From Leifsonia sp. CL147 (GTDB lineage Bacteria > Actinomycetota > Actinomycetes > Actinomycetales > Microbacteriaceae): a stretch of 64,000 bases of DNA. Location: positions 156,674 through 220,673 of the forward strand of contig NZ_FOTM01000003.1 of the NCBI RefSeq assembly GCF_900114565.1, given 5' to 3'. The notes under the pieces are model-generated. The model was not told the origin of the DNA and searched no databases. It saw only the letters and a list, made by a program, of their open reading frames with translations. The stretch's first letter is position 1, and the number at the start of each line of letters is the position of its first letter. The position numbers were made by a program, and so were the translations under genes. This document shows positions 1 through 64,000 of this stretch, piece by piece.

Positions 1-579
1 GCCGGTCGGGGTGAAGCCGTCGAACGACTTGCAGCGCGACCACTGCGCCTCGGAGAACTGGAGGTCGCGCGCCGTGATGTCGTTGACGACGGTGTAGCCC
101 CAGACGTAGTCGAGCGCATCGCGGACGGGGACGTTCCGGGCGGGCTTGCCGATGATGACGCCGAGCTCCGCTTCGTAGTCGACCTGCGTGGAGAGATCGG
201 CGGGCCAGCTGGTGGTGCCCCCGTGGCCGGTGAGCGAGTTCGGCCACAGGTTGAAGACGGTCGCCGCCTTCTCGCTGCGCAGCTTCAGCTCGGACGCGTG
301 AGCGGCGTAGTTGGCCCCGATGGCGATGACGTGCGGCGGTCGCAGCACAGCGGACGCGTGACGCAGCTCGTGCACAGGAGGCAGCTCGTGCGCCGAGGCT
401 TCCGCCTCGGTGACGACGCCGCGGACCTCGGCGAGCCCCTCGTCACCCCGCTCGATCAGCTCCTGCAGGTCCTGCGGCGCGTCGCTCATCAGGTCGTCGA
501 GGAAGAGTGCCCCGTCTCCGATGACGGCGGCCAGGCGGGGCCGGGAATCCGCGGCATTGCTGAGGTGCGAGAATCTCAC
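1..579 (-). CDS. Fumarylacetoacetate hydrolase family protein (C-terminal part cut by window edge)
   Basis: The protein reads leftward and runs off the window start with 193 codons visible. FAH-family enzymes are metal-dependent hydrolases, isomerases or decarboxylases of 2-oxo acids and acylpyruvates, usually cytosolic catabolic enzymes. The sequence shows the family landmarks: an N-terminal substrate-lid-like region, then AIGANYAAHASE, a YEAELGVIIGK stretch carrying metal-ligand acidic residues, and VNDITARDLQ followed by WSRCKSFDGFTPTG, where the window ends. The start is GTG at 577-579; a TAGCCT hexamer ends exactly 6 nt upstream (586-591), predicting a leaderless mRNA. The exact substrate cannot be told. 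The glycosyltransferase gene lies just upstream on the same strand (its stop at 615-617), 35 bp away. Confidence 0.9.
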   Translation of the reverse strand, partial: MRFSHLSNAADSRPRLAAVIGDGALFLDDLMSDAPQDLQELIERGDEGLAEVRGVVTEAEASAHELPPVHELRHASAVLRPPHVIAIGANYAAHASELKLRSEKAATVFNLWPNSLTGHGGTTSWPADLSTQVDYEAELGVIIGKPARNVPVRDALDYVWGYTVVNDITARDLQFSEAQWSRCKSFDGFTPTG

Positions 580-585
580 CGGTCC

Positions 586-591
586 AGGCTA
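586..591 (-). promoter_or_regulatory. -10 box (TAGCCT) of the FAH gene
   Basis: On the minus strand TAGCCT is followed by six bases and then the GTG start. In actinobacteria this geometry puts the transcription start on the start codon, giving a leaderless mRNA. Confidence 0.6.
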
Positions 592-614
592 TCGGGCCGA
601 GGCACCTCCGCCAC

Positions 615-1376
615 TCACGCTACGGCGCCCGGAGCGTCGGGACCGTGTTCCCGCGCGCGGCGCCGCTCCACCCTCCGCCGCCACGGCGACTGCTCGGGGA
701 GGTGCATGCTCAGCGTCGTGTACGCCCAGCGCAGGCGGCGGCCGAAGCCCCGCCAGGTCGCGAACGGGCGGGCCGAGATGCCGACCGTGAGCCGTTCGTC
801 GTAGCGCACCGTGGTCTCCAGGTCGAGGTGCAGGGAGAGGTCCAGATCGTCGTGGATGTCGCCGCGGTCCCGGTGCACCCGGTCGCGGACGTCCTGCCAC
901 ACCTCGCGGCGCATGGCGAAGTTGGAGCCGAAGACCGGCGGGTTCCCGAGCCAGAGCCCGATGGCCCAGAAGTAGCCGCCGATGTAGAGCACCTGACCGA
1001 GGCCCGCGACCACGGTGCTCCCGTCGTAGAACACCCCGCGCCCGGTGAGGACGCCGACCTCCGGCGCGTCGACGAGTTCGGCCTCGATGTGCAGCAGCCA
1101 GTCGGCCGGCGGCCGGGAGTCGGCGTCCAGCCGGGCGATGATGTCGCCGGTCGCGGAGTCGTAGCCGGTGGATGCGGCCGGCCAGATCCCGCGCAGTGGC
1201 TGCTCGATCACACGCGCGCCTCCCGCCCGGGCCACGGCGGCGGTGTCGTCGGTGCTGCCGTTGTCCACGACGATGATCTCGTCCGCCGGCCGCAGTTGCG
1301 CAGCCAGATCGGTCAGGCAGTGTGCGAGCATCGCCGCGTCGTCGAGCGCGGGGATGACGACCGAGATGGAGGGCAC
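615..1376 (-). CDS. Family 2 glycosyltransferase (GT-A fold)
   Basis: A 253-residue cytosolic GT-A glycosyltransferase that would transfer a sugar from a nucleotide-sugar donor. The N-terminus ISVVIPALDDA and IIVVDNGSTDDT is the classic nucleotide-binding strand-loop. ARLDADSRPP near residues 85-95 is the DXD-like metal site, and the HDDLDLSLHL region is a likely acceptor-side acidic motif. The last 40 residues are Arg-rich. No transmembrane helix is evident, so the acceptor (lipid, protein or polysaccharide) is unknown. The start is GTG at 1374-1376, with a TAAAGT hexamer 6 nt upstream. The gene lies just downstream of the 64-bp tandem repeat block, so its -35 region is close to repeated DNA. 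Confidence 0.85.
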   Translation of the reverse strand: MPSISVVIPALDDAAMLAHCLTDLAAQLRPADEIIVVDNGSTDDTAAVARAGGARVIEQPLRGIWPAASTGYDSATGDIIARLDADSRPPADWLLHIEAELVDAPEVGVLTGRGVFYDGSTVVAGLGQVLYIGGYFWAIGLWLGNPPVFGSNFAMRREVWQDVRDRVHRDRGDIHDDLDLSLHLDLETTVRYDERLTVGISARPFATWRGFGRRLRWAYTTLSMHLPEQSPWRRRVERRRAREHGPDAPGAVA

Positions 1377-1382
1377 GGTGAG

Positions 1383-1388
1383 ACTTTA
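1383..1388 (-). promoter_or_regulatory. -10 box (TAAAGT) of the glycosyltransferase gene
   Basis: TAAAGT on the minus strand ends six bases before the GTG start, predicting a leaderless transcript. The 64-bp repeat array starts 32 bp further upstream. Confidence 0.55.
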
Positions 1389-1419
1389 CGCTCCGCCAGG
1401 CGTCGAAGCTGTTACCTCG

Positions 1420-1675
1420 GTCGCAGGCTCCCTCGGCGCTGGGGTCGCGCACCGCTCCGCGGCGCCCCTAGCTCCACCGCGCGGTCGCAGGCTCCCTCGG
1501 CGCTGGGGTCGCGCACCGCTCCGCGGCGCCCCTAGCTCCACCGCGCGGTCGCAGGCTCCCTCGGCGCTGGGGTCGCGCACCGCTCCGCGGCGCCCCTAGC
1601 TCCACCGCGCGGTCGCAGGCTCCCTCGGCGCTGGGGTCGCGCACCGCTCCGCGGCGCCCCTAGCTCCACCGCGCG
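1420..1675. repeat. Perfect 64-bp tandem repeat, four copies
   Basis: Copies start at 1420, 1484, 1548 and 1612, and appear identical base for base. Each unit begins GTCGCAGGCTCCCTCGGCGC and ends CCACCGCGCG. The unit length is not a multiple of three, so on the minus strand successive copies are read in successive frames by the Ada-AlkA gene; the TAG in the third copy read is its stop. The rest of the gap to the glycosyltransferase promoter (1389-1419) shows nothing else. Confidence 0.95.
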
Positions 1676-3232
1676 GTTCCACAGATGCATGCCGGCGTAG
1701 CTCCGCCAGGGCGCCCAGGCCTCGGCGTGGGCCGACAGCGCTCGCGGCTCGGCCGGCAGCCCCAGCCGCGCGGCGCCCTGCCGGAGGGCCAGGTCGCCGG
1801 TGAGGAGCACATCCGGGCTGCCGAGGACCCGCAGCGCGACGTACCCGGCCGTCCACGGCCCGATCCCCGGCAGCGCGAGCAGCCGCTCTTCGAGGTCGTC
1901 CCGCGATTCGCCGATGTCGATCGTCAGGCGACCCTCGGCCAGCGCCTCCGCGACCCCGACGATCGCGTCGATCCGGCGACCCGGCCCGCGCAGCACCTCG
2001 CGCCCGCGCTCGGCGATCGCGGCAGCGGCGGGGAAGAGCCGCGTGAATCCGCCGCTCGCCGGCGCAGGCTCGCCCGGCATCCGCAGGTCGACCGGCTCGC
2101 CGAGCGCCTCGGTCAGCCGCGTCAGCGCGGTGCGCGCCGCCGCGACGGAGACCTGCTGGCCGATGAGGGCACGGAACACGATCTCCTCGCCGTCCACCGC
2201 ACCGGGAACCCGCAGGCCCGGCGACGCGGCGACGCTCGGCGCGAGTGCCGGATCGGAGGCGAGGACGGCGTCGATCGCCTGGGCATCCGCATCCAGATCC
2301 AGCAGCCGCCGCACGCGTGCGACCAGCGGAGCCAGGTCCGACACGTCGGCGAGGGCGGCATCGCACTGCACCGCCGGCGCCTCCGTCGTGCCGCTGAGTG
2401 TGAGCCGCACCACGGCCGGGCCGTGCGGGAGGCGGAGCGCACGGGCATAGTCGGCACCGCCCGGGCCGGCCGCCTCGACGCCGGGGATGGACCGCGCCGC
2501 CAGGAAGCCCAGGACGGATGCGCCGTCGAACGGCGCGCGAGCCGGCAGCCGGAGGCTGAGGGTCACGGCGCCCGCCTCCCGATGGGTCGCCGAGGGGGAC
2601 CTCCGCGCCGCCGCCCGGATCGCGCTCGGCGGCATCCGGTACACCTCGGCCATCGTCTCGTTGAACTGGCGGACGCTGCTGAACCCGGCCGCGAAGGCCA
2701 CGTCGGTCACGGCCAGGTCGGTGCCGGTGAGCAGCAGTCGCGCCGTCTGGGCGCGATGCGCGCGGGCCAGGGCGAGCGGCCCGGCGCCGAGCTCGGCGGT
2801 GAGGACGCGCGTGAGGTGGCGCGTCGTGTAGCCGAGCCGCTGTGCGAGCCCGGGGACGCCCTCCCGCTCCACCGTCCCGTCGGCGATGAGGCGCATCGCG
2901 CGGGCGGCGAGGTCGTCGCGGACGTTCCACTCGGGGGAGCCCGGAACGGCATCCGGGAGGCAGCGCTTGCAGGCGCGCAACCCGGCTTCGTGCGCGGCGG
3001 CCGCCGTGAGGTAGAAGGTCACGTTCCGCGGCTTCGGCATCACGGCCGGGCAACTGGGCCGGCAGTAGATCCCCGTCGAATGGACGCCGGTGATGAATTG
3101 CCCGTCGAATCGCGCATCCCGGGCGCTCATGGCGCGGTAGCGCTCCGCGAAGAGGGGGTCGGCGAGCCGGCTGTCGGTCGCCGTGGCTGCCGCCATCGGA
3201 CTGGCCGTCGAGGGATGCCGCACCGTGCTCAT
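1532..3232 (-). CDS. alkA: Ada-AlkA fusion: methylphosphotriester-sensing HTH regulator with 3-methyladenine DNA glycosylase
   Basis: A 566-residue adaptive-response protein. Residues ~25-95 are the Ada zinc domain, with Cys57, Cys61, Cys88 and Cys91 (motifs YCRPSC and ACKRC); the first Cys would accept methyl groups from phosphotriesters. An AraC-type helix-turn-helix follows ([10 protein letters not shown] and [16 protein letters not shown]). The second half is AlkA: the hairpin [11 protein letters not shown] and the catalytic Asp in [11 protein letters not shown], which excise 3-methyladenine-type lesions. The Ogt-type methyltransferase domain of E. coli Ada is absent. The natural C-terminus appears to be around GMHLWN; the last 47 residues are translated from the 64-bp repeats, read in three frames. 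The start MSTVRH is ATG at 3230-3232; CAGGGT lies 6 nt upstream. The gene is divergent from the FAD oxidase. Confidence 0.9.
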
Positions 3233-3238
3233 CTCCCC

Positions 3239-3244
3239 ACCCTG
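3239..3244 (-). promoter_or_regulatory. Weak -10 candidate (CAGGGT) of the Ada-AlkA gene
   Basis: CAGGGT keeps the conserved A2 and T6 of the -10 hexamer and ends six bases before the ATG. GGGGAG immediately before the ATG is too close to act as a good Shine-Dalgarno site. Confidence 0.3.
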
Positions 3245-3337
3245 ACACCTGCCGCCGACATGCGATAGCGGAAATCGGACATCAGCGCCGGGTGTGCGGT
3301 GCGGGAGGCGCCGCGCCGGGTCGGCGATCGGCCTCGC

Positions 3338-3343
3338 TAGCCT
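3338..3343 (+). promoter_or_regulatory. -10 box (TAGCCT) of the FAD-linked oxidase gene
   Basis: TAGCCT, six bases, then the ATG at 3350, with no Shine-Dalgarno sequence; a leaderless start is predicted. Confidence 0.6.
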
Positions 3344-3349
3344 GGACGC

Positions 3350-4747
3350 ATGGATGTTCTCGACTGGCTCGCGACCGCGCTCGGCGAGGACGCCGCCGCG
3401 GCCGGCGTGCTGACGACCGACCCCGCCCTCCTGGATGCGGCCCGCACCGACCGCTCCGGCTGGGTCGCTGCGGGTACGCCACGCGCCATCGTGACCGCAC
3501 GCTCCGTCGAACACGTGCAGGTCACCCTGCGCGCGGCCAGCGAGTTCCGCGTCCCGGTCGTGCCGCGCGGCGCGGGCACGGGGCTGGCCGGCGGAGCCAA
3601 CGGGACGGACGGCTCCATCGTCCTCGACGTCTCGGCGATGAACCGCATCCTCGAGATCTCGGCCGAGGACCAGCTCGCCGTCGTCGAGCCGGGCGTCATC
3701 AACAGCGACCTGAATGCGGCGCTCGAGCCGTCCGGCCTGTTCTTCGCGCCCGACCCCGCGAGCAGGGCCATCTCGACCGTCGGGGGCAACATCGCCACTA
3801 ACGCCGGCGGCCTGCTCTGCGCCAAGTACGGCGTCACCCGGGAGGCTGTGCTCGCCCTGGACGTGGTCCTTGCGGATGGACGCCTGCTGCGCACGGGCCA
3901 TCGCACCGTCAAGGGCGTCACCGGCTACGACCTGACCGCCCTGTTCGTCGGGTCGGAGGGGACGCTCGGCGTCATCGTCGGTGCGACCGTACGGCTGCAG
4001 CCGATCCCGTCGGGCGAGCCGGTGACCCTCGGGGCGATCGTCCCCGACGTCGGCGCGGCGGCGCAGGCCGCCGCACGCATCACCGCGGCCCGCCTCTGCC
4101 CGGCGGTCATGGAACTGCTCGATGCGCCCGCGCTCGAGCGGATCTCGGCCTACCTCGGGCGCGAGACGATCGAGCAGGCGTTCGGCGCGAGCGGGGGAGC
4201 GTCCTACCTCCTCGTGCAGTTCGACGGCCCGACGGCGGACACGGACGCGCGTGCTGCCGCCGAGCTCCTCCGCGAAGCCGGCGGCACGGTCCGGGTCGCC
4301 GCCGATGCCGAGGAGGGCGAGCGGCTGCTCGCCCTGCGGCGCGCCTTCCACCCGGCCCTGGAATCCGGCGGCGAAGTGCTGATCGAGGATGTGGCCGTGC
4401 CGCGCTCCCGGATGCCGGAGATGTTCGCGGCGATCGAGCGCATCTCGGAGCGCTACGGCATCCTCATCCCGACGGTGGCGCACGCGGGCGACGGGAATCT
4501 GCACCCCAACTTCGTCTACACCGGGGACAGGGTGCCGGATGCGGTGTGGGATGCGGCGGGCGACTTGTTCCGTGCCGCCATCGAGCTGGGCGGGACGCTG
4601 ACCGGCGAGCACGGCGTGGGGATGCTGAAGCGCCGCTGGCTCGCCGAGGAGCTGGGACCGGACTCCTACGAGCTGCAGGTGAAGCTCAAATCCGTGTTCG
4701 ACCCGCTCGGCATCCTCAACCCCGGCAAGGTCTTCGGCGGCCCCTGA
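3350..4747 (+). CDS. FAD-linked oxidase, GlcD / D-lactate dehydrogenase type
   Basis: A 465-residue flavoprotein of the vanillyl-alcohol-oxidase (FAD-binding type 4) family; relatives oxidise glycolate, D-lactate or D-2-hydroxy acids and pass electrons to carriers. The N-terminal FAD domain contains [14 protein letters not shown], the pyrophosphate-binding loop, then [17 protein letters not shown] and GSEGTLGVI. The C-terminal FAD-oxidase domain carries [13 protein letters not shown] (the metal/substrate histidines) and [12 protein letters not shown] near the end. No iron-sulfur extension is present, so this is the single-subunit form, and no glcE or glcF neighbours are seen. Substrate specificity is not decidable from sequence. 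The gene is divergent from alkA and probably leaderless. Confidence 0.9.
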
Positions 4748-4911
4748 CAGACTCGACCCCCGGTGGTGCGGCGATGCCTGCAGCGCTCCCGGGGGATCGA
4801 GTTATGCGTCAAGGATGCCTCCAGACACCCCTCGAGCGCAACCCCCCCTCGTGATGCGCGGACAGCGAACGCGCTTTGACGCCGCCCCTCCACACCGGTT
4901 GGATGGGACCT

Positions 4912-5286
4912 ATGGCAGAGAACACCAACCAGAAGCCCGAAGTCGACGCCCCCGAGGGCCCGGCTCCCGAGACGCTCGAGATCGTCGACATCGTCGAGGG
5001 CACCGGACCCGAGGCCGCGCCCGGCTCGAAGGTCGACGTGCACTACCTCGGCGTCGAGTACGAGTCCGGCGAGGAGTTCGACTCCTCCTGGAGCCGCGGT
5101 CAGTCGATCGACTTCCCGCTGAACAACCTCATCAAGGGCTGGCAGGAGGGCATCCCCGGCATGAAGGTCGGTGGACGCCGCAAGCTCACCGTTCCGCCGG
5201 CGCTCGCCTACGGACCCGTCGGCAGCGGTCACCCGCTGTCCGGCAAGACCCTCATCTTCGTGATCGACCTGCTCGGAGTCAGCTGA
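4912..5286 (+). CDS. FKBP-type peptidyl-prolyl cis-trans isomerase
   Basis: A 124-residue cytosolic single-domain FKBP that would speed prolyl isomerisation during folding. The sequence shows the fold landmarks VDVHYLGVEYESGEEFDSSW, FPLNNLIKGWQEGIPGMKVG, RKLTVPPALAYG and TLIFVIDLLGV, with an acidic unstructured N-terminus of about 20 residues. There is no signal peptide or lipobox. The start MAENTN is ATG at 4912, preceded by GGATGGGA; an in-frame start 36 bp upstream is possible but adds a poorly conserved tail. A strong hairpin follows the stop, so it looks monocistronic. Confidence 0.9.
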   Translation: MAENTNQKPEVDAPEGPAPETLEIVDIVEGTGPEAAPGSKVDVHYLGVEYESGEEFDSSWSRGQSIDFPLNNLIKGWQEGIPGMKVGGRRKLTVPPALAYGPVGSGHPLSGKTLIFVIDLLGVS

Positions 5287-5315
5287 GCCCTTCGGACTCC
5301 GAATGCTCGTCAGAG

Positions 5316-5356
5316 ACGGAGGGGATCCTGGCCACGGCCGTGGTGATCCCCTCCGT
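5316..5356 (+). terminator. Intrinsic terminator after the FKBP gene
   Basis: A perfect 12-bp stem (ACGGAGGGGATC at 5316-5327 pairs with 5345-5356) encloses a 17-nt loop and is followed by TTT. It separates the FKBP gene from the TetR gene. Confidence 0.8.
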
Positions 5357-5422
5357 TTCCGGCGTCCTGGGGTGGACAGCGGGCGAATCTCCTCCGAATG
5401 CCGCACCCCGTCCATCCGGTGC

Positions 5423-5428
5423 CATGAT
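5423..5428 (+). promoter_or_regulatory. Weak -10 candidate (CATGAT) of the TetR gene
   Basis: CATGAT ends six bases before the ATG at 5435. GGAGG abuts the ATG without a spacer, so a leaderless start is at least as likely as Shine-Dalgarno initiation. Confidence 0.3.
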
Positions 5429-5434
5429 CGGAGG

Positions 5435-6079
5435 ATGACCTGGTCCGACTCGCTCGCGGCGGCATCCCCGTCCGGGGGCGACTCGCCCGACGCCGCGCCT
5501 GCGCCGACTCGCCGCCGCGGCCGCCCCGCCGACGTCGACCCCGAGCGCGTGGCGCTGCTGGCCCTCCGGCACTTCGACGAGCACGGCTACGAGCAGACGA
5601 CGATGGACGACATCGCACGTCTGGCGGGCATCGGCCGGAGGACGCTGTTCCGCTACTTCCCGAGTAAGCCCGCGCTGGTCTGGGGCGGCATCGAACCCGT
5701 CGTCGGCCGGATGCACGCCGTCCTCGATGCGGCCGGCGACGACGAGACGACCCGAGACGTGCTCGAACGCGCCGTCAGCGAGTCGCTGGCCATGACGCCG
5801 GAGGCGGAGGAGGCGACGCGGCGGCGGATGACCCTGATGGGTACGCACCCCGCGCTGATCGCGTTCGGCCTCACCGCCATCGCGGCGAATCGTCACGTCC
5901 TGGTCGAGTTCCTGGCGCGCCGGCTCGAGGCGGACCCGTCGAGCCTGCGTGTGCAGGTGCTGGCGGACGCCCTCGGCTCGGCCGACTTCTCGGCGCTGCT
6001 CTGGTGGGCGCGTCACAGCGACGGGTCGCCGGCCGAGGTCGTGCTGGCGGCCATGGACGAGCTGCTGCGCGGCATCTGA
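5435..6079 (+). CDS. TetR/AcrR family transcriptional regulator
   Basis: A 214-residue ligand-responsive repressor. After a Pro/Ala-rich tail and RRRGRPA, the TetR helix-turn-helix spans about residues 30-90: TTMDDIARLAGIGRRTLFRY followed by FPSKPALVWG. The C-terminal ligand/dimer domain (to residue 214) ends VLAAMDELLRGI. The HTH-FRYFPSK form resembles regulators near mycofactocin clusters, but no mycofactocin gene is nearby, so I do not name it. Its targets may include itself or the VOC protein 81 bp downstream on the same strand. The start is ATG at 5435. Confidence 0.85.
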   Translation: MTWSDSLAAASPSGGDSPDAAPAPTRRRGRPADVDPERVALLALRHFDEHGYEQTTMDDIARLAGIGRRTLFRYFPSKPALVWGGIEPVVGRMHAVLDAAGDDETTRDVLERAVSESLAMTPEAEEATRRRMTLMGTHPALIAFGLTAIAANRHVLVEFLARRLEADPSSLRVQVLADALGSADFSALLWWARHSDGSPAEVVLAAMDELLRGI

Positions 6080-6148
6080 CCCGGACCGGACAGCACTGCG
6101 GGGGCTGCCCATCCCGCCGCACCTCTCGACCCGTGCAGCCTGCGCGAG

Positions 6149-6154
6149 TAGCGT
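6149..6154 (+). promoter_or_regulatory. -10 box (TAGCGT) of the VOC gene
   Basis: TAGCGT ends six bases before the ATG at 6161, predicting a leaderless mRNA. Confidence 0.55.
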
Positions 6155-6160
6155 GTGCGC

Positions 6161-6922
6161 ATGCCGATCGAAGACGACTTCCCGCAGGGCACTCCCATCT
6201 GGGCGGATCTCCAGACCGGCGACCAGCCCGCCGCCTCCACGTTCTACCGCGACCTGTTCGGCTGGGAGGTGGCACCCGCATCCCCGGACACCGGCGGATA
6301 CGGAATGGCCTCCCTCAGCGGTACGCCCGTCGCAGCGATCGGACCGCTGCCTCCCGGGAACGTCCATGCGACCTGGACGGTCTATTTCTCGGTGGACGAT
6401 CTGGAGGTCGCGGTGGATGCCGCGCGGGCCGCCGATGGCTCGATCCTGATGGAACCGGGTGAGGTGTCGCCCGGCGTCCGGCTGGCGATCGTCGCCGATC
6501 CGGCCGGCGGGGTGTTCGGCCTCTGGCAGCGGCGTGCCGACCCGTGGCTTCGCGACGAGCCGGGCGCCGTCGACTGGCTGGAGCTCGTCGCGGCCGATCC
6601 GGCGTCCACCTTCCCGTTCTACGAGTCCGTGCTGGGCGTGGGGATCAGCGAGATGCGTGTCGGCACAGAGCCCTACGGCCTCTTCGATGTGGGCGAGACG
6701 AGCGTCGCGGGGGCGTACCGGTCCGATTCCGGGGACCCTGCGCACTGGCTCGTGTACTTCAACGTCCCGGACCTCGATGCCGCTGGCGCGCAGGCGACCG
6801 AGCTCGGAGGGACGCTGCGCACCGAGCCCATGTCGGCGCCGGGAGTGGGGCGCTGGGTCGAGATCGTCGATCCGCAGGGCGCCGCTTTCGCCCTTCTGGA
6901 ACCGGAACCGGAGCCCGCCTGA
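6161..6922 (+). CDS. Two-domain VOC (glyoxalase/bleomycin-resistance fold) protein
   Basis: A 253-residue cytosolic protein made of two vicinal-oxygen-chelate modules. The first (about 1-120) starts [20 protein letters not shown] and continues with [10 protein letters not shown]; the second (about 130-253) starts [20 protein letters not shown] and has ESVLGVG. This arrangement, with WxxLxTxDxxAAxxFY at each module start, is typical of actinobacterial VOC proteins of unknown substrate, annotated variously as glyoxalase-like or hydroxylase-like. Metal-binding residues are not cleanly conserved, so it may bind a ligand rather than catalyse. The start is ATG at 6161 rather than GTG at 6155, because of the -10 spacing. 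Confidence 0.8.
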
Positions 6923-6961
6923 GCCCGTCGTCGCGCGGCCGGTCGCATCCGGCCCTTCTGG

Positions 6962-6967
6962 TAGACT
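6962..6967 (+). promoter_or_regulatory. -10 box (TAGACT) of rpsO
   Basis: TAGACT lies about 90 bp before the rpsO start, leaving a leader of roughly 80 nt that could carry the S15 autoregulatory site known in other bacteria. Confidence 0.45.
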
Positions 6968-7056
6968 CGACAAGTTGCCGTCGAACGGCCGCGGATCAAG
7001 AGAGCCCAGGCATACGGCCCCGGGCACCGCGCAACGAACTGAAAGGGGATCCCTCT

Positions 7057-7326
7057 ATGGCGCTTGATGCAGACACCAAGAAGGCGATCATCGAAGAGTA
7101 CGCAACCCACCCCGGTGACACCGGATCCCCCGAGGTCCAGGTCGCGATCCTGACCAAGCGGATCAAGGATCTCACCGAGCACCTCAAGGAGCACAAGCAC
7201 GACCACCACTCGCGTCGTGGCCTGCTCCTGTTGGTCGGACAGCGTCGCCGTCTGCTGGGCTACCTGGCGGACATCGACATCAGCCGCTACCGCTCGCTGA
7301 TCGAGCGTCTCGGCCTTCGTCGCTAG
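7057..7326 (+). CDS. rpsO: 30S ribosomal protein S15
   Basis: An 89-residue small-subunit protein that binds the 16S rRNA central domain and starts platform assembly. The sequence is a full-length match to the family: [34 protein letters not shown] and [19 protein letters not shown]. The start MALDAD is ATG at 7057 with GAAAGGGGA seven bases upstream. As in many bacteria it lies upstream of pnp, but here ltrA and vanZ separate the two. A hairpin follows the stop. Confidence 0.98.
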
Positions 7327-7350
7327 TCTTCGATCGACTCCGCGAACTTC

Positions 7351-8604
7351 TTACGGACGGGCCGTCGCCCCGGGTAACTCCGGGTGGCGGCCCGTTCTGC
7401 GTGTCCGGGCGCTGCCGGCGGGCGGCTGCCGGCGGCGGGCGGTCGCCTGATCCAGCAGCGTCGCGGCGACGAGTGCCGCCGCCACCAGGGCGATCCCGAT
7501 CGTCACCCCGACCAGGCCGATCGCCGGCGAGGCGAGCGGCAGGAGCAGCACCAGCGCCAGGGAGATCACCGTCTTCACCGGACGGATGACGACCTCCGGG
7601 ACCAGCGGAGCGTGCAGGACGTAGAGCATCAGGAGGAACACGGCCACCGGCACGGCCATCGCGTACTCGACCATCGTGTTCGAGGCGCTCGAATGGGCGG
7701 CGCCCGCCTGCACCGCGACCTCCAGTCCAGCTCCGAGCGCCGCCAGCGATGCGAACACGAAGTAGTGCCCGTAGCCCCAGTAGAAGGACCGGGCGCCGCG
7801 ACCTGCCCGGAGGCCTTCGGCGGCCGGCTCGAGGAAGTACAACCACCAGAGGGCGAACAGCAGCACGAGCCCCGCCACGGCGATCCATACCAGCGCCCCG
7901 GAGAAGCCCGACCGGGCCAGCGCGTTCTGCACACCGGCGGCGGAGGCGGACACCGACTCGCCGAGCACGATGATCGTGAACAGCCCGTAGCGCTCGGCGA
8001 TGTGATGCGGGTGCCAGCTCGTCATCCGCGGGCGCTCCGCCCAGAGCGGCATCACGAGCTCCAGGAGCGCCCCGACCAGGAATGTCGGAACGGCGAACTG
8101 CGGGGGGAGGAAGCCCCACGCGATCCACACCACCTGCACGGAGGCGACGCCCGCGGCATACCGGAACGCCGTCGTGCGCCCCTCGGGATGCTCGACGCCC
8201 GCGCGGATCCACTGACCCACCAGCGCCAGCCGCATGATGATGTAGCCGACGATGATCGCGGTGAAGTTCTCGTCGTTGTACGCGGCCGGGACGCCGGCGG
8301 CGAGGACGAGCACCCCGGCCATCTGCACGAGGGTCATCACGCGGTAGAGGACGTCGTCGGTGTCGTAGGCCGAGGCGAACCAGGTGAAGTTCATCCACGC
8401 CCACCAGATCGCGAAGAACACCATCAGGTACAGCGGAAGCCGGTCCAACACGTGGCCCTGCGCGCCGGCGTGCGCCAGCTGGCCGGCCACCTGGGCGATC
8501 GCGACGACGAAGGTGAGATCGAACAGCAGCTCCAGGGGGCTGGACACCCGGTGCTGCTCGTCGGTGGAGCGCCCGGTCATCGGGATGCGGAACGCGGTGG
8601 TCAT
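7351..8604 (-). CDS. Low-temperature-requirement A (LtrA) family membrane protein
   Basis: A 417-residue polytopic membrane protein. Hydrophobic segments run through most of the length, about ten to eleven helices. The family signature is at the N-terminus: SPLELLFDLTFVVAIAQVA, then WMNFTWFASAYDTDD and ERYGLFTIIVLGES. LtrA was first tied to growth of Listeria at low temperature; its transport or enzymatic role remains undefined. The start MTTAFRIP is ATG at 8602-8604; TATGCT lies 7 nt upstream. Only 18 bp separate it from the divergent vanZ-like gene. Confidence 0.88.
   Translation of the reverse strand: MTTAFRIPMTGRSTDEQHRVSSPLELLFDLTFVVAIAQVAGQLAHAGAQGHVLDRLPLYLMVFFAIWWAWMNFTWFASAYDTDDVLYRVMTLVQMAGVLVLAAGVPAAYNDENFTAIIVGYIIMRLALVGQWIRAGVEHPEGRTTAFRYAAGVASVQVVWIAWGFLPPQFAVPTFLVGALLELVMPLWAERPRMTSWHPHHIAERYGLFTIIVLGESVSASAAGVQNALARSGFSGALVWIAVAGLVLLFALWWLYFLEPAAEGLRAGRGARSFYWGYGHYFVFASLAALGAGLEVAVQAGAAHSSASNTMVEYAMAVPVAVFLLMLYVLHAPLVPEVVIRPVKTVISLALVLLLPLASPAIGLVGVTIGIALVAAALVAATLLDQATARRRQPPAGSARTRRTGRHPELPGATARP
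7357..7395 (+). terminator. Probable rpsO terminator hairpin
   Basis: ACGGGCCG at 7357-7364 pairs with 7388-7395, and the stem extends inward with two G-U pairs to an 11-nt loop. It overlaps the last codons of the opposing ltrA gene. Confidence 0.5.
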
Positions 8605-8622
8605 GTGGGCCAGCATAGGAGG
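8605..8622. promoter_or_regulatory. 18-bp divergent intergenic region with overlapping -10 boxes (ltrA / vanZ)
   Basis: The minus strand has TATGCT (plus positions 8612-8617) seven bases before the ltrA ATG. The plus strand has CAGCAT (8611-8616) six bases before the vanZ ATG. Both genes appear leaderless, and each -35 region must lie inside the other gene. Confidence 0.5.
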
Positions 8623-9033
8623 ATGCGCCGCCGTGCCGTGCTCCCCGTCCTGATCGTCGCCTACCTCGGCGCCGTCGGCTGGATCACGCTCGACCCGGCC
8701 CCCGGCGACCCGGCCGGCAATCCTCTGCTGCGGTCGCTCCTTCGTGCGGTGTCCGGGGTGCCCGGCCTGCAGTGGGTGGACTACGGCGTCGCGGAGTTCT
8801 CCGCGAACGTGCTGCTGTTCGTGCCGATGGGCGTGCTCTTCACGGTGCTGCTGAGCCGGTGGCGGTGGTGGCTGGCCCTCGCCGTCGGTGTCGCGGCGAC
8901 CCTGACGATCGAGTTCGTGCAGCTGTTCCTCCCGGCGCGGTTCAGCGACCCGCGCGACCTGCTCGCGAACACCCTCGGCACCCTCGTCGGCATCGCCCTC
9001 GTCTGGGTCGCGGCGCGCCGTCACGCCGGGTAG
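8623..9033 (+). CDS. VanZ-like family membrane protein
   Basis: A 136-residue membrane protein with four hydrophobic segments: VLPVLIVAYLGAVGWITL, ANVLLFVPMGVLFTVLL, WWLALAVGVAATL and LGTLVGIALVWVAA. Conserved VanZ landmarks are the D-Y-G-V-A-E-F-S-A-N-V-L-L-F-V-P-M-G stretch, TIEFVQLFLP, and R-x-x-D-P-R-D-L-L-A-N-T-L-G near the end. VanZ gives low-level teicoplanin resistance in Enterococcus; chromosomal relatives like this one are of unknown function and are not evidence of resistance. The start is ATG at 8623, divergent from ltrA. Confidence 0.88.
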   Translation: MRRRAVLPVLIVAYLGAVGWITLDPAPGDPAGNPLLRSLLRAVSGVPGLQWVDYGVAEFSANVLLFVPMGVLFTVLLSRWRWWLALAVGVAATLTIEFVQLFLPARFSDPRDLLANTLGTLVGIALVWVAARRHAG

Positions 9034-9094
9034 GGTGCACGGCGCGCAGCGCGCCGCGCAGCGCCCCGAACTCCTCCGGCTGGCCACCGGCTGA

Positions 9095-9374
9095 TAGGAT
9101 GCTCGTGGTCGGCCGTGCGCCGACCATCCAACTCAAAACCGAGAAGGAACCCGGAGCAGGCTGGCAGGAGCTGGTCCTCGGTGGTGGCATCCGGATGCGG
9201 CCGCGCTCTGACAGCGCCGCAACCGTGTATTTCTACTGATGGCCAGACGGGCTCAGCCCCACGCACCCGCATGGGATGCCGCGTACACACGACGTGTCGA
9301 TCTGCCTGTTCCTGCTCCTTGGATGAAGTCGCGTCCACATGGGACCGCGACGTTAAACAAAGGAGACAGACCTC
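9095..9374 (+). promoter_or_regulatory. pnp promoter, 5'-terminal hairpin and leader
   Basis: TAGGAT at 9095-9100 is a good -10 box. A transcription start at 9107 would begin exactly with a perfect 7-bp hairpin (GGTCGGC at 9107-9113 pairs with 9119-9125, 5-nt loop). The remaining leader, about 250 nt, has no confident gene and ends with AAAGGAGAC before the TTG start. PNPase mRNAs are commonly controlled through their leaders in other bacteria. Apart from this leader, the 341-bp gap between vanZ and pnp holds nothing else I can support. Confidence 0.55.
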
Positions 9375-11669
<2,295 letters not shown>

Positions 11670-11751
11670 CCCGTCCCGCCACGAAGGCCGCGCCGACTCC
11701 GTCGGCGCGGCCTTCGTGCGTCCCGTCCCGCGTCCCGCCCCGCCCCCCGAG

Positions 11752-11827
11752 CCCCACCGTCGAGTACACGAAGATTGCACGCGGCAAGCGCTTACCCTGT
11801 GCAATCTTCGTGTACTCGACGGTGGGG
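11752..11827. repeat. 29-bp perfect inverted repeat between pnp and the Lrp gene
   Basis: Left arm 11752-11780 starts CCCCACCGTCGAGTACACGA; right arm 11799-11827 is its exact complement, with an 18-nt loop. It lies between two convergent genes and could end transcription in both directions. The arm sequence is shared with the inverted repeat at 16255-16330. The remaining bases (11828-11856) are short GGGGCGGAGGGGT repeats. Confidence 0.9.
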
Positions 11828-11856
11828 CGGAGGGGTGGGGCGGAGGGGTGTGGGGG

Positions 11857-12321
11857 TCAGGCGTCGCGGGTGAGGAGCGGGCGGAGGCGGTAGGGGATGA
11901 GCTCGCCCATGTCGAGGGACGTCTCGGCGCGATCGACGCCGTCGGTCGACTGGATGATGCCGGTGATGCGGAAGAGATCCTCCGCGTCGACGCAGACGAC
12001 ACGCAGCAGCAGGTCGGAGGGGCCGGAGAGGCCGTGCGCCTGCACGATCTCCGGAATGGCCGCCAGGCTGTCCACCACAGCGGCCAGACGCTGCTGCCGG
12101 ACGTGGACGTTCACGAACGCGGCCAGCGGATACCCCGCGACCCGGGCCGAGATGCGCCGCTCGAACGACAGGAAGGCGCCGCTGCGCTCCAGCTCCGCCA
12201 CCCGCGCCTGCACCGTGTTCCGGCTGAGGCCGAGGCGGTCGGCGAGCGAGACGTTGGTCGATCGGGGGTCGTCGGCGAGGGCGAGGAGGATGCGGCGGTC
12301 GGTCGTATCGAAGCTGCGCAT
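11857..12321 (-). CDS. Lrp/AsnC family transcriptional regulator
   Basis: A 154-residue feast/famine regulator. The N-terminal winged HTH is TTDRRILLALADDPR with SLADRLGLSRNTVQARVAEL. The C-terminal RAM ligand domain runs from about residue 65 to 150 (AFVNVHVRQQRLAAVVDSLA, GPSDLLLRVVCVDAEDLFRI). The start MRSFDTT is ATG at 12319-12321, with TAGCTT 7 nt upstream. It is divergent from the branched-chain 2-oxoacid dehydrogenase operon. The bkd operon of Pseudomonas is activated by the Lrp-type BkdR, so control of the neighbouring operon by a branched-chain amino acid is the natural inference. Confidence 0.9.
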   Translation of the reverse strand: MRSFDTTDRRILLALADDPRSTNVSLADRLGLSRNTVQARVAELERSGAFLSFERRISARVAGYPLAAFVNVHVRQQRLAAVVDSLAAIPEIVQAHGLSGPSDLLLRVVCVDAEDLFRITGIIQSTDGVDRAETSLDMGELIPYRLRPLLTRDA

Positions 12322-12328
12322 AGTGTGA

Positions 12329-12334
12329 AAGCTA
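12329..12334 (-). promoter_or_regulatory. -10 box (TAGCTT) of the Lrp gene
   Basis: TAGCTT on the minus strand ends seven bases before the ATG; a leaderless start is likely. Confidence 0.5.
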
Positions 12335-12387
12335 GCACCATTCGTACTCGCGAGATAGTGCATCCTGCACGGTCGACACGCCGATGG

Positions 12388-12416
12388 TTGTGCGCGCTGA
12401 TCGCGCGGCGTAATCT
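12388..12416 (+). promoter_or_regulatory. Promoter candidate of the 2-oxoacid dehydrogenase operon
   Basis: TTGTGC (12388-12393) and TAATCT (12411-12416) are separated by 17 bp. A start near 12423 would leave a leader of about 80 nt before the E1-alpha gene. The 182-bp gap to the Lrp gene is the place to look for its operator. Confidence 0.5.
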
Positions 12417-12503
12417 GCCTCTAATTCCGGCAAGGAGGCCGGGAGCCGGTCGGGCACGCCACAAGCGGGCCGGCCGGGCGCGAGAGTGAAGGTTGCGTGA
12501 ACC

Positions 12504-13679
12504 GTGACGATCGACAATCAGCCGGCCACCCGTCGGGGCGGCTCCCACATGGACCTCGGTCACCTCGACCAGTTCGGCCTCGGCGAGACAGCACTCGGCG
12601 AGTTCGCCCTGGTCCGTCTTCTGGATGAGAACGGCGTCCGCCACGAGGACGAGCGCTTCGACGCCTGGGTCTCCGACATCGGCCCCGATCAGCTCCTCGA
12701 CCTGTACGAGGACATGCGCGTCATCCGTCGCATCGATTCCGAGGCGACCGCCCTGCAGCGTCAGGGCGAGCTGGGCCTCTGGCCGCCGCTCCTCGGACAG
12801 GAGGCCGCTCAGATCGGCTCCGGCCGGGCTCTCCGCTCCGACGACTTCGTCTTCTCCAGCTATCGCGAGCACGGCGTCGCCTACTGCCGCGGCGCCGGCC
12901 TCGTCGACCTCCTCCGCGTCTGGCGCGGCACGACGCAGAGCGGCTGGAACCCGTACGACATCAACATGGCGACGCCGCAGGTCATCATCGGCGCGCAGAC
13001 ACTGCACGCGACCGGGTACGCGCTCGGCATCCAGGCCGACGGGACGGACGCCGTCGCCGTGGCGTACTTCGGCGACGGCGCCACCAGCGAGGGGGACGTC
13101 AACGAGGCGCTCATCTTCGCGGCGACCTACGCCGCCCCGGTCATCTTCTTCTGCCAGAACAACCAGTACGCCATCTCGGAGCCCGTCTCGCTGCAGGCGC
13201 AGCGTCCCATCGCCGACCGTGCGCCGGGCTTCGGCGTGCCGAGCGTCCGGGTCGACGGCAACGACGTCCTGGCCGTGCTCGCGGTCACCCGCGCCGCCCT
13301 GGACCGTGCCCGCAGCGGAGGCGGCCCCACCTTCATCGAGGCGGTCACCTACCGCATGGGCCCGCACACGACGGCGGATGACCCGGGCCGCTACCGGGAT
13401 GCGGCCGAGGTGGAGCAGTGGCGCGGCAAGGATCCGCTGACGCGCGTGGAGGCGTATCTGGATGCGCAGGGCGCGCTCTCCGAGGAGCGGAAGGCCCGGA
13501 TCGCCGGCAAGGCCGACGCCGTGGCCGCCGAGATGCGCGCGGGCATCACATCCCTCGTCGACCCCGACCCCCTGTCCGTCTTCGACAACGTGTACGCCGA
13601 GCCGCACACCGGTATCGCCCGTCAGCGCGACCACTATTCGCGCTACCTGCGCACGTTCGTGGGGAGCGACGGACGATGA
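12504..13679 (+). CDS. Thiamine-diphosphate-dependent 2-oxoacid dehydrogenase E1, alpha subunit (branched-chain type)
   Basis: A 391-residue E1-alpha that decarboxylates a 2-oxoacid (probably from Val, Leu or Ile) together with E1-beta. The thiamine-diphosphate motif YFGDGATSEGDVNEALIFA runs through to CQNNQYAIS near residues 187-225. The family features PPLLGQEAAQIGSGRAL and FSSYREHGVAYCRG precede it, and YRMGPHTTADDPGRYR, the phosphorylation-loop region, follows. The start used is GTG at 12504; MDLGHLDQ at 12549 is an alternative. The stop overlaps the E1-beta start (ATGA). The alpha2/beta2 split fits BCKDH-type rather than the homodimeric AceE-type E1 usual in actinobacteria. Confidence 0.85.
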   Translation: MTIDNQPATRRGGSHMDLGHLDQFGLGETALGEFALVRLLDENGVRHEDERFDAWVSDIGPDQLLDLYEDMRVIRRIDSEATALQRQGELGLWPPLLGQEAAQIGSGRALRSDDFVFSSYREHGVAYCRGAGLVDLLRVWRGTTQSGWNPYDINMATPQVIIGAQTLHATGYALGIQADGTDAVAVAYFGDGATSEGDVNEALIFAATYAAPVIFFCQNNQYAISEPVSLQAQRPIADRAPGFGVPSVRVDGNDVLAVLAVTRAALDRARSGGGPTFIEAVTYRMGPHTTADDPGRYRDAAEVEQWRGKDPLTRVEAYLDAQGALSEERKARIAGKADAVAAEMRAGITSLVDPDPLSVFDNVYAEPHTGIARQRDHYSRYLRTFVGSDGR

Positions 13680-14686
13680 GCTCTCTCACCATGGCGAAAG
13701 CCATCAATGCGGGTCTGCGTCGTGCACTCGCGTCGGACGACCACGTCGTCCTCATGGGCGAGGACATCGGCACCCTCGGTGGCGTATTCCGCGTCACGGA
13801 CGGCCTGCAGACCGAGTTCGGGCCACGACGGGTGATGGATTCGCCGCTCGCCGAGTCCGGCATCCTCGGCACCGCAGTCGGCATGGCCTACCGCGGCTAC
13901 CGGCCCGTTGTCGAGATCCAGTTCGACGGGTTCATCTATCCCGCCTTCGACCAGATCGTGAACCAGGTGGCGCGGATGCACTTCCGCACCGGAGGCGCGG
14001 TGCGGATGCCGATCGTCATCCGCGTGCCGTTCGCGGGCGGCATCGGCTCGGCCGAGCACCACTCCGACTCCCCGGAGGCCTACTTCGCGCACACCGCGGG
14101 ACTGCGCGTGGTCAGCCCGTCGGATCCGCAGGATGCGTTCACGCTCATCCAGCAGGCCATCGCCTCCGACGACCCTGTGCTGTTCTTCGAGCCCAAGCGC
14201 CGCTACCACGCGAAGGGCGAGGTGGATGAGGATGCGCCGCTGGCCGACGCCCGCCCGATGGGCACCGCGCGGGTGCTGACCGAGGGCACGGACGTCACCC
14301 TGGTCACGTACGGCGGCCTGGTGCAGCTGGCGCAGGATGCGGCGGTCGCCGCCGGGGACGAGGGCGTCTCGGTCGAGGTGATCGATCTCCGTTCCCTGTC
14401 GCCGCTGGACGTCGACACCGTGGTGGGTTCGGTGAAGCGGACCGGCCGTCTCGTCGTCACCCATGAGGCCGCGCTGTCCGGCGGTCTCGCGGCCGAGATC
14501 TCCGCCTCCATCACCGAACGGTGCTTCTATCATCTGGAGCACGCGCCGGTGCGCGTGACCGGGCATGACATCCCGTATCCGCCCGCCCGGCTCGAGTCGG
14601 CGCACCTGCCGGACCTCGACCGCATCCTGGACGGCATCGACCGCGCCATGGATCGGCCCAACTCGCTGACCGGGGTGGAGGACTGA
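13676..14686 (+). CDS. 2-oxoacid dehydrogenase E1, beta subunit
   Basis: A 336-residue transketolase-like E1-beta. It shows the conserved LMGEDIGTLGGVFRVTDGLQ, SPLAESGILGTAVGMAYRG, EIQFDGFIYPAFDQIVNQVA and GGIGSAEHHSDSPEAYF motifs, and the C-terminal transketolase domain (VTLVTYGGLVQLAQDAA, EVIDLRSLSPLDVDTV). It forms the alpha2/beta2 E1 with the upstream product, sits on the E2 core, and is cytosolic. The start ATG at 13676 overlaps the alpha stop by 4 bp, and its stop overlaps the E2 start by one base, so the three genes are translationally coupled. Confidence 0.92.
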   Translation: MSSLTMAKAINAGLRRALASDDHVVLMGEDIGTLGGVFRVTDGLQTEFGPRRVMDSPLAESGILGTAVGMAYRGYRPVVEIQFDGFIYPAFDQIVNQVARMHFRTGGAVRMPIVIRVPFAGGIGSAEHHSDSPEAYFAHTAGLRVVSPSDPQDAFTLIQQAIASDDPVLFFEPKRRYHAKGEVDEDAPLADARPMGTARVLTEGTDVTLVTYGGLVQLAQDAAVAAGDEGVSVEVIDLRSLSPLDVDTVVGSVKRTGRLVVTHEAALSGGLAAEISASITERCFYHLEHAPVRVTGHDIPYPPARLESAHLPDLDRILDGIDRAMDRPNSLTGVED

Positions 14687-16245
14687 TGGCGGTCAAGCAG
14701 TTCGCCCTGCCGGATCTGGGCGAGGGTCTCACGGAGTCGGAGCTCGTCGCCTGGAAGGTCGCGGTGGGCGACACCGTGCACCTCAACCAGATCATCGCCG
14801 AGGTCGAGACTGCCAAAGCCCTCGTGGAGCTTCCGGCTCCGTACGAGGGCCGGGTGTCGAAGCTGTTCGTCGAGCCGGGAGTGACGGTGGCGGTGGGGGA
14901 GCCGCTGGTCGCGTTCGAGGTGGATGCGGATGTGCCGCTCGAGGGCGCTCCTGCGGTGCCTGCCGAGCCGGCCCAGGATGGGGATGCGGCGGATCAGGCT
15001 GAGGATACGGCGGCCCAGGATGCGGATGAGGATGCGGATGCAGGTGCGGACGGCCAGGAAGCGGCTGCGCCTGCCTCGGCAGAGCCGAGCCAGGCTGCGG
15101 CCGCGCCGGACGGGCGCGAACCGACGCTCGTGGGCTACGGCGCACGGCCCGAGTCGCAGGCGCGCCCGGCGCGGAGGGCACGCCCGGGACTGGCGCAGGA
15201 AGGACGGCAGCGTGCCGACGTCACGGTCGACGTCGCGGTCGCGACGAGGGCGGCAGCAGCGGCGCCGACGGCTCTGGCCGAGCGGCCGCGCGCGACCCCT
15301 CCGGTGCGCAAGTTCGCGCGCGAGCTCGGCATCGACCTGGCGTCGGTGTCCGGTTCGGGTGATCGCGGGCTCATCACCCGCACCGATGTCGAGGCGTACG
15401 CCGGCAAGCGGGACGGTACCGCGCCGACCGCGCCGAGCGCGACCGCGCCGAGCGCGACCGCGCCGAGCGCGACCTCGCCGAGCGCGACCATGCCGACCTC
15501 GACCTCGGCGACGGCCACCGGCCCGGCCGGAACGCGCGCAGGGTCGCGCGAGAAGCGCATCCCGATCCGCGGCGTGCGCAAGGCGACCGCCGACGCCATG
15601 GTGCGCAGCGCGTTCGGCGCGCCCCAGGCGACGGTCTTCCTGACGGTGGATGTCACGCCGACGACCGAGCTCGTCGCACGGCTGCGTGCGCGCCCGGAGT
15701 TCGCCGACGCCCGCCCGGGTCTGACCGCGGTGGTCGCAAAGGCGCTGCTGCTGGCCATCCGCCGCACCCCCGAGGTGAACTCCCGTTGGGACGAGGCGAG
15801 CAACGAGATCGTCCAGGCGGAGTACGTGCACCTCGGGATGGCCGCTGCGACCCCGCGCGGCCTGCTGGTGCCGGTCATCCGTGACGCCGACGGGATGACG
15901 CTCGGCGACCTCGCTGATGCGATCCGGCAGCTCGCCGAGACCGCTCGGGCGCGGCGCACAGCCCCGTCAGACCTGAGCGGCGGGACCATCACGGTCACGA
16001 ACGTAGGAGTGTTCGGTGTGGATGCGGGGACGCCCATCCTCACGCCCGGCGAGGCCGCCATCCTCGCCGTCGGAGCCGTCCGGCGCCAGCCGTGGGAGCA
16101 CGACGGAGGCATCGCGCTGCGGGAGGTGCTCACCCTCGCGCTGACGTTCGACCATCGGATCGTGGACGGCGAGCAGGCCTCGCGCTTCCTCGCCGACGTC
16201 GGTCGCATCCTCTCCGATCCCGCGTCCGTCCTCGCCCTCGTCTGA
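14686..16245 (+). CDS. Dihydrolipoamide acyltransferase E2 of a 2-oxoacid dehydrogenase complex
   Basis: A 519-residue E2 core protein. The lipoyl domain spans residues 1-80 with Lys44 in VETAKALVELP as the lipoylation site. A long acidic Ala/Asp/Glu linker follows, then the peripheral-subunit-binding domain near 205-240 (VRKFARELGIDLASVSGSG, RGLITRTDVEAY). An APSAT-repeat hinge precedes the catalytic domain, which ends with LTFDHRIVDGEQASRFL, carrying the chloramphenicol-acetyltransferase-like H-x-x-x-D active site. It transfers the acyl group to CoA. No E3 (lipoamide dehydrogenase) gene follows, so a shared E3 must come from elsewhere in the genome. Confidence 0.92.
   Translation: MAVKQFALPDLGEGLTESELVAWKVAVGDTVHLNQIIAEVETAKALVELPAPYEGRVSKLFVEPGVTVAVGEPLVAFEVDADVPLEGAPAVPAEPAQDGDAADQAEDTAAQDADEDADAGADGQEAAAPASAEPSQAAAAPDGREPTLVGYGARPESQARPARRARPGLAQEGRQRADVTVDVAVATRAAAAAPTALAERPRATPPVRKFARELGIDLASVSGSGDRGLITRTDVEAYAGKRDGTAPTAPSATAPSATAPSATSPSATMPTSTSATATGPAGTRAGSREKRIPIRGVRKATADAMVRSAFGAPQATVFLTVDVTPTTELVARLRARPEFADARPGLTAVVAKALLLAIRRTPEVNSRWDEASNEIVQAEYVHLGMAAATPRGLLVPVIRDADGMTLGDLADAIRQLAETARARRTAPSDLSGGTITVTNVGVFGVDAGTPILTPGEAAILAVGAVRRQPWEHDGGIALREVLTLALTFDHRIVDGEQASRFLADVGRILSDPASVLALV
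15430..15489 (+). repeat. 15-bp in-frame repeats in the E2 hinge
   Basis: Four tandem 15-bp units encode A/S-P-S-A-T, a flexible hinge between the E3-binding and catalytic domains. Confidence 0.85.
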
Positions 16246-16254
16246 CCCCCCACC

Positions 16255-16330
16255 CCCCACCGTCGAGTACACGAACTTTGCACGCGACTCGCCGTGCGAG
16301 CGTGCAAAGTTCGTGTACTCGACGGTGGGG
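16255..16330. repeat. 31-bp perfect inverted repeat between the E2 and dapD genes
   Basis: Left arm 16255-16285 begins CCCCACCGTCGAGTACACGA; right arm 16300-16330 is its exact complement. The 14-nt centre can pair further (CTCGC with GCGAG). It lies between convergent stop codons, so bidirectional termination is plausible. It shares its outer 21 bp with the repeat at 11752-11827. Confidence 0.9.
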
Positions 16331-16366
16331 CGGGGTCGACGGTGGGGCGGGGTCGACGGTGGGGCG
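16321..16366. repeat. 17-bp tandem repeat extending the inverted-repeat arm
   Basis: GACGGTGGGGCGGGGTC occurs at 16321 and 16338, with a partial third copy at 16355-16366 running up to the dapD stop. The right arm end of the hairpin has been amplified. Confidence 0.8.
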
Positions 16367-17371
16367 CTAGGCGTGGAGGGCGGCGTTGAGCTCGACGCCG
16401 GTGCCGGCGCGGCGGAGCACCTCGACGGCGCCGGTGAGCGAGTTGCGACGGTAGAGCAGGCCGGGCATCCCGGACAGCTCCGCCGCCTTCACCGTGCGCG
16501 GGCGGCCGTCCGCGGTGGGCGCCTCGCCGACCAGCACGACCTTGGTGCCCGCCGTCACGTAGAGCCCGGCCTCCACGACGGAGTCGTCGCCGATCGAGAT
16601 GCCGATGCCCGAGTTCGCGCCGAGCAGCGCCCGCTCGCCGATCGAGACGCGGTGCGTGCCGCCGCCGGACAGGGTCCCCATGATGGAGGCGCCCCCGCCG
16701 ATGTCCGACCCGTCGCCCACCACAACGCCCTGCGACACGCGCCCCTCGATCATGGAGGAGCCGAGCGTTCCGGCGTTGTAGTTCACGAAGCCCTCGTGCA
16801 TGACGGTCGTGCCCGGCGCCAGGTGGGCTCCGAGGCGGACGCGGGAGGCGTCCGCGATCCGCACCCGTTCCGGCGTCACGTAATCCAGCAGGCGCGGGAA
16901 CTTGTCGATGCCCGAGACCTGGATGCCCGCCCGCTGCAGGCGCGGACGCAGGCGGTCGAGGTCGGCCGGGTTCACCGGGCCGGCATTCGTCCACGCGACC
17001 GTGGGCAGGTGGGCGAAGACGCCGTCCAGGTTCAGACCGTTCGGCTGCACCAGCAGATGGGAGAACAGGTGCAGGCGCAGGTAGGCGTCGGGCGTGGAGG
17101 CGGGAGGCGCATCCAGCTCGATCTCCACGGTCACGATGTCGATGCGCACGGCGCGGCGCGGGTCGTCGCCCGCCAGTTCCTCGAGCTCCGCCGGCGCGAT
17201 CCAGCGGTCGCGGCCGGCGGGCAGCGTGCCGAGCCGGGGCTCCGGGAACCAGGTGTCGAGCACGGTGCCGTCGGCGGCGACGGTCGCGAGGCCGTACCCC
17301 CACGCCGAGCGGGAGGCGGCGGTCCCCGAGGCGGCAGGCAGGGCGGAACTTTCAGGCACGTCGGAAGGCAT
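16367..17371 (-). CDS. dapD: 2,3,4,5-tetrahydropyridine-2,6-dicarboxylate N-succinyltransferase
   Basis: A 334-residue trimeric enzyme of the succinylase branch of lysine/diaminopimelate synthesis; it succinylates tetrahydrodipicolinate using succinyl-CoA. The N-terminal domain ([15 protein letters not shown]) is the actinobacterial form. The left-handed beta-helix of hexapeptide repeats covers about residues 180-280 ([59 protein letters not shown]). Full length for the family. The start is ATG at 17369-17371, with TAACCT 6 nt upstream. It is divergent from dapE, the step two reactions later in the same pathway. Confidence 0.95.
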
Positions 17372-17388
17372 GCCCCTAGGTTAGTAGG
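17372..17388. promoter_or_regulatory. 17-bp divergent promoter with interlocked -10 boxes (dapD / dapE)
   Basis: TAGGTT on the plus strand (17377-17382) ends six bases before the dapE GTG. TAACCT on the minus strand (17378-17383) ends six bases before the dapD ATG. The two boxes overlap in five of six positions, so the polymerases for the two genes cannot bind at once. Confidence 0.65.
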
Positions 17389-18486
17389 GTGCAGCTCAGC
17401 AGCGTTCCTCTCGACCTCACCGCCTCCTCCATCGATCTGACACGTCAGCTCTGCGATCTGGAGTCCGTCTCCGGGAACGAGGGCACGCTGGCCGATGCGA
17501 TGCAGGCGGCCCTCGCCGGCCTGCCGCATCTGGAGGTGATCCGCGACGGCGACGCGATCGTCGCGCGCACGAACCTCGGCCGCGAGCGCCGGGCGCTGAT
17601 CGCGGGCCACATCGACACCGTCCCCCTCAACCAGAACCTGCCGACGCGGTTCGAGGAACACGACGGCATCCGCTACCTCTGGGGCCGGGGGACCGTCGAC
17701 ATGAAGGCGGGTGTGGCCGTGCAGCTGAAGCTGGCGGCTGAGCTCACCGAGCCCGCCGTCGACGTGACGTGGATGTGGTACGACCACGAGGAGGTCAACG
17801 CCGAGCTGAACGGACTGGGCCGCCTCGCCCGCAACCGGCCGGACCTGTTCGTCGGCGATTTCGGCATCCTCGGCGAACCCAGCAACGGGGTGGTCGAGGG
17901 CGGCTGCAACGGCAACCTGCGCGTCGAGGTCCGCACCTACGGCCTGCGCGCGCACTCGGCCCGCGGCTGGGTGGGCGACAACGCCATCCACAAGGCCGCG
18001 CCGATCCTCGACATCCTCGCGGCCTACCGGGCGCGCGAGGTGGAGGTCGACGGGCTGGTGTACAGAGAGGGGCTCAACGCCGTCGGGATCTCCGGGGGAG
18101 TGGCCGGCAACGTCATCCCCGACGAGTGCATGGTCCACGTCAACTACCGCTTCGCGCCGTCGCGCACCTCGCAGGAGGCCATCGAGCACCTGCAGGAGCT
18201 GTTCGGCGACTACGAGATGACCGTCGTCGACCGTGCCGACGGCGCCCGCCCGGGATTGGATGCGCCGCTCGCGCAGGAGTTCGTCGCCGCGGTCGGCGGC
18301 GTGGCGAAGCCGAAGTACGGGTGGACGGACGTGGCCCGCTTCAGCGCCCTGGGCATCCCGGCGGTCAACTACGGCCCCGGCGACCCGCTGAAGGCGCACG
18401 CCGACGACGAGCGGGTGGACGTGGAGCAGATCGTCGCGGTCGAGGAGGGTCTGCGTGCCTGGCTCATCGGCACCGGCGCCCGCTGA
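17389..18486 (+). CDS. dapE: Succinyl-diaminopimelate desuccinylase
   Basis: A 365-residue M20-family dizinc hydrolase that releases succinate from N-succinyl-LL-diaminopimelate. The metal and catalytic landmarks are IAGHIDTVPLN (His, Asp), WGRGTVDMKAG (bridging Asp), WYDHEEVNAELNGLGRL (general-base Glu pair), ILGEPSNGVVEGGCNG and GWTDVARFSALGIPAVNYGP. The dimerisation lid has RAHSARGWVGDNAIHK. The start is GTG at 17389, placed by its -10 spacing. The divergent dapD makes the precursor pathway intermediate. The next gene starts inside its 3' end (32-bp overlap). Confidence 0.95.
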   Translation: MQLSSVPLDLTASSIDLTRQLCDLESVSGNEGTLADAMQAALAGLPHLEVIRDGDAIVARTNLGRERRALIAGHIDTVPLNQNLPTRFEEHDGIRYLWGRGTVDMKAGVAVQLKLAAELTEPAVDVTWMWYDHEEVNAELNGLGRLARNRPDLFVGDFGILGEPSNGVVEGGCNGNLRVEVRTYGLRAHSARGWVGDNAIHKAAPILDILAAYRAREVEVDGLVYREGLNAVGISGGVAGNVIPDECMVHVNYRFAPSRTSQEAIEHLQELFGDYEMTVVDRADGARPGLDAPLAQEFVAAVGGVAKPKYGWTDVARFSALGIPAVNYGPGDPLKAHADDERVDVEQIVAVEEGLRAWLIGTGAR

Positions 18487-19729
18487 GCCGGACGCACTGC
18501 ACGCAGCCGCGGACCGCGGAGCGGGCCGGCGCGCCGAGAGCCGCCCGTGGTGGACGCTGTGGTGGGTGCGCGTCCTGGCGGTCTATCTCGGGGCGCGTGC
18601 GGGCACGACCGTCATCCTCCTGAGCTTTGCGGCGGGCGAGGGGAAGAACGCCTGGACCTCCGCCTCGCCGGACTACTTCTCGTTCGCCAACCTCTGGGAC
18701 GGCCGCTGGTACGAGATCGTCGCCGGCTTCGGCTACCCCGCCTCGCTGCCGACGAGCGACGGCGTCCACGTCAGCGAGAACGCGTGGGCCTTCCTGCCGG
18801 GATACCCCGGGCTCGTCGATGTCGTCATGTTCGTCACGCGGCTGCCGTGGCCGGTCGCAGCGGTGCTGGTCTCGTTCGCGGCCGGCGCCGGGGCGGCCCT
18901 GGTCTTCCATCAGCTGATGCGCCGGGTCGGGCTCAGCCCATCCACCAGCCTGTTCGCCGTCGTACTGTTCTGCGTGTCGCCCGTGTCGCCGCTGTTCCAG
19001 GTGGCCTACGCGGAGTCGCTGTCCCTCCTTCTGCTGGCGACGGCGTTGCTGTTCCTGGTGGAGCGGAGGTACGGGTGGATGTTCCCGGTCGTGCTCGCGC
19101 TGGCGTTCACCCGGCCGAGCGGGCTGGCATTGGCGCTGGCACTCGGGCTGCACGTGATCTACCGGTGGGTCCGTCGACGGGACGACCCCTTCCCGGTGCG
19201 GGAGCGGGTGCTGAGCGTGGGGCTGACGGTGTTCAGCGGGCTCGCCGGGCTGGCGTGGCCGGCGATCGCCGCAATCGGCACGGGCTCGTGGACGGCGTAC
19301 ACCGACACCGAGCTGGCCTGGCGGGCGCCGTACATCGGCTTCACGCACCTCGTCCCGTTCACGCCGTGGTTCCAGGGGGCCGGCTGGTGGGCGAGCGCCA
19401 TGCTCGGCATCCCGGGATGGGTGGGCATCGCCGCGCTCGTCGTCCTCCTGGCGCTGTTCGGCATCCTGCTCTTCTCGCCGGCGGTGCGCCGGCTGGGGGT
19501 CGACCTCCGGTTCTGGGTGGTGGCGTACTCCCTCTACCTGCTGGCGGTGTTCTTCCCGCAGTCGAGCACGTTCCGGCTGTTGATGCCGCTGTTCCCGCTG
19601 CTCGGCGTGCTGGCGCTTCCGCGCAGCCGCAGCTACCGTGCGGCGCTGGCGGTGCTCTTCATCGCGCTGCAGGTGGGATGGGTGGCCATCTGCTGGTCGA
19701 TCGACGGATACGATTGGTCACCTCCGTGA
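18455..19729 (+). CDS. Polytopic membrane protein, PIG-V-like mannosyltransferase family
   Basis: A 424-residue integral membrane protein with about ten hydrophobic helices. The N-terminal region WWVRVLAVYLGARAGTTV, then FANLWDGRWYEIVAGFGYP with the D-G-x-W-Y element in the first long extracytoplasmic loop, and FLPGYPGLVDVVM resemble GT-C enzymes of the PIG-V / actinobacterial mannosyltransferase type, which use polyprenyl-phosphate mannose. The actual donor and acceptor are unknown. The start is GTG at 18455, chosen because GAGGAGGGT lies 4-12 nt upstream within dapE; translation is probably coupled to dapE. No functional link to lysine synthesis is evident. Confidence 0.75.
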   Translation: MPGSSAPAPAEPDALHAAADRGAGRRAESRPWWTLWWVRVLAVYLGARAGTTVILLSFAAGEGKNAWTSASPDYFSFANLWDGRWYEIVAGFGYPASLPTSDGVHVSENAWAFLPGYPGLVDVVMFVTRLPWPVAAVLVSFAAGAGAALVFHQLMRRVGLSPSTSLFAVVLFCVSPVSPLFQVAYAESLSLLLLATALLFLVERRYGWMFPVVLALAFTRPSGLALALALGLHVIYRWVRRRDDPFPVRERVLSVGLTVFSGLAGLAWPAIAAIGTGSWTAYTDTELAWRAPYIGFTHLVPFTPWFQGAGWWASAMLGIPGWVGIAALVVLLALFGILLFSPAVRRLGVDLRFWVVAYSLYLLAVFFPQSSTFRLLMPLFPLLGVLALPRSRSYRAALAVLFIALQVGWVAICWSIDGYDWSPP

Positions 19730-19763
19730 CCCCTACGATTTCCGCACGTCGGCAACGATGTCG

Positions 19764-19769
19764 GATAAT
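19764..19769 (+). promoter_or_regulatory. -10 candidate (GATAAT) of the DUF3117 gene
   Basis: An AT-rich GATAATA element about 30 bp before the ATG, followed by the Shine-Dalgarno GAAAGGGGAG. Confidence 0.4.
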
Positions 19770-19797
19770 AGAAGCACATCCACGAAAGGGGAGCTGC

Positions 19798-19971
19798 ATG
19801 GCGGCCATGAAGCCGAGGACCGGGGACGGGCCGATGGAGGCTGTGAAGGAGGGACGGCTCATCATCGTGCGTGTGCCGCTCGAGGGTGGGGGACGACTTG
19901 TGGTCTCCGTCAACGATGCGGAAGCCAAAGAGCTTCATGACGCCCTCGCGAGCGTCGTGACCTCCGCCTGA
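19798..19971 (+). CDS. DUF3117 family small protein
   Basis: A 57-residue protein almost identical in layout to the actinobacterial DUF3117 family: MAAMKPRTGDGPMEAVKEGR, then IIVRVPLEGGGRLVVSVND and a short helical C-terminus (AKELHDALASVV). The family is ubiquitous in actinobacteria and has no established function. The start is ATG at 19798 with GAAAGGGGAG upstream. It is monocistronic and followed by a very strong bidirectional hairpin. Confidence 0.93.
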   Translation: MAAMKPRTGDGPMEAVKEGRLIIVRVPLEGGGRLVVSVNDAEAKELHDALASVVTSA

Positions 19972-19999
19972 CATCGCGCCGGCGACGAATCGCCGAGAT

Positions 20000-20038
20000 G
20001 AGAAGAGGCTCCGATCGATGCGATCGGAGCCTCTTCTC
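20000..20038. terminator. Bidirectional terminator, 18-bp perfect stem
   Basis: GAGAAGAGGCTCCGATCG (20000-20017) pairs exactly with 20021-20038 across a 3-nt loop. It sits between the convergent DUF3117 and O-methyltransferase genes. Confidence 0.85.
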
Positions 20039-20054
20039 CTGCGTGGGGCCAGGG

Positions 20055-20684
20055 TCAGGGCGCCAGCTTGGTGAGCTGCAGCAGCCCTTCGCCGGCGGGG
20101 GAGAGGGCGCTGATCACGGCGCCGGAGGCGGACGTCTCAGTGATGAGCGTGCGGAATCCCGTCGCGATCTCGTCGCGCGCCGCCGGGTCCGCCACGCGTC
20201 CGCGCCACAGCGCGCGGGCCACCAGGACGGTTCCGCCGGGACGCACCAGCCGCAGGCCGTGCTCGACGTACTCGATGACCGACTGCGGGTCGGCGTCGAT
20301 GAAGACGATGTCGTACGAGTTCTCGTTCATCCGCGGGAGCACATCGAGGGCACGGCCCGGGATGAGGCGCACGCGGTTGGCGCCGACGCCCGCCTCGGTG
20401 AAGAACGCGCGCGCATGCTGCTGGTACTCGACCTCGACGTCGATCGAGGTGAGTTGCGCCTCGGGCGCTCCGGTGAGCAGCCAGAGGCCGGAGACGCCGA
20501 CGCCGGTGCCGATCTCCACGACGTTCTCGGCGTGGGTCGCGGCGACGACGACCGCGACCTGGGCGCCGGTGGCCGGCGAGATGGGGTCGACGCCCAGCTC
20601 CAGCGACTGCTGCCGGGCCCGGGCGACGACATCGCTCTCGACGACGACGTCGTCGGCGAACCTCCAGTTCGAGTCCTTGTCTGA
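20055..20684 (-). CDS. SAM-dependent O-methyltransferase (class I, catechol-type family)
   Basis: A 209-residue methyltransferase. The SAM-binding motif I is VVEIGTGVGVSGLWLL, followed by SIDVEVEYQQHAR and the catalytic/metal region YDIVFIDADPQSVIEYVEHG, then LVRPGGTVLVARALWRG. This is the actinobacterial O-MT family that lies next to sigE in mycobacteria (Rv1220c, from memory). The substrate is unknown. The start is GTG at 20682-20684 with GGGAGC upstream; TATCCT (20711-20716 on the minus strand) is the likely -10, 27 bp before that start. An upstream TTG at 20705 is possible. It is divergent from tatB. Confidence 0.88.
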   Translation of the reverse strand, partial: SDKDSNWRFADDVVVESDVVARARQQSLELGVDPISPATGAQVAVVVAATHAENVVEIGTGVGVSGLWLLTGAPEAQLTSIDVEVEYQQHARAFFTEAGVGANRVRLIPGRALDVLPRMNENSYDIVFIDADPQSVIEYVEHGLRLVRPGGTVLVARALWRGRVADPAARDEIATGFRTLITETSASGAVISALSPAGEGLLQLTKLAP

Positions 20685-20755
20685 CACAGCGCTCCCGTCG
20701 ATCAACCCTCAGGATACGGTCGGCTTGCGCGGCATCCGTGCAGGCATCGCCGCGA

Positions 20756-20761
20756 TACCCT
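20756..20761 (+). promoter_or_regulatory. -10 box (TACCCT) of tatB
   Basis: TACCCT ends six bases before GTG 20768. The ATG at 20765 would be only three bases away, so the leaderless rule favours the GTG. Confidence 0.5.
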
Positions 20762-20767
20762 GGAATG

Positions 20768-21133
20768 GTGTTCGGGCTGACCTTCGACAAGCTGCTGATC
20801 GTGGCGGTGATCGCGGTGTTCCTCATCGGCCCGGAACGTCTGCCCACCTACGCCGGCAAGCTCGCGCAACTGGTGCGCTCGCTGCGGGACTTCGCCAACG
20901 GCGCGAAGGACCGGATGCGGGAGGAGATGGGCCCCGAGTTCGACGAGGTCGACTGGAAGAAGCTGGATCCGCGGCAGTACGATCCCCGCCGCATCATCCG
21001 GGAGGCGCTCCTCGACGACGCGCCGGCGGAGGCGCCGAGCGCGATCAAGCCGGTGACGCAGTCGGTCTATGCGCAAGGCAGGATGCCGCTGGCGGCAGGC
21101 GCTGTGCCGCCGTTCGATCTCGAAGCGACCTGA
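20768..21133 (+). CDS. tatB: Sec-independent translocase component TatB
   Basis: A 121-residue membrane protein of the twin-arginine export complex, which with TatC receives folded substrates. The N-terminal helix FGLTFDKLLIVAVIAVFLIG is followed by the PERLP hinge and the amphipathic helix YAGKLAQLVRSLRDFANGAK, all diagnostic of TatB. The C-terminus is disordered. I place the start at GTG 20768 (giving MFGLTF, as in relatives) rather than ATG 20765. It lies next to the O-methyltransferase as in mycobacteria, but sigE, rseA and htrA that normally separate the two are absent here. Confidence 0.92.
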   Translation: MFGLTFDKLLIVAVIAVFLIGPERLPTYAGKLAQLVRSLRDFANGAKDRMREEMGPEFDEVDWKKLDPRQYDPRRIIREALLDDAPAEAPSAIKPVTQSVYAQGRMPLAAGAVPPFDLEAT

Positions 21134-21192
21134 CGCGGGGCGACCTGACGCGGCGCGGCCCTGACGCGGCGCGGCCCTGACGCGGCGCGCCC
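21129..21192. repeat. 16-bp tandem repeat over the tatB stop codon
   Basis: Units of CTGACGCGGCGCGGCC occur at 21145, 21161 and 21177 (last with one change), with a diverged copy at 21129 containing the tatB TGA. Confidence 0.8.
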
Positions 21193-21206
21193 GGGCGCGC
21201 ATCCAC

Positions 21207-21212
21207 TACGCT
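21207..21212 (+). promoter_or_regulatory. -10 box (TACGCT) of the MFS transporter gene
   Basis: TACGCT ends six bases before the ATG at 21219; a leaderless start is predicted. Confidence 0.55.
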
Positions 21213-21218
21213 GCGGAC

Positions 21219-22607
21219 ATGATCGCAACGGAGCAATCGCTGACCCGGGCGACCGTGGCGCGGTACGCCGTCGGCTCGCTCGGCACGGGCGGATTCTCGA
21301 CGCTGCCCGGACTGGTGCTCGTCTACTACCTCACCGACTCGCTCGGGGTGGCGGCGATCGTCGCGGGGATCGTCGTGACGATCGCCAAGGTGTGGGACGT
21401 CGTCATCGACCCCGTGATCGGCGCGCGCAGCGACCGGCTGCTCGCCGTCCAGGGCTCGCGCCGCCCGATGATGCTGCTCGGCGCGCTGGCCCTTCCCGTG
21501 TTCTTCCTGCTGACCTTCGCCGTCCCTCCGGGCACGCCCGGGGCCGTCGCCGCGCTCTGGGTGCTGTTCGCGTTCGTGCTGACGGCGACCGCGTTCAGCC
21601 TGTTCCAGGTGCCGTACATCGCGCTCCCGGCGGAGCTCGCGTCCGGCTACGACCAGCGGACGCGCCTGCTCACGTGGCGGGTCGTGGTGCTGACGTTCGC
21701 GATCCTGCTGTTCGGTGCCGGCGGACCGGCGCTCCGGTCGCTCGGCGGCGGGAACTCCTTCGCCGGCTACTTCCTGATGGCTCTGGTCGCCGGGGTGGCG
21801 ATCGGCGGCGGAATGCTGTTCTCGGCCTTCGTGGCGCCGCGCGGGCTTCCGGCCGAGGCGCCGCCGCCGCGCGAGAACGTGCTCGCCACGCTGCGGTCGA
21901 ACTACCGGGCCGGGATGCGCGTCCTGCGTGACAGCCAGCCGTTCCGCGCGCTGCTGCTCACGTTCCTGCTGCAGGGGCTCGCCACCGGGATGATGCTGGC
22001 CGGTGCGAACTACGTCGCGACCTGGGTGCTCCACTCGGAGGACGCGGTGACGTTCCTCTTCGTGGCCCTCATCGCGCCGGCGTTGATCGTCACCCCGCTG
22101 TGGGCCGTCGTGGCACGCCGCATCGGCAAGGAGCGCGGATTCGCCGTGGCGAGCATCCTGTTCGGTGTCGCAGCGTTGTCGATGACCGGGCTCCTCTGGG
22201 CGCCTGGTGCGTGGGTCTACGCGCCGGTGGCACTGGTGGGCGCCGGGTACGCGGGGATGCAGTCGCTGCCGATGGCCATGCTGCCCGACGTGATCTCGCA
22301 CGACGCTCGTCGCAACGGCGACGGGCGAGCCGGAACATTCGGCGGGATGTGGACGGCGGGGGAGACGACCGGGATGGCGCTCGGTGCGACGGTTCTGAGT
22401 GTCGTGCTCGCGGTCAGCGGCTATGTGTCGCGCGCCGCGGCCGCCGCGCCCACCGTGGCCGGGGCGGCGGGCGGGTCGCAGCCGGGGAGCGCGGTCGCGG
22501 GGATCGTGCTGAGCTTCAGCATCATCCCGGCGCTGCTGATCGCGATCAGCCTCGTGCCGCTGGCGCGGTACCGGCTGCGGAAGGGGGACATCGATGCCAT
22601 CGTCTGA
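21219..22607 (+). CDS. Major facilitator transporter, GPH (sugar:cation symporter) family
   Basis: A 462-residue, about 12-helix inner-membrane transporter. The order of motifs fits the MelB/GPH family: RYAVGSLGTGGFSTLPGLVL, the D-P-V-I-G-A-R-S-D-R loop (residues ~62-72) and RRPMMLLGAL between helices 2 and 3, LFQVPYIALPAELA, and MLPDVISHDARRNGDGRAGT in the second half. The substrate is unknown. Its last 14 bp overlap the start of the PLP-decarboxylase-like gene, implying coupled translation and a shared task, for instance import of an amine- or phosphoamine-bearing compound for the lyase (inference). The pair sits inside an otherwise conserved tatB-mrp neighbourhood. Confidence 0.88.
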   Translation: MIATEQSLTRATVARYAVGSLGTGGFSTLPGLVLVYYLTDSLGVAAIVAGIVVTIAKVWDVVIDPVIGARSDRLLAVQGSRRPMMLLGALALPVFFLLTFAVPPGTPGAVAALWVLFAFVLTATAFSLFQVPYIALPAELASGYDQRTRLLTWRVVVLTFAILLFGAGGPALRSLGGGNSFAGYFLMALVAGVAIGGGMLFSAFVAPRGLPAEAPPPRENVLATLRSNYRAGMRVLRDSQPFRALLLTFLLQGLATGMMLAGANYVATWVLHSEDAVTFLFVALIAPALIVTPLWAVVARRIGKERGFAVASILFGVAALSMTGLLWAPGAWVYAPVALVGAGYAGMQSLPMAMLPDVISHDARRNGDGRAGTFGGMWTAGETTGMALGATVLSVVLAVSGYVSRAAAAAPTVAGAAGGSQPGSAVAGIVLSFSIIPALLIAISLVPLARYRLRKGDIDAIV

Positions 22608-24123
22608 CGCCGGGGTCCGTGGGAGCGCGGCCGGCTTCGATCAGCAGGCGATCCTCGGCCGCCTGGCCGCGCTCCGCGCGGCGGATGCGCCGACCCACGG
22701 CGGCCGCGTGCTGAGCTACGTGTACGACTCCGGGAGGCCGGAGCTCGACGAGCTCGCCGCGCAGGCGATGCGGCTGGTGCAGCCCGTGAACGGGTTGGAC
22801 CCGACGACGTTCACCTCGGTCGCCGTCATGGAGCGCGAGGTGATCGATTTCGCCCGCGAGCTGCTGCACGGCGGCGACGACGTGGTCGGATCGGTGACCT
22901 CCGGCGGGACCGAGTCGTGCCTGCTGGCGGTGAAGACCGCACGCGACGTGTGGCGCGCTGCCGGCGGCTCGGGCACTCCGCGGCTGGTGGCTCCCGTCAC
23001 GGCGCACGCGGCCTTCCAGAAGGCAGCCGCGCTCTTCGGGGTGACCCTCGACCTCGTTCCGGTGGACCCGTCCACCGGCCGGGTGGACGCCTCCCGGCTG
23101 ATCTCGCGGATCGATCCGCAGGTGGCGCTCGTCGTCGTGTCGGCGCCGTCGTATCCCTACGCCACACTCGACCCTGTGGAGGAGGTCGCCGCCGCGTGCG
23201 ACGAGGCCGCCGTCGCCTGCCATGTGGATGCGTGCATCGGCGGGTGGATCCTGCCGTTCTGGCGGAATCGGGACGGCTCGGCGCTGCCCGCGTGGGACTT
23301 CCGCGTGCCGGGCGTCACCAGCGTCTCCGCCGACCTGCACAAGTACGGCTACGCGCCGAAGGGTGCGAGCGTGCTGCTGCAGCGCGGCCGCGACCGGCAG
23401 CGCCGCCAGTACTTCGCCACGACGGGATGGCCCGGGTACCCGGTCGTCAACGCCACGCTGCTCGGGTCGAAGTCGGCCGGCGCGCTCGCGGCGTCGTGGG
23501 CGATCATCCAGGCGCTGGGCGCCCGGGGCTTCGCCAGCCTCGCCGAGTCGTGCCGCCGGGCGACCCGTGCACTGGAGGACATCGTGGGCGACATCGATGG
23601 ACTGCGCGTCCTGGGCGAGCCGACCGGACCGCTCCTGGCCGTCACGACGGACCCGGCGGAGCCGGTGTCGAGGCGGGTGGACCCGCACCACTGGGCGGAC
23701 CGCGTCCGCCGCCGCGGCTGGGTGCTGCAATTGCAGCCCGGACTCGTCCAGGCGGACGGGACCCGCCTCCCGCACACGACCCACCTCACGGTCACCCCGG
23801 TGACCGAGGGACGCATCGACGAGTTGGAGGCCGCGCTCCGGGGAGCTGCGGACGAGGCGCGCGCCGTGCCTCCTGTCGATCGGGATGCCGTGCTCGCCGC
23901 CCTTCCCGGCGAGGTGACCGCGGGCCTCACGTCCGGAGCGGTCACGGAACTCGACTCGGCGACCGCTGCGCGCATCCTGAGCTCGATCGGTCTCGGCGGC
24001 GCGGGGGCGAGCCTCCCGGACGATCAGGCGGGCCTCCTCGCCCTCGTCGAGGCGCTGCCGCGTCCACTGACCGAGCGCCTCCTCACGGAACTCCTCGCCC
24101 GGGCCGTGGACCCCGACGCCTGA
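22594..24123 (+). CDS. PLP-dependent decarboxylase / sphingosine-1-phosphate-lyase-like protein
   Basis: A 509-residue fold-type I PLP enzyme of the group II decarboxylase superfamily. GSVTSGGTESCLLAVKTARD binds the PLP phosphate, HAAFQKAAALFG stacks on the ring, HVDACIGGWILPFW holds the Asp, and SADLHKYGYAPKGASVLL carries Lys250, the Schiff-base lysine. These motifs are closer to sphingosine-1-phosphate lyase than to glutamate or DOPA decarboxylases. Bacterial members are poorly characterised. The last ~100 residues, after TPVTEGRIDELEAAL, form an extra helical tail. The start is ATG at 22594 with AAGGGGG upstream, inside the transporter gene. Confidence 0.82.
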   Translation: MPSSDAGVRGSAAGFDQQAILGRLAALRAADAPTHGGRVLSYVYDSGRPELDELAAQAMRLVQPVNGLDPTTFTSVAVMEREVIDFARELLHGGDDVVGSVTSGGTESCLLAVKTARDVWRAAGGSGTPRLVAPVTAHAAFQKAAALFGVTLDLVPVDPSTGRVDASRLISRIDPQVALVVVSAPSYPYATLDPVEEVAAACDEAAVACHVDACIGGWILPFWRNRDGSALPAWDFRVPGVTSVSADLHKYGYAPKGASVLLQRGRDRQRRQYFATTGWPGYPVVNATLLGSKSAGALAASWAIIQALGARGFASLAESCRRATRALEDIVGDIDGLRVLGEPTGPLLAVTTDPAEPVSRRVDPHHWADRVRRRGWVLQLQPGLVQADGTRLPHTTHLTVTPVTEGRIDELEAALRGAADEARAVPPVDRDAVLAALPGEVTAGLTSGAVTELDSATAARILSSIGLGGAGASLPDDQAGLLALVEALPRPLTERLLTELLARAVDPDA

Positions 24124-24130
24124 CTTTTCG

Positions 24131-24190
24131 CCGAGGTGCTCGTTGTTGCAGGCGACACGCCGTCGGCGGGTGCAACAACGAGCACCTCGG
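24131..24190. repeat. 20-bp perfect inverted repeat between the PLP lyase and mrp genes
   Basis: CCGAGGTGCTCGTTGTTGCA (24131-24150) pairs exactly with 24171-24190 around a 20-nt centre. It is placed between convergent stop codons like the repeats at 11752 and 16255, though the arm sequence differs. Confidence 0.9.
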
Positions 24191-24239
24191 GTGACCCGCG
24201 GGTGGGTCGAGCGGTTTCGGGAGGCCGGGGGCGAGTGGG

Positions 24240-25388
24240 TCAGCGGACGGAGAGGCCGAGCTTGCGACCGGCGAGGCCGCGGCTGCGCGTGGCCAGGTGC
24301 TCCGCGACACGGCGGATCGCCACGGCCGCGGGATCGCCCGGGTCGGTCACCACGATGGGCGCGCCGACGTCTCCGCCCGAACGCAACGGGATGCTGAGCG
24401 GCACACTGGCGAGCAGCGGAACCGCCTCGTCCTGCCCGGCGGACAGCCGGCGTGCCACCTCGGCGCCGCCGCCGGAGCCGAACAGCTCGAGCACCGTGCC
24501 GTCCGGCTGCACCAGCCCGGCCATGTTCTCGATCACGCCGATCACCCGCTGCCCGGTCTGCCGCGCGACGACGCCGCTGCGCTCGGCGACGTCAGCCGCC
24601 GCGGGCTGCGGGGTCGTGACGACGAGCACCTCGGCCGTCGGCAGCAGCTGACCGACCGAGATCGCCACATCGCCGGTGCCGGGCGGCAGGTCGAGCAGCA
24701 GCACATCCAGATCGCCGAAGAACACATCGGTGAGGAACTGCTGGATGGTGCGGTGCAGCATCGGCCCGCGCCAGGCGACCGCGGCGGAGGCCGAGTCGAC
24801 GAACATCCCGATCGACACCACCTTCACGCCGTAGGCGACCGGGGGCAGGATCATGTCGTCCACCCGCGTCGGGCGGGGAGCCACGCCGTTCTCGTCGGTC
24901 AGGCCGAGGATGCCCGGGATCGAGAAGCCGTGGACGTCCGCATCCACGATCCCCACGCGCAGCCCGCGCTCGGCGAGGGCGACCGCGAGGTTCGCCGTGA
25001 CGGTCGACTTTCCAACGCCGCCCTTGCCGCTGGTCACCGCGTAGACGCGGGTGAGCGAGTCCGGGCCGAACTGCGCGCCTCGGGCCGGCCGCCCGGCGCG
25101 GAGCTTCTCGGTGAGCGCCCGGCGCTCGGCCGGCGTCATGACAGAGACGTCCACCGCGACGTCCGTCACCCCGGGGACGCTCTCGACCGCTGCCCGCACG
25201 TCGCGCTCGATCGCGTCCGCCGCGGGGCAGCCGACGATCGTCAGCTTGATCCCGACCGACGCGCGGCCGTCCGCATCCACGGCGACGCCACCGACCATGT
25301 CGAGCTCGGTGATCGGCTTCCGGATCTCCGGGTCGAGAACCGCGGCGAGGGCGCCGCGGACCGCCTCGGTCAGCACGCCCTCAGACAC
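24240..25388 (-). CDS. mrp: Mrp/ApbC-type P-loop ATPase, iron-sulfur cluster carrier
   Basis: A 382-residue cytosolic MinD-like ATPase with an N-terminal DUF59 (MIP18-like) domain of about 90 residues, followed by the deviant Walker A VTSGKGGVGKSTVTANLA. Later motifs are GIVDADVHGFSIPGILG, LLLDLPPGTGDVAISV and VIGVIENMAG. The CxxC that binds the transferred cluster in many family members is not visible in the usual place, so cluster binding is uncertain. The start is GTG at 25386-25388, overlapping the DUF1003 stop by 8 bp; it ends a three-gene operon. Confidence 0.9.
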   Translation of the reverse strand: MSEGVLTEAVRGALAAVLDPEIRKPITELDMVGGVAVDADGRASVGIKLTIVGCPAADAIERDVRAAVESVPGVTDVAVDVSVMTPAERRALTEKLRAGRPARGAQFGPDSLTRVYAVTSGKGGVGKSTVTANLAVALAERGLRVGIVDADVHGFSIPGILGLTDENGVAPRPTRVDDMILPPVAYGVKVVSIGMFVDSASAAVAWRGPMLHRTIQQFLTDVFFGDLDVLLLDLPPGTGDVAISVGQLLPTAEVLVVTTPQPAAADVAERSGVVARQTGQRVIGVIENMAGLVQPDGTVLELFGSGGGAEVARRLSAGQDEAVPLLASVPLSIPLRSGGDVGAPIVVTDPGDPAAVAIRRVAEHLATRSRGLAGRKLGLSVR

Positions 25389-25902
25389 GGGCCTGTTCGC
25401 CCTCGCCCGCGTCGCTTCTCTCGAGATCCTCGAGCAGTGAGCGCAGCTCCGCGCGGATGAAGTCCTTCGTCGCCATGTCCTTCACCGCCAGGCGCAGCGC
25501 GACCACCTCGCGGGCCAGGTACTCGGTGTCGGCCAGGTTCCGTTCCGCCCGCTGCCGGTCCTGCTCGATCTGCACGCGGTCGCGGTCGTCCTGCCGGTTC
25601 TGTGCGAGCAGGATGAGCGGCGCGGCGTACGAGGCCTGCAGCGAAAGCACCAGTGTCAGGGTGATGAACCCGAGGTCGGCGGAGTCGAACCGCAACGGCT
25701 TCGGACCGAGAGTGTTCCACGCCATCCACAGGATCACGAAGACCGTCAGCCCGAGGACGAACCACGGGGTGCCCATCGCGCGCGCGATCCATTCGGTGAA
25801 CCGGCCGAACCGGTCGCTGTGATTGAGCGAGTCGCGACGGAGCACCGGCGCGCGCAGACCCTTGGGGGCGTCGAGCCCGGTGTCCTGCCTACCTCGTGCC
25901 AC
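25381..25902 (-). CDS. DUF1003 membrane protein
   Basis: A 173-residue membrane protein. Two hydrophobic helices (FVLGLTVFVILWMAWNTLG and LGFITLTLVLSLQASYAAPL) are followed by ILLAQNRQDDRDR and a long charged, probably coiled C-terminus (EQDRQRAERNLADTEYLARE). These are the DUF1003 hallmarks; function is unknown. The start is GTG at 25900-25902 with GGAAGGAGGGG upstream, inside the preceding gene. Adjacency to the MgtE_N/CBS gene and mrp is conserved in mycobacteria (from memory). Confidence 0.9.
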   Translation of the reverse strand: MARGRQDTGLDAPKGLRAPVLRRDSLNHSDRFGRFTEWIARAMGTPWFVLGLTVFVILWMAWNTLGPKPLRFDSADLGFITLTLVLSLQASYAAPLILLAQNRQDDRDRVQIEQDRQRAERNLADTEYLAREVVALRLAVKDMATKDFIRAELRSLLEDLERSDAGEGEQARV

Positions 25903-27211
25903 TTCCGCCCCTCCTTCCGTTCACGATGCGGATGCTGCCGGTGGTGTCGGACGGCTCCGCGCGTTTCACGGGCTCGTCCTCGTCCTGACTTCGCCAGTCG
26001 TCGGGGAGTAGATAGTCGAGGATGTCGTCGATGGTCACCACCCCGACGAGGCGGTGCTTGTCGTCCACGACGGGAAGGGAGACCAGGTTGTACGAGGCGA
26101 GGATGCGCGACACCTCGGCAGCGGACGTGTCGGCCGTCACGGGCTCCAGCCCCGGGTCGAGCAGCGTGCCGAGCCGCACGTGCGGGGGGTAGCGCAGCAT
26201 CCGCTGGAAGTGCACGACGCCGAGGAAGCGTCCGGTCGGAGCCTCGTAGGGCGGAAGCGTGACGCACACGGCGGCGCCCAGCGCCGGCGCGAGCTCGTGA
26301 CGACGGATGAGTGCGAGTCCCTCGGCGACCGTGGCGTCGGCGGACACGATGATCGGCTCCGTCGTCATCAGGCCGCCGGCGGTGTCCGGGTTGTAGCTGA
26401 GGAGCATGCGGACGTCCTCGGCCTCCTCCGGCTCCATGAGCTCCAGGAGGTGCTCTCCGCGCTCATCCGACAGCTGCGCGATCAAGTCTGCTGCGTCGTC
26501 CGGCTGCATCTGGTCGAGCACGTCGGCGGCGCGGTCGTCGTCCAGCTGGGCGAGGATGTGGACCTGCTCGCTCTCCGGCATCTCCTCCAGGACATCGGCG
26601 AGCCGGTCGTCCGGCAGCTCTTCGGCGACCTCCAGCATCCGCTGCGGCGGCAGGTCGAGCAAGGTGTTGGCGAGGTCGGCCGGCTTCAGCTCGGAGTAGG
26701 TCGCGATCAGTTGCTCGGCGGACTGCGCCTCGCCGCGGTTCTGCTTCTCGCGGACCTCGTTCCAGGTGACGAACGTCGTCGCGCCCTTGGCGAAGGGGGA
26801 GCCGCCGGTCTTGGGCTTGCGCACGAACAGCTGGCTGATGGCCCAGTCGCCGCTGTCGCTGTCCTCGATCGCGACATCCTCGATGGTGGCCTCGCCGCTG
26901 CCGTCCGTGAAGACGACCCGCCGGCCCAGCAGCTCGGCGATCACCCGGACCTCGCCGCCGCGCTGCTCGAAGCGGCGCATGTTGATGATGCCGCTGGTGA
27001 TGATCTGGCCGCTGCCGATGCTGGTGACCCGGCCGATCGAGAGGAAGACGCGGCGCTTGCCGGGGATCTCCACGATCAGCCCGACCACGCGCGGCGGGTC
27101 GTTCTTGCGATACACCACGAGGACGTCGCGCACCCTGCCGACCCGGTCACCGACAGGGTCGAACACGGCCGTCCCGGCAAGACGGGCGACGAACACTCTG
27201 GTCGAACTCAC
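25889..27211 (-). CDS. PRC-barrel + MgtE_N + CBS domain protein (no transport domain)
   Basis: A 440-residue soluble protein. It has an N-terminal PRC-barrel-like region (VFVARLAGTAVFDPVGDRVG), a second barrel around residues 90-150, an MgtE intracellular N domain (LPDDRLADVLEEMPESEQVH with superhelical repeats, residues ~190-290), then two CBS motifs (residues ~290-400; GGLMTTEPIIVSADATVAEG and LPVVDDKHRLVGVVTIDDIL). The MgtE channel helices are missing, so it is more likely a Mg2+- or nucleotide-sensing partner than a transporter. The acidic D-D-R-A-A-D-V-L-D repeats would bind Mg2+. The start is GTG at 27209-27211, leaderless by its TAGGTT box. Confidence 0.85.
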   Translation of the reverse strand: MSSTRVFVARLAGTAVFDPVGDRVGRVRDVLVVYRKNDPPRVVGLIVEIPGKRRVFLSIGRVTSIGSGQIITSGIINMRRFEQRGGEVRVIAELLGRRVVFTDGSGEATIEDVAIEDSDSGDWAISQLFVRKPKTGGSPFAKGATTFVTWNEVREKQNRGEAQSAEQLIATYSELKPADLANTLLDLPPQRMLEVAEELPDDRLADVLEEMPESEQVHILAQLDDDRAADVLDQMQPDDAADLIAQLSDERGEHLLELMEPEEAEDVRMLLSYNPDTAGGLMTTEPIIVSADATVAEGLALIRRHELAPALGAAVCVTLPPYEAPTGRFLGVVHFQRMLRYPPHVRLGTLLDPGLEPVTADTSAAEVSRILASYNLVSLPVVDDKHRLVGVVTIDDILDYLLPDDWRSQDEDEPVKRAEPSDTTGSIRIVNGRRGGSGTR

Positions 27212-27217
27212 CCTAAT

Positions 27218-27223
27218 AACCTA
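27218..27223 (-). promoter_or_regulatory. -10 box (TAGGTT) of the MgtE_N/CBS - DUF1003 - mrp operon
   Basis: TAGGTT ends six bases before the GTG at 27211. Confidence 0.6.
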
Positions 27224-27277
27224 AGCCCTCACGGGTGATCGGGGGCTGTTTCCCGTACGGCGCCCGGGCTCGGATGG

Positions 27278-27283
27278 GACAAT
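27278..27283 (+). promoter_or_regulatory. -10 box (GACAAT) of the general stress protein gene
   Basis: GACAAT ends six bases before the ATG at 27290. It is divergent from the MgtE_N operon. Confidence 0.5.
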
Positions 27284-27289
27284 GGCGGA

Positions 27290-27895
27290 ATGAGCACACC
27301 TGGTCCGATGAACGGCCGCAACCGTCTCCTCTTTCCGACCCTGCCGCGGGGCGAGATCGTCGCCACGTTCGAGACCTACCCCGAGGCGCAGCAGGCGGTC
27401 GACGTGCTCGCCCGTGCGGACTTCCCCGTCGACAAGGTCTCGATCCTCGGGAGCGACCTGAAGAGCGTCGAGCGCGTCACCGGCAAGCTGACCTGGGGCC
27501 GGGTCGCGCTGGCCGGCGCCGCGTCCGGTGCGTGGCTCGGCATCTTCTTCGGGCTGCTGCTCATCGTCTTCTCGCCGACGGTCAGCCTGGCGTTCGTCCT
27601 CGCCGCGCTCCTGATGGGCGCGGGCTTCGGGATGCTGTTCGGCCTGGTCTCGTACGCGATCAACCGCCGGCGCCGCGACTACACCTCCGTCATGCAGGTG
27701 ATCGCTACCAGCTACTCGGTGCTCGTCGACTCCGAGCTCGGCAACCGGGCCCGCAACCTTCTGGAGAGCGGAGGCGCTGCCGAGCACGCCGCCACCGCTC
27801 CCGGATGGACGCCGCCCGCCCAGCCGCAGCATCCCTCCGACCCGCCGCCGGCTCCGCCCGCCGGCGACGACAACCCTCCGGCGCCGCCCGCATGA
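27290..27895 (+). CDS. General stress protein 17M-like domain membrane protein
   Basis: A 201-residue protein. Residues 20-65 are the GSP17M (YflT-like) domain: GEIVATFETYPEAQQAVDVL and VDKVSILGSDLKSVERVTGK. Two adjacent hydrophobic helices follow (ALAGAASGAWLGIFFGLLLI and VLAALLMGAGFGMLFGLVS), then a cytosolic segment and a disordered Pro-rich tail of about 40 residues. Function is unknown. It is the last member of a block similar to mycobacterial Rv1229c-Rv1234 (from memory). The start is ATG at 27290. Confidence 0.85.
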   Translation: MSTPGPMNGRNRLLFPTLPRGEIVATFETYPEAQQAVDVLARADFPVDKVSILGSDLKSVERVTGKLTWGRVALAGAASGAWLGIFFGLLLIVFSPTVSLAFVLAALLMGAGFGMLFGLVSYAINRRRRDYTSVMQVIATSYSVLVDSELGNRARNLLESGGAAEHAATAPGWTPPAQPQHPSDPPPAPPAGDDNPPAPPA

Positions 27896-27932
27896 CGCCA
27901 CCGGCATAACGCCGCCGGGGGAGAGGTGAGCG

Positions 27933-29546
27933 TCAGCTCGAGAGGCGTCGCACCCAGGCCTCGACATCGTCGGCCGTGCGCGGGATGGCGACGGAGAGGT
28001 TCTCCGCGCCGTCCTCGGTGACGAGGATGTTGTCCTCGATCCGCACGCCGATGCCGCGGAACCGCTCCGGCACAGTGAGGTCGTCGGGCTGGAAGTACAG
28101 TCCCGGCTCGATGGTGAAGACCATCCCAGGCTGCAGCACGCCGTCCAGGTACAGTTCGCGGCGCGCCTGCGCGCAGTCGTGGACGTCGAGGCCGAGGTGG
28201 TGGCTGGTCCCGTGCACCATGTACCGGCGGTGCTGCTGGTTCTCCGCGTCCAGCGCCTCCTCGGCGCTCACCGGCAGCAGCCCCCACTCGGCGGTGCGCC
28301 GGGCGACGACCTCCATCGCCGCCGCGTGGATCTCGCGGAACCGGATACCCGGCCGGACGATGGCGAACGCCGCATCCGCCGCCTCCAGCACCGCTTCGTA
28401 GATCAGGCGCTGCGTCTCGGTGAAGGTGCCGTCGATCGGGAAGGTGCGTGTGATGTCGGCCGTGTAGTAGCTGTCCAGCTCGACGCCCGCATCCAGGAGG
28501 ATGAGGTCGCCTGGCACCACCGGACCGTCGTTGCGCGTCCAGTGCAGGATGCACGCGTGCGGTCCGCTCGCCGCGATCGTGTCGTAGCCGACCGCGTTGC
28601 CGTCGGCGCGGGCGCGCCCGTTGAAGACACCCTCCACGAGCCGCTCGCCGCGGGGATGCGTGGTGATGCGCGGAAGGTCGGCGATGACGTCGTCGAAACC
28701 GCGCGCTGTGGCAGCGACGGCCGCGCGCAGTTCGCCGATCTCGAAGTCGTCCTTCACCAGGCGCAGCTCGGACAGGTCGCGGGCGAGCCGGTCGTCGTCG
28801 CCGTGGTCTTCGGGGTCGCGCTCGCCGTCGGTGTCGTCCCAGAGCAGCATGCGCGCGCCGTCCACCTCGTCGGTGATCGCCGGGTCGGCCTCGCGCAGGA
28901 CGACCGTCTCCCCGTCGACGGTGTCGAGCACCGACCGCACCTCGGCGATGCCGCGCGTGGGCAGAGCGAGGTCGCTCGCGACCTGCGCGAGCGAGGGGCG
29001 GGGGCCGATCCAGAACTCGCCGATCTCGGGGTTCGCGTAGAACTCGTCGGAGTCGCGCCCCGCACGCTCCCGGAAGTACAGCGTCGCTTCGTGACCGGTC
29101 GCCGTCGGCTCGAGCACGAGAACGCTTCCCGGTTCGGCGTCAGAGCCCCACCCGGTCAGGTGGGCGAAGGCCGAGTGCGCCCGGAAGGGGAAGTCGGTGT
29201 CGTTCGAACGCTGCTTCAGCCTCCCTGCGGGGACGATGAGCCGCTTGCCCGGGAAGAGCTCGGACACCCGCGCCCGGCGAGCGGCGGCGTACTGCGCCTG
29301 CCTGCGGGGCTCGGGGAGGACCTCCGGCCTCGACGCCCAGCCGCTCGCGATGTAGCGGCGGAAGGTGTCGGAGCCGGGCGTGGTCGAGCGGTTCTGTGTC
29401 GCGCGCGGCGCCTGCTCCGTCTCTGCGGCCGCGGGGGTCGCTGCGGTCTCGGGGGTCGCTGCGGTCTCCGGGGTCCCTGCGGTCGCGGGGGTCGCTGCGG
29501 TCTCCGGGGTCTCTGCGGTCGCGGGGCTGGTCGGCTGGGAGGACAT
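27933..29546 (-). CDS. pepP: Xaa-Pro aminopeptidase (aminopeptidase P, M24B)
   Basis: A 537-residue dimetal exopeptidase that removes an N-terminal residue preceding proline. After a low-complexity 60-residue tail, the AMP_N domain (SNDTDFPFRAHSAFAHLTGW) and the pita-bread domain follow. Metal ligands are visible in LLDAGVELDSYYTADITRTF (two Asp), HGTSHHLGLDVHD (His), FTIEPGLYF (Glu) and GIGVRIEDNILVT (Glu). The start MSSQPT is ATG at 29544-29546, with AAGAAT 6 nt upstream. The T-P-E-T-A-A repeats lie between start and first domain, suggesting a slippage-prone tail; a downstream start after the tail cannot be excluded. Confidence 0.92.
   Translation of the reverse strand: MSSQPTSPATAETPETAATPATAGTPETAATPETAATPAAAETEQAPRATQNRSTTPGSDTFRRYIASGWASRPEVLPEPRRQAQYAAARRARVSELFPGKRLIVPAGRLKQRSNDTDFPFRAHSAFAHLTGWGSDAEPGSVLVLEPTATGHEATLYFRERAGRDSDEFYANPEIGEFWIGPRPSLAQVASDLALPTRGIAEVRSVLDTVDGETVVLREADPAITDEVDGARMLLWDDTDGERDPEDHGDDDRLARDLSELRLVKDDFEIGELRAAVAATARGFDDVIADLPRITTHPRGERLVEGVFNGRARADGNAVGYDTIAASGPHACILHWTRNDGPVVPGDLILLDAGVELDSYYTADITRTFPIDGTFTETQRLIYEAVLEAADAAFAIVRPGIRFREIHAAAMEVVARRTAEWGLLPVSAEEALDAENQQHRRYMVHGTSHHLGLDVHDCAQARRELYLDGVLQPGMVFTIEPGLYFQPDDLTVPERFRGIGVRIEDNILVTEDGAENLSVAIPRTADDVEAWVRRLSS
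29425..29532 (-). repeat. 18-bp in-frame tandem repeat (six copies) in the pepP 5' end
   Basis: Units of the type GCGGTCTCCGGGGTCSCT start every 18 bp from 29425; on the minus strand they encode six-residue Ala/Thr/Pro/Glu blocks. Confidence 0.9.
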
Positions 29547-29552
29547 GGTCTC

Positions 29553-29558
29553 ATTCTT
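29553..29558 (-). promoter_or_regulatory. Weak -10 candidate (AAGAAT) of pepP
   Basis: AAGAAT keeps A2 and T6 and ends six bases before the ATG at 29546. Confidence 0.3.
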
Positions 29559-29646
29559 CCACCCGCCGCCGACGGCGCGCCGATGACCGCTTCGGCCTCG
29601 GTCCCATGCATGCATTGCGGCCACCCGCGGCCGTGGCGCCGCCTCC

Positions 29647-29652
29647 TAGGAT
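29647..29652 (+). promoter_or_regulatory. -10 box (TAGGAT) of the PHP gene
   Basis: TAGGAT ends seven bases before the ATG at 29660; a leaderless start is predicted. Confidence 0.6.
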
Positions 29653-29659
29653 GGTCACC

Positions 29660-30532
29660 ATGGTTGATGCGCGACGGTTCCGTGGCCCCGTCGACCTGCA
29701 CACCCACTCCAGCGTCTCCGACGGCACGGAGACCCCGGCCGAACTCGTCCGCGCGGCGGCAGCGGCCGGCCTCGGCACCGTCGCCCTGACGGATCACGAT
29801 TCGACCGCGGGATGGATGGACGCGGCGGCGGAAGGTCAGCGGGTCGGCGTCACCGTCGTCCCCGGCATGGAGTTGTCCACCCGGATCGAGTTCGCCAGCG
29901 TCCACATGCTCGGGTACCTCTTCGACCCGACGGACGAGGCGCTCACGGCCGAGACGGTCCGCATCCGGGATGGCCGGATGCGCCGGGCCGAAGACATGGT
30001 CCGCCGCATCTCGGAGGACTACGACATCACCTGGGACGACGTGCTCGCCCAGGCGACGGAGGGCGCTACCGTCGGCCGTCCGCACATCGCGGACGCGCTC
30101 GTCGCACGGGGCCTCGCCTCCGATCGGAGCGCTGCGTTCGCGGGCATCCTGCACTGGCGCAGCGGCTACTTCCAGCCGCACTACGCACCGGACCCGCTGA
30201 CCGGCGTGCGGCTCATCCGCGGCGCCGGCGGGCTCCCGGTGCTCGCGCATCCGGCGACGGGAGGACGGGGCCGGGTCATCCCGGAGGACCGGCTGCGCCG
30301 GCTCGTCGACGCCGGACTCTTCGGGCTGGAGCTCGATCACCGCGAGAACAAGGCCGACGGCGTCGAGCGGCTGCGCGAGCTGGCGGGGCGTTACGGCCTC
30401 CGGATCACCGGCTCCAGCGACTACCACGGGGCAGGAAAGCCGAACCGGCTGGGCGAGAGGACGACCGATCCGTCGGTCGTGGACGCGATGATCGAAGAAG
30501 CGACAGGCGCGTCGCCTTTCTACGCTCCCTGA
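29660..30532 (+). CDS. PHP-domain phosphoesterase (nucleoside bisphosphate / 5'-3' exonuclease-like)
   Basis: A 290-residue metal-dependent phosphoesterase. PHP metal ligands are present in order: DLHTHSSVSDGTETPAEL (HxH), ALTDHDSTAGW (DH), VPGMELSTRIEF (Glu), HMLGYLFD (His), PVLAHPATGG (His), ELDHRENKAD and GSSDYHGAGKPNRLGE (Asp-x-His). The layout is that of the YciV/RNase AM and TrpH-like group, which hydrolyse 3',5'-nucleoside bisphosphates or short RNA. The start is ATG at 29660, from the -10 spacing, although the frame is open upstream. The gene is monocistronic. Confidence 0.88.
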   Translation: MVDARRFRGPVDLHTHSSVSDGTETPAELVRAAAAAGLGTVALTDHDSTAGWMDAAAEGQRVGVTVVPGMELSTRIEFASVHMLGYLFDPTDEALTAETVRIRDGRMRRAEDMVRRISEDYDITWDDVLAQATEGATVGRPHIADALVARGLASDRSAAFAGILHWRSGYFQPHYAPDPLTGVRLIRGAGGLPVLAHPATGGRGRVIPEDRLRRLVDAGLFGLELDHRENKADGVERLRELAGRYGLRITGSSDYHGAGKPNRLGERTTDPSVVDAMIEEATGASPFYAP

Positions 30533-30543
30533 CCCTGTGCCCG

Positions 30544-30549
30544 TAGCCT
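30544..30549 (+). promoter_or_regulatory. -10 box (TAGCCT) of the secreted coiled-coil protein gene
   Basis: TAGCCT lies 53 bp before the GTG start, leaving a leader of about 47 nt. Confidence 0.4.
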
Positions 30550-30602
30550 GGGGGAGGGGATTCGAGAAACACGCAGTCGGGGCGAGAAGGCGAGGTGCGC
30601 GG

Positions 30603-31730
30603 GTGAGACGGTTCTGGCGAGGATCGGCGGTCGCGATCGCCCTGACGGCGGCGCTCGTGGTGGCGACGGGCGCGACGCCCGCGCTCGCCGACTCCTACCC
30701 CTCGTGGGATGACGTGCAGGCCGCGAAGAACAACGCGGCCGCCGCCCAGGCCGAGGTGGACCGGATCAACGGGCTGCTGGCGAGCCTCCAGACTGCGGCG
30801 AACGCGGCGGGCGACCTCGCGGTCAAGCGCCTCGGTGAGTACGGAGCCGCCGAGGCGGCCCTGAAGGCGGCGACGGACAAGGCGCAGGACCTGGCGCAGA
30901 AGGCCCAGGATGCGGCCGCGAAAGCGGATCAGCTGAAGGCGCAGAGCGGGAGGCTCGCCGAGCAACTCACCCGGGCGGGCAGCTCCGGCGTGTCCCTGCG
31001 ATTGTTCCTGAGCCCGGATGCGTCCGGCTCGGACTCGCTGCTCTACCAGCTGGGGGCCGTGTCCAAGCTGGCCGACCAGTCCAGCTCCCTGTTCGCGCAG
31101 GCCACGGCCCAGCGCAACGTCGCAACGTCGCTGAGCGCGCAGGCGACCGATGCGGAGAAGGTGCGCGATCAGCTTGCGACGGCCGCCAAGAAGGCGCTCG
31201 AGGTGGCCACCGCCGCGAAGCAGGCGGCCGACGCCCAGCTGGCCGACCAGAAGCAGCACGCGAACACCCTCTATGCGCAGCTCGCCACGCTGAAGAACAC
31301 GGTGGCGGCTGTCGAGGAGAAGTTCGCGGAGGGCCAGGCGGCGGCCGCTGCGGCGGCCGCGGCGGCGAACCCGGGTGGAAGCGCCGACGGCTTCGCGCCG
31401 CCACCCGGCATGAACGTGGACCCGGCGGCTGCGCAGGCCTACGCCTCCAGCCGGCTCGGGGCATACGGCTGGGGCGGCGACCAGATGGACTGCCTGATCA
31501 AGCTCTGGAACCACGAGTCGGGCTGGCGCGCGGACGCCTACAACACCTCGAGCGGCGCCTACGGCATCCCGCAGGCCTGGCCGGCGAGCAAGATGTCGTC
31601 CGCCGGCCCCGACTGGATGACGAACCAGAACACGCAGGTGAACTGGGGTCTCGACTACATCAACCGTTCCTACGGCTCTCCGTGCCGAGCCTGGAACTTC
31701 GAGATGAGCCACGACCCCAACTGGTACTGA
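30603..31730 (+). CDS. Secreted coiled-coil protein with C-terminal lytic-transglycosylase-like domain
   Basis: A 375-residue exported protein. Residues 1-30 form a signal peptide (RRFWRGSAVAIALTAALVVA, cleavage near ALA-DS). Residues ~35-255 are almost continuous Ala/Lys/Gln/Glu-rich coiled coil, as in NlpC/P60 and FtsX-partner hydrolases. A Pro/Gly hinge follows, then a lysozyme-like C-terminal domain (~290-375): CLIKLWNHESGWRADAYN has the likely catalytic Glu, and SSGAYGIPQAWPASKM and DWGLDYI-type elements fit transglycosylase SLT domains. Two Cys in that domain (DQMDCL, SPCRAW) may form a disulfide. It probably remodels peptidoglycan outside the cell. The start is GTG at 30603. Confidence 0.82.
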   Translation: MRRFWRGSAVAIALTAALVVATGATPALADSYPSWDDVQAAKNNAAAAQAEVDRINGLLASLQTAANAAGDLAVKRLGEYGAAEAALKAATDKAQDLAQKAQDAAAKADQLKAQSGRLAEQLTRAGSSGVSLRLFLSPDASGSDSLLYQLGAVSKLADQSSSLFAQATAQRNVATSLSAQATDAEKVRDQLATAAKKALEVATAAKQAADAQLADQKQHANTLYAQLATLKNTVAAVEEKFAEGQAAAAAAAAAANPGGSADGFAPPPGMNVDPAAAQAYASSRLGAYGWGGDQMDCLIKLWNHESGWRADAYNTSSGAYGIPQAWPASKMSSAGPDWMTNQNTQVNWGLDYINRSYGSPCRAWNFEMSHDPNWY

Positions 31731-31777
31731 CCTGCGCCGCGCCGCGCGCCGCGCCGCCGCGCGCCGCGCCGTGCCGT

Positions 31778-32054
31778 GCACATTCGTCACGAATGTGCAC
31801 TTAGACCGCCGAAATCGCGACATTCGTGACGAATGTGAGAGTCCGCCGGTCTGGCAGCGCCGGCCTCATCTCCCGCGCGGGCGCGACATTCGTCACGAAT
31901 GTGCACTTAGACCGCCGAAATCGTGACATTCGTGACGAATGTGCGCTCTGACCCCGCGTGCGAGACTCGTGGCGAGTGCGCGCTCTGACCTGGCGCGAGA
32001 TTCGTCACGAATGTGCGCTTCGGCCGAGCGAAACGCGACATTCGTGACGAATGT
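31778..32054. repeat. Array of 17-21 bp palindromes (ACATTCGTSACGAATGT) in three pairs
   Basis: Perfect or near-perfect palindromes lie at 31780-31796, 31820-31836, 31886-31902, 31926-31942, 31998-32014 (one change) and 32038-32054, with a diverged copy near 31965-31977. They pair with exactly 40-bp spacing. Within each pair the first copy has C at the centre and the second has G. The first two pairs also share the intervening 23 bp (contains CTTAGACCGCCGAAATCG). The array fills the 336-bp gap between the convergent lytic-protein and DEAD-helicase genes, together with a GC-only stretch at 31735-31775. No gene is seen in it. Confidence 0.9.
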
Positions 32055-32066
32055 CGGGCGGGTGGG

Positions 32067-33632
32067 TCAGCTGGCGGGGGCCGCGGGGGCGCCCCCGCGC
32101 GAGTGGCGACGGCGGCGACGCGGGGCGCTGTTGCCGTCGCGGTGCTGTGCGCCGCCTCCGTCGTGCGTCCCGGCGGCGGCCTTCGGCTCGCCGGCCTCGG
32201 CCGACGCCGCGTCCTGGCCGCCGGCGTGCTGGCCGGCGCCGCTCTGGCCGCCGGCGTGCTGGCCGGCGCCGCTCTGGCCGCCGGCGTGCTGGCCGGCGCC
32301 GCGCTGGCCGCCGGCGTGCTCGCCTGCACCGCCCTGACCGGATCCGCGGGTTCGACGACGGTCGCGGCCGCCGGAGCGGTCACCGCCCTCGGGCCGGGTG
32401 GAGTCCGTGCGGCCGCCTCGCGGCGTCTCGGCGACCTTGACGGCCGGCGTCGGCTTCAACCGGCCCTTGACGCCCTGCGGGATGTCGAGGTCGCTGAACA
32501 GGTGCGGCGACGACGAGTACGTCTCGGTCGGATCAGGCTGACCGAACTCGAGCGCCTTGTTGATGAGGGCCCACTTGTGGAGGTCCTCCCAGTCGACGAA
32601 CGTGACCGCGATCCCGGTCTTGCCGGCGCGGCCGGTGCGGCCGGCGCGGTGCAGGTAGGTCTTCTCGTCGTCCGGGATGGTGTGGTTGATGACGTGCGTC
32701 ACATCGTCCACGTCGATACCGCGGGCGGCGACGTCCGTGGCGATCAGGATGTCCTTCTTGCCGGCCTTGAACGCGGCCATGGCCCGCTCGCGCTGCTCCT
32801 GGTTGAGGTCGCCGTGGACGGCGGCGGCGTTGAAGCCGCGGTCGTTGAGCTCCTCGACCAGCTTCGCGGCGGCGCGCTTGGTGCGGGTGAAGATCACGGT
32901 CTTGCCGCGGCCCTCCGCCTGCAGGATGCGCGCGATGACCTCGTCCTTGTCCAGCGAGTGGGCGCGGTAGATCAGGTGCTTGATGTTCGCCTGGATCTGG
33001 CCCTCGTCCGGATCGCTTGCCCGGATGTGCACCGGGCGGGTCATGAAGCGGCGCGCGAGCGCGACGATCGGGCCGGGCATGGTGGCCGAGAAGAGCATGG
33101 TGTGGCGGGTGGCCGGCGTCTGCGCGAACAGCTTCTCGATGTCGGCGAGGAAGCCGAGGTCGAGCATCTTGTCGGCCTCGTCCAGCACCATCTCCTGCAC
33201 GTTGCCGAGGTTCAGGAGGCGCTGCCCGGCGAGGTCGAGCAGACGGCCGGGCGTGCCGACGACGATCTGAGCGCCGCCCTTGAGCTGCGCGATCTGGCCC
33301 TCGTAGGCCTTGCCGCCGTAGATGCTGGCGATCGAGGTCGGACGGCCGGCTGCGGCGGTCTCGAGGTCTTCGTAGACCTGGATGGCCAGCTCGCGCGTCG
33401 GGACGACGACGAGTGCCTTCACGCCCGGCTCGGGATTGAGGCCGAGGCGCTGGATGAGCGGGAGGCCGAAGCCGAGCGTCTTGCCCGTTCCCGTCTTGGC
33501 CTGGCCGATGATGTCCTGCCCGGTGAGTGCGAGCGGGATCGTCTGGGTCTGGATGGGGAACGGCTCGATGATGCCCTTGGCGGCGAGCTGATCCACCATG
33601 TCCTGGTCGATGTTGAGTTCTGAGAAAGTCAC
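32067..33632 (-). CDS. DEAD-box ATP-dependent RNA helicase (RhlE/DeaD type)
   Basis: A 521-residue cytosolic RNA helicase for ribosome assembly or RNA decay. All core motifs are present: Q motif (PFPIQTQTIP), AKTGTGKT (I), PTRELA (Ia), GTPGR, DEAD (II), SAT (III), the VHGDLNQ region, ATDVAARGID (V) and HRAGRTGRAG (VI). The C-terminal ~130 residues are a basic Gly/Gln/Ala-rich tail holding four 10-residue repeats (GQHAGGQSGA), likely an RNA-binding low-complexity tail. The start is GTG at 33630-33632 (MTFSELN, as in relatives); an upstream GTG at 33668 is possible. It is divergent from the ferritin-like gene, as in mycobacteria. Confidence 0.92.
   Translation of the reverse strand: MTFSELNIDQDMVDQLAAKGIIEPFPIQTQTIPLALTGQDIIGQAKTGTGKTLGFGLPLIQRLGLNPEPGVKALVVVPTRELAIQVYEDLETAAAGRPTSIASIYGGKAYEGQIAQLKGGAQIVVGTPGRLLDLAGQRLLNLGNVQEMVLDEADKMLDLGFLADIEKLFAQTPATRHTMLFSATMPGPIVALARRFMTRPVHIRASDPDEGQIQANIKHLIYRAHSLDKDEVIARILQAEGRGKTVIFTRTKRAAAKLVEELNDRGFNAAAVHGDLNQEQRERAMAAFKAGKKDILIATDVAARGIDVDDVTHVINHTIPDDEKTYLHRAGRTGRAGKTGIAVTFVDWEDLHKWALINKALEFGQPDPTETYSSSPHLFSDLDIPQGVKGRLKPTPAVKVAETPRGGRTDSTRPEGGDRSGGRDRRRTRGSGQGGAGEHAGGQRGAGQHAGGQSGAGQHAGGQSGAGQHAGGQDAASAEAGEPKAAAGTHDGGGAQHRDGNSAPRRRRRHSRGGAPAAPAS
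32221..32340 (-). repeat. 30-bp in-frame tandem repeat (four copies) in the helicase tail
   Basis: Two identical 30-bp units at 32221 and 32251, a third with one change at 32281 and a diverged fourth at 32311. They encode the ten-residue Gly/Gln/His/Ala repeat of the RNA helicase tail. Confidence 0.95.
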
Positions 33633-33744
33633 GTGCGAAATGCCTGTCGATTCGATGGGAGGGTCCACGCCATGTTCTCTGTCGCAGGCGCAGGGCCGTC
33701 GATCCTGCGCCGACGGCGGTCAACAGCCTACTGGACCGGCCCGA

Positions 33745-33750
33745 TACACT
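33745..33750 (+). promoter_or_regulatory. -10 box (TACACT) of the ferritin-like gene
   Basis: TACACT ends seven bases before GTG 33758; a leaderless start is predicted. Confidence 0.55.
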
Positions 33751-33757
33751 GCTGTGC

Positions 33758-34474
33758 GTGTCAACATGGTTCACCCGGCGACGGCCTTCCGTCGAGCTCC
33801 CGCGCTTGACGCAACGGGCGCGCCCGGTGGCCACGGTGCGGGTCGATCTGCACGAGGTGATGCCCGACCTCCTGCCGTATCTCGGCCAGGCGGCCTACCT
33901 GCAGCTGGAACAGTTCGAGACGCTGTCCCTGGTGGCCGCCGAGACGGACGACCTGCGTGCGAAGGGACGGATCTCCGCCGCAGCCGGTGACGCACTCTCG
34001 AAGCATCAGGGGATCGTGGCGGAGATCCGCCGCAGGGGCGACGACCCCGCCGAGGCGATGAAACCGTTCGCCGACGCGATCGAGGGTTTCGGCGCGCTGA
34101 TCGTCGGCGCGGACTGGCGCGAGACGCTGCTGTCGGCGCTGGTGACCGGCGGGCTGCTCGACGACTTCTTCATCCGCCTGGCCGCCGGGCTGCCCGGCGA
34201 TGTCGGTCCGCGGCTCGCCCACCTGCTCGGCTCCGACTCCGGTCAGGAGGGTGTGCTGGAGGTCCTGCGCGAGCAGATCGCTGCGGATCCGCGGCTGGCA
34301 TCACGGCTCGCGATGTGGGGCCGGCGGCTCGTCGGCGACACGCTGCTCGTCGCGCGGTCGGCCCTGCACCTGTCGGGGAACCGTGCCACCGACGAGGAAC
34401 GCATCGAGCCCATCTTCACGGAGCTCATCGCGGCGCACACCCGACGGATGGACGCCCTCGGGCTGACCGCCTGA
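33758..34474 (+). CDS. Ferritin-like (MiaE-like) domain protein
   Basis: A 238-residue all-helical protein matching the actinobacterial ferritin-like family that sits beside rhlE (Rv3210c in M. tuberculosis, from memory). Helix-forming stretches include LPYLGQAAYLQLEQFETLSL, KHQGIVAEIRRRGDDPAEAM, GADWRETLLSALVTGGLLDD and LSGNRATDEERIEPIFTELI. Glu residues in EQFETLSL and a His in SKHQGI are in positions that could bind metal. Function is unknown; a tRNA-hydroxylase-like role is only suggested by fold. The start is GTG at 33758. Confidence 0.75.
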   Translation: MSTWFTRRRPSVELPRLTQRARPVATVRVDLHEVMPDLLPYLGQAAYLQLEQFETLSLVAAETDDLRAKGRISAAAGDALSKHQGIVAEIRRRGDDPAEAMKPFADAIEGFGALIVGADWRETLLSALVTGGLLDDFFIRLAAGLPGDVGPRLAHLLGSDSGQEGVLEVLREQIAADPRLASRLAMWGRRLVGDTLLVARSALHLSGNRATDEERIEPIFTELIAAHTRRMDALGLTA

Positions 34475-34546
34475 GCGGCTCGTTCGCGCGGTTCCTGTTC
34501 TGACGACAGGGCTGCACCCGCGCCGTCCGCCTGAAAACGGCAGGCG

Positions 34547-34849
34547 TCAGCGCGCGACGGCGCCCTTGGCGAGCGAGTGCAGCATCCGGTCGTCGTGTGC
34601 GGCGCGTACGCGACCCACCACCAGATCCGAGACCGCGACGACGAGCGCCGTGCCGACGAGGGTGATCCACCAGATCCACCCGCCGTTCCACTTCAGGCCA
34701 GCCCAGGTGAGCACGACCCAGAGGATGGACGCGGCGACCACGCCGATCGCCGGGACGAGGACGGAGCCGTGCGTGTGACGGTTCGGCAGGAAGTAGCGTC
34801 CGGCGAGGCCGATGATGGCGCCGCCGAGGACGACGAAGAGCAGTTCCAC
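34547..34849 (-). CDS. Small three-helix membrane protein (Rv3209-type position)
   Basis: A 100-residue protein with three hydrophobic segments: LLFVVLGGAIIGLAGRYFLP, VLVPAIGVVAASILWVVLTW and WIWWITLVGTALVVAVSDLV, then a basic cytosolic tail. I do not recognise a named function. It lies directly downstream of the DUF3107 gene on the same strand. The start is GTG at 34847-34849; the -10 box TAACCT (34857-34862) is built over the stop codon of the DUF3107 gene. A weak 6-bp hairpin at 34528-34546 follows the stop. Confidence 0.75.
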   Translation of the reverse strand: MELLFVVLGGAIIGLAGRYFLPNRHTHGSVLVPAIGVVAASILWVVLTWAGLKWNGGWIWWITLVGTALVVAVSDLVVGRVRAAHDDRMLHSLAKGAVAR

Positions 34850-34856
34850 GAGTTGG

Positions 34857-34862
34857 AGGTTA
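34857..34862 (-). promoter_or_regulatory. -10 box (TAACCT) overlapping the DUF3107 stop codon
   Basis: TAACCT on the minus strand ends seven bases before GTG 34849. Its first three bases are the TAA stop of the upstream gene (34860-34862). Confidence 0.55.
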
Positions 34863-35084
34863 GCCGACGAAGCCGATGCGGCGCGATTCCTCTGTGCCGA
34901 TCTCGACGTAGCCGATGCCGGCGGTCGGGACCAGGTAGAGGCGACCCTTGTCGTCGGCCAGCTTCAGGACCCCGGAGCCGCTGCTGAGCGCCGTCTGCAC
35001 CTGCCCCGCCAGTTCTTCGGCCGACTGCGAGGACTCGAAGCTGAGCTCGCGGGGGGCGTTGACGATTCCGATGCGGATCTCCAC
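34860..35084 (-). CDS. DUF3107 family small protein
   Basis: A 74-residue cytosolic protein of a family restricted to actinobacteria (TB9.4 / Rv3208A in M. tuberculosis, from memory). Conserved features are the N-terminal VEIRIGIVNAPRELSFES, the ALSSGSGVLKLADDKGRLYL core and VPTAGIGYVEIGTEESRRIG near the end. Function is not established. The start is GTG at 35082-35084 with GAAAGG upstream. The gene lies in the rhlE-adnAB block as in mycobacteria. Confidence 0.9.
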   Translation of the reverse strand: MEIRIGIVNAPRELSFESSQSAEELAGQVQTALSSGSGVLKLADDKGRLYLVPTAGIGYVEIGTEESRRIGFVG

Positions 35085-35122
35085 GTGGGTGCCTTTCGAA
35101 TCTGACCGGCGGGTGTGAGTTC

Positions 35123-35128
35123 AGACTA
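35123..35128 (-). promoter_or_regulatory. -10 box (TAGTCT) of the DUF3107 gene
   Basis: TAGTCT on the minus strand lies about 38 bp before the GTG start, leaving a short leader that includes the Shine-Dalgarno site. Confidence 0.5.
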
Positions 35129-35178
35129 CGGCACACGGCTCGCGGCGCCCGGTCGCGTTCTCTGTCGGCGGACGCCGA

Positions 35179-35184
35179 TACCGT
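35179..35184 (+). promoter_or_regulatory. -10 box (TACCGT) of adnA
   Basis: TACCGT ends seven bases before ATG 35192. This supports that ATG over the in-frame GTG at 35183. Confidence 0.45.
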
Positions 35185-35191
35185 GAATGGC

Positions 35192-38100
35192 ATGATCGCT
35201 CGCGGCTTCCTGATGCGGCCTCCGGCGCGCCCGGACACCGCTGCCGACAGGCCCGCCGCCACCGCCGCCAACGCAGCCGCCGCCGCCGACAGAGCGGCCA
35301 TATCCGGCCGCCTCGTGCTCGACGGTGCCCAGGCGGAGGTCCTCGCGCTGCCGGACTCCGCCTCCGCCGCTGTGCTCGGAGCCCCGGGGACCGGCAAGAC
35401 CACCACGCTGGTCGAGGCCCTCGCCGAGCGTGTCCTGGTCCGCGGTCATGCTCCCGGTGAGGTGCTGGCTCTCAGCGCCTCCCGCACCGCGGCGACCGCT
35501 CTCCGCGACCGCCTCGCGCTCCGTCTGGGCGTGCCGACGCAGGGTCCGCTGGCTCGCACGGCCACCTCCCTCGCCTTCCAGCTGGTGGGGGAGCGTGCGC
35601 GACGCGACGGGCTCGAGCCGCCGCGCCTCCTGACCGGCGGCGAGCAGGACCAGATCATCGCCGAACTGCTCAGCGGCCACATGGAGGACGGAACCGGTCC
35701 CGTCTGGCCCGAGCCGCTGGTCGCGGAGGTGCGGATGCTGCGCGGCTTCCGCACCGAGCTGCGCGAGCTGATGGCACGGTGCGCCGAACGCGGCGTGACG
35801 CCCTCCCGGCTGTCGGAGCTGGGCGCGATGACCGGCCACGACGAGTGGCGCGCCGCCGCCCGGTTCATGGCGGAGTACCAGCTGGTGGTCGACAGCTACC
35901 GTGGCGGCTTCGTGGATGCGGCCGAGCTGATCGCCTCCGCCGTCATGGTGGTGCGCGAGGGGAGTTCGCTCGACCGCCTGCGCGCGGTGTTCGTGGACGA
36001 TCTCCAGGAGGCGACGGTTGCGGCCCTGGCGCTTCTGCGCGCGCTCGCCCAGCGCGGGATCGCGGTGATCGCCTTCGGCGACCCGGACGTCGCCTCCACG
36101 ACGTTCCGCGGTGCGGAGGCCTCCGCTCTCGGTCAGCTCGAGGGCCGGCTCGGAGTGCCGGTGACACGGTTCGTCCTGACGACGGCGCATCGCCAGACCC
36201 CCGTCCTGCGCGAACTGACGGCGCGCGTGACCGAGCGGATCGGGACGGCGGCGGCCGGTGTGCAGCGGATCGCCGCGGCCGGGCGCCCGTCTCCCGAGAA
36301 CCCGCACGACGGGGAGGCGCACGGCGGCGACGCCGCGCCGCGTCCGGAGGTCGTCCGCCTGGTGGCCGTCTCCGCCCCCTCCGAGGCGTCGCGCCTCGCC
36401 CGGAAGCTGCGCGAACGGCACCTGCTCGACGGCGTCCCCTGGAGGGAAATGGCGGTCATCGTGCGCTCGGGAGCCCACGTGCCTGCGCTGGCGCGCGCGC
36501 TCGCGGTGGCCGAGGTCCCGACGACGACGAGCATCGCCGGACGGCCGCTGCGCGACGATTTCGCCGCGCGACAGCTCGTCACGATCGCCGGGGTGCAACT
36601 GGGCGCCATCGAGCTCACGCCCGCCGTCGCGACCGAGGTGCTGCTGGGCCCGTTCGGAGGCCTCGACAGCGTGAGCCTGCGCCGGCTCCGGCTGGCTCTC
36701 CGGCAGGAGGAGCTCTCCGGCGACGGCAACCGGCCCGGCGACGAGCTGCTCGTTGAGGCGCTCCAGCATCCCGCGCACCTCGCCACGATCGACGCGGCGC
36801 CCGCCCGGCGCGCGGGACGGCTGGCCGAGACCCTCCGGTCCGGCCGCGAGAAGGCCGCAGGCGGAGGCTCCATCGAAGAGCTGCTGTGGCACATCTGGGA
36901 GCGCAGCGGGCTGGCCGCGCGCTGGCTCGAGCACTCGGAGCGCACGGGGATCGTCGCCGACGAGGCCAACCGGCACCTCGACGGCGTCGTCGCGCTCTTC
37001 ACCGCGGCACGCCGGTTCGTGGAGCGCTACCCCGAGCGTCCTGCCTCCGACTTCGTCGTCGAACTGCTCGGCGCCGAAGTGCCGGAGGACACTCTCGCCG
37101 CGCGCACCGCCGGCGACGCCGTTCTCGTGTGCACGCCGAGCGCCGCCATCGGCCGCGAGTTCGAGGTCGTCGCGGTCGCCGGACTGCAGGAGAGCGTCTG
37201 GCCCAACCTGCGGCTGCGGGGCTCGCTGCTGCATCCCCAGGAGCTCGCGGACGCCGTCGAAGGTCGCTCCACGGGCACGGAGGACGAACGCGCGGAGGTG
37301 CTCGGCGACGAGCTGAGGATGTTCGCGCTGGCCGTCTCCCGTGCGCGCGGCCAGGTGATCCTCACGGCGACGGCCAACGACGACGAGCAGCCCTCGCCCT
37401 TCCTGCGTCTCGCCGGCGACCTCGGCATGGACGATGTCGACGACGGCGCCCATCCCCTCTCCCTCCGCGGCATGGTCGGCCGGCTGCGTCGCCGTCTGGT
37501 CACCAACGGCTCGCCCGACGCGGCCGCGGCGCTCGCCCGGCTGGCCGATGCGGAGGTGGAGGGTGCCGATCCGTCCTCCTGGTACGGCCTGCTCGAGCCG
37601 TCGACGACCGAGCCGCTGGTGGATCTGGAGGATCCGGAGGCGGTCGTCCGGGTGTCGCCGTCGCGGCTGGAGACCTTCGAGAAGTCGCCGCTCGCCTGGT
37701 TCGTGGACACGATGGCCGCCTCGCCCAGTGGTCTCGCCGCGGGCATCGGCACGGTCGTGCACGCGGTCATGGAGGAGGCCAGCACCCGTGAGGACCGCGA
37801 CCTCAGCGTGGACCGCCTCTGGGAGGGCGTCGAGCGCCGCTGGGGCGAGCTGGCGTTCGAGTCCCCGTGGCTGGAGGAGAAGGAGCGCCGTCGGACCCGG
37901 ACGCTCACGGCCGGCGTGTCGGAGTACCTCCGCGACTTCGAGCGCGCCGGCGGCACCCTGCTCGGGTCCGAGGGCGCGTTCGAGCTCCGGATCGGCCGGG
38001 CGCTCGTGCGCGGCACGATCGACCGGGTCGAGCGCACGCCGGACGGGACGGTCGTGATCGTGGACCTGAAGACGGGCAATCGGACGCCGAGCGCGGCGGA

Positions 38101-38425
38101 GGCCGCCGAGCACGCGCAGCTCGGCGCCTACCAGCTCGCGCTGGAGCACGGCGTCATCGAGGAGGCGGAGAGCCTGCCGTCCGGCGGCGCCAAGCTGCTC
38201 TTCGTGGCGAAAGGGGTTCGCGGCAAGGGCTACCGCGAGTTCGGGCAGGACCGCGTGGACGAGGAGGGCCTCGACCGGCTCCGCGAGCGGGTCGCCCGGG
38301 CCGCCGACGGCATGGCCGCGGCGAGCTTCGCCGGTGTGGTGGACCTCGGGGAACGCGACCCGCACGGGAAGTACGAGTACCGCATCCACCTGGTCCCCGC
38401 AGTCAGTGCCGGAGGAGGCTCATGA
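35192..38425 (+). CDS. adnA: AdnA subunit of the AdnAB helicase-nuclease
   Basis: A 1077-residue UvrD-like ATPase fused to a C-terminal RecB-family nuclease; with AdnB it resects double-strand breaks in mycobacteria, in place of RecBCD. Walker A is GAPGTGKTTTLVEALAERV (residues ~63-80). Motif II reads AVFVDDLQEATVAAL, with D-D instead of the usual D-E, the degenerate form expected for AdnA. The C-terminal nuclease has GTVVHAVMEEA, the GTIDRVER Asp, and VIVDLKTGN followed by AEHAQLGAYQLALEHG near residues 950-985. The start is ATG at 35192, set by the -10 spacing. The stop overlaps adnB (ATGA). Confidence 0.9.
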   Translation: MIARGFLMRPPARPDTAADRPAATAANAAAAADRAAISGRLVLDGAQAEVLALPDSASAAVLGAPGTGKTTTLVEALAERVLVRGHAPGEVLALSASRTAATALRDRLALRLGVPTQGPLARTATSLAFQLVGERARRDGLEPPRLLTGGEQDQIIAELLSGHMEDGTGPVWPEPLVAEVRMLRGFRTELRELMARCAERGVTPSRLSELGAMTGHDEWRAAARFMAEYQLVVDSYRGGFVDAAELIASAVMVVREGSSLDRLRAVFVDDLQEATVAALALLRALAQRGIAVIAFGDPDVASTTFRGAEASALGQLEGRLGVPVTRFVLTTAHRQTPVLRELTARVTERIGTAAAGVQRIAAAGRPSPENPHDGEAHGGDAAPRPEVVRLVAVSAPSEASRLARKLRERHLLDGVPWREMAVIVRSGAHVPALARALAVAEVPTTTSIAGRPLRDDFAARQLVTIAGVQLGAIELTPAVATEVLLGPFGGLDSVSLRRLRLALRQEELSGDGNRPGDELLVEALQHPAHLATIDAAPARRAGRLAETLRSGREKAAGGGSIEELLWHIWERSGLAARWLEHSERTGIVADEANRHLDGVVALFTAARRFVERYPERPASDFVVELLGAEVPEDTLAARTAGDAVLVCTPSAAIGREFEVVAVAGLQESVWPNLRLRGSLLHPQELADAVEGRSTGTEDERAEVLGDELRMFALAVSRARGQVILTATANDDEQPSPFLRLAGDLGMDDVDDGAHPLSLRGMVGRLRRRLVTNGSPDAAAALARLADAEVEGADPSSWYGLLEPSTTEPLVDLEDPEAVVRVSPSRLETFEKSPLAWFVDTMAASPSGLAAGIGTVVHAVMEEASTREDRDLSVDRLWEGVERRWGELAFESPWLEEKERRRTRTLTAGVSEYLRDFERAGGTLLGSEGAFELRIGRALVRGTIDRVERTPDGTVVIVDLKTGNRTPSAAEAAEHAQLGAYQLALEHGVIEEAESLPSGGAKLLFVAKGVRGKGYREFGQDRVDEEGLDRLRERVARAADGMAAASFAGVVDLGERDPHGKYEYRIHLVPAVSAGGGS

Positions 38426-41400
38426 CGGACGAAGCGACGCACGTCGACGACGAGGGCCTTCTGGAGTGGGCGAACGACGAGGCAGCACTCGACCTGGTCG
38501 AGCAGGCGTTCTCGCTCGCCGCGGATGAGCACGGCGACGAGATCCGCCAGCGGCCGGCGCGCACCCTGAGTGCTGCCGAGATCGCGGAGGCGCTCGGCCT
38601 CCCGATGCCGACGGCGCAGCAGCAGGCGGTCATCGAGGCACCGCTCCGTCCGGCGATCGTCGTCGCCGGCGCGGGCAGCGGCAAGACCGAGACCATGGCC
38701 AACCGGGTGGTGTGGCTGCTCGCGAACGGGCACGTCCGCGTCCCCGAGATCCTCGGCCTGACCTTCACGCGCAAGGCCGCGGGCGAGTTGGCCGGCCGCA
38801 TCCGCACGCGCATCGAGCAGCTGGTCGCCTCACGCGTGACGGAGGTCGTGTTCGATCCGTTCGAGGCGCCGGAGGTCGCGACCTACAACGCGTTCGCCAA
38901 CGCGATCTTCCGCGAGAACGCGCTGCTGATCGGGCGGGAGCCGGAGTCGGCCGTGCTGAGCGAGGCGTCCGCCTGGCAGCTCGCCCGCCGGCTCGTCGTC
39001 ACCAGCACCGACGAGCGCCTGGTCGAACTGGACAAGGGCGTGGATGCGGTGACCTCGGCCGTCGTCGCCGTGAGCCGCGCGCTCAGCGAGAACGTCGCCG
39101 ACCCCACCGAGGTCGAGCGGATGGTGGAGGGTTTCGCGCGAATCGCCGAGCTGCCGACGGGCAACGGCCGCGTCAAGGAGCTGTACGCCTCGGTCCGCTC
39201 GGCCGTCGAGGCCGTGGGCTCGCTGCCACCGCTCCTCGACCTCGCACGCGCGTTCGCCGACGAGAAGCGCCGCCGCGGGTTCGTGGAGTACTCCGACCAG
39301 GTGGCGTTCGCGCTGGCGGTCTGCGAGCGGATGCCCGAAGTCGTCGCCGACTACCGGCGCCGTTTCCGCGTGGTGCTGCTCGATGAGTACCAGGACACCT
39401 CGGTGGTCCAGACGCGGCTGCTCTCCACCCTCTTCGCCGGCCGCCCGGTGATGGCCGTGGGGGACCCGCACCAGTCGATCTACGGCTGGCGTGGTGCGAG
39501 CGCCGCGAACCTGGGCCGGTTCTCCAGCGACTTCACGGGGGAGCGCCGAGGCGACCACGGCGCCGCGGACGAGTACGCGCTGAGCACCAGCTGGCGCAAC
39601 CCGACGCGCGTGCTCGATGCGGCCAACGTCCTGGTGGGCCCGCTCACGGCCGCCTCCCCGGTGCACGTCGAGCAGCTGCAGCCGCGGCCCGGGGCCGTCG
39701 CCGGGGAGCTGACCGCGGTCTTCGAGCAGACGGTCGCGGACGAGGCCGACCTCGTCGCCCGCTGGCTGGGGGACCGGGTGCGCCGGCTCGGACCCGACGG
39801 TTCGCCCCCCAGCGCCGCCATGCTCTGCCGGTCCCTGAAGAAGATCGACGTGTTCACCGGCGCGCTCGACCGCCACGGCATCCCGTATCACGTCCTCGGT
39901 CTCGGAGGACTTCTCGAGCAGCCGGTGATCGCCGACCTGCTCAGCGCACTGCGGGTCATGCACGACCCGACGGCCGGCTCCGAGCTGATCCGCCTGCTGA
40001 CCGGGGCCAAGTGGCGCGTCGGACCGAAGGACATCGCGGCGCTCCGCGATGTCGCCTCCTGGCTGGCCGAACGCGACCACCGGCACCAGAAGCTCGACCC
40101 GGAGCTCCGCGAGCGGCTGCGGCGCTCGGTCGCGGGCGAGGAGTCCGCGTCCCTGGTGGATGCGCTCGACTTCGTCGTCGAGGCGCCCGCGGGCCACAGC
40201 CGTCTGGACGGCTTCAGCCCGCCGGGGCTCGAGCGGATGCGCGACGCCGGCCGCCGGCTCGACCACCTGCGTTCGCGTGCGGGCCTCGACCTGCTCGATC
40301 TCGTCACGCTCGTGCAGCAGGAGCTGCTACTGGACATCGAGGTGGCCGCGAACGAGACCGCGCAACTCGGCCACGCGAGCCTCGACGCGTTCGCCGAGCA
40401 GGTCGCCTCGTACCTCGCGGTCGACGATCAGGCGACCCTCGGCTCGTTCCTGTCCTGGCTCGCGGAGGCGGAGCAGCGCGACAACCTGGCGCCGCGGAGC
40501 GAGGACCCGGAGCCGGGCACCGTCCAGATCCTCACCATCCACGGCGCCAAGGGGCTGGAGTGGGATGTGGTGGCCGTCCCCCGGCTGGTCGATGGCGAGC
40601 TCCCCGGTCCGCCGCAGAGCCGCAAGGGCTGGCTCTCGTTCGGACAGCTCCCGAACGAGTTCCGTGGCGACTCCGCCGAACTGCCGGTCATCGCCTGGCG
40701 CACCGCAGAGACACAGAAGGACGTCCACGAGTCCATCGCCGCGTTCGAGGAGGAGAACGTGGCCCGCCACCTGGAGGAGCAGCGCCGCCTGATCTACGTC
40801 GCCGTCACCCGCGCGAAGGAGCGGCTGCTGCTCAGCGGGTCGTATTGGTCGACGCAGACCCGGCCGCGCGGTCCCGGCTCGTACCTGCTGGAGCTTCAGG
40901 AGGCGGGTCTCCTGCCCGAGGACGCGTTCCCGGACTGCGACGAGCCCGACGAGAATCCGCTCACCCTGAGCGCGGCGACCGTCAGCTGGCCGCTGGAGCC
41001 CCTCGGCGCGCGCCGGGAGCGGGTGGAAGCCGCAGCAGAAGCGGTGCGGCGAGCGCGCGAGAGCGGGGCGGGCGACGGAGGCGTCTACGCGCGGGACCTC
41101 GACCTGCTGCTGGCCGAACGGGCCCGGCGGGAACAGGAGGCGGGCCTCGTCGAGCTGCCCGCGCGCATCCCGGCGTCCCGGTTCAAGGACTACGTCACGG
41201 ACCCGGCCGGCGTCGCCGCGTCACTGCGCCGCCCGATGCCCGAACGCCCCTACCGGCAGACGAGGCTCGGCACCCTCTTCCATCAGTGGGTGGAGGACCG
41301 GTTCGGCACCGTCGCGGGCGCCGCCGATGTCCTCGACGCGAACGCGGCCGAGCTGGACGACCCGGCGAGCGACCTGCTCGAGGCGGAGCGTTTCGAGGAG

Positions 41401-41793
41401 CTGAAGGCGACCTTCGAGCGCAGCCCGTGGTCGGGCCGCAGCCCCGAGGAGGTGGAGCTGGAGCTCCACATCACGCTCGCCGGCCAGGTCATCGTGTGCA
41501 AGCTGGATGCCGTCTACCGTGCGGAGGACGGCCGGCACGACTACCAGATCGTCGACTGGAAGACCGGGAAGGCGCCGCGCGACGCCGACGACCTGGAGCG
41601 CAAGCAGCTGCAGCTGGCCCTCTACCGACTCGCGTTCGCGCGCTACGCCGGGGTCGACCCGGAGCGCATCGACGCGGTCTTCTACTTCGTCGCCGACGAC
41701 CGCGTCATCCGGCCCGAGCGGCTCTACGCGGAGGAGGAGCTGATGTCGCTCTGGTCGTCGGCCACCGGCTTCATCCCGCCCGAGCGGCGGTAG
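38422..41793 (+). CDS. adnB: AdnB subunit of the AdnAB helicase-nuclease
   Basis: A 1123-residue helicase-nuclease and the likely motor. All UvrD motifs are intact: AGAGSGKTETMANRVVWLL (I), LTFTRKAAGELAGRI (Ia), VVLLDEYQDTSVVQTRLL (II, ~residue 320), AVGDPHQSIYGWRGA (III), LSTSWRNPTRVLDA (IV), ILTIHGAKGLEWDVV (V) and LIYVAVTRAKERLLL (VI). The C-terminal PD-(D/E)XK nuclease has GTLFHQWVEDRF, KLDAVYRAEDG and YQIVDWKTGKAPRD (~residue 1040) with KQLQLALYRLAFARY. The start is ATG at 38422 with GGAGGAGG upstream, overlapping the adnA stop. Its 3' end overlaps the opposing kinase-like gene by 70 bp. Confidence 0.93.
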   Translation: MTDEATHVDDEGLLEWANDEAALDLVEQAFSLAADEHGDEIRQRPARTLSAAEIAEALGLPMPTAQQQAVIEAPLRPAIVVAGAGSGKTETMANRVVWLLANGHVRVPEILGLTFTRKAAGELAGRIRTRIEQLVASRVTEVVFDPFEAPEVATYNAFANAIFRENALLIGREPESAVLSEASAWQLARRLVVTSTDERLVELDKGVDAVTSAVVAVSRALSENVADPTEVERMVEGFARIAELPTGNGRVKELYASVRSAVEAVGSLPPLLDLARAFADEKRRRGFVEYSDQVAFALAVCERMPEVVADYRRRFRVVLLDEYQDTSVVQTRLLSTLFAGRPVMAVGDPHQSIYGWRGASAANLGRFSSDFTGERRGDHGAADEYALSTSWRNPTRVLDAANVLVGPLTAASPVHVEQLQPRPGAVAGELTAVFEQTVADEADLVARWLGDRVRRLGPDGSPPSAAMLCRSLKKIDVFTGALDRHGIPYHVLGLGGLLEQPVIADLLSALRVMHDPTAGSELIRLLTGAKWRVGPKDIAALRDVASWLAERDHRHQKLDPELRERLRRSVAGEESASLVDALDFVVEAPAGHSRLDGFSPPGLERMRDAGRRLDHLRSRAGLDLLDLVTLVQQELLLDIEVAANETAQLGHASLDAFAEQVASYLAVDDQATLGSFLSWLAEAEQRDNLAPRSEDPEPGTVQILTIHGAKGLEWDVVAVPRLVDGELPGPPQSRKGWLSFGQLPNEFRGDSAELPVIAWRTAETQKDVHESIAAFEEENVARHLEEQRRLIYVAVTRAKERLLLSGSYWSTQTRPRGPGSYLLELQEAGLLPEDAFPDCDEPDENPLTLSAATVSWPLEPLGARRERVEAAAEAVRRARESGAGDGGVYARDLDLLLAERARREQEAGLVELPARIPASRFKDYVTDPAGVAASLRRPMPERPYRQTRLGTLFHQWVEDRFGTVAGAADVLDANAAELDDPASDLLEAERFEELKATFERSPWSGRSPEEVELELHITLAGQVIVCKLDAVYRAEDGRHDYQIVDWKTGKAPRDADDLERKQLQLALYRLAFARYAGVDPERIDAVFYFVADDRVIRPERLYAEEELMSLWSSATGFIPPERR

Positions 41794-42812
41794 CCGCCGC
41801 TTCCGTCGGCGGCTGGATGGTCGCCCGGGGTCCGGTCGAGCATGGCTTCGACGTCGCCGACCGCGAGAATCGGTCCGGTGGCGGTCGACAGCGGGTTCAT
41901 CGCGTTGCTGTGCACCCGATCCACGAGCCCGTCGAGCATCGCGACCGCGTCGTCCATGATCGACTGGTCCCGCACCTCGCGGCCGTGCAGCAGCCAGCGA
42001 GCCACCTCGAGCTCGGCGTAGAGCATCGCGCGCTGGGTGAACTGGCGGTCGGCGGCGACCTGACGGGTGGAGGCGTAGGCGCCGAGCGCGCCGTCGGTCG
42101 CGTCCGGGTTCATGGCGAGCAGCCAGTGCAGATCGCGGGCCGGGTCGCCCACGCGAAGGGCCGACCAGCCGAGCACCGCGGTGACCCCGTCGTCCTCCAC
42201 CAGGAAGGAGTCGGCGGTCAGCGCGCCGTTGATGACCGTCGGCTGGAACTGCCAGATGGAGTGGTCGGCGGCCGCGTCGCGCCAGCGGTCCCGCAGCGCT
42301 GTCGGCAGGAGTCCGGTGGATGCAGCCGACTCGATCACCGAGTTCGCAGCAGCGAGGCACTCCGTCGCGGACATCACCGGAAGGCCCGCCTCGCCGACGA
42401 ACGCGGTCGGGAGAGCGTGGATCGCGGCGATGGCGTGCCCGATCGAGCCGGCGAGCCCGTCGCCCGGGGGGACCTCCTCGACGGCGATGTGACGGCCGGG
42501 GAGGTAGTCGTAGACGAGGGCGCGCGTCCCGGCCACCGGCGCCTGGCCGAGGAACTGCGGGACATCGAACGGCAGTCGGCTGCGGATGCCGGTGGTGAGC
42601 GCGCGCAGCGCGACGAGGTCGGCGCTCTGCTCGGTCTCGGCCGCCTGCGAGGTCGGAACGCGGACGATGACGGCGCCCCCATCCGTCGTCGTCAGCAGCG
42701 CAGAGTCGAAGTCGCCTGCGCCGCCGAGGCTGTAACTGCGGGCGCCCGTGACGTCGAGGCCGGGAACGGCCGAGGTGGCCAGCGCGGCTAGAGTGAGATG
42801 GGATCTGGCCAT
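41724..42812 (-). CDS. Phosphotransferase-fold (APH-like) protein lacking catalytic residues
   Basis: A 362-residue aminoglycoside/macrolide-phosphotransferase-like protein. The N-lobe (SLGGAGDFDSALLTTTDGG, VIVRVPTS) and helical regions are clear. The catalytic loop reads VINGALTADSFLVEDDG where active kinases have V-H-G-D-x-x-x-x-N, and the DFG-equivalent reads VLGWSALRVGDPARDLHW with Gly in place of the metal-binding Asp. The GDPxxDL element remains. It is therefore a probable pseudokinase with a structural or binding role. The start is ATG at 42810-42812; it is convergent with adnB (70-bp overlap) and divergent from nudC. Confidence 0.8.
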   Translation of the reverse strand: MARSHLTLAALATSAVPGLDVTGARSYSLGGAGDFDSALLTTTDGGAVIVRVPTSQAAETEQSADLVALRALTTGIRSRLPFDVPQFLGQAPVAGTRALVYDYLPGRHIAVEEVPPGDGLAGSIGHAIAAIHALPTAFVGEAGLPVMSATECLAAANSVIESAASTGLLPTALRDRWRDAAADHSIWQFQPTVINGALTADSFLVEDDGVTAVLGWSALRVGDPARDLHWLLAMNPDATDGALGAYASTRQVAADRQFTQRAMLYAELEVARWLLHGREVRDQSIMDDAVAMLDGLVDRVHSNAMNPLSTATGPILAVGDVEAMLDRTPGDHPAADGSGGYRRSGGMKPVADDQSDISSSSA

Positions 42813-42817
42813 GCACC

Positions 42818-42824
42818 TAGGCTA
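42818..42824. promoter_or_regulatory. Shared -10 region (kinase-like gene / nudC)
   Basis: TAGCCT on the minus strand (42819-42824) ends six bases before the kinase-like ATG. TAGGCT on the plus strand (42818-42823) could serve nudC with a ~43-nt leader and the GAAAGGAC Shine-Dalgarno site. Confidence 0.5.
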
Positions 42825-42872
42825 AGTGGACCTGCCTGCGACAGCCGTCCGCCACGCCCCGAAAGGACCTCG

Positions 42873-43892
42873 ATGTCGTCCGCCCCGACTCCCGCTCCGC
42901 CGCTCGCGGCTCTGGCGCTCTCACGTCACGCGACCGACCGCGACCATGCGGCGCGATCGCGTCCGGCCCTGTTCGACGAGCTGTGGGAGGAGCCGGGCAC
43001 GCGGGTGCTCGCCCTGTGGAAGGGCCGTGCCCTCCTCACCGCCGAGAGCGTCGAGGCTGCGACCCCCACGGCCGATGGATGGTCGGCTCCCGGCGCGGGA
43101 CCCGCCGAACTCGAGCTGCTGCCCGTCGACCGGGTGACCTCGGCCCTCCTGCGCGTGTACCTCGGCCGCACCACGGTCGCCACCGCCGCGGAGCCTCCCG
43201 GCAGCGCCGTGGTCCTCGAGGTGCTGACGGACGCCGCTGCTCAGGAGCTCGAGCCCGACGAGGCGCGCTGGGGCAACCTCCGCACGGTGGCCACCGCGCT
43301 GAGCGACCGGGATGCCGGACTCTTCACCGAAGCGCTGGCCATGGCCAACTGGCATGCTGCGAACACGCACTGCCCGCGTTGCGGGATGCCGACCGTCGTG
43401 GAGCAGGCGGGCTGGGTCCGCCGCTGCTTCGAGGACGGCTCCGAGGTCTTCCCGCGCACCGACCCCGCCGTGATCGTCACCATTCTGGATGCCGACGACC
43501 GGCTGCTGCTGGGGTCCAATGCCCTGTGGGAGCATTCCCGGTACTCGCTGCTCGCCGGGTTCGTGGAGCCGGGGGAGTCGTTCGAGTCGGCGGTGGAGCG
43601 CGAGATTTTCGAGGAGGCGGGGATCCGCGTCGTGGATGCGCGCTACAAGGGCTCACAGCCGTGGCCGTTCCCCGCGTCCGTGATGATCGGGATGACCGCC
43701 CGGCTCGCCGACGATCAGGAGCCGTCCGCGCTCGACCCGGACGGCGAGGAGATCCTGGACCTCCGCTGGTTCAGCCGTGAGGAGCTGTGGGAGGCGCGGG
43801 AGCAGATCATCCTGCCCGGGCGGTCGTCGATCGCGCGCGCCCTCATCGAGGACTGGTACGGCGGCCCGCTGGACGAGCCGCCCGCGCCGTGA
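42873..43892 (+). CDS. nudC: NAD(+) diphosphatase / NAD-decapping hydrolase
   Basis: A 339-residue Nudix hydrolase that cleaves NADH or NAD-capped RNA 5' ends. The zinc-ribbon begins CPRCGMPTVVEQAGWVRRC; the Nudix box is GFVEPGESFESAVEREIFEE followed by AGI, with the expected Glu residues. The preceding FPRTDPAVIVTILDADDRLL and the downstream SQPWPFPASVMIGM substrate motif are diagnostic of NudC. The N-terminal ~140 residues form the family-specific domain. The start is ATG at 42873 with GAAAGGAC upstream. The stop overlaps the uvrD2 GTG by 4 bp. Confidence 0.93.
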   Translation: MSSAPTPAPPLAALALSRHATDRDHAARSRPALFDELWEEPGTRVLALWKGRALLTAESVEAATPTADGWSAPGAGPAELELLPVDRVTSALLRVYLGRTTVATAAEPPGSAVVLEVLTDAAAQELEPDEARWGNLRTVATALSDRDAGLFTEALAMANWHAANTHCPRCGMPTVVEQAGWVRRCFEDGSEVFPRTDPAVIVTILDADDRLLLGSNALWEHSRYSLLAGFVEPGESFESAVEREIFEEAGIRVVDARYKGSQPWPFPASVMIGMTARLADDQEPSALDPDGEEILDLRWFSREELWEAREQIILPGRSSIARALIEDWYGGPLDEPPAP

Positions 43893-45652
43893 GCACCGCG
43901 CTCTCCGGGCCGGACACGCTGCTCGCCGGCCTGGATGCGCAGCAGCGGGTCGCGGCCGAAGCGCTGTTCGGTCCGGTGTGCATCCTGGCCGGTGCCGGAA
44001 CCGGCAAGACGCGCGCGATCACGCACCGGATCGCCTACGGCGTCGCGTCCGGCGCGTATGCGCCGAATCGCGTGATGGCCCTGACCTTCACCAGCCGCGC
44101 TGCGGCCGAGTTGCGGGGACGCCTGCGCCAGCTCGGTGCCGGCGGCGTCTCCGCCCGCACCTTCCACTCGGCGGCGCTGTCGCAGCTGAACTACTTCTGG
44201 CCGCAGGTGGTCGGCGGCCAGCTGCCGTCCGTGCTCGATGGGAAGGGACGGGTGCTCGGGCAGGCCGCGGAAGCCCTCAAGCTGCGCGTGGACACGGCGA
44301 CGCTGCGGGATGTGGCCGCCGAGGTGGAGTGGCGGAAGGTCTCCGGTCTCGGGATCGAGCAGTACTCGGCGGCGGGCCGCCCGACGCCGGGCTCGCTGAC
44401 CGCGGATCAGGTGGCGGGCCTTCTGCAGAAGTACGAGGAGCTCAAGGACCAGCGCAAGCAGATCGACTTCGAGGATGTGCTGCTCGCCTGCGCCGGCATG
44501 ATCGAGTCGGAGCCCGCCGTCGCACTGCAGGTGCGGGAGCAGTACCGGTTCTTCGTCGTCGACGAGTACCAGGACGTGTCGCCGCTGCAGCATCAGCTCC
44601 TGTCCCTGTGGCTCGGCACACGGACCGATCTGTGCGTCGTCGGGGACGCCAGCCAGACCATCTACTCCTTCGCCGGTGCCCGCAGCGACTATTTGCTCGG
44701 GTTCGAGCGGGAGCATCCCGGAGCGACGGTCGTGCGCCTCGAGCAGAACTACCGCTCCACACCCTCGGTGATCGACGTCGCGAACCGGCTCATGCGCGGC
44801 CGTTCCGGCGCACTGACCCTGAGGCCGGCCGAACTCCCCGGGGGAGCGCGCGACGTGGATCCGGTGCCCGAGCCGACCGCGTACGAGGATGACCGCGCGG
44901 AGGCGCGCGCTGTCGCCCAGCGGATCGCCGCCGAGCTCGCCGCCGGTTCGCGACCCGAGCACATCGCGGTGCTGTACCGCGTCAACGTGCAGTCGGCCGC
45001 GCTCGAGCAGGCGCTCGGCGATCTCGGCATCAGCTACCAGATCCGTGGCTCGAAGCGGTTCTTCGACCTCCCGGAGGTGCGACAGGCCGTCATGTCGTTG
45101 CGCGCGGCCAGCCTGGCGGCGACGGACGACCCGCTGTTCAAGTCGGTCAGCGACGTGCTCCGGTCCCTCGGCTGGTCCGTCCAGCCACCGGAGGCACGCG
45201 GAGCCGTCCGCGAGCGCTGGGAGTCGCTGAACGCCATCATGGGTCTCGCCGACGAACAGCCGCCCGGCCGCACGCTGCGCGCCTTCACCGACGAGCTGCT
45301 CGCCCGTCAGGCCGGGCAGCACGAGCCGACGATGTCCGCCGTGACCCTCGCTACGCTGCACGCCGCGAAGGGCCTCGAGTGGCCCTCCGTCTACCTGGTG
45401 GGATTGAGCGAAGGACTCGTCCCGATCAGTTATGCCACCACGTTCGAGCAGGTGGATGAGGAGCGTCGCCTCCTGTACGTCGGCATCACGCGCGCCCGGG
45501 AACGCCTGCGCCTCAGCTGGGCGGCGCGCGGCAACCAGCCCGGTCGACCCTCCTCGCGTCAGCCATCGCGGTTCCTCTCCGAGCTCCGGCCCACGGTCAC
45601 GCCGGGAGACCCAGGCAGCCGCACTCCGGGTGCGGCTCCCACGCGCGGCTGA
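43889..45652 (+). CDS. uvrD2: UvrD2-like ATP-dependent DNA helicase (short form)
   Basis: A 587-residue superfamily 1A helicase, 3'-5' polarity by family. Motifs: LDAQQRVAAEALFGPVCIL, AGAGTGKTRAITHRIAYG (I), LTFTSRAAAELRGRLRQLG (Ia), FVVDEYQDVSPLQHQLL (II, ~residue 224), VVGDASQTIYSFAGA (III), RLEQNYRSTPSVIDVA (IV), LATLHAAKGLEWPSVYLVG (V) and LLYVGITRARERLRLSWA (VI). Mycobacterial UvrD2 is about 700 residues with a C-terminal HRDC domain; this protein ends soon after motif VI in a short Pro/Arg-rich tail, so HRDC is absent. The start is GTG at 43889, coupled to nudC. Its 3' end overlaps the opposing gene by 56 bp. Confidence 0.9.
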   Translation: MSTALSGPDTLLAGLDAQQRVAAEALFGPVCILAGAGTGKTRAITHRIAYGVASGAYAPNRVMALTFTSRAAAELRGRLRQLGAGGVSARTFHSAALSQLNYFWPQVVGGQLPSVLDGKGRVLGQAAEALKLRVDTATLRDVAAEVEWRKVSGLGIEQYSAAGRPTPGSLTADQVAGLLQKYEELKDQRKQIDFEDVLLACAGMIESEPAVALQVREQYRFFVVDEYQDVSPLQHQLLSLWLGTRTDLCVVGDASQTIYSFAGARSDYLLGFEREHPGATVVRLEQNYRSTPSVIDVANRLMRGRSGALTLRPAELPGGARDVDPVPEPTAYEDDRAEARAVAQRIAAELAAGSRPEHIAVLYRVNVQSAALEQALGDLGISYQIRGSKRFFDLPEVRQAVMSLRAASLAATDDPLFKSVSDVLRSLGWSVQPPEARGAVRERWESLNAIMGLADEQPPGRTLRAFTDELLARQAGQHEPTMSAVTLATLHAAKGLEWPSVYLVGLSEGLVPISYATTFEQVDEERRLLYVGITRARERLRLSWAARGNQPGRPSSRQPSRFLSELRPTVTPGDPGSRTPGAAPTRG

Positions 45653-46496
45653 CCCACTCGACGGCTCCGGCCTCCAGGCGCCAGGCCACCCCGGAAGGCA
45701 CCTCCGGCGCAACCGGACGCACCGCCGGCACCCCCGGACGCACCGCCGGCACCCCCGGACGCACCGCCGGCACCCCGGCATTCACCCCCGAACCCTCCGT
45801 CGCGCCCGAGCCGGCGATGCCCGCCAGCACGATCGCGGCCCCTCGAGCGGCGGCCGCAGCCGAGCTGATCGCCGTCTCGCCCGGGGCCGGCCGGGTGTGC
45901 AGCTGCGTGGCCATGGCCGGCCAGGCCGGGTCCGCATCCGTCCGATGCAGGTCGACACACCGCAGGCAGGCACCGTCGCCCGGCCGCACGAAGGGCCCGA
46001 CGCAGACACCGGCGTCGCCGAACACGACGGGGAGGTGCGGCACGTCGCGGCGCAGCCACCGCGCGTGGCGCTGGGGCTCGACCGCATAGGCGGCGACGAT
46101 GACTGCCGCTTCCGCTTGCGCGACCACCGGGTCCGACCACGACAGTCCGCTGCGGATGTCGACTCCCGCTTCGGACAGCATCCGTTCGAGGGTCGCTGCC
46201 GTCGGCCCCGCGCCGTCGAGCACGACCAGAGGCGGTTCCGTCCTCTCGGCGCTCGCGGGTGCCAGCACCGGTGTCAGCTGCTCCAGCAGCTCCCTCACGG
46301 CCGACGGCGGTGCGCCCGCGCGCTTGGCCACCACGCGGAGCCCCTCTGCGGACACGCCCCCGCCGAGCGCGGCCAGCATCCGCTCGTCCGCGCCGCTCAC
46401 CCGTTCGAGAACGAGCAGGGGCCGTTCGATGCCGAACTGGAGGCTGTCGGGCGTGCGCCACACGTGCTGGATGCGGGAGTCGAGTGCGAGGACCAT
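45597..46496 (-). CDS. ThiF/cyclodehydratase-like protein of unknown role
   Basis: A 299-residue protein. The C-terminal half resembles the partner domain of TOMM/SagC-type cyclodehydratases: HLPVVFGDAGVCVGPFVRPG, then GDGACLRCVDLHRTDADPAW and a terminal CGCLG, which would form a Cys4-like zinc site. The N-terminal half (VVLDGAGPTAATLERML) looks like a remnant nucleotide-binding fold without a clear ATP motif. No leader peptide or oxidase is nearby, so a natural-product role is not supported; it occupies a conserved position between uvrD2 and the DUF2342 gene. A three-fold seven-residue repeat (GVPAVRP) lies near the C-terminus. The start is ATG at 46494-46496. Confidence 0.65.
   Translation of the reverse strand: MVLALDSRIQHVWRTPDSLQFGIERPLLVLERVSGADERMLAALGGGVSAEGLRVVAKRAGAPPSAVRELLEQLTPVLAPASAERTEPPLVVLDGAGPTAATLERMLSEAGVDIRSGLSWSDPVVAQAEAAVIVAAYAVEPQRHARWLRRDVPHLPVVFGDAGVCVGPFVRPGDGACLRCVDLHRTDADPAWPAMATQLHTRPAPGETAISSAAAAARGAAIVLAGIAGSGATEGSGVNAGVPAVRPGVPAVRPGVPAVRPVAPEVPSGVAWRLEAGAVEWVSRAWEPHPECGCLGLPA
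45714..45776 (-). repeat. 21-bp in-frame tandem repeat (three copies)
   Basis: CGGACGCACCGCCGGCACCC plus one C is repeated exactly at 45714, 45735 and 45756 and encodes GVPAVRP three times on the minus strand. Confidence 0.95.
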
Positions 46497-46502
46497 TCCT
46501 GC

Positions 46503-46508
46503 ATCCTC
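46503..46508 (-). promoter_or_regulatory. Weak -10 candidate (GAGGAT) of the ThiF-like gene
   Basis: GAGGAT keeps A2 and T6 and ends six bases before the ATG at 46496. Confidence 0.3.
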
Positions 46509-46595
46509 TCGGACGCAGGTGCCCGCTCAGCGGTTGTCCACAGACCGACTTTCCGAGGACGCTCTATCCCCAGTAGCCCCTCACGGACTCCGGCC

Positions 46596-47945
46596 TCATC
46601 CCTCGGTCGGGCGATCCCTGTCGTCGCGCAGGAGGTCTTCGATCGCCTGGTCGAGCGCGTCCTGCTCCGGCTCCTGGCCGCTGGCCGCCGCCGTCAGGCG
46701 AGCCACCAGGACGGACGGGTCGTCGAGGTCGGACGACTGGGGGAGCAGGTCGGGGTGCGACCACAGGGTGTCCCGCGCATCCATGCCGACGGCATCCGTG
46801 ACCGCCTGCCACATGGCGGCGGCGTCCCGCAGCCGCCGCGGCCGCAGCTCCAGGCCCACGAGGGTCGAGAACGCCGACTCGGCGGGTCCGCCGGACGCCC
46901 GGCGGCGGCGCACCGTCTCGGCGATCGCGGCGGCGCGGGGGAGCAGGTGCGTGGCGTTCGCCGTCACCACATCGACCCAGCCCTCGACGAGCGCGAGCAC
47001 AGTCTCGAGCCGGGCGAGCGCCTCCTGCTGGTCCTCGGTCCGCGGCGGGATGAGCCGGCCGCTGACCATCGCCTCGCGCAGCTCCTCGGGGTTCGAGGGG
47101 TCGAAGTTCTCGGCGAGCGACTCGAGCGCATCCGTGTCGATGCTGATGCCCTTGGCGAAGGCCGTGATCTGGGTGATGAGCTGCAGCCGCAGCCACTTCG
47201 CGTGCCGGAACAGCCGGGCGTGCGCGAGCTCGCGCACCGCGAGGTAGAGCTGGATCTGGTCGGCGGGGATGTCGAGCCCGTCGCCGAACTCGGCCACGTT
47301 CTGCGGCAGCAGTGCCGCTGTGCCGTCGGGAAGCAGCGGGATGCCGATGTCGCCTCCGGACACGACCTCCTTCGAGAGCTGGCCGACGACCTGGCCCAGC
47401 TGCATGGCGAACAGCGCGCCGCCGATCGAGCGCATCACCTGCCCGGCGTTCTGCAGCATCGCCTGCATCTCCTCCGGCGCCTGCTCGGACAGGACCCGGG
47501 TCAGAGCGTCGGAGATGCTGAGGGCGACCGGCTCGGCGAGCTGCGTCCACAGCGGCATGGTCTGTCGCGCCCACTCCGCCCGGCCGATGAGCTCGGGCGT
47601 GCTGCTGAGGCCTGCGACACCGGTCGCCTGGTCGAGCCAGAGCGAGGCGACGTGGAAGGCCTGGTCGAGCGCGGCACGCTCCGCCGGAGTGACCGGATGC
47701 GCACCATCGGCGGCGAGCTGGCGCGCCTGCTGCTGCGCGATGTCCCAATTGATGCCGCCGCCCGGGTTCATCAGGGCGTTCTGCAGCTGCCCGAGAAGGG
47801 CCTGGATGCTGGCCGGATCGTTGGGCAGGCCTGCGGCGCCGGCGAGACGGCTCGGGTCGATCGACGCGCCGTTTCCCGACAGGAACTGGTTCAGCAGTTC
47901 GCGGAACTCGTCGTCGTCCCGCTCCTCGTTCTGGTCGTCGGCCAT
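46596..47945 (-). CDS. DUF2342 zincin-like protein (predicted zinc metalloprotease family)
   Basis: A 449-residue actinobacterial protein annotated in relatives as coenzyme-F420-associated or zincin-like. Family landmarks are INWDIAQQQARQLAADG, IGGALFAMQLGQVVGQLSKE, IPLLPDGTAALLPQNVAEFG and the active-site-like helix QIQLYLAVRELAHARLFRHA. In that helix the protease H-E-x-x-H reads R-E-L-A-H, so the first zinc His is replaced and catalysis is doubtful. The N-terminus is acidic and the C-terminus is a disordered Asp/Arg tail. The start MADDQN is ATG at 47943-47945 with AGAGGAC upstream. It is divergent from the PDZ-Lon gene. Confidence 0.85.
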   Translation of the reverse strand: MADDQNEERDDDEFRELLNQFLSGNGASIDPSRLAGAAGLPNDPASIQALLGQLQNALMNPGGGINWDIAQQQARQLAADGAHPVTPAERAALDQAFHVASLWLDQATGVAGLSSTPELIGRAEWARQTMPLWTQLAEPVALSISDALTRVLSEQAPEEMQAMLQNAGQVMRSIGGALFAMQLGQVVGQLSKEVVSGGDIGIPLLPDGTAALLPQNVAEFGDGLDIPADQIQLYLAVRELAHARLFRHAKWLRLQLITQITAFAKGISIDTDALESLAENFDPSNPEELREAMVSGRLIPPRTEDQQEALARLETVLALVEGWVDVVTANATHLLPRAAAIAETVRRRRASGGPAESAFSTLVGLELRPRRLRDAAAMWQAVTDAVGMDARDTLWSHPDLLPQSSDLDDPSVLVARLTAAASGQEPEQDALDQAIEDLLRDDRDRPTEG

Positions 47946-48061
47946 CGTGAGCGTCCTCTTCTCGAACTGAGCCGGCCACGGATCGAACAGCCGCCGGGCT
48001 CGGCTTCAGGCTTGCCATCTACGCTAGCCGGTGGTGCCGGGGCGGCGGGTGAGAATTGGCC

Positions 48062-48067
48062 TATGCT
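48062..48067 (+). promoter_or_regulatory. -10 candidate (TATGCT) of the PDZ-Lon protease gene
   Basis: TATGCT lies about 95 bp before the chosen GTG start; no stronger -10 is seen in the gap from the DUF2342 gene. Confidence 0.35.
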
Positions 48068-48161
48068 CGCATCCGGGCCGTGCGCCTGTGGCGAACACCC
48101 GCTCATGGCGGAGAGCCACCAGCACCCCGGCGCACCAGCACCCCAGCGAGAGGACGGCCCT

Positions 48162-49301
48162 GTGACCCTGTTCGGCGAGGAAGATCGTGCCCTGCAGGCG
48201 CACGCGGCGGAGCGGATCGCTCCGCCGCGCCGGGTCATCATCGGCTGGGTCGCGATCGGGGTCGCGGTGGTGCTCGCCCTGGTGCTCGCGCTCGTCCCCG
48301 CTCCCTTCGTCATCGAGCAGCCGGGGCCGGTGTTCAACACGCTCGGCACGGACCAGCAGGTCGGATCGCCGTCGGGCGGAGACGCGAAGGACCTGATCAG
48401 CATCCCGGGCCACAAGACGTACCCCACGTCCGGGTCGCTCGATCTCCTCACCGTCTCCGTGGTCGGGAACCCGGACCAGAGCCCGTCGTGGCTCGAGATC
48501 GCCGACGCCTGGTTCCAGCCGAGCAAGGCCGTTCTGCCGCTCGACGACGTCTTCCCCCCGGGCACGACCACGGAGCAGTCGAACGCCCAGAACGCCGCGG
48601 CCATGGTGGATTCGCAACAGGATGCGATCGCTGCGGCTCTCAGCCGGCTGGGCTACGACTTCCCCCAGAACGTCGCCGTGAAGCAGCTGCTGACCGGCAG
48701 CCCCGCGTCGCAGATGCTGAAAGTGGGCGATGAGATCACGTCCGTGAACGGCGTGAAGGTCCGCAGCATCCAAGCGCTGCGGGATGCCGTGAAGAAGAAC
48801 GGCACGGGAAAGCCCGCCGAACTCGGCATCGTCCGCGACGGCGCGGCATCCGTGGTCGCCGTCACCCCGACCCAGTCGCAGGGACAGGTGGTCATCGGCA
48901 TCGGAGCAGGGATGGACTACACCTTCCCGTTCGACGTGAAGATCCAGCTGAACGACGTCGGCGGCCCCAGCGCCGGCCAGATGTTCGCCCTCGGCATCAT
49001 GGACAAGCTGACGCCCGGCTCGCTCACGGGCGGCAAGCGCATCGCCGGCACGGGGACGATCGACAACACCGGCGCGATCGGGCCCATCGGCGGCATCCGG
49101 CAGAAGATGTACGCGGCGCGCGACACCGGGAAGGCGAGCTACTTCCTCGCGCCGGCCTCCAACTGCGACGAGGTCGTCGGCCACATTCCGTCCGGATTGC
49201 AGGTGTTCGCGGTGAAGACGCTGGCCGACTCGCTGAAGGTCCTCCAGGCGGTGCGCGACGGGTCGAGCACGTCCGGCCTGCCCACCTGCCACGCGGGCTG
49301 A
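48162..49301 (+). CDS. Membrane-anchored PDZ and Lon-type serine protease
   Basis: A 379-residue protein with an N-terminal transmembrane helix (RVIIGWVAIGVAVVLALVLA, ~residues 22-45), an extracytoplasmic PDZ domain (GSPASQMLKVGDEITSVNGV, ~190-260) and a Lon C-terminal protease domain without ATPase. The catalytic Ser270 is in DVGGPSAGQMFALGI and Lys315 in GGIRQKMYAARDTG, the Ser-Lys dyad of LonC. Relatives (Rv3194c, from memory) are conserved in actinobacteria. The start is GTG at 48162, chosen for GAGAGGAC six bases upstream; an upstream ATG at 48105 is open. UPF0182 follows on the same strand. Confidence 0.88.
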   Translation: MTLFGEEDRALQAHAAERIAPPRRVIIGWVAIGVAVVLALVLALVPAPFVIEQPGPVFNTLGTDQQVGSPSGGDAKDLISIPGHKTYPTSGSLDLLTVSVVGNPDQSPSWLEIADAWFQPSKAVLPLDDVFPPGTTTEQSNAQNAAAMVDSQQDAIAAALSRLGYDFPQNVAVKQLLTGSPASQMLKVGDEITSVNGVKVRSIQALRDAVKKNGTGKPAELGIVRDGAASVVAVTPTQSQGQVVIGIGAGMDYTFPFDVKIQLNDVGGPSAGQMFALGIMDKLTPGSLTGGKRIAGTGTIDNTGAIGPIGGIRQKMYAARDTGKASYFLAPASNCDEVVGHIPSGLQVFAVKTLADSLKVLQAVRDGSSTSGLPTCHAG

Positions 49302-49340
49302 CTTCCGCCGGGCCGCAGCGCACTCCAAGGGTCTGCTGCC

Positions 49341-49346
49341 TAGGAT
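49341..49346 (+). promoter_or_regulatory. -10 box (TAGGAT) of the UPF0182 gene
   Basis: TAGGAT with a predicted start near 49353 leaves a ~32-nt leader with GAGGG before the GTG at 49385. Confidence 0.45.
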
Positions 49347-49384
49347 GGACCCATTCCCGCCAGGCGAGACCAAGAGGGCCATAC

Positions 49385-52300
49385 GTGAGTTCACCAGCTG
49401 CAGTCCGACCCGCAGGCCGCCGTCGCGCGGCCATCTGGATCACTCTCGGGGTGATCGTCGCGGTGGTCATCCTGTTCTTCGTGTTCGCCGGGCTCTACGC
49501 CGACGTCCTCTGGTACGACCAGATCGGCTTCCTCAACGTGCTCACCACGCAGTGGTTCGCCGGGATCGCGATGTTCTTCATCGGGTTCTTCGGGATGGCC
49601 CTCCCGGTATGGCTGGCCATCCTGCTCGCGTACCGCCTGCGGCCGGTGTACGCCAAGCTCAACGCTCAGCTCGACCGCTATCAGCAGGTCATCGAACCGC
49701 TGCGCCGCCTGTCGATGTACGGCATCCCGATCGTGTTCGGGATCTTCGCCGGCGTCTCGACCGCCAGCCGGTGGCAGACGGCGGCGCTGTGGCTGAACGG
49801 CACCTCCTACGGCAAGACCGACCCGCTGTTCCACCTCGACATCGGCTTCTACCTGTTCGCGCTGCCCTTCTATCGCAGCGCAGTGGGCTTCGCATCGGCC
49901 GTGGTCCTCATCGCGCTCCTCGCGACCCTCGCCACCTGCTATCTCTACGGCTCGATCCGCGTGACCGGGCGCGAGGTGCGTATCTCGCGTTCCGCGCGCG
50001 TCCAGGTCTCGATCGTCGCGGCTCTCTACCTGCTGCTGCAGGGCGTGAGCATCTGGCTCGACCGCTATGCGACAGTCACGGACTCCAACGTCAACGACAT
50101 GATAAATGGCGCCGCATACACCGACGTCAACGCGACCATTCCGGGGCGGGCGGTGCTCGCCGGCGCGGCCGTGATCGTCGCGCTGCTGTTCGTCGTGACC
50201 GCGTTCGCCGGCCGCTGGCGCTTCCCGATCGTCGGAACGGCGATGCTCATCGTCGCCGCGCTCGTCGTCGGCGCCATCCTCCCGTGGGTGGTGCAGCGCT
50301 TCCAGGTCGACCCCAGCCAGAAGACGCTCGAGACGCCCTATGTGCAGAAGGGCATCGACTTCACGCGCGAGGCCTATGGGCTGAGCGACATCGACACCAT
50401 CCCGTACAACGCGAAGACCACGGCGGAGCAGGGCGCCTTGCGACAGGATGCGCAGACGACCGCGCAGATCCGCATCATCGACCCGGCGGTGATCAGTCCG
50501 TCGTTCCGTCAGCTGCAGCAGTTCCGGCAGTACTACGCGTTCCCGGACAAGCTCAACGTCGACCGCTACGAGAAGAACGGTACGCAGCAGGATGCCGTGG
50601 TCGCCGTCCGCGAGCTGCAGCAGTCCGGCCTCGGCACCGCGCGCAACTGGTTCAACGACACCGTGGTGTACACGCACGGCTACGGACTGGTCGCCGCCTA
50701 CGGCAACCAGCGCTCGCCCGACGGCCAGCCGGTCTTCATGGAGTCCGGCATCCCGACCAGCGGGACGCTCGGCGCCTATCAGCCGCGCATCTACTTCGGC
50801 GAGCAGTCGCCCACCTATTCGATCGTCGGAGCACCGAAGGGCACCAAGCCGGTCGAGCTCGACTACCCGGGCGGAGCGAACGGCGCGCAGCAGACGTACA
50901 CGACCTTCAGCGGCAACGGCGGTCCCAAGCTGGACAACGTCTTCAAGCGGCTGGTCTACGCGCTGAAGTTCCAGGACGAGCAGATCGTGCTCTCCGACGC
51001 CGTCAACAACGACTCGCAGATCCTCTACGACCGCGACCCGATCAAGCGCGTGCAGAAGGTCGCTCCCTACCTCACCCTCGACTCGCAGGCGTATCCCGCC
51101 GTGGTGGATGGACGGGTCAAGTGGATCGTCGACGGCTACACCACGAGCGACCAGTTCCCGTACTCGCACGTCGGCAGCCTGAGCGACGCGACCGCGGACA
51201 AGGACACTCCGAAGCCGGCCTACGCTTTCGACGACATCAACTACATCCGCAACTCGGTCAAGGCCACGGTCGACGCCTACGACGGCTCGGTCACGCTCTA
51301 TGCCTGGGATGCCAACGATCCGGTGCTCAAGACCTGGGAGAAGGTGTTCCCCGCGACCGTCAAGCCGGTGAGCGACATGAGCGCGCAGCTGATGAGTCAC
51401 GTGCGTTACCCCTCCGACCTGTTCAAGGTGCAGCGCGCGGTGCTCGGCCAGTACCACGTCAGCGACGCCGGCTCGTTCTACTCGCGCGAGGACGCCTGGA
51501 CGACGCCCAACGACCCGACGTCGTCCTCGGGCAACCCGGCGCTGCAGCCCCCGTACTACCTGACGATGAAGATGCCCGGGCAGGACGCCCCGGCGTTCTC
51601 GCTGTATTCGACGTTCATCCCGCAGGGGACCAGCGAATCCAGTCGTTCGGTGCTCAAGGGCTACCTGGCGGTGGATGCCGACGCCGGCTCGACGAAGGGC
51701 AAGATCTCGTCCGGCTACGGCAAGCTCAGGCTCCTGCAACTGCCGTCGAGCGACACCATCCCCGGTCCCGGGCAGATGCAGAACGCCTTCGACTCCGATC
51801 CGACCGTGTCGCAAGACCTGAACCTGCTGCGGCAGGGCAAGTCCGAGGTGATCAACGGCAACCTGCTCACCCTGCCCGTGGGCGGGGGCCTGCTCTACGT
51901 GCAGCCCGTGTACGTCCGGTCCTCGGGTGAGACGAGCTATCCGCTGCTGCAGAAGGTGCTGGTCGCGTTCGGCGACAAGATCGAGTTCGAGGACACGCTC
52001 GATCAGGCCCTGGATGCGCTCTTCGGCGGAGACTCGGGCGCCTCGGCCGGCGACAACAACGTTCCCGGCACGACGCAGCCGGGCGGCGGCACGCAGACCG
52101 GCGGAGGCTCCACCGGCACGCCGTCCACCGGGAACAACGCCGCCCTGCAGCAGGCGCTGCAGCGGGCGAACCAGGCGCTGTCGGACAGCCAGGCGGCTCT
52201 CAAGAGCGGCGACTTCGCGGCCTATGGCGAGGCGCAGAAGCGCCTCCAGCAGGCGATCGCGGATGCCCTCGCGGCGGAGGGCCAGCCGGCGGCCAAGTAG
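49385..52300 (+). CDS. UPF0182 family large membrane protein
   Basis: A 971-residue protein of the UPF0182 family (Rv3193c type). The N-terminal third has seven hydrophobic helices beginning AIWITLGVIVAVVILFFVFA, with the conserved AGLYADVLWYDQIGF. The large C-terminal part is extracytoplasmic, with FAFPDKLNVDRY-like and DYPGGANGAQQTYTTFSGNG elements. It ends in a Gly/Ser/Thr-rich stretch and a helical Gln/Ala tail. Function is unestablished; association with the upstream PDZ-Lon protease is conserved in actinobacteria, suggesting a shared envelope role (inference). The start is GTG at 49385. A hairpin at 52361-52388 follows. Confidence 0.93.
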   Translation: MSSPAAVRPAGRRRAAIWITLGVIVAVVILFFVFAGLYADVLWYDQIGFLNVLTTQWFAGIAMFFIGFFGMALPVWLAILLAYRLRPVYAKLNAQLDRYQQVIEPLRRLSMYGIPIVFGIFAGVSTASRWQTAALWLNGTSYGKTDPLFHLDIGFYLFALPFYRSAVGFASAVVLIALLATLATCYLYGSIRVTGREVRISRSARVQVSIVAALYLLLQGVSIWLDRYATVTDSNVNDMINGAAYTDVNATIPGRAVLAGAAVIVALLFVVTAFAGRWRFPIVGTAMLIVAALVVGAILPWVVQRFQVDPSQKTLETPYVQKGIDFTREAYGLSDIDTIPYNAKTTAEQGALRQDAQTTAQIRIIDPAVISPSFRQLQQFRQYYAFPDKLNVDRYEKNGTQQDAVVAVRELQQSGLGTARNWFNDTVVYTHGYGLVAAYGNQRSPDGQPVFMESGIPTSGTLGAYQPRIYFGEQSPTYSIVGAPKGTKPVELDYPGGANGAQQTYTTFSGNGGPKLDNVFKRLVYALKFQDEQIVLSDAVNNDSQILYDRDPIKRVQKVAPYLTLDSQAYPAVVDGRVKWIVDGYTTSDQFPYSHVGSLSDATADKDTPKPAYAFDDINYIRNSVKATVDAYDGSVTLYAWDANDPVLKTWEKVFPATVKPVSDMSAQLMSHVRYPSDLFKVQRAVLGQYHVSDAGSFYSREDAWTTPNDPTSSSGNPALQPPYYLTMKMPGQDAPAFSLYSTFIPQGTSESSRSVLKGYLAVDADAGSTKGKISSGYGKLRLLQLPSSDTIPGPGQMQNAFDSDPTVSQDLNLLRQGKSEVINGNLLTLPVGGGLLYVQPVYVRSSGETSYPLLQKVLVAFGDKIEFEDTLDQALDALFGGDSGASAGDNNVPGTTQPGGGTQTGGGSTGTPSTGNNAALQQALQRANQALSDSQAALKSGDFAAYGEAQKRLQQAIADALAAEGQPAAK

Positions 52301-52360
52301 CAGCCGAGGAGTCGAGGAGCAGGGGAGCCGAGGAGCAGGCGGCCGAATAGCACGGGAGGC

Positions 52361-52388
52361 GGGTGACGCGTCGGCGACGACGTCACCC
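52361..52388. terminator. Hairpin between UPF0182 and the DUF2277 gene
   Basis: GGGTGACG (52361-52368) pairs with 52381-52388 around a 12-nt loop, between convergent genes. Confidence 0.5.
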
Positions 52389-52393
52389 GTCTC

Positions 52394-52690
52394 TCACGCG
52401 GAGGACGTGCGGATCCTGACCTCGCGCTCCATGCGCTTCTCGTGCCGCTGCCGGCCCTTGACCGCTTCGAGCTCCCGGCTCTTCGGCGGCGCGGTGGTCA
52501 CCAGCTGATCGAGCATCCGCCGGGTGGCCTCGGCGATCTCGTCGATCGCCTGCTCGAACGCCGGCGTGTTCGCGCGGGAGGGACGGGTCGATCCGCTGAC
52601 CTTGCGGACGAACTGGAGAGCGGCCTCCCGGACCTCATCGTCGGTGGTGGGCGGTTCGAAGTTGTGGAGGCAGCGGATGTTGCGGCACAT
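52394..52690 (-). CDS. DUF2277 family protein
   Basis: A 98-residue soluble protein with the invariant family start MCRNIRCLHNFEPPTTDDEV, then AALQFVRKVSGSTRPSRANT and AFEQAIDEIAEATRRMLDQL, and a basic C-terminus. Two Cys near the N-terminus (C2, C7) could bind a metal. Function is unknown. The start is ATG at 52688-52690, with TATCGT 6 nt upstream, so the frame's much longer upstream extension is not coding. It is convergent with UPF0182. Confidence 0.9.
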   Translation of the reverse strand: MCRNIRCLHNFEPPTTDDEVREAALQFVRKVSGSTRPSRANTPAFEQAIDEIAEATRRMLDQLVTTAPPKSRELEAVKGRQRHEKRMEREVRIRTSSA

Positions 52691-52696
52691 GCGCCG

Positions 52697-52702
52697 ACGA
52701 TA
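52697..52702 (-). promoter_or_regulatory. -10 box (TATCGT) of the DUF2277 gene
   Basis: TATCGT ends six bases before the ATG at 52690; a leaderless start is predicted. Confidence 0.55.
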
Positions 52703-52781
52703 ACCCGGATCGCCGGGGGACGCATCCCCGCCGCGCATCGGGACATTCTCTCGGATCCCTCGGGCGAAAAGCTTGCCCGAA

Positions 52782-52808
52782 CTTTGATTGTCAGCTTTAC
52801 TAACAAAC
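52782..52808. promoter_or_regulatory. Possible ROK operator upstream of the first ROK gene
   Basis: An AT-rich TTTGAT ... AACAAA imperfect dyad stands out in this GC-rich DNA, immediately before the ATG. ROK repressors often bind T/A-rich dyads of this kind; autoregulation is inferred only. Confidence 0.3.
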
Positions 52809-53999
52809 ATGGTGATCGAGCAGGGCAGACGTGACGCCGCCGACCGGGGCGCACAACTCGACGGGGGACTGGTGCCCGGACGCGCCCTCCGTCCGCGGAC
52901 CAAGGTGCTGCCCGAGCACGCCCGGGGCCACAACCGCTCGCTCGTACTGCAGTCGCTGTATCGCTCGGGGCGTGTGAGCCGGGCGGACCTCGCACGCAGC
53001 ACCGGGCTCACGCGGGTGACCATCTCGGACCTGGTGGCCGAGCTCATCGCCGAGGGCCTCGTCGTCGAGCTGGGGCAGCGCGACGACGCCCGGCCCGGAA
53101 AGCCGGCGGTACTGCTCGACGTGGACCGCTCCGCCACCCAGATCATCGGCGTCGACCTCAGCGAGCACGCCGTCTTCCGTGGAGCGGTGCTGGACATCGA
53201 CGGCCGCATCCTGGATGCGGTGGTGATCGAGCTGGCCGGCACTCGCGGACAGGACGCCACGGACAAGGTGCTGACGCTGGTCGATCGCCTCGTCGCGCTC
53301 GCCACGGCCCCGGTCCTCGGCATCGGCATCGGATCGCCGGGCATCGTGGATGCGGAGGGCACCGTCGCGGCCGCCCCCAACCTCGGCTGGGCGGACGAGC
53401 CGCTCCAACGGCTCCTCGCGCAGCGGACCGGCCTGCCGGTGTTCGTGGCGAACGACGCGAACGTGGCCGTCCTCGCCGAGCACGGATTCGCAGACGCCCA
53501 GGGCGACATGATGCTGGTCAAAGTCGGCCATGGCGTCGGCTCCGGCCTGCTCGTCGCCGGGGCCCTCGTCTTCGGCAGCCGGTTCGCCGCCGGCGAGATC
53601 GGCCAGGTCATCGTCGGCACTGATGAGGGGCCGGATGCGCCGTACGATCGCGAGCACAGCCTGGAGGCCTGGCTGGCGGTGCCGCGCTTGGAGCGGCGCC
53701 TGGCCACGGCTACGGCCGCCGGGCGCCCGGCAGAACAGGTGCTGCGCGAGGCGGGTCAGCGTCTCGGCGTGGCGCTTGCTCCCGTCGTCGGTGCGCTCAA
53801 CCTCTCCGAGCTGGTGCTCGCCGGGCCGGAGGACCTCCTCGACGGCATCGTCCTGGAGGCGTTCCGCGAGACGCTTCGCAACCGCACGATGGCGGGATTC
53901 CACTCCGGCGTCACCGTACGGATGACCAGCCAGGGCCGGGACATCGTCCTGCGCGGCTGCGTCGTCATGGTCCTATCGGCGCAGCTCGGCGTCTCCTGA
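52809..53999 (+). CDS. ROK family transcriptional regulator
   Basis: A 396-residue repressor with an N-terminal winged HTH (HNRSLVLQSLYRSGRVSRAD and LARSTGLTRVTISDLVAELI) and a sugar-kinase-like ROK domain (IIGVDLSEHAVFRGAVLDID, IGIGSPGIVDAEGTVAAAPN, FVANDANVAVLAEHGFA, VGHGVGSGLLVAG). The zinc motif C-x-C-G-x-x-x-C of ROK proteins is lost: the segment reads GTDEGPDAPYDREHSLEAWL. The effector sugar is unknown, and no transporter or sugar gene is adjacent. The start is ATG at 52809; an in-frame TTG 21 bp upstream would start within the AT-rich dyad. It ends 23 bp from the convergent second ROK gene. Confidence 0.88.
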   Translation: MVIEQGRRDAADRGAQLDGGLVPGRALRPRTKVLPEHARGHNRSLVLQSLYRSGRVSRADLARSTGLTRVTISDLVAELIAEGLVVELGQRDDARPGKPAVLLDVDRSATQIIGVDLSEHAVFRGAVLDIDGRILDAVVIELAGTRGQDATDKVLTLVDRLVALATAPVLGIGIGSPGIVDAEGTVAAAPNLGWADEPLQRLLAQRTGLPVFVANDANVAVLAEHGFADAQGDMMLVKVGHGVGSGLLVAGALVFGSRFAAGEIGQVIVGTDEGPDAPYDREHSLEAWLAVPRLERRLATATAAGRPAEQVLREAGQRLGVALAPVVGALNLSELVLAGPEDLLDGIVLEAFRETLRNRTMAGFHSGVTVRMTSQGRDIVLRGCVVMVLSAQLGVS

Positions 54000-54022
54000 G
54001 CCTCAGCGGGAAGCGATGGCGG

Positions 54023-55159
54023 TCACGGTGTCCAGGTGACACCGAGGGCCGCGGCGAGGGCGTGCTGCGCCGCGCCGCGGTACGGATGCTCCTGGGACAC
54101 CGTGGCGTAGCGGAAGCCGAGCGGCATCGCGGCGCGTACCGGACGCCGCGCGGCCTCCTCCCGGAGCCCGTCGATGAACGCCTGCCCCAGCCGTGGCGCC
54201 GCACCGCCGACAACGATGGTGGGCACGTCGAGCGCGGCTCCGACCAGCAGGAGGGCGCGCGCGAGGACACGGGCGCCCTCCGCGATCCGTTCGCGTGACT
54301 CCGGGGCGTCGGCGAGGGCCGCGAGGTCGAACGCCTCCAGGTCGGCACCGTGGGGGAGCCCGAGCATGCTCGTGACCGAGACCACGGCCTCCAGGCAGCC
54401 CCGGTTGCCGCAGGGGCAGAGCGGAGCGTCCGGCCCGAACAGCACGGGAACGTGCCCGATCTCGCCGGCGCGATGCGCGGCGCCGCTCACGACGGCGCCG
54501 TCCACCACGACGGCTGCTCCGACGCCGGTGCTCAGCGAGACGAAGAGCTGGTTCGCACCGAGGCCGCCGGACGCCCCGGAATCGGCGATCGCCTCGGCGT
54601 CGGCATCGTTGATCGGGTGGATGGGCGCCTCCACGATCCCGGCCAGCTCCCGCGCGAGGTCCAGCTCCCTCCATCCCAGCTGCACAGACTCCCGGATCAC
54701 GGTGCCGTCGACGATGCCGGGCACCTGGATGCCGACCGCGACGATGTGGGCGGTCGTCCCGGCCACGAGCGACTGCGTCACGCGTCGGAGGTCCTCCAGG
54801 GAGCCCGCTGCCGCCGGTCGTCGCGTCACCGTCAGCTCCTCGCCGAGGAGGTCGAGGACCGCTCCGCGCACGAGGCCCGGTTGGACGATCAGCGACAGGA
54901 GGACGTGACTCTCGCGGGCGACGCGCAGGGTCGTGGCTCGTTTGCCGCCCGTGCTCTCCGCACGCTCGCCTTCGATGACCAGCCCGTCCGCGATGAGCCC
55001 GGCGAGCAGGGAGGAGACGGTCGCGCTCGTGAGGCCGGTGCGCCGGGCGATCCCGGCCCGCGTCGCCGTCCCCTTGCCCGAAAGCACGAGCTGCAGCGCC
55101 GTGGTCAGATTCCGCTCGCGGACGGCGGCCTGCGTCGCCTTGCCGTGCTCGTCTGCCAC
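54023..55159 (-). CDS. ROK family transcriptional regulator (zinc motif intact)
   Basis: A 378-residue ROK protein. The N-terminal HTH is TTALQLVLSGKGTATRAGIA and TGLTSATVSSLLAGLIADGL. The ROK domain has VAVGIQVPGIVDGTVIRESV, INDADAEAIADSGASG, FVSLSTGVGAAVVVDGAVVS and the Cys motif GPDAPLCPCGNRGCLEAVVS. The ATP-site glycines are present, but kinase activity is not implied by an HTH fusion. The start is GTG at 55157-55159 with AGGGAG upstream. It converges on the other ROK gene, so the two are not an operon. The upstream 280-bp gap is AT-richer than the surroundings. Confidence 0.88.
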   Translation of the reverse strand: MADEHGKATQAAVRERNLTTALQLVLSGKGTATRAGIARRTGLTSATVSSLLAGLIADGLVIEGERAESTGGKRATTLRVARESHVLLSLIVQPGLVRGAVLDLLGEELTVTRRPAAAGSLEDLRRVTQSLVAGTTAHIVAVGIQVPGIVDGTVIRESVQLGWRELDLARELAGIVEAPIHPINDADAEAIADSGASGGLGANQLFVSLSTGVGAAVVVDGAVVSGAAHRAGEIGHVPVLFGPDAPLCPCGNRGCLEAVVSVTSMLGLPHGADLEAFDLAALADAPESRERIAEGARVLARALLLVGAALDVPTIVVGGAAPRLGQAFIDGLREEAARRPVRAAMPLGFRYATVSQEHPYRGAAQHALAAALGVTWTP

Positions 55160-55424
55160 TGTGCTGCTCCCTGGACCTGACCCTGCGCCTTCGGCTGTGT
55201 GCCGGCTCGCACGTTCACCCGCTAGATAGACGCGAATCGTGACATCTGCCGCCGACTGGTCGACGACACTGAAGCCCACGCACGGTTCACGAAAATCGCC
55301 ATCTGCATATCCTCGCATCAGGCGACGAATTCGTAGTCACCGCGGTTGTCCGGCGCATGACAGAACGTCTGCAAAAGGCACGGCCTCGGGCACGTCTGCA
55401 TCCGTCCTTCGCTGACCGGATCGG
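55160..55424. other. Non-coding gap, moderately AT-rich
   Basis: The stretch between the divergent ROK and septum-formation-like genes holds no convincing gene. TAGATAGACG near 55223-55232 could be part of the ROK promoter; nothing else was identified. Confidence 0.4.
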
Positions 55425-55430
55425 TAGGGT
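55425..55430 (+). promoter_or_regulatory. -10 box (TAGGGT) of the orphan membrane protein gene
   Basis: TAGGGT ends seven bases before ATG 55438. This argues against the in-frame start 81 bp upstream. Confidence 0.5.
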
Positions 55431-55437
55431 CTATCTC

Positions 55438-56679
55438 ATGAGTAGGCACCATCCGTCGCGTGGCGGTTCTCGAGCGTTGCGGACAGTCGTCGGCTCTCTC
55501 CTCGCAGGCGCAGCACTGGTCCTGCTCTCTGGTTTCGCATCCGGCGGCGGCTCGACGGACGCGCCTGGTTCGACACCCGGTCATCAGGTCCCCTGGGACG
55601 GGGTGAAGGTCGGAATGTGCTCGGACATCGGTTCGGGGAGTGTGCCGGACAGGGTGACGGTTCTTGACTGTGAGCAAGCGCATCGTGGCGAGTTCTATTG
55701 GGTCGGTTCACTCCCGGCCGGTCCATTTCCGGGCGACTCGGGCGCTCGCGCTGCAATGACGAAGATATGCAGCACGCACCTCCCACCAGGTCCGATCGGC
55801 TGGTTCACCTCTTTCAGTCCCAGCGAGACGGCGTGGGCGGTCGGCAATCGCCAGGGATACTGTCTTGCTTCAACAGAGCACCAAGAGCCCTACACGGGTT
55901 CGCTGGCCTCGCTCTGGATCGCTCCGTGGGTACCGCTCTATTGGGGAGACGGGGCGCTCGCTCTTGCGATGGTCGCAACGTATCTTGTGAGTGGCGCGCG
56001 ACTCTGGCGGATGGCTCCCACGAGCAGCACTCGAGCGGCTTGGATCCGTGAACTGTGGTGGTTCGTTCTTCCGGCGGTTGGAATCGTTTCAGCCGTTGTG
56101 TTTCCGAATGGCAAACGAACGTACTCGGCGCAGTCTGCACTGCCGTTTCCGGTTTCGATGACACTCTGGTTCTCGACGATGGCCGTCATCGCGACAGCAC
56201 TCCTCATTGTTCGGGCAATGAGCATGGGACGGCTCGTACGCGCCGCGAAGTCGCACCCGGAGGCTCTGGTGCTGGAGGGTGTGCGGTTGAACCTGACTGT
56301 GGCGCGGCTGCGAATGCTCGTAGATGACGGCGTGCGGACAGGCGGGCACAGGGGCACGAACCTGAAGCTGCCGTTCTGGTTTCCGCTCGTCATCACCGGC
56401 GGCGCGATCCTGATCACGACGAACGATGGGAAGACGATCACGCTCGAGCGAGAAAACATTCAGACCATAACCACCGAGTTCACCTCCGTCGACGTCGGCT
56501 CTGGCCACACGCGGTCGGCCTCCCTCATCGACATCGCGCTCAACGACCCGGAGCTCGTCATTCCACTTGCGGTCCGCTCCACCCGGTGGAACGCGTTCTT
56601 CCGGCTCACCGCGAACGCCAAAGACACTGCCATAGTGCGGAAGGAGCTCGCCGAACGCTTGGATCCCGTTCGCCTCTGA
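55438..56679 (+). CDS. Orphan membrane protein with septum-formation-like extracellular domain
   Basis: A 413-residue protein. An N-terminal hydrophobic segment (TVVGSLLAGAALVLLSGFAS) precedes an exported domain with VKVGMCSDIGSGSVPDRVTV followed by L-D-C-E-Q-A-H-R-G-E-F and C-S-T-H-L, the Cys/His pattern of the septum-formation (PF13845-like) family. Then come three hydrophobic segments (LALAMVATYLVSGARLW, WWFVLPAVGIVSAVVF, STMAVIATALLIVRAMSMG) and a cytosolic beta-rich C-terminus (ILITTNDGKTITLERENIQT) that looks like a PH/GRAM-type module. Codon use is noticeably less GC-biased than its neighbours, and it lies next to a tRNA gene, both of which fit recent acquisition. Function unknown. Confidence 0.7.
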   Translation: MSRHHPSRGGSRALRTVVGSLLAGAALVLLSGFASGGGSTDAPGSTPGHQVPWDGVKVGMCSDIGSGSVPDRVTVLDCEQAHRGEFYWVGSLPAGPFPGDSGARAAMTKICSTHLPPGPIGWFTSFSPSETAWAVGNRQGYCLASTEHQEPYTGSLASLWIAPWVPLYWGDGALALAMVATYLVSGARLWRMAPTSSTRAAWIRELWWFVLPAVGIVSAVVFPNGKRTYSAQSALPFPVSMTLWFSTMAVIATALLIVRAMSMGRLVRAAKSHPEALVLEGVRLNLTVARLRMLVDDGVRTGGHRGTNLKLPFWFPLVITGGAILITTNDGKTITLERENIQTITTEFTSVDVGSGHTRSASLIDIALNDPELVIPLAVRSTRWNAFFRLTANAKDTAIVRKELAERLDPVRL

Positions 56680-56812
56680 ACCTGCGACACTGATCGACTT
56701 CGCCATCGGCGGCGTCCCCGTCGCGCTCCTGAGCAGTACGAGATGCGCGCGGGAAACGGCAACTCATCGTGGTCGGGGGCGCCCGATCGAGTCGATCCCG
56801 GAGAGACAAAAC

Positions 56813-56850
56813 AGGCCCGGACCGGGGATTTCTCCACCGAGTCCGGGCCT
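56813..56850 (-). terminator. Terminator of the initiator tRNA gene
   Basis: A perfect 10-bp stem (AGGCCCGGAC at 56813-56822 with 56841-56850), 18-nt loop; on the minus strand it is followed by TGTTTTGTC, a U-rich tract. Confidence 0.75.
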
Positions 56851-56853
56851 TCT

Positions 56854-56930
56854 TGGTTGCGGGGGCAGGATTTGAACCTACGACCTCTGGGTTATGAGCC
56901 CAGCGAGCTACCGAGCTGCTCCACCCCGCG
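56854..56930 (-). tRNA. tRNA-Met (CAT), initiator type
   Basis: The minus strand folds as a complete 77-nt tRNA including an encoded CCA. The acceptor stem is CGCGGGG/CCCCGCA with the C1-A72 mismatch of initiators, the D arm is GAGC/GCTC, the anticodon stem is CTGGG-CTCATAA-CCCAG with the three G-C pairs typical of tRNA-fMet, and the T arm is GTAGG-TTCAAAT-CCTGC. A -10 box lies just upstream and a U-rich terminator downstream. Confidence 0.95.
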
Positions 56931-56942
56931 GCACAAGAACAA

Positions 56943-56948
56943 ACACTA
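56943..56948 (-). promoter_or_regulatory. -10 box (TAGTGT) of the initiator tRNA gene
   Basis: TAGTGT on the minus strand lies 12 bp before the tRNA 5' end, leaving a very short leader for RNase P to remove. Confidence 0.5.
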
Positions 56949-57022
56949 GCACGGGATCCTCAGGTGCATGAAATCGCGAACACGCTCTCGGGCGCGTCGC
57001 GGCCCTGGACCGGACGTCCTAC

Positions 57023-57028
57023 TAGAGT
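57023..57028 (+). promoter_or_regulatory. -10 box (TAGAGT) of the seven-gene signalling operon
   Basis: TAGAGT with a predicted start near 57035 leaves ~15 nt and GGGGA before the ATG at 57050. No other promoter-like element is seen within the operon junctions, all of which overlap. Confidence 0.5.
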
Positions 57029-57049
57029 CGATCCGAGATAGGGGATGCG

Positions 57050-58132
57050 ATGGCGAGTGCCGTGACGAAGTACCGGGTTGTCGTGGTCGAGGACGACCCG
57101 GATGTGGCCTTCTTCATGAAGACCATCCTGGAGAAGCGGGCCGACGCCGTCGCCCTGGCGGTCACGGATCCGTCGGTCGCTCTCGCCGAGATCGCCGCAT
57201 TCGAACCCGACCTCGTCATCACGGACATCGAGATGCCGGGGAAGTCCGGTCTCGAGCTGCTGACGGAGCTGCGCACCGAGTATCCCGGGATGCCGGTGGT
57301 CGTCATGACCGCCCATGTCTCGGTCGACTACGCGGTGTCGGCGCTGCGGGCGCAGGCGGACGAGTTCCTCACCAAGCCGGTGGCCTCGGCGGAGCTGGTG
57401 GCGATCGTGAACCGCCTGGCCGCCGAAGGGCGCGTGAAGCGCGCGGCCCAGCGGCAGCAGGTCGTGCTCGCGATCGGTGCGCATCCGGACGATGTGGAGA
57501 TCGGCGTCGGCGGCATCCTCGCGGCGCACCGCGAGGCCGGCAACCAGGTGGTCATCCTCACGCTCTCGCGAGGCGCACGCGGCGGCGATGCCAACAACCG
57601 TCAGCATGAATCGCTCGCCTCGGCGGAGCTCCTGGGCGCGCGGCTGTTCCTGGAGGACCTCGAGGACACGCACATCTCGGCCGCCGACCCGACCGTCGGG
57701 ATCATCGAGCGCGTGGTCGCCGAGGTGCAGCCGGACATCGTCTACACGCACTCGTCGCACGACCGGCATCAGGACCATCGCGCCGTCCACGCCGCCACGA
57801 ACGTCGCGACCCGCTCGGTCCGCACGGTCTGCTGCTTCCAGAGCCCGTCGGCCACGATCGACTTCCGCCCGACCCGGTTCGTCCCGATCGACGGGTTCAC
57901 CGAGAGCAAGCTCCAGCTCCTCGACTGCTTCCGGTCCCAGACCGAGCTGCGGACGTACCTGGAGCCGGACTTCGTGCTCGCGACCGCGCGCTACTGGTCG
58001 CGGTTCGGCGGCGGCAAGAACTGCGAGCCGCTGGAGGTGATGCGGGACACCGCGGACATCTCGATCCCCGCATCCGCCCTTCCGGCGGAGGCACGCCCGG
58101 CCGCATACCGACAGAACAGGACCGCCGAATGA
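57050..58132 (+). CDS. Response-regulator receiver fused to a PIG-L (LmbE) deacetylase
   Basis: A 360-residue two-domain protein. Residues 8-125 form a REC domain: acidic pair E14/D15 (VVVVEDDPDVAFFM), phospho-acceptor Asp59 in LVITDIEMPGKSG, Thr87 and Lys109 in FLTKPV. Residues ~137-330 are a PIG-L zinc hydrolase of the type that deacetylates N-acetylglucosamine conjugates (MshB, PIG-L): the AIGAHPDDVEIGVGG loop gives His145, Asp147, Asp148, and SSHDRHQDHRAVHAAT gives His240, Asp242, His243. There is no DNA-binding domain, so phosphorylation would control enzyme activity. The start is ATG at 57050 with GGGGA upstream. The stop overlaps the ATP-grasp start (ATGA). Confidence 0.92.
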   Translation: MASAVTKYRVVVVEDDPDVAFFMKTILEKRADAVALAVTDPSVALAEIAAFEPDLVITDIEMPGKSGLELLTELRTEYPGMPVVVMTAHVSVDYAVSALRAQADEFLTKPVASAELVAIVNRLAAEGRVKRAAQRQQVVLAIGAHPDDVEIGVGGILAAHREAGNQVVILTLSRGARGGDANNRQHESLASAELLGARLFLEDLEDTHISAADPTVGIIERVVAEVQPDIVYTHSSHDRHQDHRAVHAATNVATRSVRTVCCFQSPSATIDFRPTRFVPIDGFTESKLQLLDCFRSQTELRTYLEPDFVLATARYWSRFGGGKNCEPLEVMRDTADISIPASALPAEARPAAYRQNRTAE

Positions 58133-59139
58133 CCGACTCCAGAACCCGCGTGCTGGTGACCGGCGCAGGCGGCCCCGCCGGCGTCGCCGTCATCCGTTCC
58201 CTGCTGGCCCGCGACGACGTCGACGTGTTCGCGGCCGACATGGACGGCTGGGCCAGCGGGCTGTATCTGGTACCCGAGGACCGTCGCCGGATCGTTCCGG
58301 CGGGACGCTCCGACGGGTTCGTGGATGCGCTGATCGGGATGTGCCGGGACGACGCCATCCAGGTCCTGTTCTCCACGGTCGATGTCGAGCTCCCCGGGCT
58401 CGCGGCCCGCCGGACGGAGCTGGAGGCGGTCGGGACACAACTGGCCGCGCCGTCCCACGACACGCTGGTGACGTGCCTGGACAAGTTCGCCCTGGTCCAG
58501 CGGGTCGGCAGCCGGGCCGCCGTGCCCGAGACGCGGCTGCTGAACCGCGAAGGCGCCGGCGCCGACTGGACGTTCCCCGTCATCATCAAGCCGCGCAGCG
58601 GCGCAGGGTCGCGCGGCGTGCGCCTGATCGCGGACCGCGGCGAGCTGGAGGCGCTCGGCACGGACGAGAGCATCATCATCCAGGAGAACCTCCCGGGGGA
58701 GGAGTTCTCGGTGGATGTGCTCGCGGGCCTCGACGGCGAGGTCATCGCCGCGGTCCCGCGCTCCCGCGAGCGGGTCGACTCGGGGGTCTCGATCGCCGGA
58801 CGCACCGTGCGCCGGCCGGAGCTCTCGGACACAGCTGCCGCCGTCGCGCGCGCCATCGGACTGACCGGCGTGGCGAACGTCCAGCTGCGTTACAGCGCGG
58901 CCGGAATCCCCGCCCTGCTGGAGGTCAACCCGCGCTTCCCGGGCGCGATGCCGCTCACGATCGCCGCGGGCGTCGACATGCCGTCGCTGCTGCTGGATCT
59001 GGTCCTCGGCCGTCCCGTCCCTTCCGCTGTCGACTTCGCCGAGCTCGCCAACGTCCGCTTCCTGGAGGACGTCTTCCTCAGCCCCGCCGACGTGCTCGTC
59101 TCCGAGAACGCGGCGCACGCCGAGGGTTTCGAGGAGTGA
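58129..59139 (+). CDS. ATP-grasp carboxylate-amine ligase
   Basis: A 336-residue ATP-grasp enzyme. The N-terminal pre-ATP-grasp Rossmann-like domain has RVLVTGAGGPAGVAVIRSLL; the ATP-grasp fold follows with FPVIIKPRSGAGSRGVRLI, IIIQENLPGEEFSVDVLAGL and the metal-binding LLEVNPRFPGAMPLTIAAG. The layout is that of the carbamoyl-phosphate-synthase-like ligases that join a carboxylate (via acyl phosphate) to an amine. Substrates are unknown; with the upstream deacetylase it could couple a carboxylate to a newly freed amino group (inference). It overlaps its neighbours by 4 bp on each side, indicating coupled translation. Confidence 0.88.
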   Translation: MTDSRTRVLVTGAGGPAGVAVIRSLLARDDVDVFAADMDGWASGLYLVPEDRRRIVPAGRSDGFVDALIGMCRDDAIQVLFSTVDVELPGLAARRTELEAVGTQLAAPSHDTLVTCLDKFALVQRVGSRAAVPETRLLNREGAGADWTFPVIIKPRSGAGSRGVRLIADRGELEALGTDESIIIQENLPGEEFSVDVLAGLDGEVIAAVPRSRERVDSGVSIAGRTVRRPELSDTAAAVARAIGLTGVANVQLRYSAAGIPALLEVNPRFPGAMPLTIAAGVDMPSLLLDLVLGRPVPSAVDFAELANVRFLEDVFLSPADVLVSENAAHAEGFEE

Positions 59140-59909
59140 GCGCGACGGGAGCCGACCGGCTCTCCTCCGTCCTGCGGGGCGACCACCACGTCCACTCCAC
59201 CTTCTCGGACGACGCCCGCAGCACGCTGGCGGAGAACATCGCCGCCGCGTCCGCCGCGGGCCTCGAGACGGTACGCCTGACGGACCACGTGCGGGCGTCC
59301 ACGACCTGGGTGCCCGAGTTCGTCGCGGCCGTGGCCGCCGAGCGCATCCCGGACGGTCTCACTGTCTTGACCGGCGTCGAGGCGAAGCTGCTGGATGCGG
59401 CGGGCTCCGTCGACCTACCCGAGGGCTTGGTGGTCGGTCGCGGAGGTGTCGATGCGGTCGTCATCGGCGACCATCAGTTCCCCGGGGTCGACGGTCCCTG
59501 GTCGCCGACCATGACGCGCGAACGTCTGGCGGCGGGGCTCTCCGAGGATGACGCGCTCGACCTGATGATCGAGGCGAGCATCCGGGCGATGGAGCGAACT
59601 CCGCACGCGCAGCTGGCGCACTGGTTCTCGATCCTGCCGAAGGTCGGGCTCGACGAATCCCAGCTGGGCGCCCAGCGCCTGCTCGCCTGGGCACAGGCCG
59701 CAGCCGCGACCGGCACGATCGTCGAGGTGAACGAGAAGTGGGACTGCCCGGGCCCTGAGGCCATCGCCGCTCTCCTGGTGGCAGGTGCGCGTATCGTTGC
59801 CTCAACGGACAGCCACGTCGCCGCGGACGTCGGGCGCTATGAGCGAGTTCCGGCGTTGCTCGAAGCCGGCGCCCGTGCGGCGGCCGGAGAAACGGAGGAG
59901 GCACGATGA
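59136..59909 (+). CDS. PHP-domain hydrolase
   Basis: A 257-residue polymerase-and-histidinol-phosphatase (PHP) family enzyme. Metal ligands are in place: RGDHHVHSTFSDDARSTLAE (H-x-H), VRLTDHVRAS (Asp-His), LTGVEAKLLDAAG (Glu), VVIGDHQFPG (His), LAHWFSILPK (His) and RIVASTDSHVAADVGRYE (Asp-x-His). The set fits histidinol-phosphatase-like phosphoesterases, but the histidine pathway is not encoded here. Its presence between an ATP-grasp ligase and a two-component system suggests removal of a phosphate from a pathway intermediate (inference). The start is GTG at 59136, overlapping the ATP-grasp stop. Confidence 0.87.
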   Translation: MSATGADRLSSVLRGDHHVHSTFSDDARSTLAENIAAASAAGLETVRLTDHVRASTTWVPEFVAAVAAERIPDGLTVLTGVEAKLLDAAGSVDLPEGLVVGRGGVDAVVIGDHQFPGVDGPWSPTMTRERLAAGLSEDDALDLMIEASIRAMERTPHAQLAHWFSILPKVGLDESQLGAQRLLAWAQAAAATGTIVEVNEKWDCPGPEAIAALLVAGARIVASTDSHVAADVGRYERVPALLEAGARAAAGETEEAR

Positions 59910-60064
59910 GCCCCGTCGAACCGCCGGACGCGCTGCGTGAGCGCATCGAGGAGGAGCTGGAGCGGGACCGCCGCTGGGAGTTCCGGCTGCCGCTCTTCGG
60001 CGGCATCGCGATCCTGATCTGCGCGGCGATCGTCGTCGTCCGGGTGGTGTTCCTGCATGTCTGA
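59906..60064 (+). CDS. 52-residue single-TM protein in the signalling operon
   Basis: A short gene wedged between the PHP and response-regulator genes, overlapping both (4 bp and 8 bp). It encodes a charged N-terminal helix (ALRERIEEELERDRRWEFR) and one hydrophobic helix (IAILICAAIVVVRVVFL) ending H-V. Conserved overlaps on both sides indicate real translation. It could tether a partner to the membrane or act on the histidine kinase; nothing in the sequence decides this. Confidence 0.75.
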   Translation: MSPVEPPDALRERIEEELERDRRWEFRLPLFGGIAILICAAIVVVRVVFLHV

Positions 60065-60473
60065 TCAGGCGGACCGCACCCGGCGCGTGGTGATCGCGGA
60101 TGACGACGACGACATCCGTGGACTGATGACCATCGCAGCGAAGCGTGCGGGTGTAGAGATCGTCGCCGCCGTCGACAACGGCCACGCAGCGCTCGAAGCC
60201 GTCCGCCGCGGCGGTGTCGACCTGGTGGTCCTGGACATCTCGATGCCCGGGCTCAACGGTGTGGAGGTGGCCGAGGCGATGCGCGCCGATGAGCGAACGC
60301 TGCCCACGCTCATCCTGATGGTGTCGGCATCCGTGCAGCTGCTCACCGACCACGGCGTGGTCGCCGAACGGGCGGACAGCTTCCTGGTGAAGCCCTTCAG
60401 CCCGCGGGCACTGTCCACCCGCATCCGGGAGATGCTGCAGCTGGATGCGCAGCGGGTGGAGGAGTCCGCATGA
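60057..60473 (+). CDS. Single-domain response regulator
   Basis: A 138-residue stand-alone REC domain. The acidic cluster VVIADDDDDIRGLM, phospho-acceptor Asp60 in LVVLDISMPGLNGVEVAEAM, Ser in MVSASVQ and Lys in FLVKPFSPRAL are all present. There is no output domain. It may be a phosphate sink, a shuttle to the REC-PIG-L protein, or act by protein contact. The start is ATG at 60057, inside the small TM gene. The stop overlaps the kinase start. Confidence 0.92.
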   Translation: MSDQADRTRRVVIADDDDDIRGLMTIAAKRAGVEIVAAVDNGHAALEAVRRGGVDLVVLDISMPGLNGVEVAEAMRADERTLPTLILMVSASVQLLTDHGVVAERADSFLVKPFSPRALSTRIREMLQLDAQRVEESA

Positions 60474-62248
60474 CGCTCGACCGGTGGCTCAGCCGCATCC
60501 CCATCGATTCCCCGTCGCCGTTCATGAAGCAGCTGCCGACCATCGTCGGCTTCGCGATCGCCGTCCTGATCGCCCTGGTGCCGAACGAGATCCCCGTCGA
60601 CAGCGGGCTGCTCTTCGCCATCGGAAGCGCTGTGGTCGTCGTGGCGTCGATCTTCTCCTTCGTCATTCCGTGGAGCCGGTTCCACCCGCAGTGGGCGGTG
60701 CTCGTGCCGATCCTGTCGCTGCTGGCGATCGGGCTGCTCCGGATCGCGACCGGGGGATCCTCCTCGCCGTTCGGGGTGCTCATCCTGCTTCCGTTCGTCT
60801 GGATCGCGTCCGAAGAGGGGCGGACCAACATCCTGCTCGCCGTGCTCATGATCCTGATCGTGCTGGTGGCGCCGCTGCTCTTCAGCGGGCTCGCGAATTC
60901 GGGGGCGGACATCGTCCGCGCCTTCTTCGCTCCGGTCATCTACTGCCTCGTCGCGATCGTCATCAACGAGATCGCCCACCGGATGCGGACCCAGCTGGCC
61001 GCGGCGCGCGAGTCGAACGAGAAGCAGGAGACGCTCCTGTCCCAGGCGGTCACGGCCCAGGACGAGCTGGTGCTGAAGGAGGCGCGGCTCAAGACGGCCA
61101 ACCGCCTCATCCAGAGCATCTGGAACGCCGTCACCGAGCAGTCCGTGATCGGCACCGACCTTGACGGCCTCATCGACGTCTGGAATCCGGGCGCGGAGAA
61201 GATGCTCGGCCTCACCGAGAAACAGGTTCTCGACGGCCATCACCATGTGACCGAATTCCACCTGCCGTCCGAGCTCGCGCAGCGGATCGAGGACATGGAT
61301 GCGCGGTTCACCACCGTTGCCAGCAGCGACGAGTTCTCGGCGCTGGTGGACACGGTTCGCGCCGGTTCCGCCGACGTCCGCGACTGGACCTACGTCCGCC
61401 CCGACGGCAAGCAGGTCGCGGTCCAGGTCGCGGCCACGCCACGACTCGACGAGAACGGCCACCGCGTCGGCTTCATCTTCGTCGCGACGGACATGACCCA
61501 GGCCCGCGAGTTCGCCCGGCTGAAGGACGAGTTCGTCGGGCTCATCTCGCACGAGCTGCGCACGCCGCTCAGCTCGATCCTCGGCTACCTGGAGCTGATG
61601 CGCGACGACGAGGACGCTCCGCTGTCGGAGGAGCAGCTGCAGTACCTGAGCGTCGCAGAGCGCAACGCCCACCGGCTCCTCCGCCTCGTGGGCGACCTGC
61701 TGTTCACCGCGCAGGTGGAGTCCGGCCGCTTCCCCCTCGAGATCAAGGACGTGGAGCTCGACAGCGTCGTCTCCGCCTCCATCGAGTCCGCGCGGCCGAT
61801 CGCCCGCAACGCCGGCGTGACCCTGGTGAGCGACGTGCCCGAGCAGCGTCTCGACGTGCGCGGCGACCCCGTGCGCCTGGGCCAAGCGGTCGACAACCTC
61901 GTCTCCAACGCCCTCAAGTTCACCCCGGCCGGCGGGACCGTGACCGTTTCCTTGCGGCCCGACGGCCCGCAAGCGGTGATCGCCGTGACGGACACCGGGA
62001 TCGGGATTCCGGCGGTCGAGCTCGGCCGGCTCTCGCAGCGCTTCTTCCGCGCCTCCACGGCGACCCGCAATGCGGTTCCGGGCGTGGGGCTCGGCCTCAC
62101 GATCACGAAGGCCATCGTGACCGCGCACGGCGGCCGCCTCGACATCGCCAGCGAGGAGGGCGTCGGCACCTCCATCAGCATCGTCCTGCCGGTGGAGACG
62201 CCCCAGCCGGTGACCGAAGCGCTTCCGCAGGCGGAGCTGGCGCCGTGA
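60470..62248 (+). CDS. Membrane PAS-containing sensor histidine kinase
   Basis: A 592-residue kinase. Five to six hydrophobic helices occupy residues ~20-170 (VGFAIAVLIALVPNE, LLFAIGSAVVVVASIFSFVI, WAVLVPILSLLAIGLL, LLAVLMILIVLVAPLLFSG), then a coiled coil, a PAS domain (~215-330; GTDLDGLIDVWNPGAEKMLG), HisKA with His361 in LISHELRTPLSSILGYLELM, and HATPase (DNLVSNALKFTPAGGTVTVS, VTDTGIGIPAVEL, GVGLGLTITKAIVTAHGG). The likely partners are Asp60 of the upstream regulator and Asp59 of the REC-PIG-L enzyme. The start is ATG at 60470, overlapping the regulator stop. The signal is unknown. Confidence 0.93.
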   Translation: MTLDRWLSRIPIDSPSPFMKQLPTIVGFAIAVLIALVPNEIPVDSGLLFAIGSAVVVVASIFSFVIPWSRFHPQWAVLVPILSLLAIGLLRIATGGSSSPFGVLILLPFVWIASEEGRTNILLAVLMILIVLVAPLLFSGLANSGADIVRAFFAPVIYCLVAIVINEIAHRMRTQLAAARESNEKQETLLSQAVTAQDELVLKEARLKTANRLIQSIWNAVTEQSVIGTDLDGLIDVWNPGAEKMLGLTEKQVLDGHHHVTEFHLPSELAQRIEDMDARFTTVASSDEFSALVDTVRAGSADVRDWTYVRPDGKQVAVQVAATPRLDENGHRVGFIFVATDMTQAREFARLKDEFVGLISHELRTPLSSILGYLELMRDDEDAPLSEEQLQYLSVAERNAHRLLRLVGDLLFTAQVESGRFPLEIKDVELDSVVSASIESARPIARNAGVTLVSDVPEQRLDVRGDPVRLGQAVDNLVSNALKFTPAGGTVTVSLRPDGPQAVIAVTDTGIGIPAVELGRLSQRFFRASTATRNAVPGVGLGLTITKAIVTAHGGRLDIASEEGVGTSISIVLPVETPQPVTEALPQAELAP

Positions 62249-63081
62249 CCGACCGGCCGGCGGAGCTGACGATCGACGACCGCACGGTCGCCGTCGCCGT
62301 GGCGCAGTTCGCTCCCGGGGAGGACCGCATCCACAACCGGGATGTGGTGGCCGGCCTGATCGCGGTCGGCGCCTCCCGGGGCGCACGGCTGGTGGTCCTT
62401 CCGGAGTACTCGTCGTACTTCACCGATCCGCTCGGGCCCTCGTTCGCCCGCAACGCCGAGACGCTCGACGGCGACTTCGTCACCGCGCTGGCCGCGACGG
62501 CGCAGGAGCATCAGGTGTTCGCCGTGGCGGGGCTGGTGGAGCGGACGGACGCGCCGCGCAAGTTCTCGAACACGCTGGTCGCGGTGGCGCCCTCCGGGGA
62601 CGTGGTGGCGACGTACCGTAAGCAGCATCTCTACGACGCGTTCGGGGCGCAGGAGTCCGAGTGGGTCGTCCCGGGCGACCTGGACGAGCCGCAGACGTTC
62701 GAGGTGGACGGGATCGTCGTCGGGCTGCAGACCTGCTACGACCTGCGCTTCCCGGAAGTCACGCGCCGTCTCGCCGATGCAGGGGCCGACCTCGTGGCGG
62801 TGCCGGCCGAGTGGGTGCGCGGACCGCTGAAGGAGTTCCACTGGACCACTCTGCTGGCGGCCCGTGCGATCGAGAACACGCTGTACGTCGCGGCAGCCGA
62901 CCATCCGCCGGCGATCGGCGTCGGCGCGAGCGCCATCGTCGACCCGATGGGCGTCACCATCGCCGGCCTCGCCGACACGACGGGCGTCGCGGTCGCCGAA
63001 GTCTCGAGCGCCCGCGTGCGGTCCGTGCGCGACCGGAATCCGGCGCTGCGCCTGCGTCGCTACCGCGTCACCCCTCTGTAG
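62245..63081 (+). CDS. Nitrilase-superfamily amidase (omega-amidase / Nit type)
   Basis: A 278-residue C-N hydrolase with the complete catalytic triad: Glu54 (LVVLPEYSSYF), Lys126 (TYRKQHLYDAFGAQES) and Cys164 (VGLQTCYDLRFPEVTR). The motifs are closest to Nit1/Nit2-type amidases acting on 2-oxo-amides such as alpha-ketoglutaramate or deaminated glutathione. The start is GTG at 62245, overlapping the kinase stop by 4 bp, so it is the seventh coupled gene of the operon. An aminotransferase ends 14 bp away on the other strand; transaminase plus omega-amidase is a known pairing (glutaminase II pathway). Confidence 0.9.
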   Translation: MTDRPAELTIDDRTVAVAVAQFAPGEDRIHNRDVVAGLIAVGASRGARLVVLPEYSSYFTDPLGPSFARNAETLDGDFVTALAATAQEHQVFAVAGLVERTDAPRKFSNTLVAVAPSGDVVATYRKQHLYDAFGAQESEWVVPGDLDEPQTFEVDGIVVGLQTCYDLRFPEVTRRLADAGADLVAVPAEWVRGPLKEFHWTTLLAARAIENTLYVAAADHPPAIGVGASAIVDPMGVTIAGLADTTGVAVAEVSSARVRSVRDRNPALRLRRYRVTPL

Positions 63082-63094
63082 TCGCCGGCCGGCG

Positions 63095-64000
63095 TCAGCG
63101 GGGGAGCGCCGCCAGTCGCTGCGCCGCCTCCTCCAGCACGTCGATGCGCTTGCAGAAAGCGAACCGGACGAGGGATGCGGTGCGCGCGGCGTAGTCGCCC
63201 CGGCTGAACGCGCCGAGCGGCACCGCCACCACGCCCGCCAGGCCGGGCAGCCTGCGGCACAGCTCGACCGCATCCGGGAAGCCGAGCGGCGCAGCGTCCG
63301 CGACGACGAAGTACGTGCCGTCGGACGGGAACACGTCGAACCCCGCTGCGCGAAGACCGTCGGAGAGCACATCCCGCTTGTGGGCGAGGGCCTGCGCGAT
63401 GCCTGTGAAGTAGGCATCGGGGAGCCGCAGGCCGGCGGCGATGGCGGGCTGGAACGGCGCGCCGTTGACGTAGGTCAAGAACTGCTTCACGGCGAGCACG
63501 GCCGTGACGAGCTCGGCTGGGGCTGTGAGCCAGCCGACCTTCCATCCCGTCGTGTTGAAGGTTTTTCCGCCGGAGGAGATCGACACGGTCCGCTCGCGGG
63601 CGCCGGCCAGGGTCTCGATCGGGATGTGCTCGGGCCCGAAGGTCAGGTGCTCGTAGACCGAGTCCGTGACGATGACCGCGTCGTGCCGCTCGGCGAGCTC
63701 CACGATCGCGGTCAGCGTCGCCCGGTCGAGCACCGAGCCGGTCGGATTGTGCGGTGTGTTGACGAGGATGACGCGCGTGCGATCGGTCACCGTCTCGCGC
63801 AGCCGGTCGAGATCGGGAAGGAACCCGGGAGGCTCGAGCGGAACCGTCCGGTGGACTCCGCCCGCGAGCGAGATGATGGCGCCGTACTCGTCGTAGTACG
63901 GCTCGAAGGTGACGACCTCGTCGCCCGGCTCGAGCAGCGCGAGGAGGGTGGCCGCGATCGCTTCGGTGGCGCCCGCCGTGATCAGCACCTCCCGGTCGGG
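63095..64000 (-). CDS. Class I/II PLP-dependent aminotransferase (N-terminal part beyond window)
   Basis: The gene enters from the right edge with 301 residues visible. EVLITAGATEAIAATLLALL, EPYYDEYGAIISLAGG and ILVNTPHNPTGSVLDRATL are typical of the aminotransferase fold; SISSGGKTFNTTGWKVGWLT carries the PLP lysine; FAFCKRIDVLEEAAQRLAAL ends the protein. The closest groups by motif are the YbdL/kynurenine and N-succinyl-diaminopimelate (DapC-like) aminotransferases; the missing N-terminus prevents a choice. It is convergent with the omega-amidase-like gene. Confidence 0.92.
   Translation of the reverse strand, partial: PDREVLITAGATEAIAATLLALLEPGDEVVTFEPYYDEYGAIISLAGGVHRTVPLEPPGFLPDLDRLRETVTDRTRVILVNTPHNPTGSVLDRATLTAIVELAERHDAVIVTDSVYEHLTFGPEHIPIETLAGARERTVSISSGGKTFNTTGWKVGWLTAPAELVTAVLAVKQFLTYVNGAPFQPAIAAGLRLPDAYFTGIAQALAHKRDVLSDGLRAAGFDVFPSDGTYFVVADAAPLGFPDAVELCRRLPGLAGVVAVPLGAFSRGDYAARTASLVRFAFCKRIDVLEEAAQRLAALPR

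Follow-up and report, generated by a model that had tools for sequence, protein, structure and literature searches.

A candidate two-component-gated glycan-synthesis operon with a receiver-fused PIG-L deacetylase in Leifsonia sp. CL147

Introduction

Most two-component systems act via transcription. In the soil actinobacterium Leifsonia sp. CL147, a 64,000-nucleotide stretch of DNA was analysed (the window), in which a sensor kinase is encoded in one overlapping operon with a receiver domain fused to a PIG-L deacetylase. This raises the question of what such a kinase controls. A preliminary description had taken the operon as a seven-gene unit gating a small-molecule pathway, and had stated that no system with this gene set was described. 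The latter agrees with our search of the open-licence literature, in which no description of the gene set was found; a text search of PMC4558063 gave no match for the system. At this locus, a metabolic enzyme of a glycan pathway appears to serve as the output.

Materials and methods

Domains of g1-g7 were called with Pfam profiles (E ≤ 0.01). Comparative counts rest on 78 REC-PIG-L loci among the matches listed, and a kinase or an additional receiver was considered linked when located within 7 kb of the REC-PIG-L gene. Four duplicate loci (L107, L125, L146 and L150) were merged. From one listing of at least 80 loci, 35 (L151-L185) were excluded as having no fused receiver; four of them with odd or early starts were re-examined, and L168 had a hydrophobic N-terminal part while L174, L180 and L184 had no N-terminal domain. 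Loci L062-L065, L095-L097, L104 and L105, from the family, class and phylum searches, also lacked a fused receiver and were excluded, as was L148, whose gene is truncated by the start of its contig. Three loci with imperfect receivers were retained: L061, in which the receiver has decayed, and L147 and L149, in which it is poor or absent. Gene calls from a crude GC-frame finder, some of which had the wrong start or strand, served for leads only. The branch-fraction figures are rough.

Results

Positions 57050-63081 of the window hold seven genes (g1-g7, Table 1), all on the + strand and each overlapping the next, by 4, 4, 4, 8, 4 and 4 bp from g1/g2 to g6/g7. The ORF coordinates and the Pfam searches bore out the 4-8 bp overlaps and the domains named in the preliminary description. 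Its tally of receivers (two), kinases (one) and DNA-binding outputs (none) also held for this locus; no Pfam DNA-binding domain was found among g1-g7. The seven-gene unit as first drawn was rejected, since the Nit gene switches sides or is absent in relatives: it was near 19 of the 78 listed loci, on the upstream side in 10 of them and on the downstream side in 9. On this comparison, g7 is regarded as a neighbour and is not judged a member of the core unit. Scored as a deaminated glutathione amidase, it reached 234.4 bits, below the NCBIfam cutoff of 355. The aminotransferase adjoining the Nit gene is, like Nit, an ordinary neighbour.

Table 1. Genes of the overlapping operon, with Pfam E-values
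Gene	Product	Position	Strand	Length and start	Pfam domains
g1	REC-PIG-L	57050-58132	+	360 aa, ATG	Response_reg 1.3e-28; PIG-L 7.4e-24
g2	ATP-grasp ligase, PylC-like N domain	58129-59139	+	336 aa, ATG	ATPgrasp_Ter 4.9e-32
g3	PHP-family metallohydrolase, YcdX-like, probable phosphatase	59136-59909	+	257 aa, GTG (inferred start)	PHP 1.5e-9
g4	Small single-TM protein	59906-60064	+	52 aa, ATG	none
g5	Single-domain receiver	60057-60473	+	138 aa, ATG	Response_reg 2.4e-22
g6	Membrane PAS histidine kinase	60470-62248	+	592 aa, ATG	PAS_9 8.5e-11; HisKA 6.7e-20; HATPase_c 1.8e-27
g7	Nit-type amidase, deaminated-glutathione-amidase-like	62245-63081	+	278 aa, GTG	CN_hydrolase 6.1e-45

In g1, the receiver spans residues 10-120 and the PIG-L domain residues 140-252. 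The receiver pocket is complete, with the phosphoacceptor D59 together with E14, D15, T87 and K109, and the PIG-L set H145, D147, D148, H240, D242 and H243 is present; its AHPDD and HxDH sequences are presumably the metal-binding and catalytic motifs of the PIG-L/LmbE family. Among 17 aligned REC-PIG-L sequences including g1, D15, D59, K109, H145, D147, D148, D242 and H243 were invariant and T87 and H240 were kept in at least 90%, and position 14 was E or D in most loci listed. The protein scored 85.1 bits against the Pfam PIG-L profile (threshold 28.2). In Foldseek, the PIG-L part matched the folds of 2ixd, 1uan, BshB and chitobiose deacetylase. Profile, fold and motifs thus all place g1 in the PIG-L/LmbE de-N-acetylase family. 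Its score as the bacillithiol deacetylase BshB1 was 81.2 bits, below the cutoff of 182.5. The structural matches of g1 also included PDB 1a2o, a CheB-type regulator, and the intact pocket and the nearby kinase g6 agree with a two-component regulator with enzymatic output. Both domains were folded in the AF2 model (pLDDT 88.4), but at a pTM of 0.66 the model does not allow the receiver to be positioned with respect to the active site. The deacetylase is presumably cytosolic, because of its fused receiver.

The ATP-grasp protein g2 scored 110.9 bits against the Ter-operon profile PF15632 (gathering score 29.1), and its nearest solved sequences were 2pn1 (2.6e-25) and PylC (9.1e-5). Residues K154, E265, N267 and R269 showed at least 95% conservation across 61 listed loci. 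For g3, the nearest solved sequence was YcdX (3.2e-7), and H18, H20, D25, H51, E82, H113, H162, D225 and H227 were likewise conserved at 95% or more across 48 listed loci. As a histidinol phosphatase (HisJ-type PHP) it scored 31.4 bits, below the cutoff of 90.2. Simple hydropathy gave one hydrophobic segment in g4 (residues 34-52) and five within the first 230 residues of g6. From its position and a weak similarity, g4 is probably the counterpart of a small TM protein that follows a family 2 glycosyltransferase (GT2) in relatives.

This processive-type membrane GT2 is the central partner that was missing from the pathway as first described; it was overlooked there since members of this genus encode it outside the operon. 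In relatives with the gene set, its gene lies between the PHP and the small TM genes; in Leifsonia it is unlinked to the operon, the copy of the CL147 genome being found at G000:C9:7505-8998. Of 150 genomes of the family, 14 had the GT2, and these were precisely the ones with REC-PIG-L, ATP-grasp and PHP. One member of the genus has the GT2 and no REC-PIG-L. At two loci (L046 and L049) the GT2 was located by tblastn and HMM. The DxD, ED and QxxRW motif residues were invariant in 23 sequences including the CL147 protein, and a synthase-like TM region was present, as in processive membrane GT2 synthases. The fold matched hyaluronan and cellulose synthases and aligned to hyaluronan synthase over 378 residues, while the closest solved fold was PcManGT, a mannosyltransferase rather than a polymerase. 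PgaC_IcaA was the best NCBIfam match, and the MftF and HpnI families matched as well. As a PgaC/IcaA PNAG synthase, the GT2 of locus L041 scored 128.2 bits, below the cutoff of 422.3.

REC-PIG-L fusions were found in Actinomycetota, Alpha- and Gammaproteobacteria and Myxococcales. Scattering of the genes in relatives would have counted against the preliminary description, but was not seen: the set recurs together, in the order REC-PIG-L / ATP-grasp / PHP, in many genera, so the operon order is not due to chance. Different families and classes of actinobacteria share the order and composition, and Proteobacteria do so in part. In the latter, a histidine phosphatase beside the ATP-grasp gene replaced PHP in 6 of 9 loci (families verified for two) and TPR proteins accompanied the cluster in 8 of 9; the TPR protein of one such relative partly matched PgaA (86.6 bits, cutoff 366.65). 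In one Marinicella genome, the kinase adjoins an H-NOX haem-NO-binding protein. No epimerase was found at 79 fused loci listed. A profile scan of 368 other genomes from the class of one Burkholderiales genome and 288 from that of one Rhodospirillales genome, with at most 5-7 candidates scored per genome, gave no further REC-PIG-L fusions.

A kinase was linked in 62 of the 78 loci listed. The receiver pocket was intact in all 62 of these, against 7 of the 16 kinase-free loci; of those seven, three are near contig ends and one has a kinase just past 7 kb. The PIG-L catalytic set was intact in 60 of 60 listed loci with a linked ATP-grasp gene, against 8 of 18 without. In the loci listed, pocket loss tracks the absence of the kinase and not that of the pathway. 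In a tree-aware pair test, which allows for the non-independence of related genomes, the pairs were few and the result was not significant, though never in the opposite direction. Besides the fused receiver, relatives listed had 0-3 receivers within 7 kb, and REC-PIG-L was the sole one in 13 of the 62 kinase-linked loci. Where REC-PIG-L had no linked ATP-grasp gene, 16 of 17 genomes contained no GT2 at all. The kinase is nevertheless retained in most of these, and the active site is intact in some; REC-PIG-L can thus have another role.

Discussion

Sequence and comparison establish the domains, the intact residues, the recurrence of the gene set, the co-occurrence of the GT2 and the paired losses, in which the receiver pocket appears to go with the kinase and the PIG-L active site with the pathway. 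On this basis, the operon probably forms one half, the regulatory and modifying one, of a glycan-synthesis system that is gated by two-component signalling and has a hyaluronan/PNAG-synthase-like GT2 at its base. Comparison supports an action of the kinase on the receiver-fused deacetylase, since REC-PIG-L is the only receiver in part of the kinase-linked loci listed and its pocket is lost only where no kinase is linked. To that extent the gating by phosphorylation proposed in the preliminary description is upheld. Its amino-sugar or amide pathway is still the best guess given PIG-L and ATP-grasp; with a processive-type membrane GT2 at the centre of the pathway, a glycan is likelier than a small soluble product. 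Much of the set is retained by relatives belonging to several phyla, so it is probably a little-known control of a surface or secreted glycan.

Our inferences from these data concern phosphotransfer and its sign, the reactions of ATP-grasp and PHP, the substrate of the deacetylase, what g4 and g5 do, and the polymeric nature of the product. Upon a cue, g6 would autophosphorylate and pass the phosphate to D59 of the g1 receiver, which would switch the PIG-L activity. The deacetylase would then act on an N-acetyl-hexosamine unit used or made by the GT2, a synthase of the hyaluronan/PNAG/cellulose type that is encoded in the operon in most relatives with the set. Onto the freed amine, g2 would probably join an acyl or aminoacyl group, and g3 may strip phosphate off a pathway intermediate. 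A role of g4 in aiding the synthase or its membrane assembly is conceivable, and g5 is probably a phosphate buffer or relay. Several observations speak against this reading: the pocket is intact in 7 of the 16 kinase-free loci listed, kinase and in part active site persist in genomes lacking the GT2, one genus member has the GT2 and lacks REC-PIG-L, no epimerase was found at the 79 fused loci listed, and the solved fold closest to the GT2 is a mannosyltransferase.

The same gating could also serve a small molecule or a glycolipid, with the GT2 placing a single sugar on a small acceptor or a lipid, PIG-L deacetylating it and ATP-grasp adding an acid. In the mycothiol and bacillithiol pathways, deacetylation comes before ligation; the PIG-L part of g1 is nearest to BshB-type deacetylases, which act on small GlcNAc compounds, and the PcManGT fold and the MftF and HpnI matches point the same way. 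We nevertheless consider such a product unlikely, given the QxxRW motif, the synthase-like TM region and the long alignment to hyaluronan synthase, as well as the TPR proteins of the proteobacterial loci, for which an intracellular small molecule would have no need. Alternatively, g5, together with partners elsewhere, could be the main route by which the kinase acts; the PIG-L receiver would then be just a scaffold or phosphate sink, and the deacetylase would not be gated. In favour of this, 49 of the 62 kinase-linked loci listed have a second receiver at a distance of up to 7 kb, and in some lineages whose genomes lack the GT2 the PIG-L is broken while receiver and kinase persist. The 13 loci without a second receiver, the loss of the pocket with the kinase rather than with the pathway, and the active site intact wherever ATP-grasp is linked in the loci listed make this reading quite improbable. 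Ordinary operon packing of unrelated housekeeping enzymes, of which the Nit gene and the adjoining aminotransferase are examples, is very hard to reconcile with a gene order and content that actinobacterial families and classes have in common, in part also with Proteobacteria, or with a GT2 that tracks the gene set even when unlinked; it is contradicted for g1-g3, g6 and the GT2, and may still apply to g4 and g5, which vary.

If the kinase-gated glycan pathway is true, it would connect a sensor kinase with an amino-sugar glycan, secreted or on the surface, by a post-translational route that does without c-di-GMP. A wider proposal can be put forward only tentatively, namely that several phyla possess a phosphorylation-switched counterpart of c-di-GMP-controlled polysaccharide secretion, where a kinase-switched cytosolic de-N-acetylase and an ATP-grasp enzyme would swap the N-acyl group of an amino sugar and set what a hyaluronan/PNAG-like synthase makes; in some lineages that have lost the synthase, the deacetylase might have become a dead domain to which the kinase remains connected. 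Losses that have occurred in nature, be it of the pocket, the kinase, the active site or the pathway, offer a ready comparative test set.

Among known systems, BshB and MshB (in whose pathways ligation follows deacetylation) share the PIG-L fold and motifs with g1, which differs in its fused receiver, its GT2 and ATP-grasp partners and its score below the BshB1 cutoff. Although g2 exceeds the gathering score of the Ter-operon ATP-grasp family (PF15632) and resembles PylC, its partners are REC-PIG-L, PHP and GT2. The PNAG synthase systems PgaABCD and IcaADBC, which are under c-di-GMP control, are alike in having a GT2 (PgaC_IcaA being the best match here), a small TM protein, a TPR protein (here that of a proteobacterial relative, a partial match to PgaA) and a deacetylase. 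However, the GT2 and TPR scores fall below the respective cutoffs, ATP-grasp and PHP are extra here, the deacetylase is of the PIG-L type, and control is apparently by two-component phosphorylation rather than c-di-GMP. In Methanobacteriaceae, a receiver is fused to a BcsA-like GT2 (PF13641), according to PMC5847659. That arrangement is similar in carrying the receiver on an enzyme, and the archaeal GT2 shares its Pfam family with the partner GT2 described here. Compared with it and with CheB-type regulators, the present system has the receiver on a PIG-L deacetylase, with an adjacent kinase and ATP-grasp and PHP partners, and occurs in several bacterial phyla.

Organization and recurrence of the operon

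The operon finding is real and recurrent. As the preliminary description had proposed, the seven genes were found on one strand, with successive overlaps of 4, 4, 4, 8, 4 and 4 bp, and Pfam confirmed the domains named for them, while none of the best matches listed for the seven proteins reached a curated NCBIfam cutoff. Among the matches listed, Leifsonia virtsii was the nearest named relative of the window, its best REC-PIG-L segment being 91% identical.

The PIG-L half gave matches in 28 of 150 family genomes (E ≤ 1e-20). The REC-PIG-L type was present in 25 of them, including G107, a genome in which its receiver has decayed. The ordered set whose recurrence had been put forward as a check, REC-PIG-L, ATP-grasp and PHP, was observed in 14 of these 25 genomes; synteny comparison revealed that both ATP-grasp and PHP were missing from the other 11, nine of which retained a linked kinase. 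In 11 of the 14 full-order genomes, a membrane glycosyltransferase (GT2) of about 500 aa was located between PHP and the small TM and receiver genes. The three without GT2 at that site were the own-genus members in the set (the window, G055 and G125). Near the GT2 C-terminus, a W-x-K-T-x-K-x-G tail was invariant in all 23 aligned sequences, from Actinomycetota and Proteobacteria.

Features and their locations (L, locus; G, genome; C, contig)
Feature	Location	Strand	Observation
Seven-gene operon	window 57050-63081	+	REC-PIG-L to Nit-type amidase
Open frame, 440 aa	window 55357-56679	+	5' of operon; no Pfam match at 0.001
tRNA-Met (CAT) gene	window 56854-56930	-	just 5' of operon
Unlinked GT2 and the gene after it	L068:7505-9360 (own genome, C9)		GT2 directly followed on the same strand by a chorismate-mutase-like gene (identity by eye)
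Tandem GT2 synthase pair	L126, 2.6-5.6 kb past PIG-L start
Kinase/receiver tandem array	L055 (G022), about 0.7-9.1 kb past PIG-L start		after REC-PIG-L; four related histidine kinases, three further receivers
Second REC-PIG-L copy	G1589:C1:423-1497		three overlapping pieces at contig start
H-NOX and hybrid histidine kinase genes	L133:9-2224 (Marinicella MAG)		H-NOX: HNOB 1e-31

Wider distribution

With full-length queries, REC-PIG-L fusions were detected in 12 of 394 genomes of the class (15 matches, three of them PIG-L only) and in 3 of 396 of the phylum (five matches, two PIG-L only), own genome included in both. A pattern-seeded scan of named genomes, from which the best 80 loci were retained, gave fused examples in Leifsonia, Microbacterium, Cellulomonas, Blastococcus, Promicromonospora, Ilumatobacteraceae, Solirubrobacterales, Thermoleophilia, Myxococcales, Legionella rowbothamii, L. 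drozanskii, Marinicella, Burkholderiales, Rhodospirillales and others. The fusions seem rare in Proteobacteria. Genome G1589 also carries an intact copy near the opposite end of the contig that starts with the fragmented one, which is possibly a contig-end assembly artefact.

The kinase is 3' of GT2 in the Microbacteriaceae and Cellulomonas loci, lies upstream with a receiver in L093, L103 and L134, and directly follows REC-PIG-L in L051-L053, L088, L089 and L091. Its placement differs among loci, and the association therefore does not depend on a single inherited arrangement.

Residue conservation and linked genes

In 78 distinct loci, residues were scored along with the genes lying within 7 kb, which were identified by HMMs built for this analysis and counted as linked. 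Linkage was seen for a kinase at 62 loci, for ATP-grasp at 60, for GT2 at 53 and for PHP at 46. The receiver pocket (E14, D15, D59, T87, K109) was intact in 62/62 kinase-linked versus 7/16 unlinked loci (Fisher 6e-8, ignoring relatedness), and the PIG-L catalytic set in 60/60 ATP-grasp-linked versus 8/18 unlinked loci (Fisher 3e-8, likewise ignoring relatedness). Tree-aware pairs pointed in the same direction every time, in numbers too small for significance. When losses were counted as irreversible, 4/4 pocket losses fell on branches lacking a kinase, which make up 22.8% of branch length, and 8/8 active-site losses fell on those lacking ATP-grasp (24.2%); the cross-controls gave 1/4 for the pocket on ATP-grasp-absent and 0/8 for the active site on kinase-absent branches. 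Minimum-change reconstruction, which permits regains, gave 3/3 and 4/4, with cross-controls of 1/3 and 0/4. REC-PIG-L was the sole receiver within 7 kb in 13 of the 62 kinase-linked loci; as some of these contigs stop short of that distance, another receiver may be present further out.

There are counter-cases. L049, L059, L087, L131, L137, L139 and L141 have an intact pocket without a linked kinase; L087, L131 and L139 sit near contig ends, and in L141 a kinase lies 9 kb off. Some lineages retain receiver and kinase while PIG-L is broken or pathway-less. In L053, L054, L056-L058, L060, L094, L124 and L132, the pocket is intact and a kinase is linked, but catalytic residues of PIG-L are altered and ATP-grasp is not linked; the REC-PIG-L proteins of these loci may be pseudo-enzymes still controlled by the kinase. 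In L135, L140 and L142-L145 (Legionella, Alphaproteobacteria), which have no linked kinase, acidic-pair or lysine residues have been lost from the receivers, which are probably pseudo-receivers.

Proteobacterial and unfused relatives

A TPR protein was encoded in the cluster at eight of nine proteobacterial loci, the contig of the ninth stopping early. In six of the nine, a histidine phosphatase (Pfam or NCBIfam for some) adjoins ATP-grasp, at the site occupied by PHP in Actinomycetota. Since it replaces PHP there, this suggests that the PHP enzyme acts as a phosphatase. In L133, the H-NOX and hybrid kinase genes are divergent from the REC-PIG-L/ATP-grasp/GT2/TPR cluster, an arrangement that hints at nitric oxide or oxygen as the input.

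Among 44 loci with unfused PIG-L, nine group PIG-L, GT2 and ATP-grasp with a UDP-GlcNAc 2-epimerase (WecB above cutoff in both of two scanned), pointing to UDP-HexNAc substrates; this epimerase was found in 0/79 fused loci.

Proposed mechanism and comparison with known systems

Members of the PIG-L family release the amine of GlcNAc compounds, and those of the ATP-grasp family make amide-type bonds. On the basis of this family chemistry and the locus comparisons, we infer that the kinase would phosphorylate D59 of REC-PIG-L, which would switch deacetylation by PIG-L; ligation would come afterwards, within an amino-sugar glycan pathway whose chain GT2 would build.

In line with the earlier statement that no described system of this kind was known to its author, full-text searches of open-licence literature listed no paper recognisable, by its title and the opening of its abstract, as a description of a receiver-PIG-L protein or of this gene set, and the novelty of the system is provisional. 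The system looks like a new form of two-component signalling with enzymatic output, attached to an apparently synthase-dependent glycan pathway. Within the literature covered, the nearest precedent comes from Methanobacteriaceae, where a receiver is joined to a BcsA-like GT2 (PMC5847659).
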